This document shows positions 1-25,051 of a stretch of 25,051 nucleotides of DNA, in pieces. The notes beneath the pieces are model-generated. The model worked only from the letters and a program-made list of their open reading frames with translations. It made no database searches and was not told the DNA's origin. This DNA comes from a virus: IMG/VR virus record IMGVR_UViG_3300047320_000157, positions 1 through 25,051 of that record; one strand, written 5' to 3'. Made by a program: the position numbers and the translations under genes. Position 1 is the stretch's first letter, and the number at the start of each line of letters is the position of its first letter.

Positions 1-660
1 GTGCCGAAGGGATCCGACCTATCCACTGGAAGGAGGGTAGCGGGAGAAACTCACTATAGCGTGAACATGCCTGACTTGGTAAATAACGTGATACTGCATC
101 CGAATCCATCTGTAGATATCGCAGCGATATTTTTCCTTCCTTTCGCGAATGCTGTCCCGCAGGACATGCAGCCACGATTCGCCGCACTGAGCGAAAAATT
201 CCACCTCACTCCCCAAGAAAAAACATTCACTCGCACAGTCGAACCTATACTTATGATTGGGTATCCTAATGGGCTTTGGGATACTGCCAATAATCGTCCA
301 ATAGCGAGACGAGGGGTGACAGCATCGCACCCGCTAGATAGCTGGGAAGGTCAGAGGATGTTTGTGATTGATGCAGCTTGCTATAGAGGATCAAGCGGCA
401 GCCCCGTATTCCTTTTCGAGGACGGCATGTTCAGAAATAGCAGAGATGGATTGTCACCAGGTACTCGAACAAAATTAATCGGAGTTTTGTTTTCCGGACC
501 CACTGTAAATAACGAGGGAAGATTAGAGCAGCGGACCATACCCACCAACATATCGGTAGTACCAGTTGTTGAAGGGATGCTTAATCTCGGGTTTGTTGCA
601 CATGCAGACACAATACTTGACTTGAAGGATTTAATTAAGCAAAGGTTAGACGCAGAGTAG
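1..660 (+). CDS. Trypsin-like serine protease, 5'-truncated by window edge
   Basis: This is the C-terminal part of a chymotrypsin-fold serine peptidase. The frame is open from the first base, so the GTG at position 1 is probably not the true start. The catalytic Ser lies in GSSGSP at residues 130-135 (Ser132 by alignment to GDSGGP), and the likely catalytic Asp is D39 in SVDIAAIF. The catalytic His would lie upstream, outside the window. The segment from MIGYPNG (residue 85) to RRGVTASHP is typical of stand-alone bacterial trypsin-like peptidases. No signal peptide can be judged. The gene is on the opposite strand to the phage late operon and is more A+T-rich than it, which fits an accessory or moron gene. 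Its substrate is unknown; a housekeeping DegP-type role is unlikely because no PDZ domain follows the protease domain. Confidence 0.75.
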   Translation: MPKGSDLSTGRRVAGETHYSVNMPDLVNNVILHPNPSVDIAAIFFLPFANAVPQDMQPRFAALSEKFHLTPQEKTFTRTVEPILMIGYPNGLWDTANNRPIARRGVTASHPLDSWEGQRMFVIDAACYRGSSGSPVFLFEDGMFRNSRDGLSPGTRTKLIGVLFSGPTVNNEGRLEQRTIPTNISVVPVVEGMLNLGFVAHADTILDLKDLIKQRLDAE

Positions 661-862
661 TTGAAGGCGCGCAAATGTTATTTACAATGCTTACAAGGCA
701 AGCAAAGCTCTTCTGTCTAAATTATTCCGGTTCGGATATTGAAAATAGCCTGGCAGTAGCTCTAGTGAATACCACGGTTCCTGCATCGGCTGGGCCTGAT
801 CGCGCCACTGGACAAAGCATCGTAGGCTTGGTCAAAAGCCCAAACACTGTCGGGGGACCTCC

Positions 863-1098
863 ATGCCTATCGACTTCATCCTGCCGGATCACATCCGCAA
901 AACGTCCGAGCGCCTGCTCACGGCTATTGAATTTGCAGACAACTGCTTCAAGGCGTGAAGACCGGCGCCCGGGCGGAGGGCTTCGTGCTGGGCCTGGAAA
1001 CCGTCCGCACGCTGAACCACGCGCAGATTGAAGGGCTTTACATGCTGTTCGATGAAGCAACCGAACAACGCCTCAAGGAAATTGCTGACGCGGGCTGA
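863..1098 (+). pseudogene. Frameshifted small phage gene remnant
   Basis: An ATG at 863 opens a 31-codon frame (MPIDFILPDH... to ...DNCFKA) that stops with TGA at 956-958. A second frame continues directly from GTG at 955 (VKTGARAEGF...) and stops at 1096-1098 after 47 codons. Read together they give one smooth helical protein of about 79 residues, so the simplest reading is a single gene broken by a one-base indel near 955. The alternative is two intact genes coupled by a GTGA overlap. The composite resembles small hypothetical proteins I associate with Pseudomonas prophages; its function is unknown. The upstream sequence GGGGGACCTCC gives only a weak ribosome binding site. Confidence 0.45.
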
Positions 1099-1164
1099 GA
1101 CCATCGTACGCACGCTCACAAGCTAATCCTGCAATCCGAGTCTCATCAGCGGATTTCGTCAGCT

Positions 1165-1305
1165 CTACCGCTCTTCGGCAACATTTTGGAGCAGGTTGGA
1201 GAGCACAAAGGCGGTGCGCCTGGCTGCTGCGCTTCGCTCGGCAGCTTCGGCAGTGCCCAAGGAGTTACCTAGTCCCGCCGCAAGCTCGGCGGCTTCGACG
1301 TACAT
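1165..1305 (-). CDS. Possible small alanine-rich protein
   Basis: A 46-codon minus-strand frame starts at ATG 1305 and stops at TAG 1165-1167. It encodes an Ala/Glu-rich, probably helical peptide (MYVEAAELAAGLGNS... to ...NLLQNVAEER). The amphipathic pattern and codon use look more like coding than random sequence, but the start has no good Shine-Dalgarno and I do not recognise the family. It converges on the frameshifted remnant at 863-1098. It could be the 3' fragment of a longer decayed gene. Low confidence. Confidence 0.25.
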   Translation of the reverse strand: MYVEAAELAAGLGNSLGTAEAAERSAAARRTAFVLSNLLQNVAEER

Positions 1306-1339
1306 TCACTCGCCAGCAGCAGTCGCTTTCTGGTAACTC

Positions 1340-1372
1340 GCATTTGTTGCTACCTGGTTGCTTAACAAATGC
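1340..1372. repeat. Perfect 9-base inverted repeat
   Basis: GCATTTGTT at 1340-1348 is matched exactly by its reverse complement AACAAATGC at 1364-1372, with a 15-base spacer that itself holds GGTTGC. It could be a regulator-binding site or an RNA hairpin. There is no U-run after it, so it is not a standard intrinsic terminator. Confidence 0.5.
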
Positions 1373-1522
1373 CGGCGTTGTTCTCGTCCCGTGCCTCCTG
1401 CCAAGGATGTTTAGCGATCCCACCTTTGTGGCAACAGCCGCCCCGCGTCTTCAGAGAAGACCAGCATGGCAGACCTCGCCCTATCCTCTCCAGATCATGC
1501 GAATATGTTAACGACCCGAGGA

Positions 1523-1556
1523 GGCATCACAACACGTATGATGCCACCCTCGAGGG
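1523..1556. promoter_or_regulatory. Candidate operator region upstream of the 1632 gene
   Basis: GGCATCA (1523-1529) pairs with TGATGCC (1539-1545) across nine bases and is followed at once by the palindrome CCCTCGAGGG (1547-1556). The cluster lies about 75 bases before the start of the accessory gene at 1632 and could control it. I cannot define a sigma-70 promoter with confidence, so this call rests on the symmetry and position only. Confidence 0.25.
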
Positions 1557-1631
1557 AAAACACTGGTGGAAGCGCTAACCCATGAAGCCTATTAGGGAAA
1601 CCGCTCGTGTAGGCTAGCTTAAGGATCGAAC

Positions 1632-2441
1632 ATGACAATAAAACTTCACGTAGATGGTGCGGCTGTACTCCTTCAGAATGGGCTTGAAACTCCTGCATTC
1701 ACACTGGCGATGGTAACCGCTGCGGCAACTGCTAGGAAGATCAACCCCGAGGGCACACCGTCAAAAATACCGGGCAATAAAAAAACCATGGGCGACAAGG
1801 AGTGCTTCGTTGAGTTTCTTGACTCAGTGATTTCGAGCGCATTGTTTGGTAGCCCGGTAGTGGTTTCGGATGCAGATAAAGAAACTAAACTTTCTGAAAT
1901 CATATACAAACAGTATCGCTGCATGCTAGTGCATGAAGCAAGCCAGCCGGTGCCACTGAGCATAAACAGCTCACCTGAGAAATCTTTTGGCTTCGGCTTT
2001 GAGGGCGGAACGCTAAAACTTGACACCGGCTGGATATACCTAATACTCGAGCATGTAGCTAACCATCCAGAGAATGGACCTGAGTTTGGCATACCGCACT
2101 TTATGATAAAATACCCTGACGGCGTTTCCAAGCAAGAACTGGTACGTTCAACCATGAAAATTTTTGGTGATGATGCACGTTATCCTTTCAACCTGATTAC
2201 AAAAATAATATTCCACTGTAACATTGATTTATCTTTAATCCATGATGAACTAGAGCTAGATCGAACGGTCGCGACCACGGTCAAAAATCACTTCAACATG
2301 GGAATGGTGGGCGCAATCAAATCGGACAATATACTCGACGACAAGCTAAACCTGACTGAATATGGACGATTAATCACCCTCCATCTAGCGACGCAGATAA
2401 AACGAGTCCCTTACTCTCGATATTTTCCCAAGACGTCGTGA
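1632..2441 (+). CDS. Accessory protein with possible HEPN-type Rx4H motif
   Basis: A 269-residue soluble protein with no signal peptide or membrane segment. The start ATG is preceded by AAGGATCGAAC, a reasonable ribosome binding site. I do not recognise the whole protein. Residues 88-104 read as a helix carrying R96-x4-H101 followed by Glu (YRCMLVHEAS), which matches the Rx4-6H signature and the local context of HEPN-superfamily domains, many of which are RNases in toxin or anti-phage systems. The C-terminal half (about 160-260) has no motif that I can name. The gene stands alone on the plus strand, opposite to the phage late operon, and is A+T-richer than it, as expected for a moron or defence-type cargo gene. 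No antitoxin-like partner is adjacent. The HEPN assignment is an inference from one motif. Confidence 0.7.
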   Translation: MTIKLHVDGAAVLLQNGLETPAFTLAMVTAAATARKINPEGTPSKIPGNKKTMGDKECFVEFLDSVISSALFGSPVVVSDADKETKLSEIIYKQYRCMLVHEASQPVPLSINSSPEKSFGFGFEGGTLKLDTGWIYLILEHVANHPENGPEFGIPHFMIKYPDGVSKQELVRSTMKIFGDDARYPFNLITKIIFHCNIDLSLIHDELELDRTVATTVKNHFNMGMVGAIKSDNILDDKLNLTEYGRLITLHLATQIKRVPYSRYFPKTS

Positions 2442-2450
2442 CACGCTTCT

Positions 2451-2914
2451 CTACTGAGCCCGGTTATCCTGGGAATGCCCTAAGCTTTTACCTGCGCCCG
2501 CCGTGCTATCATCACAGCGCCGGAACAATTCGTATAGAACCATTTCGGGCCCGATACTTGGCTCGTGTCGCAGGATAGTTCTGGTGACACGGGCATTTAC
2601 CTGTGCCGGTGGCAAGCTTTCCGGCTCCGAGATGCAGCCGCTCGCCAACAATGTCAGCAGACGCTTTCTGATCTCTCGCATCGCTACCGAGTGGCCAGCA
2701 CCCGCCGCCGTTGTTCTCCGTCACGCATAGCCTGCACGGCATCGTTATTTTCGGCCCACCGCTTCGCCTACGCTCTCGGCCAGGCCCGCTGCCAGCGGGT
2801 ATCGGTAACCGTGACGCCATGGTGTTGGGCGCCGTAAAGCGACGGGCACGCCAGGCCTACAACTAGTGAAACGCCCGCGGCCATTCCCAATAGCCGAATC
2901 TGCAACGGCATCAT
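2451..2914 (-). pseudogene. Degenerate Rz-like spanin / DUF2514-type lysis gene
   Basis: ATGATG at 2914-2909 overlaps the stop of the lysin gene, exactly where an Rz-type gene is expected. The N-terminus (MMPLQIRLLG followed by a hydrophobic stretch to about residue 24) looks like an inner-membrane anchor. The frame meets TAG at 2768-2770 after 48 codons, continues in the same frame as AKRWAENNDAVQAMRDGEQRRR, then stops again. A shifted frame (2451-2681) carries a C-terminal segment ELFRRCDDSTAGAGKSLG that resembles the end of DUF2514-type phage proteins (ELFxRAD..AGxLAxAL). At least one nonsense change and one frameshift are therefore needed to explain it. The 76-codon frame contains LASGC, which could be misread as an Rz1 lipobox. 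The broken gene suggests an impaired spanin step in lysis. Confidence 0.5.
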
Positions 2915-3336
2915 AGCAACGCCCGGCGCACGCCTTCGCTCACTACCTCATCTGGGTAGCTGTAGTTGGCATTCTCATGGGCGATGATCGCAAGCACGAA
3001 CGCCTTCATGGTCGGCATCTGGCCAAGGTCCACCTCGGCGCCCGGCTTGTGGCCAGGTATCTTGCCCTCGACTGACCGGACGTAGGCTGCGGTGTCGTTC
3101 TCCACGCTGGGCGCCCACCGGCTGATGATCGCCTTCACGGTCTTCAAGCCGTGTTTACGCTGATAAGTGAGCAGCACCTTGCCAAGCGCGCGGATACCGT
3201 TCTCGGCTGTATCGAACCGGGCAAACCGTTTCTCGATGGCAGGGTCAACCTTGAGCTCACCCTTCCAGGCGTTGGCCACGCTGTGGTCGATGTTACCGGG
3301 GTTACGGTTTCGAACGCCGCGGGTCTCTTGAGGCAT
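2911..3336 (-). CDS. Phage lysin / virion muralytic-type protein (NRNPGNI family)
   Basis: A 141-residue protein beginning MPQETRGVRNRNPGNID. The R-N-x-NPGNI start, the F-x-x-F-D-T-x-x-x-GIRAL segment (about 36-52) and RWAPSVENDTAAYV (about 75-88) identify the small phage peptidoglycan-degrading or structural lysin family common in Pseudomonas prophages. I chose ATG 3336 rather than a longer frame from 3366 because GGAG sits just upstream of it and the longer frame would run through a transcription terminator. There is no signal peptide, so an endolysin would need a holin, and none is visible in the window. The gene overlaps the decayed spanin gene by 4 bases. Its position after the tail genes fits a lysis role; the exact bond cleaved is not evident from the sequence. 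Confidence 0.75.
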   Translation of the reverse strand: MPQETRGVRNRNPGNIDHSVANAWKGELKVDPAIEKRFARFDTAENGIRALGKVLLTYQRKHGLKTVKAIISRWAPSVENDTAAYVRSVEGKIPGHKPGAEVDLGQMPTMKAFVLAIIAHENANYSYPDEVVSEGVRRALL

Positions 3337-3350
3337 GGCTTTCTCCAGGC

Positions 3351-3376
3351 AAAAAAAAGCCCGCACTGGGCGGGCT
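3351..3376 (-). terminator. Intrinsic terminator between acyltransferase and lysin
   Basis: On the minus strand AGCCCGC pairs with GCGGGCT (plus-strand arms 3358-3364 and 3370-3376, 5-base loop), followed by eight U (3351-3358). It lies 17 bases after the acyltransferase stop and just before the lysin ribosome binding site TGGAGAAAGCC. Two close relatives occur at 7316-7339 and 15974-15996. Confidence 0.85.
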
Positions 3377-3393
3377 CGGGTGAAAAAACAAAA

Positions 3394-4203
3394 TTACGGA
3401 GCTACATGACTCCAGAGGTTGAGCGACTCAGGATGATAAACTTCGAGTTCGGACTTACATTCAATTATGGAAGTAGCAAAATTTTCAGGATCGCTCATAT
3501 TGAACTGATGCAGAATATGAGGCGCATGCTCCCACCACTTGGAGCTTTCTAATAACTCAATGACATCTTGAGAAAAACGGTACTTTATAATTCCGCCTGG
3601 GTTCCCCCCGACAATGGCATATGGAGGCACATCTTTTACAACTATAGTGTTTGCCGCGACAACGGCGCCATTACCGATCTTGACGTTTGATGGTAGCACT
3701 ACATTCGAGCCTATCCATACATCGTGACCTATCTGGATTCCTCCGGTTTTTTGGGGAACCGGAACTGGTCTGAAATTCGGCGTTTCCCCAGCCAGGCCCA
3801 ACGCTTTGATGGAGTGGGCGCGCATGATCTCCCTCTTCCATCGGAAGGAAACGCATGACATAACGGCAGACTCTACCGGGTGCCGGAATCCTAATGTAGA
3901 CAGGCCGCCAGCTATTGACCCATACCGGCCAACGTTACAGCTAACCGGTAGCGGCGACACGATATCGCAAAAAGAGCCGGCGGAATAAATTGCGTTCCCA
4001 GCACCGTTAACGCTAAATGGCTCAGTTAGAGTTTTCTTTTGGCAGGTTATAACCCCACCTACCTTCCATCTAGCTACGATCCTATCCTGAGAATCACTAG
4101 AATCTCTGCTCTGAAATATGGAGTAAGCCTTGAACAGGTCAAGCAACTGTTTATTGACTTTGTATCTGACCAATTCCTTATCTACCGACACAACGTCAAG
4201 CAT
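3394..4203 (-). CDS. Hexapeptide-repeat (CatB/XAT-like) acyltransferase
   Basis: A 269-residue cytosolic protein with a left-handed beta-helix acyltransferase signature: hexapeptide repeats in GGIQIGHDVWIG, then VVLPSNVKIGNGAVVAANT, closing with DVPPYAIVGGNPGGIIKYRF, as in acetyl-CoA-dependent xenobiotic and sugar O-acetyltransferases. The likely catalytic His is in GFRHPVES (about residue 108). I prefer ATG 4203, which has AAGAGG seven bases upstream, over the in-frame GTG at 4209. The family acetylates small acceptors such as sugars, antibiotics or amino sugars; the substrate cannot be read here. It is A+T-richer than the tail genes and is isolated between two opposite-strand genes and a terminator, so it looks like a moron. 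A role in altering host surface polysaccharide is inference. It lacks the membrane helices of the acyltransferase-3 type known from serotype-converting phages. Confidence 0.8.
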   Translation of the reverse strand: MLDVVSVDKELVRYKVNKQLLDLFKAYSIFQSRDSSDSQDRIVARWKVGGVITCQKKTLTEPFSVNGAGNAIYSAGSFCDIVSPLPVSCNVGRYGSIAGGLSTLGFRHPVESAVMSCVSFRWKREIMRAHSIKALGLAGETPNFRPVPVPQKTGGIQIGHDVWIGSNVVLPSNVKIGNGAVVAANTIVVKDVPPYAIVGGNPGGIIKYRFSQDVIELLESSKWWEHAPHILHQFNMSDPENFATSIIECKSELEVYHPESLNLWSHVAP

Positions 4204-4213
4204 CTGCACACCT

Positions 4214-4226
4214 CTTGAAATTCAAG
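4214..4226. repeat. Short inverted repeat before the acyltransferase
   Basis: CTTGAA-A-TTCAAG is a perfect 6+1+6 inverted repeat directly upstream of the AAGAGG ribosome binding site of the acyltransferase. It may be an operator or may hide the ribosome binding site in a small hairpin, but it is short enough to be chance. Between it and 4391 I see only a run of seven G (4317-4323) and no clear promoter. Confidence 0.3.
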
Positions 4227-4391
4227 CGCAATCGGAAGAATTTTTCTAGCGCTCCAAGGGTCAGAATTTTACCGCACATCACCGATGTCCGGCCATTAGC
4301 GGGCAAACCCACGCAAGGGGGGGCCGCCCCATAGCCTTTCCATCTGAGAAAAAGTCTGTAACCATCGCAGGCCGCTTCACCCATCCCATAT

Positions 4392-4550
4392 ATGGAACCG
4401 AACATGGAAGAGAAGAAAGGCGTCGAAGCTGAAACTGAAATTCCGAAAGCTTTCACTGAGGCCCAAGAACGGCGCCTTGTCGAGCTAATCCGGATAGAGC
4501 TTCAGCGAGAGCATCGAGAGGCCTATGGCGATGACGACGAGGTGATTTGA
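4392..4550 (+). CDS. Small charged protein, paralogue 1
   Basis: A 52-residue hydrophilic protein. After a variable N-terminus it reads IPKAFTEAQERRLVELI, then a charged helix and an acidic tail (YGDDDEVI). The core aligns with the neighbouring gene at 4631-4774 (FTxAQExRxxELIR), so the two are tandem paralogues. Both are on the plus strand, against the late operon. The predicted helix with an acidic C-terminus is reminiscent of small phage proteins of unknown function. There is no strong ribosome binding site before ATG 4392; the internal ATG at codon 5 (4404) is an alternative start. Function unknown. Confidence 0.55.
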   Translation: MEPNMEEKKGVEAETEIPKAFTEAQERRLVELIRIELQREHREAYGDDDEVI

Positions 4551-4630
4551 TCCATGAACATCGTTATGGATCCTATCTGATAGGCTATCTATCGCTGAGC
4601 ACCAACCATCAAAATTACGAGGCAGCATGC

Positions 4631-4774
4631 ATGGAAGAAAAACAGGAAAAATCCGAGCTCCCAGCGGTGTTCACCAAAGCCCAAGAAGCGCGGATCCTCG
4701 AGCTGATTCGTCAAGACAGAGAAAGCCGTCACCAGGCCTGGCTTGATGAGCAAGATGACGACCACATGGACTGA
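4631..4774 (+). CDS. Small charged protein, paralogue 2
   Basis: A 47-residue protein whose segment LPAVFTKAQEARILELI matches paralogue 1 (4392-4550) in both protein and DNA (GCCCAAGAA and GAGCTxATxCG shared in the same order), followed by an acidic tail DEQDDDHMD. I chose ATG 4631 because GAGG lies about nine bases upstream and because it gives the same length as the paralogue; the frame is open further up to 4547 but without similarity. The gene converges on the lectin gene, with only six bases between the two stops. Function unknown. A duplication followed by divergence is the simplest origin. Confidence 0.6.
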   Translation: MEEKQEKSELPAVFTKAQEARILELIRQDRESRHQAWLDEQDDDHMD

Positions 4775-4780
4775 GCTTGG

Positions 4781-5542
4781 TTACACCACGATACCCAGGC
4801 GCAGCATTCGATTGCGCATCTTCGTAGCCACCGCCTGAATCTCACTATCGGTCCACGCAACAGACGCGATAACCACGGCCGAGATATCCACCTCGGCCCC
4901 GAAGTTCTGGGTACCACTGCCGATCCGGATATTGGTGTCCGCGAGAATCCTGGAAGCCGTGTTGGCAATCACCAGGGACGTGCCCGACGTCAGGTTGAAG
5001 ACCTTCGTTTCGCCGTTCGACACGCGGATACCGCGAATTGCCCAATTCACCGGGGCCTCCCCGGTTAGCGAGACGTTGCCGTTCGAAACCCCGCCGGCGC
5101 CATCGGATCGCGCGCCCTGACCGGTGACCGTAGCAGCCCCCACATGAAACAGGTTCGTGCCCAGTACCGCACCGGTAAAGCCGGCGGTCTTGGACACGCC
5201 TCGGTAGTTGCCTACGTAGAATGGGGTGTTCGCATCGCCCGCGCCAGAAGCGCCAGCGGGGATTGCGGCGACCGCCTTGCCGACCACCAAAAATGTCATT
5301 TCCTCAGTTTCGCCGATCGGCGTTTGCAGGTAATTCGACAGGCCTTTGAATCGACCGTGCGTCGCATAAGCCACCGGCAAGCCGATCATCGCGGCATTCG
5401 ACTTGTTGAGCGCGCGGTTGAAGCCGAAGCGAGCAGCGTCAGTATCGAATTGAAACCACCCCTCAAGGCCACGATTCACTGGCGCAACGAGCTTTTGGTT
5501 CCAGGCTACAGGCGATCCGTTATCGATAATTTGCGTTCCCAT
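4781..5542 (-). CDS. LamG/concanavalin-like tail-associated protein
   Basis: A 253-residue protein of mostly beta character. It begins with a GLEGWFQFDTDAARF segment and ends with DSEIQAVATKMRNRMLRLGI, the ending typical of LamG/concanavalin A-like lectin domains, with the middle rich in short Gly/Thr/Ser strands. Such proteins bind carbohydrate and sit at the ends of phage tails. The start ATG has a strong AAGGAG ribosome binding site eight bases upstream, and the gene lies ten bases after the SGNH-esterase tail gene, so the two are co-transcribed and probably act together at the cell surface. No enzyme motif is visible. The ligand is unknown. Confidence 0.6.
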   Translation of the reverse strand: MGTQIIDNGSPVAWNQKLVAPVNRGLEGWFQFDTDAARFGFNRALNKSNAAMIGLPVAYATHGRFKGLSNYLQTPIGETEEMTFLVVGKAVAAIPAGASGAGDANTPFYVGNYRGVSKTAGFTGAVLGTNLFHVGAATVTGQGARSDGAGGVSNGNVSLTGEAPVNWAIRGIRVSNGETKVFNLTSGTSLVIANTASRILADTNIRIGSGTQNFGAEVDISAVVIASVAWTDSEIQAVATKMRNRMLRLGIVV

Positions 5543-5552
5543 TTGTATCTCC

Positions 5553-7301
5553 TTAGATCAAGCCGAGGCGTGCGGCCGCTACGAAAGGTGCGAGCGCTTT
5601 GTACAGGTTGTGGCGCGGAGCGCCGTACGGGTGGATTGGGTCGGACCAGTTGCCCTCGATGAATCCATCGGTACCGGGCGTAGCGGTCGGCAGGAGGTAG
5701 CCTGCCTCTGGATCGGTCATCGCCCACAGGGGGGCGATCGTGATGTTGGGGTTTGCAGAGTCGCGGGCGGCTGCCTGCATTGCCCGAATGATCTTCACGT
5801 AATGCGATGTCCACAGCGCGTTCCGCTCGGAGTTGCTGGACGTGCCAGGAATGCTCCGGATGATTTTCGCGTCCGGCCAGGCCGCCTTGATCTGGCGGTG
5901 CATCAGCAAGTCATCGGCATAGGTCTGGGCGTACACCTCGTTCACGCCGCGGTCACGGGCGTTGTTTGTGCCCAGGCCGTTAAAGACGATCTGGGGCGTT
6001 CCCAGGTTGAAACGAGACTGATAAAACGCTGGATCGAAAACGTAGCCGTTACGCACAATCTCTGCAGGGTCGGAACCGGTCGCCGCGCGCGCGAAGACGT
6101 TGCGGTCTCGTTTGTCGAAGATATTCATCGCCATGTAGGCCGACTCTTGGCCAGGCGGAAGGATGATCGCCCGGTCGGTGATGGCATTGGTGTAGTCGCC
6201 GGTCTCCCATCCGGAACGGGTTTCACCGACCAGGCCCTGAGCTGCGGTTGTTCCATTGCTGGGCATGGTGCCGATGAACGTTGGAGTGAAGCCCAGTGCG
6301 CGCAAGTACAGGTCGAGCAGCACCGCGCCCTCGTTCTGGCCGATGCTATCGGAAAGGATTAGGACGGTAACCGGAACGGCCGGAGACTGCACGGGGACGT
6401 TTTTCAGGGTGAGCGTCATGAAGTGGCGCGCGTCATGATCTGCGGTAGATCGCAGATTCAGTACTGCCTCTGGCCCGAATTCGGCAGCATTGACGCGAAG
6501 CCGGCGCCCGCTAGAGATTGCCGGCCCCGCCGTGCTCGCCAACGTTGCCACGACGCTGCTTTCAAGCTCACGCCGTGCCAGCAGGCCAGGGACATAAATG
6601 TCCGAATCGCCGGCGGTCGCGATTACCGGCTGGAACAAGACACCGTCCATGAAGGGGAGCGGCGTCAGACCTGAATCTGTAGCCTCGCCCAGTGGGAAAA
6701 CGTCACCTTCAGGACTCGTCACATACACGCCTGGGAGATCGGTGGGCCGAAGCTCCAGCGGGCCGACGATCGTCCTTGTGGAGTCGTTGTAGAATGCGGC
6801 GCCCCCGTCACGATCGCCGATGATCGTCGCCCCGCCCTCTTCACCGATGATGTCCGTATGGATCATGGCCAGCCTTTTTGCCGTCAGACGAAGAACGAGC
6901 CCGCCCTCCGCGTCCGCCACTGTCAGCCGGTTGACCTCAAGCTCGGTATCAACTGTGCGGGTGATGATCCCCTGTATCGCCTTCACAGCATCGACTGACG
7001 GATACGTGTCGACCAGCACAGCTGCGGCGGCGTTGTTCCGATAGAGGTCAACGTAGCCTTCAGGCGCAGTCGACAGCACGCTGAAGTAGCTACCGTTGAC
7101 GGTGCCCGCCAGGCCGAGCGCGGTGGTCGTGTAAATTCCTGCTCCTGCCATTTGCGCTGCCAGGGTGGAAATCACCTTGGCGAGCGTGGGGCGCAGCGTG
7201 CCATCCCCCACATCCATGTTCTTGATCTCGTCGGTCAAGAATAGCTCGTTCAAAATATCGATCAGCGTCGTAAGTCTCGCGAGATCCGTGGCTCCGCTCA
7301 T
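5553..7301 (-). CDS. Tail fibre/spike protein with SGNH (GDSL) hydrolase domain
   Basis: A 582-residue protein. Residues 1-55 are helical and probably attach it to the tail; 55-300 are beta-rich with repeated turn motifs. From about 310 to the end lies an SGNH-hydrolase fold: block I ILSDSIG with the nucleophile Ser319, block III GLGTNN with Asn446 or Asn447, and block V SDPIHP with Asp554 and His557 completing the triad. Tail-borne SGNH domains remove acetyl groups from surface polysaccharides during adsorption. The Gly of the usual GDS is replaced by Ser (SDS), which is tolerated in the family. Translation starts at ATG 7301 after GGAGTAAAT, just downstream of an intrinsic terminator, so expression must come from read-through or an unseen promoter. 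Deacetylase specificity is inferred. Confidence 0.75.
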   Translation of the reverse strand: MSGATDLARLTTLIDILNELFLTDEIKNMDVGDGTLRPTLAKVISTLAAQMAGAGIYTTTALGLAGTVNGSYFSVLSTAPEGYVDLYRNNAAAAVLVDTYPSVDAVKAIQGIITRTVDTELEVNRLTVADAEGGLVLRLTAKRLAMIHTDIIGEEGGATIIGDRDGGAAFYNDSTRTIVGPLELRPTDLPGVYVTSPEGDVFPLGEATDSGLTPLPFMDGVLFQPVIATAGDSDIYVPGLLARRELESSVVATLASTAGPAISSGRRLRVNAAEFGPEAVLNLRSTADHDARHFMTLTLKNVPVQSPAVPVTVLILSDSIGQNEGAVLLDLYLRALGFTPTFIGTMPSNGTTAAQGLVGETRSGWETGDYTNAITDRAIILPPGQESAYMAMNIFDKRDRNVFARAATGSDPAEIVRNGYVFDPAFYQSRFNLGTPQIVFNGLGTNNARDRGVNEVYAQTYADDLLMHRQIKAAWPDAKIIRSIPGTSSNSERNALWTSHYVKIIRAMQAAARDSANPNITIAPLWAMTDPEAGYLLPTATPGTDGFIEGNWSDPIHPYGAPRHNLYKALAPFVAAARLGLI

Positions 7302-7315
7302 ATTTACTCCAGGCG

Positions 7316-7339
7316 AAAAAAAGCCCGCACGCGGCGGGC
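7316..7339 (-). terminator. Intrinsic terminator before the SGNH tail gene
   Basis: On the minus strand GCCCGC pairs with GCGGGC (plus-strand arms 7323-7328 and 7334-7339, 5-base loop), followed by seven U (7316-7322) and then GCCTGGAGTAAAT-ATG. A second perfect hairpin, GGCGCT/AGCGCC at 7355-7370, lies just upstream and contains the stop codon of the preceding gene. The arrangement copies the terminator at 3351-3376. Confidence 0.8.
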
Positions 7340-7358
7340 AACAGTTGAATGAGTGGCG

Positions 7359-7835
7359 CTATACAGCGCCTGGCCAAGATTTCGTGTACCAGCGCTTCAG
7401 CAGCGCGAGCAGGCTGGCGTTCATCACCGACAGGTCCATGCCGGCGAGCAGGTCGGCAAACTCGGACTCACTGATGATCGGCAGCTCGAACAGCTCGAGC
7501 GTGGCTGTGTACTGCCACATGTTTACGCCGACCAGCTCTGGCCCTGTATAGATATCGGTGAACCTCGCCCGGGTTGGGCTGAGCCCAAGCGGGGTTAGCA
7601 GCGGGCAGAGGAACCAATCGGCGTAACCAATCCCCCACTTTACCCAGCCCTCGAACAGCCGGGCTTGTTCGGCGGTGCACAGCCAGGTCACGCTGACCAT
7701 CGTCGGAACGCTGAGAAATCTCCGGCGTTGCCGTGCCCGCCCGCTCGCCATCGTGGTTCGAATGATTGGGCTGACTGGCGAAAGCCCGTAGCCGTCCCTC
7801 AATGGCAGCGGCACCCCTTCTGGAAGCGAAAGCAT
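7359..7835 (-). CDS. Hypothetical tail protein downstream of J
   Basis: A 158-residue soluble protein. It contains an R-rich segment (ASGRARQRRRF), then VTWLCTAEQARLFEGWVKWGI and a beta region. I recognise this as a recurrent but unnamed small gene directly after tail-tip genes in Pseudomonas-type siphophages; no function can be assigned from the sequence. It begins four bases after the J stop, with GAGGA as its ribosome binding site, and ends in a hairpin followed by a terminator. It may assist J or fibre assembly; that is inference from position only. Confidence 0.7.
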   Translation of the reverse strand: MLSLPEGVPLPLRDGYGLSPVSPIIRTTMASGRARQRRRFLSVPTMVSVTWLCTAEQARLFEGWVKWGIGYADWFLCPLLTPLGLSPTRARFTDIYTGPELVGVNMWQYTATLELFELPIISESEFADLLAGMDLSVMNASLLALLKRWYTKSWPGAV

Positions 7836-7839
7836 CCTA

Positions 7840-10800
7840 TTAATCCTCTACTGGGGCGAAGTTGTTGTCATCGGCATAGACGCGCGCGTCGTAGTTCACA
7901 GCCTCCATATCTGCTGAGTAGTCGCCAGGCTCGATGGAGGTCACCAGCACCGGGTAGCACCAGCGGGTTGTTGTGCCGAACAGCAAATGGGGCGGCTCAA
8001 TCTCCCAGGATAGATCCGGCTCGAAGTCAATCGTAGGAACCGCCAAGCGGTACTCGCTCAACCTCGATGCGGCCCAAGGCCCGCTTATAGTTCCGTCCGG
8101 ACGGCGGAGCGCGACAACATGTGAAGCGCCATCTGTCCAAGCGAAGGGATCAGTGCTTTCCAGGATGACAGGGCCCACACCATCGGTCACAGCCTCCAAA
8201 ATCGAAGACTGCCCATAGCCGGGGATGTCGTCTGCCACCGCGTCGTAGCTCAGGTATCCACTGTTCAAGGCGTCCAGCTCGGTGCTCCAGCTGTAGGACT
8301 TGTTCTGATAGATCTGCGCACGACGCCGGCGCCGGCCGATCCGCCAGGCCTTATCCCTGTTCCTGACGCCCCGGAGGGTGATCGTCTGCACCGTCAGCTT
8401 GGCGTCGCCCGGCAGACTGCAATCCACCGGCTCTTCGGCGTTCGTCACCTCGTCGATGTACTTCACCACCACGCCGTCATAATCATCCGGCGCCGGTAGC
8501 GAGAAGCCGCGCTTGAGCGTTGATGTCATGTTCAACGGCGTGTACATCTTCCCGATCTGGGTCCGTGGCTCGTCCCGGACTGGGGTGATGCGGCCTCGCT
8601 CCAAGGTGAATTCGGCGAATCCAGCCAGCAGCGCATCGTTGATGCATTCCTTGACCGTGCTGTCATCCTCCACCTTGTAATCGAAATAGTCCTGGCGGCC
8701 GGACCAGATCGCGCCCAAGCGTTCGAGTTCATCAATGGCCAAGTCGCTGTCGGTAGCACCAGCGGACTTGGCCACGTAGTTGACCCAAGGCACGATATCG
8801 CGGGTGGCCACTTTCTCCGACCACACCCCATCCCCCAGCACTGGCAGCTTGCGGGTGGCGATGACTGACACCTGGCTTTCGGCCTGGGCAGAGAGGCGGT
8901 CACCGCCACGCACGTACAGCGCCATGACGGTCACGTCTTCGTAGGCGTCCTTGTGCTTGTCGATCCTGCCGCGCAGGCCGTACCACTGGATGCGGTCGAA
9001 CTTCGTGGTGCTGGTCGACTCTTCGCCGATACGCCGGATTCGATACTCCGGGTAGATCTTGCTGGCCGTGATGATGCGCTTGGTGAACCCGAGCTGATCC
9101 TGGGTCTTCGCTGTGAACGAATACGACACCGACGTCCAAGCGCCAGCAGTGCGTGCATCCCGATACTGCACCTCGACGTGCACAGTTGCCTGGCGCGCGT
9201 TGGCGTTCTTCTCGGTGTAGCGGATCAGCCCTTGAGGGAAGTGAAAATCAACCTCCACCCGATCGGTAACCTCGCCGGTAGGCAGCACGGTGAACGGGCC
9301 AGCCCAGTCACCCTCTGTCGTCGATCCGTCCAGGATGACCCGGCCTGAGCCCGTCTCGAGGAAATCGAAACCTGTCCAGGTCGAATCATCGGCGCCGGTA
9401 TCGGTGAGTCTCGTAACCGTGATCGATGATGGCCCGTGAGATTCATCAACCGCCGGCGTATCGGTGTCGTCTTCTTCGGCATCGTCCGCAACAGCCGTTA
9501 TGCGATGGCGCAGGCCTCGATATCCAATAGCCGACCACTGGGCGCCAGTCTGCAGGCCGGTGGCTGGTGCGCCGCCATCGTAGGCCAGCGTCATCTTGGC
9601 CAGCTGAGCGGCGGTTTCCGTGGTGGTTTTCGTGCCGGTAGCAAACACTGGGGCGGCACCGAACACATCAGTGGCGGTACCGGCCAGGGTCAGTGCATTA
9701 CCTGAAAACGGCGAGCCGGCCTCGGCAAGCTTCACCACTGCCCCGCTCGCGCTGGCAACAATGCCGCTGCCAGATAGCCGGGAGTTCAGCGCCGAGACCA
9801 AACCGGCGATGTTTCCGGTCGAGGTGTTGAGCGTGACTACCCGGGTTCCCCTGGTAAACGATACAGCCGTGGTGCCCTTGCTCACCTGGGCGCTATGAAT
9901 CACCAAGTTGTTGCCGTTGATGCCGGCGCGGTTGACGTAGAACATCACGCCGAAGGTGGATGCGGTCGGCACGGTCACGGTGACGTTGTACCGGGTCAAG
10001 GTGGCGCTCAGCGAAACCGTTGCGCCAAGGATCACCGCCCCGTTCCAGATTGCCGGCTGAATGGTCGCACCATCGATACTCGAGGAAGCCTCGAACGAGA
10101 TAGTGTGCACACCGGCCGGTAGCGGCACGTTCCAGCCCGCGGCATTGTTCGTCGGACAAAGCATGAACCATAGGCCAGTCGACGTGCTGCCGGTCGTTAC
10201 CTGGTAGCCGAAGCCAGATGCGGCTGAAGCCACGGCGATCCCTGTAACGGTGGTATTGGCGTTGGTCACAACTGCCGGCAGCGTCGCCGAGGTCAGCCAG
10301 CTATAAGTGTCTGGCAGCAGATTGAGCACAGGGCCGCCACCCACGCTGAAGGTGAGCGGCGTGGTGCTGTAGTCGTAACGCGCCGGCGCAGCGTTGCCCA
10401 GCACGGTAGATGCAGACCCGGGCGCGGCGGGAACGGCAGGCACGGGCGCTGTATAGCTGGCCACCACGTATTCGCCCGCATTCGCCCCGGTCATCTCGAT
10501 CTTCATGCCGACGAAAGCCTTAAGCATCGGCAGATGCTCGCCGCTGATCACGGTAGCAGACCCGCCGGCGCCGGCAGTGAAGGTGTACAGGTAGGGCGCC
10601 TCGATCCGCGCGACCAGGCCGGAGATCCATCCAGTCGGAAACCAGCCTACGGACTCGGGCACGGTGACCACGAAGCCGTTGAACTGCAGCGTATCCGCCG
10701 ACACCTCCTGATCGATGTCCGTGGTGGTCGTCAGCGTCAGGCCCGCGCTGCCGGTGCTGGTAGATCCAACCTCGTCAGAGCTGTGCCACCAAAGGCGGGC

Positions 10801-11433
10801 CAGCTCGCTTGTGAGCGATTGGCCTGGGCCGTAGATGGTGTAACTGGCGGTCGATCCAAGCGAGGCGATGGACGTGCCGCCAATGCGAACCTGGCCCGGG
10901 TCAATCTGGAACTCACCCACGCCGATGCACAGCAGCATCTCCACCCATTGCTCTTTCGGGTTGCTGCCGAAATAGCGGCGCAGTGGCGTCATGTAGTCCG
11001 GGAAGATTTCGTTCGTGCCGGCAGCTTCGCGAATCACGTCGCCGATCTTTACCTGGTTGCCGGTGGTCCGGGCCAGATTGATGCTCTTGCCGCTGGTGCT
11101 GTTGCTTTCGGGCGTTGAGAGGGGCTTCCGCGTCAGAATGATGATGCCCGTGATCAACACCGCAGCAGCCAGCGCCCACAGCGCGGCTGCGCCGGCGCCG
11201 ATAGCTTTCGGCTCCGGGTAGATTCGCACGCGGGTATCCGGGCCAAACTCGGCGGTCGCCCAGTTCGCGGGGTTTATGAAGACCCCCTCCACCTCAACGC
11301 TGATTGGCGGCACAGCCCGTGGCATGTAGCTGGGCACATTGCTTTTAAGCCAGTGATCGATCGTCATTACAGTGTTGGTGCGGTGCCGTTCCAACGGCTC
11401 GCCTACAAGTTTGCTCGGATAGATTTCGATCAC
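7840..11433 (-). CDS. Tail tip attachment protein J-like (host specificity)
   Basis: A 1197-residue lambda gpJ/TipJ-type protein that forms the distal tail tip and contacts the host receptor. The N-terminus ([20 protein letters not shown]) is the usual start of this family in Pseudomonas phages, which supports the GTG at 11433 despite a weak ribosome binding site. A hydrophobic helix, [18 protein letters not shown] (about 84-101), may insert in a membrane during DNA entry. Residues about 120-330 and 640-1190 contain family blocks ([62 protein letters not shown]). Between about 385 and 530 there is a Ser/Thr/Gly-rich beta segment that looks like an inserted carbohydrate-binding module. The start overlaps the end of the NlpC/P60 gene by 89 bases. 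Confidence 0.85.
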
Positions 11434-11806
11434 GGTGGTAGCTCACTTTCAAATACTGTTCTTCGAACTGGCGCAGGCGCATTACCGCCGGCCCTTTTGG
11501 TCGCATCTCCAGCACCTTGAGCTGCCCATCAGCCTCAACCACCAAAGCAACGTGGGTGCAGAGCGCGCCCCTCCAGACGCAGGCAATGGCGCCTGGCTGC
11601 GGCATACACGGCTCCATGCCTGCGGCCCCCTCGTTTACAGCCTTGGTGAACTCCCGCGGCATGTTGCTGCGCACGGCGCCCCAGCTCTCCAGCAAGGGAA
11701 GGCCGTAGACCTCATGCCGCACAGCACGGGTGAGCCCCCAGCAGTCATAGCGCGCAGGGCCGCGCCCGCCATCCTCGTAGGTGGCGGCCATATATTTTTC
11801 GAGCAT
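11345..11806 (-). CDS. NlpC/P60 (C40) tail peptidase, lambda gpK-like
   Basis: A 153-residue cell-wall peptidase of the tail tip. The catalytic Cys is in [11 protein letters not shown] (Cys22 from the chosen start) and the His in [12 protein letters not shown] (His85). The length matches the short tail-associated C40 peptidases, without the Mov34/JAB domain found in full-length lambda gpK. I chose ATG 11806, which overlaps the stop of the preceding gene (TGATG) and gives the usual [17 protein letters not shown] start; a GTG at 11845 in the same frame is the alternative. The reading frame runs 89 bases into the J gene. It probably cleaves peptide cross-links in peptidoglycan during DNA injection. 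Confidence 0.85.
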
Positions 11807-12291
11807 CAGATGTACCGGAGGCAGGGGGCGAAGGCTAAAGTCCACTTGAGGCGGGGCCAGCCGAGGTTGATCAGATCGAAGTAGCCGGCTTTCAACTGAA
11901 CCGTCGCCCCCTCCATGGTGCCGCTCAGCACTTTCATGTTGTACGGCGCTTCCGCCGGGGCGGTCAGGCTGTTGGATTCGTAGATGCGCATGACCAGGCT
12001 GATTTGCGCCCGGGCCTCCAGCGCTTGGTCAATCATCTGCTGCGCAAAGCCGGTCACGTTGTCGATGGCAAACAGCAGCGACTGGTTGCCGCTGTTGTCC
12101 CGCTTCGGCAGTGCCAGTGCGATCGCGGCCGCGGTGTACGTCACCGTTTGACCGGTTTCCGTAACGGCAGTGATATCGTCGAAGCCCTCGCACAGGTAGA
12201 TCGGCTCAGCCCAAGGCACGGAGTGGAGCGCAAGCGTGCCGATAATCACCGCCCGGCCGCCGGAGGCGTATAGGGTTTCGAGTGCTGTCAT
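11806..12291 (-). CDS. DUF1833-family minor tail protein
   Basis: A 161-residue beta-rich protein beginning [24 protein letters not shown]. The layout ([14 protein letters not shown], then [18 protein letters not shown], then LLFAIDNV) matches DUF1833 tail proteins that occupy the gpL/gpM position between tape measure and NlpC peptidase in lambda-like phages. These probably form part of the tail-tip hub complex. The start ATG overlaps the tape-measure stop (ATGA), and the stop overlaps the next start, so it is translationally coupled on both sides. Confidence 0.8.
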
Positions 12292-14756
12292 CTGCCGACT
12301 CGCTTGCTACCGTAGGTTTGTTCAATGGCTTTCGCGGCGCTACCACCCTGACGGATGTTGGCGACGAAATAATCAATGATCTCTTTGCCAGTCGGCCCAG
12401 TGCGCGACTGTGTTTGGCCCGCTCGGCTCGCATCTTCGTGAATGTTGACTTCGGTCTTTGTGCCACCTGTGCCCTCTTTGGACACCCGCTCAAGGGTGCG
12501 ATCGAGCTTTGCGCTCGTCTGAGCGGTCGTTACTCGCTCACCCTTTTTCAAGTTCCAGGTGCCGTCTGCCGGGACGAAATCAATACCGTCGTGCGCCTGG
12601 CCATCTAACGCAGACCCAACTGCGGTCATCAGAACGCCAGCCGCAGCTGTTGCCGCAATGGCAGCGCCCGGAGCGACCGCCGGCCCCACGTAGGGAATAC
12701 CGATCATTGCTGTAAAGGCACTCAACCCAGCCATTGCGACTTGGGCGGCAGCGTAGGACAAAAGTGCATGGCCTACGGATTGGATGAACGAAGCAGCGAA
12801 GCCTTTGATGTCCACCTTCCCCGTCTCCGCCATCTCAGTGACCGCCGCCGTCAGATTTGAAAATGTCGAGGCACCTACGCTTTGCATGGTTGAGTACAGA
12901 TCCATGCTCGCTTCGGCCTGGGTAGCAAACCCACTGATAAAACCAGCTGTTCCGTTCTGCTGCAGCTGATCGAGGTTTTGGTAATACTCTTCCTGCATTT
13001 TCTGGCGGTTGGCCAAAGCATCTTCCAGCGCGTCAGTTTCCCGCTCGTATACCGAATCGGAAATGTCCTTGTTCTCGTGGCGCTTGCGCAGCTCCTCAAG
13101 CTGGTCCTGGTAATCCTGCTCAATGCCCAGCATCTCCAGCGCACGCTGCTTCACGGTGTCCGTGTCATATGCGTTGAGGAATGGTGCGTCCAGGCCTCGC
13201 TGGTCAATGGTGAGCTGCTGGCTGACATTGCCCTTGAAGTCGCTAACCGCTTTGTCGTCTTCGTTCGCCTGTTTCAGCTTTTTGCGCTGGTCCAGTTCCT
13301 CGGCCAGGTCCTTCAGCCGTTCCTTCTGCTGATCATTCAGGCCGGCGAGCTTGCCCGACTCGAATTCGAACTGCAGCTTGGCGACTTCGGTGGCGTTCTG
13401 CCGAGCGTCAGTCGAAGTGTTGATGAGCTCGATCTGGCGTTTCAGGTCGGTCTCGGTAGAGTCGAACGAGTCCTGGATCTTCTTCGCTGCAGCTGCGGCA
13501 TCGGAAGCAGCCTTCTTCGCCGCCGCACCAGCCGCCGCAATAGCCGCAGCATCCACGCCGCTACCTTTACCAGGCGTAACCTGCACATTGGTCTTGGCCA
13601 GTTCAGCCGCGGCGGCCTTGGCCTGCGCCACGTACTCCTTGAACCGATCGCCCGCCAGGGGCGCCTCCATTTCTTTGCGGATTTCCGCGCCGGCCTCGTT
13701 CGCAATCCCGAAGCTCAGTTGAGCCTGGACGGCCATGTCCTTGGCGCTGGCGGCAAACTCCTTGCTCATGTCGCCGAACGACAGCTGTGACAGCGCCGCG
13801 CTGCCCACCGATCCGGTCTTCTGGATGTAGCCCACCGCAGTGGAGAATGTGCCCACCAGCGTGTTCGCGATGATCTTGAAGACCCTGGCCACCCCGTCGC
13901 CGGCATTCACGATGAAGGCCGTGGCCGTCACCATCTTGTCGCCAAGCTCGCCCACCTGCCCCTTCAGCCCGCCCGCCTCCTTGGCGCTTTGGTTCACGTC
14001 CTTGGAGAACTGCGCCAGCACCGGCAGGAATTCGGCCGCCAGCATGGTCTTGGCCGATGTCAGGTACTGACCCAGCCCAGACAGCTCAATGCCGAATTGC
14101 TTCGCCGCGGCGATGGTCGATTCGTCCATCACCACGCCAGCGTCGAGTGCAGCCTTGCCCAGTTCGTCGAAGGCCTTGCCGCTGTTCCTCAGCAGAGGCA
14201 CCAGCGCCGTGGAATCGTTGGCAATAGCCTCCATGTAGAAGGTCATTTCCTGCTGATTGACGTTGGCCTTTTCCAGGCTCGTCACGTACAGCGCCAGCGC
14301 TTCCTTGCTGTTGAGCTTCTTGAACTGATCAGCCGTCACCCCGACCTTCGGAGCGATGTTGGTGAAGAAGTCCTTCAATCCACCGCCGCCGGTGGAGAGG
14401 AAGTCGCCGACCTTGTCGTTCACATCCTTGAAAATGTCAGAGAGCTTGTCCTGCTCGACGCCCACGGATCGGGCACCGGCGGCGTACTTTTGAAACTCGG
14501 TTGTGCCCAGGCCTGCCAGCGATGCCTGATTGGATATCTCCTTCGCGGCGTTCGCCGAGGAAACGACCATAGCCGTCAACACGGCAGGAATACTGCCGAT
14601 GGCCACGCCGACGCCCTTGGCGAAGTTGTCGAAGGACTTGGCCATTTCAGCGTTGCGCTTCTTGGCGGCCTGGCTGGCCTTGTCCAGCGGCCCAGTAAAC
14701 GCCCCGACCCTGGCGATCAGATCAAGCGTGAGGGTGCCCAGTGATTTCGAGGCCAT
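12288..14756 (-). CDS. Tail tape measure protein
   Basis: An 822-residue tape measure protein that sets tail length and passes into the host envelope at injection. Seen in it: an N-terminal helical region with hydrophobic stretches near 45-70; a central Ala-rich segment (about 385-425) followed by long charged coiled coil to about 590; a hydrophobic region (about 665-735, including ALLSYAAAQVAMAGLSAF) that could form a membrane channel; and the C-terminal motif HDGIDFVPADGTWNLKKGERVTTAQTS typical of lambda gpH-type proteins. The ribosome binding site is GGAGAAA. It follows the frameshifted chaperone gene by 25 bases, the usual order G, GT, H. The length would predict a tail of roughly 120 nm at about 1.5 angstrom per residue. 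Confidence 0.9.
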   Translation of the reverse strand: MASKSLGTLTLDLIARVGAFTGPLDKASQAAKKRNAEMAKSFDNFAKGVGVAIGSIPAVLTAMVVSSANAAKEISNQASLAGLGTTEFQKYAAGARSVGVEQDKLSDIFKDVNDKVGDFLSTGGGGLKDFFTNIAPKVGVTADQFKKLNSKEALALYVTSLEKANVNQQEMTFYMEAIANDSTALVPLLRNSGKAFDELGKAALDAGVVMDESTIAAAKQFGIELSGLGQYLTSAKTMLAAEFLPVLAQFSKDVNQSAKEAGGLKGQVGELGDKMVTATAFIVNAGDGVARVFKIIANTLVGTFSTAVGYIQKTGSVGSAALSQLSFGDMSKEFAASAKDMAVQAQLSFGIANEAGAEIRKEMEAPLAGDRFKEYVAQAKAAAAELAKTNVQVTPGKGSGVDAAAIAAAGAAAKKAASDAAAAAKKIQDSFDSTETDLKRQIELINTSTDARQNATEVAKLQFEFESGKLAGLNDQQKERLKDLAEELDQRKKLKQANEDDKAVSDFKGNVSQQLTIDQRGLDAPFLNAYDTDTVKQRALEMLGIEQDYQDQLEELRKRHENKDISDSVYERETDALEDALANRQKMQEEYYQNLDQLQQNGTAGFISGFATQAEASMDLYSTMQSVGASTFSNLTAAVTEMAETGKVDIKGFAASFIQSVGHALLSYAAAQVAMAGLSAFTAMIGIPYVGPAVAPGAAIAATAAAGVLMTAVGSALDGQAHDGIDFVPADGTWNLKKGERVTTAQTSAKLDRTLERVSKEGTGGTKTEVNIHEDASRAGQTQSRTGPTGKEIIDYFVANIRQGGSAAKAIEQTYGSKRVGR

Positions 14757-14781
14757 TCATTTTCTCCGGGCTTGCATTGCG

Positions 14782-15422
14782 TTAGGTCCACGAATTCTTG
14801 GCCTCATCCAGGCTGATGGCCGCCTCGACCTCGTGAGGCATGAAGTCGTAGATCTTGTAGCCACCGTCCTTTGTGTGGGTATTGGCATAAAGGGCGGCAA
14901 GCACGGCTGCACCCCTTTCCACGCGCATGCCGACATTCAGCGAGCCGCGCAGGGCCCGGTACTTCACCCAGGCCCTGAACTCGATCAGGCTCAGGTTCTC
15001 TTTCGCTTCGGCGATTGTTTTGCCCCCGACGCCGGAGAGGACGAGCTCATGCCAGAGCTCGTCGGTTCCGGTGAGCTGATCGTCTTTCCCATGTTGTTCA
15101 CCTCGGCGATTACCACCATGAGCGCCATGGTGAGGCTGCCGTCCAGCGCCCCGCGCTCAGGATCAGCGTCACCGGTGATATCCCCTACGGTAAAAACCGG
15201 CTTACCCTTTTCGTCGCAGATACTGGCCGCGATGCGGGCCGCATAGGTGTCGACCTTGCCGGTCGCCGACAGCACGTCATTGACTGCGGTCTGGTATCCC
15301 AGCGGCCGCACAAACACAGTGGCAACAATTTCTTCGCCGCCCTGAATCCACTTGATTTCACGCTCAACCGGGCGACCGGTGAAAGCGCCGGCGGCCTTCA
15401 AGCTCTGGATGCTGAGTTGCAT
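14782..15422 (-). CDS. Tail assembly chaperone fusion gpGT (made by -1 frameshift)
   Basis: The frame after the slippery site continues as DDQLTGTDELWHELVLSGVG, then TIAEAKENLSLIEFRAWVKYRALRG and on to KNSWT, stopping at 14782. This second frame has no good start of its own before the internal GTG at 14967, and its T-domain (AEAKENLSLIEFRAWVKYR) begins well upstream of that, so it is made as a fusion: 113 residues of G followed by 100 residues of T, 213 in all. In lambda the G and GT products hold the tape measure and recruit tail tube protein, and their ratio matters for tail assembly. The coordinates cover both frames. Confidence 0.8.
14991..15422 (-). CDS. Tail assembly chaperone gpG (unshifted product)
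   Basis: A 143-residue chaperone. MQLSIQSLKAAGAFTGRPVE is the usual start of this family in Pseudomonas-type siphophages, followed by a conserved region (GGEEIVATVFVRPLGYQTAV). After residue 113, beyond the slippery site, the unshifted C-terminus is Ser/Pro/Lys-rich (SSPEPTSSGMSSSSPASG...) and looks unstructured, as expected for sequence that must encode T in the other frame. The ribosome binding site AAGGAA overlaps the stop of the tail tube gene region, nine bases before the start. Confidence 0.85.
   Translation of the reverse strand: MQLSIQSLKAAGAFTGRPVEREIKWIQGGEEIVATVFVRPLGYQTAVNDVLSATGKVDTYAARIAASICDEKGKPVFTVGDITGDADPERGALDGSLTMALMVVIAEVNNMGKTISSPEPTSSGMSSSSPASGAKQSPKRKRT
15084..15090 (-). 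promoter_or_regulatory. GGGAAAG slippery site for -1 ribosomal frameshifting
   Basis: On the minus strand the G frame reads ATG-GGA-AAG, giving the heptamer G-GGA-AAG (15090 to 15084), the same sequence used in phage lambda G/T. Slipping back one base gives GGG-AAA-GAC and enters the T frame, which stays open for 100 further codons. The G frame continues to TGA at 14991-14993. Confidence 0.85.
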
Positions 15423-15431
15423 GGTTGTTCC

Positions 15432-15950
15432 TTAAACGGTGGTCTTGGGGATCCAGGCAGAGCCGCCGGAGCGCTGGATGGTCGCTGCCGTGCTGACTAC
15501 GGTGTTGGCAGCAAAGTCGAAGGGGAAGTCCGAGACGTAGCCCTCGAACACGAACCAGGTACGCGTGGCCGGCAGCTCGAAGTCGTCACCCTCGGCGTTC
15601 AGGGTGGGCAACGCTGTATTCTCACCAGAAGCGTCTTTTGGGCCATCAGACCAGCCAACCGCCCACTTGATAGCCGTCTCACCATCCGCCTCGGACAGCT
15701 GGTGCAGGCGGACGTGACTTGCGACAGCGGGATCTGCACTTACAGTGAGCGCAGCCTGCCCCGGAGTCCGAAGGCCCTTTTTATACTTGCGCACTAGGTC
15801 GCTGAGGCAAGTATCGTCAATAGGATCTGCAGGGTTGCCACCAGGGTTGAAAGCAGTGGCGCACTCCACCTCCATGACGGTCAGCGGTCCCGTTCCAGTC
15901 AGCGGGGGCGCCAGCGCGAATACCTGGGTACCTTGGGTCAAAATCGACAT
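15432..15950 (-). CDS. Major tail tube protein
   Basis: A 172-residue beta-rich protein, [20 protein letters not shown], then [20 protein letters not shown], then a segment [14 protein letters not shown]. Size, composition and position (between DUF3168 tail terminator and chaperone G) identify the tail tube subunit that stacks around the tape measure. I chose ATG 15950 because TGGAGAAAGCC precedes it; a longer frame to 15989 would run through a terminator stem. The terminator cassette upstream resembles those at 3.36 and 7.32 kb. Confidence 0.85.
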
Positions 15951-15973
15951 GGCTTTCTCCAAATGTCGGGCAT

Positions 15974-15996
15974 AAAAAAACCCGCACATGGCGGGC
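15974..15996 (-). terminator. Intrinsic terminator before the tail tube gene
   Basis: On the minus strand GCCCGC pairs with GCGGGU around a 5-base loop (plus-strand arms about 15980-15985 and 15991-15996), followed by seven U (15974-15980) and then, after ATGCCCGACATT, the TGGAGAAAGCC ribosome binding site of the tail tube gene. The upstream gene stop is at 16014. Confidence 0.8.
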
Positions 15997-16013
15997 TTGG
16001 GTTTTGGGTTCTG

Positions 16014-16409
16014 CTATCTGGGTACCAGCCAGTCGATGTCGAAGCTCGACCGGTACAGCTTTGTTTCGGTGTCGCGGGTCTCGCCGCCCCAGCGGGTGAC
16101 GTAGGCCTGAAGCTCGATTGCGTGGCTGATTGCCTCGGCCACCGCCCGGGCGCTGCTGCCGGTATCGGCATACACGTCCACCTGCAGGGTGTAGCCGTCC
16201 ATGTCTGGCCGGCCCGCCAGGTAGTTCTCGGGGCTACCGGTTACCAGCTGCCAGGCTGCGTACGGATTGGCCACGTCTTGCGGCGCCTCGCCGAATGGGT
16301 ACAGTTTGAGATGCGGCCCGCCCATCGAAATCGGCGCCGACTCCCACCACAGAGCGGCGCGGGCACCGGCGTCAGAGGCACAAACAGCAAAGATCGGTGC
16401 AGCGGCCAT
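16014..16409 (-). CDS. DUF3168 tail completion / tail terminator protein
   Basis: A 131-residue protein. The segments APIFAVCASDAGARAALW, YPFGEAPQDVANPYAAWQ, and DMDGYTLQVDVYADTGSSAR are diagnostic of DUF3168 (HK97/SPP1 gp17-like) proteins that cap the tail tube and join it to the head. The start ATG overlaps the preceding stop (TAATG). It is followed by a terminator, so it ends a translational block that includes the head-tail joining genes. Confidence 0.85.
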   Translation of the reverse strand: MAAAPIFAVCASDAGARAALWWESAPISMGGPHLKLYPFGEAPQDVANPYAAWQLVTGSPENYLAGRPDMDGYTLQVDVYADTGSSARAVAEAISHAIELQAYVTRWGGETRDTETKLYRSSFDIDWLVPR

Positions 16410-16894
16410 TAGTTACCCCCTGCCGCCTTGGCCGCTCGCTTTATAGCGCGGTCAATGGCTTTCTCGTATTCGGTGATGAAGGTGTTGGTAGCTTCTGAAA
16501 TGTTGTCCGCCAGCGCCTTGCGCATGAATGGCTGGGCCGCCATGTTCACGGTTCCGAACTCAAAGAGACGCCAATGCGGGGTGGGTGCATTTTCGGCCTT
16601 GTCGCCGCCGTTCTTAAGCACCGCGCCATGGAGCACACCAACGCGAAAGCCAAGATCACCATTGGCTTTGAAGAGTCGGCCATTCCAGCGCAACGCTATG
16701 TTGGCCGCGATCGAACGGCCTGTTTCCGGGTCATCGATCTTCTCGGCGCCCTCCTTCGCTTTGTCGGCTATCACCTGCGCTGCCTTGCGTAGCGCTGAGC
16801 GCCCACCCTTGCGCTTCATGTCATAGGTGACCGCCTCAAGCTTGGCCACCAGCGAATCAATGCCGGTAAGGGCGAACTCAACGCTGTCAGCCAT
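16409..16894 (-). CDS. HK97 gp10-like head-tail / tail component
   Basis: A 161-residue helical protein with the family hallmarks GIDSLVAKLEAV near the start, KAAQVIADKAKEGA (about 37-51), and the highly conserved HWRLFEFGTVNMAAQPFMRKAL (about 104-125). This family sits between the head-tail adaptor and the tail terminator in HK97-like phages. It overlaps the adaptor gene by eight bases at its start and the DUF3168 gene by one base at its end. Confidence 0.9.
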   Translation of the reverse strand: MADSVEFALTGIDSLVAKLEAVTYDMKRKGGRSALRKAAQVIADKAKEGAEKIDDPETGRSIAANIALRWNGRLFKANGDLGFRVGVLHGAVLKNGGDKAENAPTPHWRLFEFGTVNMAAQPFMRKALADNISEATNTFITEYEKAIDRAIKRAAKAAGGN

Positions 16895-17225
16895 CGTTCG
16901 CCCCCTTGGCTACCACAATGGTGAGGTATTCCAGGCCAGACTCGGGATCGGCCAGGGCCGGCCCCTTGATGTCGTACACCTCGCCGCGGTGGATGATGCG
17001 CATGGTCGGCAGCACGCCGGCGCGGTACCGGATTACGACGCGGGCCGTGGCTTCGGACTGGACCGCCTGGGCGGCGATCATGTCCCGGGCGCTGAGCGGC
17101 TCGAACGAGGCCGGCACCTTCGGCCAGATGGTCAGCCATCCTGGCAGCATCTCGCCGGTGACAGGATGCTGCACCAAACCCAGCCGCTGGAAGTCCACGC
17201 GGTGCCTCAATCGCCCGGCCTGCAT
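16887..17225 (-). CDS. Head-tail adaptor (phage head-tail joining family)
   Basis: A 112-residue beta-barrel protein: MQAGRLRHRVDFQR, then LTIWPKVPASFEPLSARDMIAA, then TMRIIHRGEVYDIKG. This is the Phage_H_T_join/SPP1 gp16-type stopper family, which closes the portal channel and connects it to the tail. I prefer ATG 17225, which overlaps the connector stop (TGATG), to the GTG one codon upstream at 17228. Confidence 0.9.
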   Translation of the reverse strand: MQAGRLRHRVDFQRLGLVQHPVTGEMLPGWLTIWPKVPASFEPLSARDMIAAQAVQSEATARVVIRYRAGVLPTMRIIHRGEVYDIKGPALADPESGLEYLTIVVAKGANDG

Positions 17226-17701
17226 CACACACCCATCCCGATACGGTATGGCATCAGCAGTGATTTAGAGGCCAAGGGCAACTCCGTTGCAATTGTCCCC
17301 GTTACCACCTCTTCTCGGTTGGCAAACAGATGACCCAGCTTGAGCAGGCATGCTGCCTGAATAGCAGGATTGATCACGATTCCGAACTCAGCCATATCGA
17401 TTGACTCATATGCGTCGGCCAGCACCTGTCGCGCTCGATCTACCAATATGCAGCGAATATCGGAATTCTCTGGAAGCTCTGCCTGCAATTTCGCGGCCTG
17501 GTGCGCGGCGCGTGCGGTGCGTGTACGAGCGATCGTATCAGCCTTGGCTGCGTCGACTCCCGGCTGATCGGCAAAGAATCGGCGCTGTAAAAACTGCATG
17601 GCTGCTTCCTCCGCCGCACTCAGAAACTCTTGTACAAGCGGCTGATCTTCGGGTTCTGCGTGCAGGTGCTGCATGGCCGTTTCTATGCTGATCACGGACA
17701 T
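17225..17701 (-). CDS. Head-tail connector (HK97 gp6-like)
   Basis: A 158-residue helical protein. MSVISIETAMQHLHAEPEDQ followed by helical VQEFLSAAEEAAMQFLQRRFF and, in the C-terminal half, INPAIQAACLLKLGHLFANREEV matches the gp6-like connectors that form a ring under the portal. The central insert (about 50-95, rich in Ala and Arg) is longer than in HK97 gp6. It is followed at once by the adaptor gene in the usual order. Confidence 0.85.
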   Translation of the reverse strand: MSVISIETAMQHLHAEPEDQPLVQEFLSAAEEAAMQFLQRRFFADQPGVDAAKADTIARTRTARAAHQAAKLQAELPENSDIRCILVDRARQVLADAYESIDMAEFGIVINPAIQAACLLKLGHLFANREEVVTGTIATELPLASKSLLMPYRIGMGV

Positions 17702-17704
17702 CAG

Positions 17705-18094
17705 TTACTCCTGCGGCGGGGGGTCGTTCGGCTGCCCACTAATTGGCTGGCCCGCAGCCGGCTGCTCCCCGGCAGCCGCCGCAGGAGTTTCGGCTGAGGC
17801 CGGCGATGTAGCAGCCAGCAGCCTGGCCAGTTCGCCTTCGACTTCCTCCCGACCGCCGATGAAATCACCGACCTGACCGTCATCAGCGTCAACGATGATC
17901 CACCGCTTCCCCTTCTTCGAAAGCTTCATTTCAGAAGCCTGTTCCGAGCCGTCCCCGCTGACAATCCTGCACAGCTTGAGCTGCTCCAGTTCCTTGGCCA
18001 GCCATATCGGTGCCGCATACGGCTCGTTATGGACGTCGCGGATGGTGCCCCGATCCTCGTAGGCTCGCAACGGCTTGATCAATGCATCGGACAT
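17705..18094 (-). CDS. Hypothetical head-region protein
   Basis: A 129-residue protein, MSDALIKPLRAYEDRGTIRD to a central beta region (KGKRWIIVDADDGQVGDFIG), then a low-complexity Ala/Pro/Gln tail from about residue 93. The tail is likely disordered. I do not recognise a named family; a gene of this size and place, between the capsid and gp6-like connector, recurs in Pseudomonas-type HK97-like phages. A capsid-associated or connector-assisting role is inference from location. Confidence 0.75.
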   Translation of the reverse strand: MSDALIKPLRAYEDRGTIRDVHNEPYAAPIWLAKELEQLKLCRIVSGDGSEQASEMKLSKKGKRWIIVDADDGQVGDFIGGREEVEGELARLLAATSPASAETPAAAAGEQPAAGQPISGQPNDPPPQE

Positions 18095-18108
18095 ATCTCA
18101 CCTCGATG

Positions 18109-18125
18109 GGCCGGCAGCACCGGCC
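18109..18125 (-). other. Strong hairpin after the major capsid gene
   Basis: GGCCGG and CCGGCC form a perfect six-pair GC stem around a five-base loop (arms 18109-18114 and 18120-18125), between the capsid stop at 18141 and the start at 18094. There is no U-run, so it is not a classic terminator. It could stabilise the capsid mRNA end or mark a processing site. Confidence 0.5.
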
Positions 18126-18140
18126 ACTCCAGAGTTGTAG

Positions 18141-19535
18141 TTATGGCGTGACCGCCGCCAGTTTGCCGGTAACGAAGGCTTCAGTACGGTAGATAGCGAA
18201 CGCCAAGCGCTCTTCGGCGCGCAGCGTAACCATGTTGTTCTCGAAGTCCTTGTCGTTCTCGGTCGAGATCAACACTTCGACTTCCATGCGGTCGAAGATC
18301 TGAGCACCAAGCTTGAATGCACCGACCAGGAAGTCGTTCTGCACCATGGCCTGGGTAGCCACTACCGGGCGGTTCCACAAGCGAGCGGCGGTGCCTTCCT
18401 GTGGCTGACCGATCAGATACCGGCCCATATCGTCCTTGATCAGCTCGATCAAGGCCCAGTCGGTGGGGTTGAGCACGATGCCGTCCGAAGGGAACTCGGC
18501 CAGTTCTGCCTGCAGCAGCGCCAGGCGCAGGCGGTCGATGCGCTGCTCGCCAGCGATGGTAACGCCAGCTGGGGCTGCGTATGCATCAGCAACTGGAACC
18601 AGACCTTGCAGGTTTGCACCTGCGCCACTGCCGTAAAGCAACTGGGATTCTTCCGCCAGCAACAAGCCGTATCGGGCGCGGGCGTCGATGTAGCTCTGAA
18701 GGGCCTTGGCGTCGTCCAGGATCTGCCGGGAGGCTTTGAACAAGTGAGCGATGGTACGGACCGGCGCGGTGACCAAGGCGGTAGTGATGTCGGAATACGG
18801 CTTCGCAGTACCTTCTGCTACGGTTGCCGCACTGTTGGTGAACCCGGTTTCGCGGACGTACTCGAGAGAACCCGCTTCTGTCTGACCAGGTGCAACCAGA
18901 TCCCGAATGGTGGCTCGACGCAAACCAGGCAGGGCAACGGTATCCAGTCGTTCTGGAGCGGCTAGGCCGCCGCCGGAAGTGGTGGTAATTGCGGCACGCG
19001 GCACGGAGACGCGGCGAGACCCGCGGAACGAAGAGCTTACGCCTTCCATTTGTTCGCTTACCACGAACAGCTCGCCAGCAGACTTGGCCGGCTCGTTGCG
19101 CTGAGTGTCACGATTGGCGTTGACCAGCTTCTGCTCTGCCTCGAGCACGCGCGCCTGCAACTCACCCTGCTTCATCAGCAGTTCGTCGACCTTGGCCGAC
19201 GCTTCCTTAGTCAAGCCCTCATGGCGTTCAACGTTCTTCTGCGCCTGCTCGGCATGTGCTTTGAGCTGATCACCGATGTCTTTGAGGTTGGCCTGGGTCT
19301 GCTTGTACTGGGCTTCGATATCCTCTTCACCGATTTTGCCCATCTGGGCATTCCAGCCGCGATATTGAGAGCCACCGCGTTTGACGAACACGGTGGTGAG
19401 ACCTACCAGGAACAACGAGCCCAGAACAGCCTCGGGTGTGGCGCCGAAGGTCAGCGGAATCATGGCAGCGATGGACAACACAGCCATCAAGAATGCCGGG
19501 GACAGACGAAATTTCATCATGGTGTGAAGCCTCAT
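18141..19535 (-). CDS. Major capsid protein, HK97 fold with delta domain and hydrophobic N-terminus
   Basis: A 464-residue HK97-type capsid protein. From about residue 200 it aligns by eye with HK97 gp5: LPGLRRATIRDLVAPGQT, SLEYVRE, SDITTALVTAPVRTIAH, KASRQILDD, GIVLNPTDW, and EERLAFAIYR. Residues 60-150 are charged coiled coil, the scaffolding delta domain cleaved in HK97. The residues that make the HK97 isopeptide cross-link are conserved: Lys245 (HK97 K169), Asn434 (N356) and Glu441 (E363). Unusually, residues 12-51 contain two hydrophobic segments of membrane-helix length before the delta domain. The ATG at 19535 overlaps the protease stop (ATGA); starting at MMKF six residues later is possible. 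Confidence 0.95.
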   Translation of the reverse strand: MRLHTMMKFRLSPAFLMAVLSIAAMIPLTFGATPEAVLGSLFLVGLTTVFVKRGGSQYRGWNAQMGKIGEEDIEAQYKQTQANLKDIGDQLKAHAEQAQKNVERHEGLTKEASAKVDELLMKQGELQARVLEAEQKLVNANRDTQRNEPAKSAGELFVVSEQMEGVSSSFRGSRRVSVPRAAITTTSGGGLAAPERLDTVALPGLRRATIRDLVAPGQTEAGSLEYVRETGFTNSAATVAEGTAKPYSDITTALVTAPVRTIAHLFKASRQILDDAKALQSYIDARARYGLLLAEESQLLYGSGAGANLQGLVPVADAYAAPAGVTIAGEQRIDRLRLALLQAELAEFPSDGIVLNPTDWALIELIKDDMGRYLIGQPQEGTAARLWNRPVVATQAMVQNDFLVGAFKLGAQIFDRMEVEVLISTENDKDFENNMVTLRAEERLAFAIYRTEAFVTGKLAAVTP

Positions 19536-20374
19536 ACAGGGAAGGAAAAAATTAGTTTCGGCAGGGGCGCCATGTCCAACTCGACAGCGCGGGGCTTATC
19601 GGACGAGGTAGCGTTTTGCGTACCTCCGCCAGCAGCGCGGGGCATGCTGGACTTGAAATTGGCGAACAACTCGCGCCGCTCGCTGCGCGCCATTCCTGCT
19701 TTCGCCAATGCGACATCCATGGCTTTGAGCGCGTTGTTCTGCTGGGCCTGCTCATCCTCGCGCTCGGTGATCTCGTCGGAAGCCAATAAGCCGGTTGCGA
19801 AACCGAGTTCTACCGCACGCTTGCCACGGATGAAGGTCTCGTCGTCCAGCATCTCTGTGACTTCAGTGAGCTCCTGGCCGCTGCCTTCGGCGTAGAGATC
19901 CGCCATCGCAGCATCAAACTCTTGCATGGTGTCAGCCGTATTGCGCAGGTCATGGCGATTGCCAATAGCGAGGGTCCAGCAGTTATGAATCATCAGGAAG
20001 GCGCTGCTGGCTACTTCACGCTTGACGCCTGCCATGAAGATGACCGAAGCCGCCGAAGCGGCCAGCCCCAGAGCCTTAGTCGTGACCGACTGGCTGTGCT
20101 CGCGGAGCCGGTTGTAGATGGCCAGGCCCTCAAACATGTCGCCACCTGGCGAGTTGATGTACACGGTGACGGGCTTGTCCCCGATTGAGCGCAGGGCCGC
20201 GTCGATACGCGAGACAGTAACGCCCTCCCCATACCAGTCCTGACCAATCACCCCATAGATGGTGATGGTATCGCTGGTGGACTCCACCGCCGCTTTGATG
20301 GCTGGATTCCATCTGTCGAGCGCACGCGGGCTCAGCTCGCAGTTGAAGCTGCCAGCCTTGGATTTTGGTCGCAT
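19532..20374 (-). CDS. ClpP-like (S14/S49-type) prohead maturation protease
   Basis: A 280-residue serine peptidase with a ClpP fold: INSPGGDMFEGLAIYN (73-88) for the oxyanion loop, the nucleophile Ser107 in GLAASAAS, His130 in LMIHN, and a third residue probably in LDDETF. The C-terminal 80 residues are charged and then low-complexity, suggestive of a scaffold-like tail. Located between portal and capsid genes, it would cleave the capsid delta domain during maturation. AAGGAA eight bases before ATG 20374 is the ribosome binding site. The gene overlaps the capsid gene by four bases. Confidence 0.92.
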   Translation of the reverse strand: MRPKSKAGSFNCELSPRALDRWNPAIKAAVESTSDTITIYGVIGQDWYGEGVTVSRIDAALRSIGDKPVTVYINSPGGDMFEGLAIYNRLREHSQSVTTKALGLAASAASVIFMAGVKREVASSAFLMIHNCWTLAIGNRHDLRNTADTMQEFDAAMADLYAEGSGQELTEVTEMLDDETFIRGKRAVELGFATGLLASDEITEREDEQAQQNNALKAMDVALAKAGMARSERRELFANFKSSMPRAAGGGTQNATSSDKPRAVELDMAPLPKLIFSFPV

Positions 20375-20377
20375 GAG

Positions 20378-21688
20378 TTATTCCTTCGAGTTTGCCGGCT
20401 GATCGAGCCAGTTCTGCAGAGCTGCCCTTGCGGCTTGCCCGTCATCGCCTTGACCGAGTTGGTCTATCGGCGAAAGATTGGTTTGCACTGTGAGCACCGA
20501 GGCGTTACCACCCATCCGGGGCAGGTTTTCCTTCATCCGGCATTCATCTCGCGTGTAGATGCCGTTTTGCACCATCTGCGAATACAGCGTGGTTCTGGCG
20601 GCACTGTCGGCACGCATTAGGCCCTCGATGGAGAACTCGGGGTATATCTGCCGGCGCTGGGCAGGCAACAACAAATTGTGAGTGATCCCTTCCTCAATGC
20701 GCCGCATATAGCTGCGAAGGGTGAAGGTCAGGAATCGCAGCAATTTTTGCTCGAGACCAGTACCCCAGTTCGATGCCTTGTCGCTGTAGCCCACTAGAGT
20801 TGGGTCCACCATGTAGAAGCGGCAGATCTCTTCGGCACTGTATTCCCGGGACTCCAAAAGCTGAGCATCTATAGGGTTGATGCCGATGACCTTGGCACTG
20901 ACGCCCTTCTCCAACACCGGCGACTTGCCGGCATTCATCGCGCCACTGATGCGCTGTACATAGTCGCGAAAATCATCGCGTTGTTGTTTGTTCAGCTGCG
21001 CATCGACCTCAAAGGCCACCGTCTGGTGCATGCCATTCTTGAACGTCGAACTGGCAACATCCTCGGCCGACATCGCCGAGCCGAACACATCTGCGCCATA
21101 GGCGATCGGTGAAAGCCCGATCTGCCCGTCCAGGGAAAAGGCAGGGATGTGCATCATGTTGCTACCGGCGATATCGCGCAGTTGACCGTTTTGTTCCCGG
21201 TACCTGTAGAGAATTTCGCCGTTGTCAGCGACGTCCAGGTCCATGCGGTTTGGTAGAAGAAACTCCAACGCCACGATGCGACCGCTGACGCGGATGATTT
21301 CGACGAACGCGTTACCTCTTAGAAGCATCGAGGCAACCACTGCTTCCCAGAACTGCACTGCAGTCATGCGACTGTTGGGGGTTGTGTTGAGTATCCAGTG
21401 CAGGTCGTTATCAGCGGCTACCTCTCGCCCTCCGTCCGGCATCCGTCGATACAAGCCAAGAGGCAGCGTCGCCATCGTTTCGGATATCAGGCGGACGCAG
21501 GACCAGCAGGCGGCGAGCCGCATGGCTTTGTTGACCGTGACAGTTTTACCATTAGCGGAAGTGCTGCCCACCGTTTGCGCCCATATCCCGGAAGCGCCAC
21601 CGGCCAGCGAGCGGCCTACCCAATCAATGATCGAAGCCCGCGGCGCCATGACAGCACTGTTCAATACCGATCTCAGTGACTTAGCCAA
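20378..21688 (-). CDS. HK97-family portal protein
   Basis: A 436-residue portal protein forming the dodecameric DNA gate. Family blocks: ACWSCVRLISETMATLPLGLY (about 60-80), RMTAVQFWEAVVASMLLRGNAFVEI (about 107-131), the LSPIAYG motif, and REYSAEEICRFYMVDPTLVGYSDKASNWG, which is highly characteristic. The best start is TTG at 21688, because GGAGGG lies eight bases upstream; the first in-frame ATG (residue 14) has no ribosome binding site. Beginning five bases after the small membrane protein gene, it is part of the packaging-head block. Confidence 0.93.
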   Translation of the reverse strand: MAKSLRSVLNSAVMAPRASIIDWVGRSLAGGASGIWAQTVGSTSANGKTVTVNKAMRLAACWSCVRLISETMATLPLGLYRRMPDGGREVAADNDLHWILNTTPNSRMTAVQFWEAVVASMLLRGNAFVEIIRVSGRIVALEFLLPNRMDLDVADNGEILYRYREQNGQLRDIAGSNMMHIPAFSLDGQIGLSPIAYGADVFGSAMSAEDVASSTFKNGMHQTVAFEVDAQLNKQQRDDFRDYVQRISGAMNAGKSPVLEKGVSAKVIGINPIDAQLLESREYSAEEICRFYMVDPTLVGYSDKASNWGTGLEQKLLRFLTFTLRSYMRRIEEGITHNLLLPAQRRQIYPEFSIEGLMRADSAARTTLYSQMVQNGIYTRDECRMKENLPRMGGNASVLTVQTNLSPIDQLGQGDDGQAARAALQNWLDQPANSKE

Positions 21689-21692
21689 GGGT

Positions 21693-21845
21693 CAGTCCCC
21701 TCCGAAGGAAGGCCGCCGCGATGAAGCACGATGCAGCAGCGGCCAGAAGTGCCCAGCCGGTGCCGAGCAGGACGTAAACCCCAGCAACAGCGAAGGCAAA
21801 GCCAAGCAATGCGGTCAGTAAGTAGATAATCGATGCATTGGTCAT
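21693..21845 (-). CDS. Small membrane protein between terminase and portal
   Basis: A 50-residue peptide, [20 protein letters not shown], then [20 protein letters not shown], and ending FLRRD. It has two hydrophobic segments and a positive C-terminus. The start ATG overlaps the terminase stop (ATGA) and the gene ends five bases before the portal start, so it is translationally coupled. Small membrane proteins in this slot are seen in related Pseudomonas phages. A link to the hydrophobic N-terminus of the capsid protein, for example membrane-associated prohead assembly, is speculation. It is too short to be a typical holin but that role cannot be excluded. Confidence 0.7.
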
Positions 21846-23575
21846 TCGAATATAGGGTCCCGGATTGATGCCATGAGCTGCTCAGCACCGCCAGAACCCT
21901 CGGTGACGATGCGCAGCACACTGCCAATTGTCATGGTCAGCGCTACTGCGCCGTCGATCTTGTTGTCGTCGCCCTGCTTGATCGGACGCACCACATCGTC
22001 GTTGCCTGGAAGGTTCTTGCCGATCACGTTGCCGATGCACCAGGTCATGATGGGGTTGCCGTCATGGTGGAATCGGCCAGCGGTGATCGCGGCTTCTAGC
22101 TCCTTCATGGCGTCCGACATGTTGGTGTAGTTCTGGGTGATCGTGATCGGATTGAAGCCTTCGTCGTCCAGGTCGTGGCTCAGGCCCGTGGCGCCGTGAG
22201 GGTCAATAGGCGACTCACGAAGAGGTGCAAGGTGGTTGGCCTCCATGGTGTCTTCCAAGATCTCGCGGTAATCGATCTCGGCGCCGTCAGTCACCTCCAG
22301 GTGCTTGGAGTTAATCCACGCCTGGTACCGCTCGGACATGCGCTTATTGTCGGTGTTGTAGGCTGTGTCATATGGCACCCAGAACTTCGGGCCCACGCTG
22401 TAGTAATGAGTCTTGCCATCGATCAGGCGCCAGAAGAGTCGAGCCCTGGAGTTCATATCCAGCTTTCGAGCCAGATCGAACCCTGCAATCCATTCCTGCC
22501 CTTCGAACTGTTCGAGCGTCAGCGTCGTGTCTTCGCAAGACTTCCAGTCTTCCATGTTGAAGAAGCCGGACTTGGCGCTCACCCACAGGTTCAGGTGCTT
22601 GGTCTTGAACGTGTTGGTAAAGCGCGCCGACCGAATTGCCCGGGCCTGTTGGCTCTCCAAGTACTCCTGGAATACCGAAACCCCATGGTTCGGGTTGGCC
22701 TTGGCCAGCATCTTCGGATCGGTCCAGTCGTCGCCGTCGTCGAGCGTCCAGATGAATCCGAACAGCTCGTCGTCGGGCACCGTCCCTTCGAGCATCTCGA
22801 TCACCTGGCGCCGCTTGTCGTAGCAAGGCCCTTCGATATCGGCGCCGGCGGTCGTGATGATGAACATCAGCGGCTGCCTGCGTGCGCCCATACCGGTGAG
22901 CATGGTGTCGTACTGGGCCGAGGTGCGGTGCTCGTGGTATTCGTCCACGATCGCGCAGCTGGGCGATGCACCGTCACCAGGATCGCCAATCAGCGGCTCG
23001 AAGCGACTGAAGTCGGACGGGATGTTCATGTTCGAGGCGTTGACCTCGATGCCGGCCGCCTGAACCAGCATTGGCGACTTAGCCACCATCAGCTTCGCCG
23101 GGCGGAAAACCTCCCAGGCCTGCTTCTCAGTAGTGGCGCCCGAGTACACCTCGGCGCCGAACTCACCGTCGGCAACGAACATGCTGATGCCGACGCCTGC
23201 CGCGATGACTGACTTACCGTTCTTGCGAGGCACCTCCCAGTAGCTCTCGCGAAACCGGCGGTGGCCGCCCTTCTTCTTGACCCACCCGAAGGTCACGGCC
23301 ATGCCGAAAAGCTGCCAAGGCTCCAGGCTGATCAGCTGACGCTTGAACGCCCATTCGCCTTTGGTGTGCGGGAGAAGCTGAATCAGCTTCAGCTTCTTCT
23401 CGGCCTTGGCCGGATCGAACTTGAAACGGTAGCCACGCTTGCGGCTGGCGGCCAGGTCGTCGAAGTGCCGCTGGATAGCCTGATGGATATACCGGCAGGC
23501 CGGCACCTTCCCACGGAGCACGGAGCGACCCCACGCCATCGCCTTATCGACGTTGGGGTGCAGGGCTTTGGTCAT
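21842..23575 (-). CDS. Terminase large subunit
   Basis: A 577-residue HK97 gp2/Terminase_1-type packaging motor. The ATPase has a Walker A variant PRKNGKS (116-122) and Walker B CAIVDE (207-212, catalytic Glu212). The C-terminal nuclease carries acidic residues in GFDLARKLD (Asp367) and in [10 protein letters not shown] (Asp541). It couples ATP hydrolysis to DNA translocation through the portal and cuts the concatemer at cos. The start ATG overlaps the small-subunit stop (TAATG). Full length and intact. Confidence 0.95.
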
Positions 23576-24060
23576 TATGTGCTCAGTAGTTGGGCGAATT
23601 CGTTGGTCGCTTTCTCCTTGTTGCCGCCAATCAGCCTGGTTCGGCTGGACGGGTCCAGGCCCAGCAGCGACCCGAAGGTCACCATCTGGCGCATTGTTTC
23701 GTTGGCCGCCGTGAGCGCGGGGTTCTTCATCGGCCCGCCGGTGGCACCGGCGACAACGATGCCGTGCTCGCGCACGGACTCCTGGGCCATCCGCCAGTTG
23801 TCGTATGCAACGCAGAAGGCCTCGACGTTGTGCAGATCCGTCAGCGCGACAACTTGCTCACGCAGCAACTCGGGAACGACCATCCGCCACATGCCGGCCG
23901 CGCGCTCGCTCAGCCAGTCAGGGGGATCGACATTCGTGACCTGTGAAAAAGTGGGCTCGGCCTTGTTCAGGGCGCGCTTGCCAGGATTTCCGGCCAGTGC
24001 TTTCTTGGCCGTCGGCTTGGGTTTGCGACCACGGCCGGCGACCGTGGCGGTGCCTCCCAT
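23575..24060 (-). CDS. P27-family terminase small subunit
   Basis: A 161-residue protein typical of the P27 family: the N-terminal basic [23 protein letters not shown], then [20 protein letters not shown] and a C-terminal region [28 protein letters not shown]. It recognises cos DNA and regulates the large subunit. The start ATG follows CCAGGAG with good spacing. It lies directly downstream of the probable cos region and is coupled to the large subunit gene. Confidence 0.95.
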
Positions 24061-24202
24061 CGCGCAACTCCTGGATTTTTAATTTCGCGGGTGTGAAAAA
24101 AAGGCTGAGGGCGCGGTCTAGAAGCGAAAAGGCCCAGACTTTCGACCCTCCCCCACCCCTTAAACGAGATTCCGTCTCATTTGAGCCGATTTTCCTGATT
24201 TT
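24061..24202. other. Probable cos region
   Basis: A 142-base gap between the HNH endonuclease stop and the small terminase. In HK97-like phages with the same gene order the cos site and terminase-binding sites are in this gap. On the minus strand it holds the purine-rich GGGGTGGGGGAGGG followed by TCGAAAGTC, an inverted repeat GAGACGGAATCTC, and a GC-rich patch CGCGCCCTC. The exact cut site cannot be fixed by eye. The gap is too small for a gene. Confidence 0.45.
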
Positions 24203-24595
24203 TCACGGAATTTCTGCTTTCTGCCGGCCTGAATTGCCGAATCCGCCGTCCTCGGCTGCGGTCTTTGCCGAATGACACGAATGGCAGAGGGCCTGCCAGT
24301 TGCCTCGATCCCAGAACAGCGACATGTCGCCTCGATGCGGCTCGATGTGGTCAACGTCAGTGGCCACGACCACCAGGCCCTTGGCCTCGCAGTGCCAGCA
24401 CAGCGGATGCTTGGCCAGCCACCCGGCACGGGCCTGCTGCCACTTGTAGCCATAGCCGCGGGAAGCACTGGATTCACGGGGCTTCTCACGCGCATGGCTC
24501 TTGAGCAAGTGCACGTGCGCATCACAGTAGCGAGGGTTACGGGTGAGCACGTTGCAGCCTTGGGCGTTGCATGGCTTCTGCGGCCTCAGCGGCAT
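24203..24595 (-). CDS. HNH endonuclease (terminase-associated)
   Basis: A 130-residue HNH nuclease. The motif runs TDVDHIEPHRGDMSLFWDRG (D82, H83), then GNWQALC (N99) and CHSCHSAKT, with paired cysteines C66/C69 and C104/C107 for structural zinc; a second Cys set, C9/C14/C24, lies at the N-terminus. In HK97 the equivalent protein (gp74) acts with the terminase in cos cleavage and is encoded next to cos, as here. The start ATG overlaps the previous gene by ten bases. Confidence 0.92.
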   Translation of the reverse strand: MPLRPQKPCNAQGCNVLTRNPRYCDAHVHLLKSHAREKPRESSASRGYGYKWQQARAGWLAKHPLCWHCEAKGLVVVATDVDHIEPHRGDMSLFWDRGNWQALCHSCHSAKTAAEDGGFGNSGRQKAEIP

Positions 24596-24762
24596 GGCGT
24601 GCCATCCATGTAGGTGCGGGCGGGGGCGTCCGGGTCTTGCTCGCCCTCAGCCATCGCCTGGATCAGTAGGTCGAGGCGCTGGGCGATCTGACTCAGCGAC
24701 TGAGCGCTGCTCTCTTGGGCGCGCACCTGCCTTTCCAGCAAGGAGATCAACTGATCGTTCAT
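24586..24762 (-). CDS. Small coiled-coil hypothetical protein
   Basis: A 58-residue protein: MNDQLISLLERQVRAQESSA forms a heptad-like helix continuing through IAQRLDLLIQAM, followed by an acidic linker and YMDGTPCR. The ATG at 24762 has an AAGG ribosome binding site eight bases upstream. The frame is open further to 24813, but residues there look random. It overlaps another small gene in a different frame over about 115 bases. Function unknown. Confidence 0.6.
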   Translation of the reverse strand: MNDQLISLLERQVRAQESSAQSLSQIAQRLDLLIQAMAEGEQDPDAPARTYMDGTPCR

Positions 24763-24823
24763 ACGCAACCTTGCTCCACTTCTTGATCCATTCACGCCGG
24801 GCGGCGCATCCACTACAGGCCAT
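24647..24823 (-). CDS. Small CxxC protein overlapping its neighbour out of frame
   Basis: A 58-residue frame from ATG 24823 to TGA 24647. The N-terminus MACSGCAARREWIKKWSKVA, with a CxxC pair and a Trp/Lys-rich helix, is typical of small phage proteins I have seen in Pseudomonas prophages; the remainder is basic and Pro/Arg-rich, as often found where a gene overlaps another in a different frame. Its start overlaps the stop of the preceding gene by eleven bases. If real, about 115 bases encode two proteins at once. Function unknown. Confidence 0.5.
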   Translation of the reverse strand: MACSGCAARREWIKKWSKVAYERSVDLLAGKAGARPREQRSVAESDRPAPRPTDPGDG

Positions 24824-25051
24824 GGCCTTCTACTAGTACGCTATCGCCGTCCACCACGAACACTACCGTCAGCAGAACCTGCCCTCCGACCTCGCTTACC
24901 AAGGCAGTACTAACCTGCCCCGGGAGGATTTCACCGGTATCGGCGTGCAGACCGAACAGCGAGCGCTTGTCGGGCTTTCCGAGCGTGTAGCGCCTGGATT
25001 CATCACCCAGAGCGGTGATGTCCACCTGTGGCGCGATCTGCTTCAGGGTCA
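24813..25051 (-). CDS. Hypothetical phage protein, 5' end cut by window edge
   Basis: The frame is open to the window edge; the last two bases (TG) preceded by an A would give ATG, so the gene probably starts one base outside the window as MTLKQIAPQVDITALGD. The visible 78 or so residues have no membrane segment: a beta-rich middle (RYTLGKPDKRSLFGLHADTG) and a hydrophobic strand GGQVLLTVVFVVDGDSVLV. The internal GTG at 25025 is a less likely start. Located at the upstream end of the packaging genes. No family recognised. Confidence 0.55.
   Translation of the reverse strand, partial: TLKQIAPQVDITALGDESRRYTLGKPDKRSLFGLHADTGEILPGQVSTALVSEVGGQVLLTVVFVVDGDSVLVEGHGL

Follow-up and report, generated by a model that had tools for sequence, protein, structure and literature searches.

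The window analysed here, a virus record of 25,051 bases considered over its whole length, almost certainly encodes programmed -1 ribosomal frameshifting like that of lambda G/GT. The site belongs to the tail module of a tailed phage or prophage whose head module is of the HK97 type. Our reading is drawn from features of the sequence: the open frames and the slip site, the families and order of the genes, the conservation of the arrangement among relatives and the change of the selected frame. Frameshifting of this kind is already known from lambda and annotated in HK022 and HK97, and the window is a further example, clear but ordinary. Because the closest phage records by DNA are D3-group Pseudomonas phages (66-68% identity), and because two of three genome loci that hold relatives lie in Pseudomonas, we infer a Pseudomonas-type host. 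The features on which the argument turns are as follows.

15432..15950, minus strand: major tail (tube) protein, upstream neighbour of G (phrog_158, E 6.6e-34)
14991..15422, minus strand: gene G, predicted tail assembly chaperone, 143 aa unshifted (PF16459, E 3.2e-32; phrog_1749, E 1.3e-50; structural match 2OB9)
15098..15104, minus strand: Shine-Dalgarno (SD)-like GAGGTGA, 7 nt 5' of the heptamer, possible stimulator on weak evidence
15084..15090, minus strand: slippery heptamer G/GGA/AAG, with a -1 slip to GGG/AAA; its GGA and AAG codons are constant in relatives
14991..15083, minus strand: 0-frame G tail past the slip, 30 aa, Ser/Pro-rich, not conserved, with stop
15032..15071, minus strand: hairpin of 9 bp and 5 bp, about -26 kcal/mol, about 20 nt past the heptamer
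14782..15084, minus strand: T domain in the -1 frame, 100 codons and stop, reached via the slip (PF06223; phrog_337, E 2.7e-21)
14782..15422, minus strand: predicted G-T fusion, 213 aa (frame translation)
12288..14756, minus strand: tape measure protein, downstream neighbour (phrog_2854, E 1.9e-270)

The heptamer GGGAAAG lies near the 3' end of G on the minus strand, which the earlier note left unnamed, and in the phase that this note had claimed for it, the 0-frame codons there being ATG-GGA-AAG. It is the sole copy in the window, for which 3.2 would be expected by chance over both strands; the motif is perhaps avoided elsewhere in the window, a deficit that is not significant alone. The -1 frame is open across the site, beginning just past a TGA (15159-15157) and ending with the stop at 14784-14782, and we count 100 codons past the slip, as had been predicted, so that the fusion would comprise exactly 213 residues, G contributing 113 of them and T 100. 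The predicted low-complexity end of unshifted G is likewise present as 30 Ser/Pro-rich residues after AAG, probably a by-product of overprinting, and the length of this 0-frame tail ranges from 3 to 48 codons among GGGAAAG loci. An in-phase heptamer alone is little proof and is not rare, because 22 genes of the window, with 6,772 codon positions, contain 15 perfect in-phase X_XXY_YYZ sequences. It is the T domain, lying in the -1 frame from the site onward, and its conservation in relatives that exceed chance. At one related locus, L072, two slippery sequences overlap at the slip site (heptamer at 1081-1087), TTTGGGA and GGGAAAG, both in phase.

By their family matches, G is a tail assembly chaperone and T a member of lambda's T family. 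In a Pfam profile search G scores 111.3 bits against PF16459 (TAC_13), for which the curated cut-off is 28.8; this is its sole Pfam match at E<=1, and the lambda G family PF06894 gives none. The -1 frame past the site carries the T-like domain that the earlier note described, matching PF06223 (Phage tail protein T) at 33.8 bits against a cut-off of 25.9 (E 4.5e-08) as well as phrog_337 and phrog_5297. A structural model of G, built with 25 sequences (pLDDT 89.8), suggests the fold of the HK97 tail assembly chaperone; among solved structures that protein's entry, 2OB9, matches best (Foldseek probability 0.99, E 0.011, TM 0.48/0.51). VIA-align places 2OB9 at Z 8.0 (rmsd 3.5, 96 aligned; next entries Z 5.2 and 4.1), a value at about the level of chance arrangements, and the assignment to the HK97 fold leans also on the family match. 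A search of the G profile against PDB sequences returned two matches, the best at E 0.11, neither named as a phage protein. The T model is predicted to be helical with lower confidence than that of G (pLDDT 75.9) and finds nothing in the PDB better than E 3, which does not establish a new fold. The gene order on the minus strand, tube protein, G, T and tape measure protein, is that of the lambda system.

Other genes in the window include one at 3394-4209 (minus strand) for a hexapeptide-repeat acyltransferase (PF00132) that falls below the cut-off for all 25 NCBIfam families listed; as a guess, it is possibly a surface-modifying (seroconversion) gene. Near it, at 5553-7301 (minus strand) and in the tail-fibre position, a 582-aa protein has a weak GDSL-esterase match under the Pfam cut-off. 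Two frames on the opposite strand, a trypsin-like one at 1-660 (plus strand; PF13365) and one at 1632-2441 (plus strand) with no match in Pfam or NCBIfam, could represent flanking host DNA or cargo at a prophage edge.

Relatives preserve both the site and the relation between the frames. We pooled 296 loci from IMG/VR, phage and genome sources, including the window and excluding two same-contig duplicates and re-fetched copies, with near-identical copies remaining. T lies in the -1 frame in all 295 loci that have both G and T, the remaining one (L295) being cut off by a contig end. Similarly, among 398 Pseudomonas genomes, 55 contain a total of 58 PF16459 places, and T is at -1 in 58 of 58. 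Order- and phylum-wide searches added 13 loci, of which seven have T at -1, one at +1 and five no T match. The +1 case is a distant locus (L314), one of the eight with both parts, where T sits behind a run of nine A residues about 100 nt before the G stop; this could reflect -2 shifting, transcriptional slippage or an indel.

At the site itself, comparison across related phages, a check the earlier note had proposed, finds exact GGGAAAG in 49 of 52 representatives (90% identity clusters, window included), with GGGAAAA, AAAAAAC and CCCAAAG once each; codon use in these G genes predicts GGGAAAG in only about 1.3% of cases each if the Gly-Lys pair alone were kept. Heptamers that could not slip, which that note had said would speak against it, are absent from the window's subfamily: among its 136 members, window included, there are 130 GGGAAAG, four GGGAAAA and two AAAAAAG. 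Synonymous differences at GGA and AAG number 0, against 81 and 63 expected (147 pairs, 44 sequences), making these the lowest of 83 testable codons. In the 60 nt upstream of the heptamer, synonymous and nonsynonymous single changes stand at 1145:144 in the 0 frame; in the 60 nt downstream the -1 frame has 633:317 and the 0 frame 164:789, figures that are descriptions and not exact probabilities, since the sequences compared are related and partly near-identical and significance is overstated. The frame under selection, as read from these codon changes, thus changes at the heptamer, and both site and frame relation are kept by selection on codons.

Alternatively, T could be a separate gene, translated from its own codon in the -1 frame (for example GTG at 14967) by re-initiation or coupling, and the earlier note had named a conserved start of T as grounds for abandoning the frameshift. 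T is annotated in this way in 13 of the 15 phage records that we fetched from 77 matching (of the other two, HK022 is joined and one has neither gene annotated), phrog_5297 is a 63-aa family that spans only the C-terminus of T, and a start codon does precede the conserved Trp of T in 32 of 289 loci. However, in the other 257 of these 289 loci, the window among them, the T frame contains no ATG, GTG or TTG from the preceding stop up to that Trp (6 of 295 have no such anchor), and the window's own first T-frame start lies at +123 past the heptamer, within the T domain. The starts annotated in the 13 records vary widely, being CTG, GTG or ATG at +33, +45, +51, +165, +168 or +186, a scatter expected of gene callers where there is no real start. 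Furthermore, the -1 frame is already under selection in the 60 nt past the heptamer. We therefore consider a separately initiated T highly improbable, and the earlier warning that an annotation of G alone, or of a short separate T, would be wrong is borne out. Still further from credible is that the change of frame stems from gene decay or from a mistake in sequencing or assembly. As an IMG/VR-type virus record the window comes without reads for checking, but the frame relation recurs at 294 further loci taken from isolates, prophages and metagenomes, and this conservation refutes the idea.

Under the programmed frameshift that we favour, most ribosomes would read GGGAAAG in frame and stop at 14991, yielding G. 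In a minority, tRNA-Gly and tRNA-Lys on GGA and AAG would move back by one base and pair with GGG and AAA instead, yielding the 213-aa G-T product. By analogy with work on lambda, slipping would have an efficiency of a few percent, G and the G part of GT would bind the tape measure protein, T would recruit the tail tube protein, and both chaperones would leave before tail maturation.

Whether the heptamer acts with help from its surroundings is a separate matter. Dependence on the upstream SD-like GAGGTGA, on the downstream hairpin or on both, in the manner of dnaX, seems to us unlikely. When the region is scanned in 126 windows of 50 nt, just two are more stable than the window's hairpin, at about -26 kcal/mol, and in GGGAAAG relatives the first 90 nt are on average slightly more structured than expected (z -0.79). 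However, the hairpin begins about 20 nt past the heptamer, which is far for a classical downstream stimulator, and its own z (-1.5) is less extreme than that of the window's downstream control stretch (-2.4). A first stem test on 50 sequences indicated more stability than in synonymous shuffles, with z of the mean of -3.6, -2.0 and -5.7 for 45, 60 and 90 nt (helix pairs z 3.3, energy z -1.7), and the same test on 59 GGGAAAG sequences gave per-sequence z of -0.52, -0.28 and -0.79 for these lengths. Six further 90-nt windows along T gave z of -0.17 to -0.73, the range within which all eight windows other than the first 90 nt fall; the excess of structure along T is slight and diffuse, with no local element. 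A Trp-anchored 54-nt test, set against synonymous shuffles, returned a mean z of 0.00 for the hairpin stretch in 59 dereplicated GGGAAAG representatives, window included, and we dropped a downstream stem-loop as a conserved stimulator. The downstream mRNA structure that the earlier note suggested looking for is thus present in the window but not conserved in its GGGAAAG relatives, which lack the conserved stem-loop of a dnaX-type site, and an Rfam search of 14600-15600 found nothing up to E 1. The hairpin is probably a by-product of coding for the conserved DELWHELV, because this peptide is nearly palindromic at the codon level.

The upstream motif is weakly supported as a stimulator by the sequence comparisons. 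Of 91 stretches along G, the one with GAGGTGA ranks first for low mean anti-SD energy (z -2.85 when 50 relatives are compared with synonymous recoding), but the Glu codon is not synonymously constrained to GAG over GAA (ratio 1.02), and the mean anti-SD energy of the GGGAAAG group (-8.8) is barely below those of the A_AAG (-8.2), AAAAAAA (-8.0) and AAAAAAC (-7.2) groups. The position of GAGGTGA is plausible for an SD stimulator, because a passage of PMC4066793 describes a search for such stimulators 6-17 nt upstream.

The lambda G/GT frameshift was reportedly studied by Levin in 1993 and by Xu in 2004, 2013 and 2014. We fetched the lambda site and found GGGAAAG in identical phase, as the earlier note had said, and lambda also has in common with the window its gene order and T family, PF06223. 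It differs in that lambda G belongs to PF06894 and the window's G to PF16459, and in that the window's 0-frame tail continues for 30 aa past the slip, unlike lambda's. According to portions of PMC5009743, the tape measure protein is bound in lambda by both gpG and gpGT, the tail tube protein by T, G_GGA_AAG is highly shift-prone in E. coli, and a 30:1 ratio is crucial, which agrees with the claim that the G/GT ratio controls lambda tail assembly. Other close systems include HK022 gp13/gp14 (AF069308), 57.5% identical to the window over the fusion, whose G likewise belongs to PF16459 and has GGGAAAG at the same codon, with an annotated -1 join and a longer 0-frame tail (48 codons, compared with 30 aa), and orf17/orf18 of Pseudomonas phage D3, 67.8% identical over the fusion, with the same heptamer and phase, a 0-frame tail of 6 codons and two annotated genes, T being started from a CTG. 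HK97 gp13, whose chaperone structure is the best structural match to the window's G, also has an annotated -1 join, whereas its G belongs to PF06222. Frameshifting of 6-7% was measured for an HK97-like chaperone cluster, as stated in a section of PMC3711429, and Xu et al. 2004 surveyed 28 phages, as cited in an excerpt of PMC10885494.

Our comparison also extends to sister subfamilies of PF16459, assigned by best profile score, which use other slip sites. One has A_AAA_AAC at 57 loci and a bare A_AAG tetramer at 48 (three more loci with a spurious computed heptamer were reassigned to the tetramer), and the other has A_AAA_AAA in 44 of 51 loci. A_AA.G is given as the most shift-prone tetramer in E. 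coli in a part of PMC4066793. The 0-frame stop follows directly after A_AAA_AAC in all 58 pooled loci with that site, L034 included, and stands one codon past A_AAG in 48 of 48; a distant locus, L308, has A_AAA_AAC 10 nt before the 0-frame G stop with one codon between, unlike those 58. Across 113 representatives compared with synonymous shuffles, the mean stem-loop z is -2.79 for A_AAA_AAC (n=17; the distant L034 at -3.57), -2.20 for A_AAA_AAA (n=22), an intermediate -0.73 for A_AAG (n=11) and 0.00 for GGGAAAG (n=59), with single values of 0.50 and 0.54 for A_AAA_AAG (n=2) and -0.54 for GGGAAAA (n=1); in a downstream control stretch the four groups with n above 2 range from -0.06 to -0.49. 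In the A_AAA_AAC and A_AAA_AAA lineages the stem-loop lies at the T codons for D-E-x-W-H-E-L and is kept by synonymous codon choice. Its covariation is modest: of 500 shuffles, 22 reach the sister-clade score, 58 its pairs changed on both sides and 376 its further pair types, while the register itself pairs at 90% and slid registers at 25-59%. Among individual members with A_AAA_AAC or bare A_AAG sites (L134, L138, L139, L141-L143, L147, L151 and related loci in Pseudomonas prophages and IMG/VR), most have a stem-loop, with energies per 54 nt between -11 and -31 kcal/mol in those shown.

These patterns lead us to suggest, tentatively and with rather more doubt than conviction, that PF16459 lineages may have kept their G-to-GT output while the recoding signal switched types, with the strengths of slip site and stimulator trading off around a frameshift set-point; the correlation between slip site and structure is confounded with clade, and the switch may have run in either direction. 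Consistent with such a trade-off are L034, which has A_AAA_AAC with a stem on a long branch on the GGGAAAG side of the tree, and L293, which has AAAAAAG without a stem beside A_AAA_AAA rows at an unresolved fork. Against it stand L035, whose CCCAAAG is shift-prone in E. coli yet accompanied by a stem (z -3.2), and L292, an A_AAA_AAA locus with z just -0.65. A stem mark of z<-1.5 is absent in 12 of 52 weak-site rows and present in 3 of 65 strong-site rows, one of these three being the window (z -1.52). A phylogenetically independent test had too few contrasts, with three changes of site strength and at most three independent pairs, one of them well supported. Four near-identical, stemless GGGAAAG loci (L298-L301), best scored by the A_AAA_AAA profile, were rejected as a contrast, since the tree places L298 on the GGGAAAG side.

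For the window, the immediate consequence is a corrected annotation, which would otherwise list G alone or a shortened T with an invented start. More broadly, the bare tetramers of a sister subfamily suggest that frameshift finders that look for heptamers alone would miss A_AAG sites. The same tail genes, equipped in different lineages with different slip sites and possible stimulators, offer a natural series in which to consider how constant the ratio of G to GT is held.
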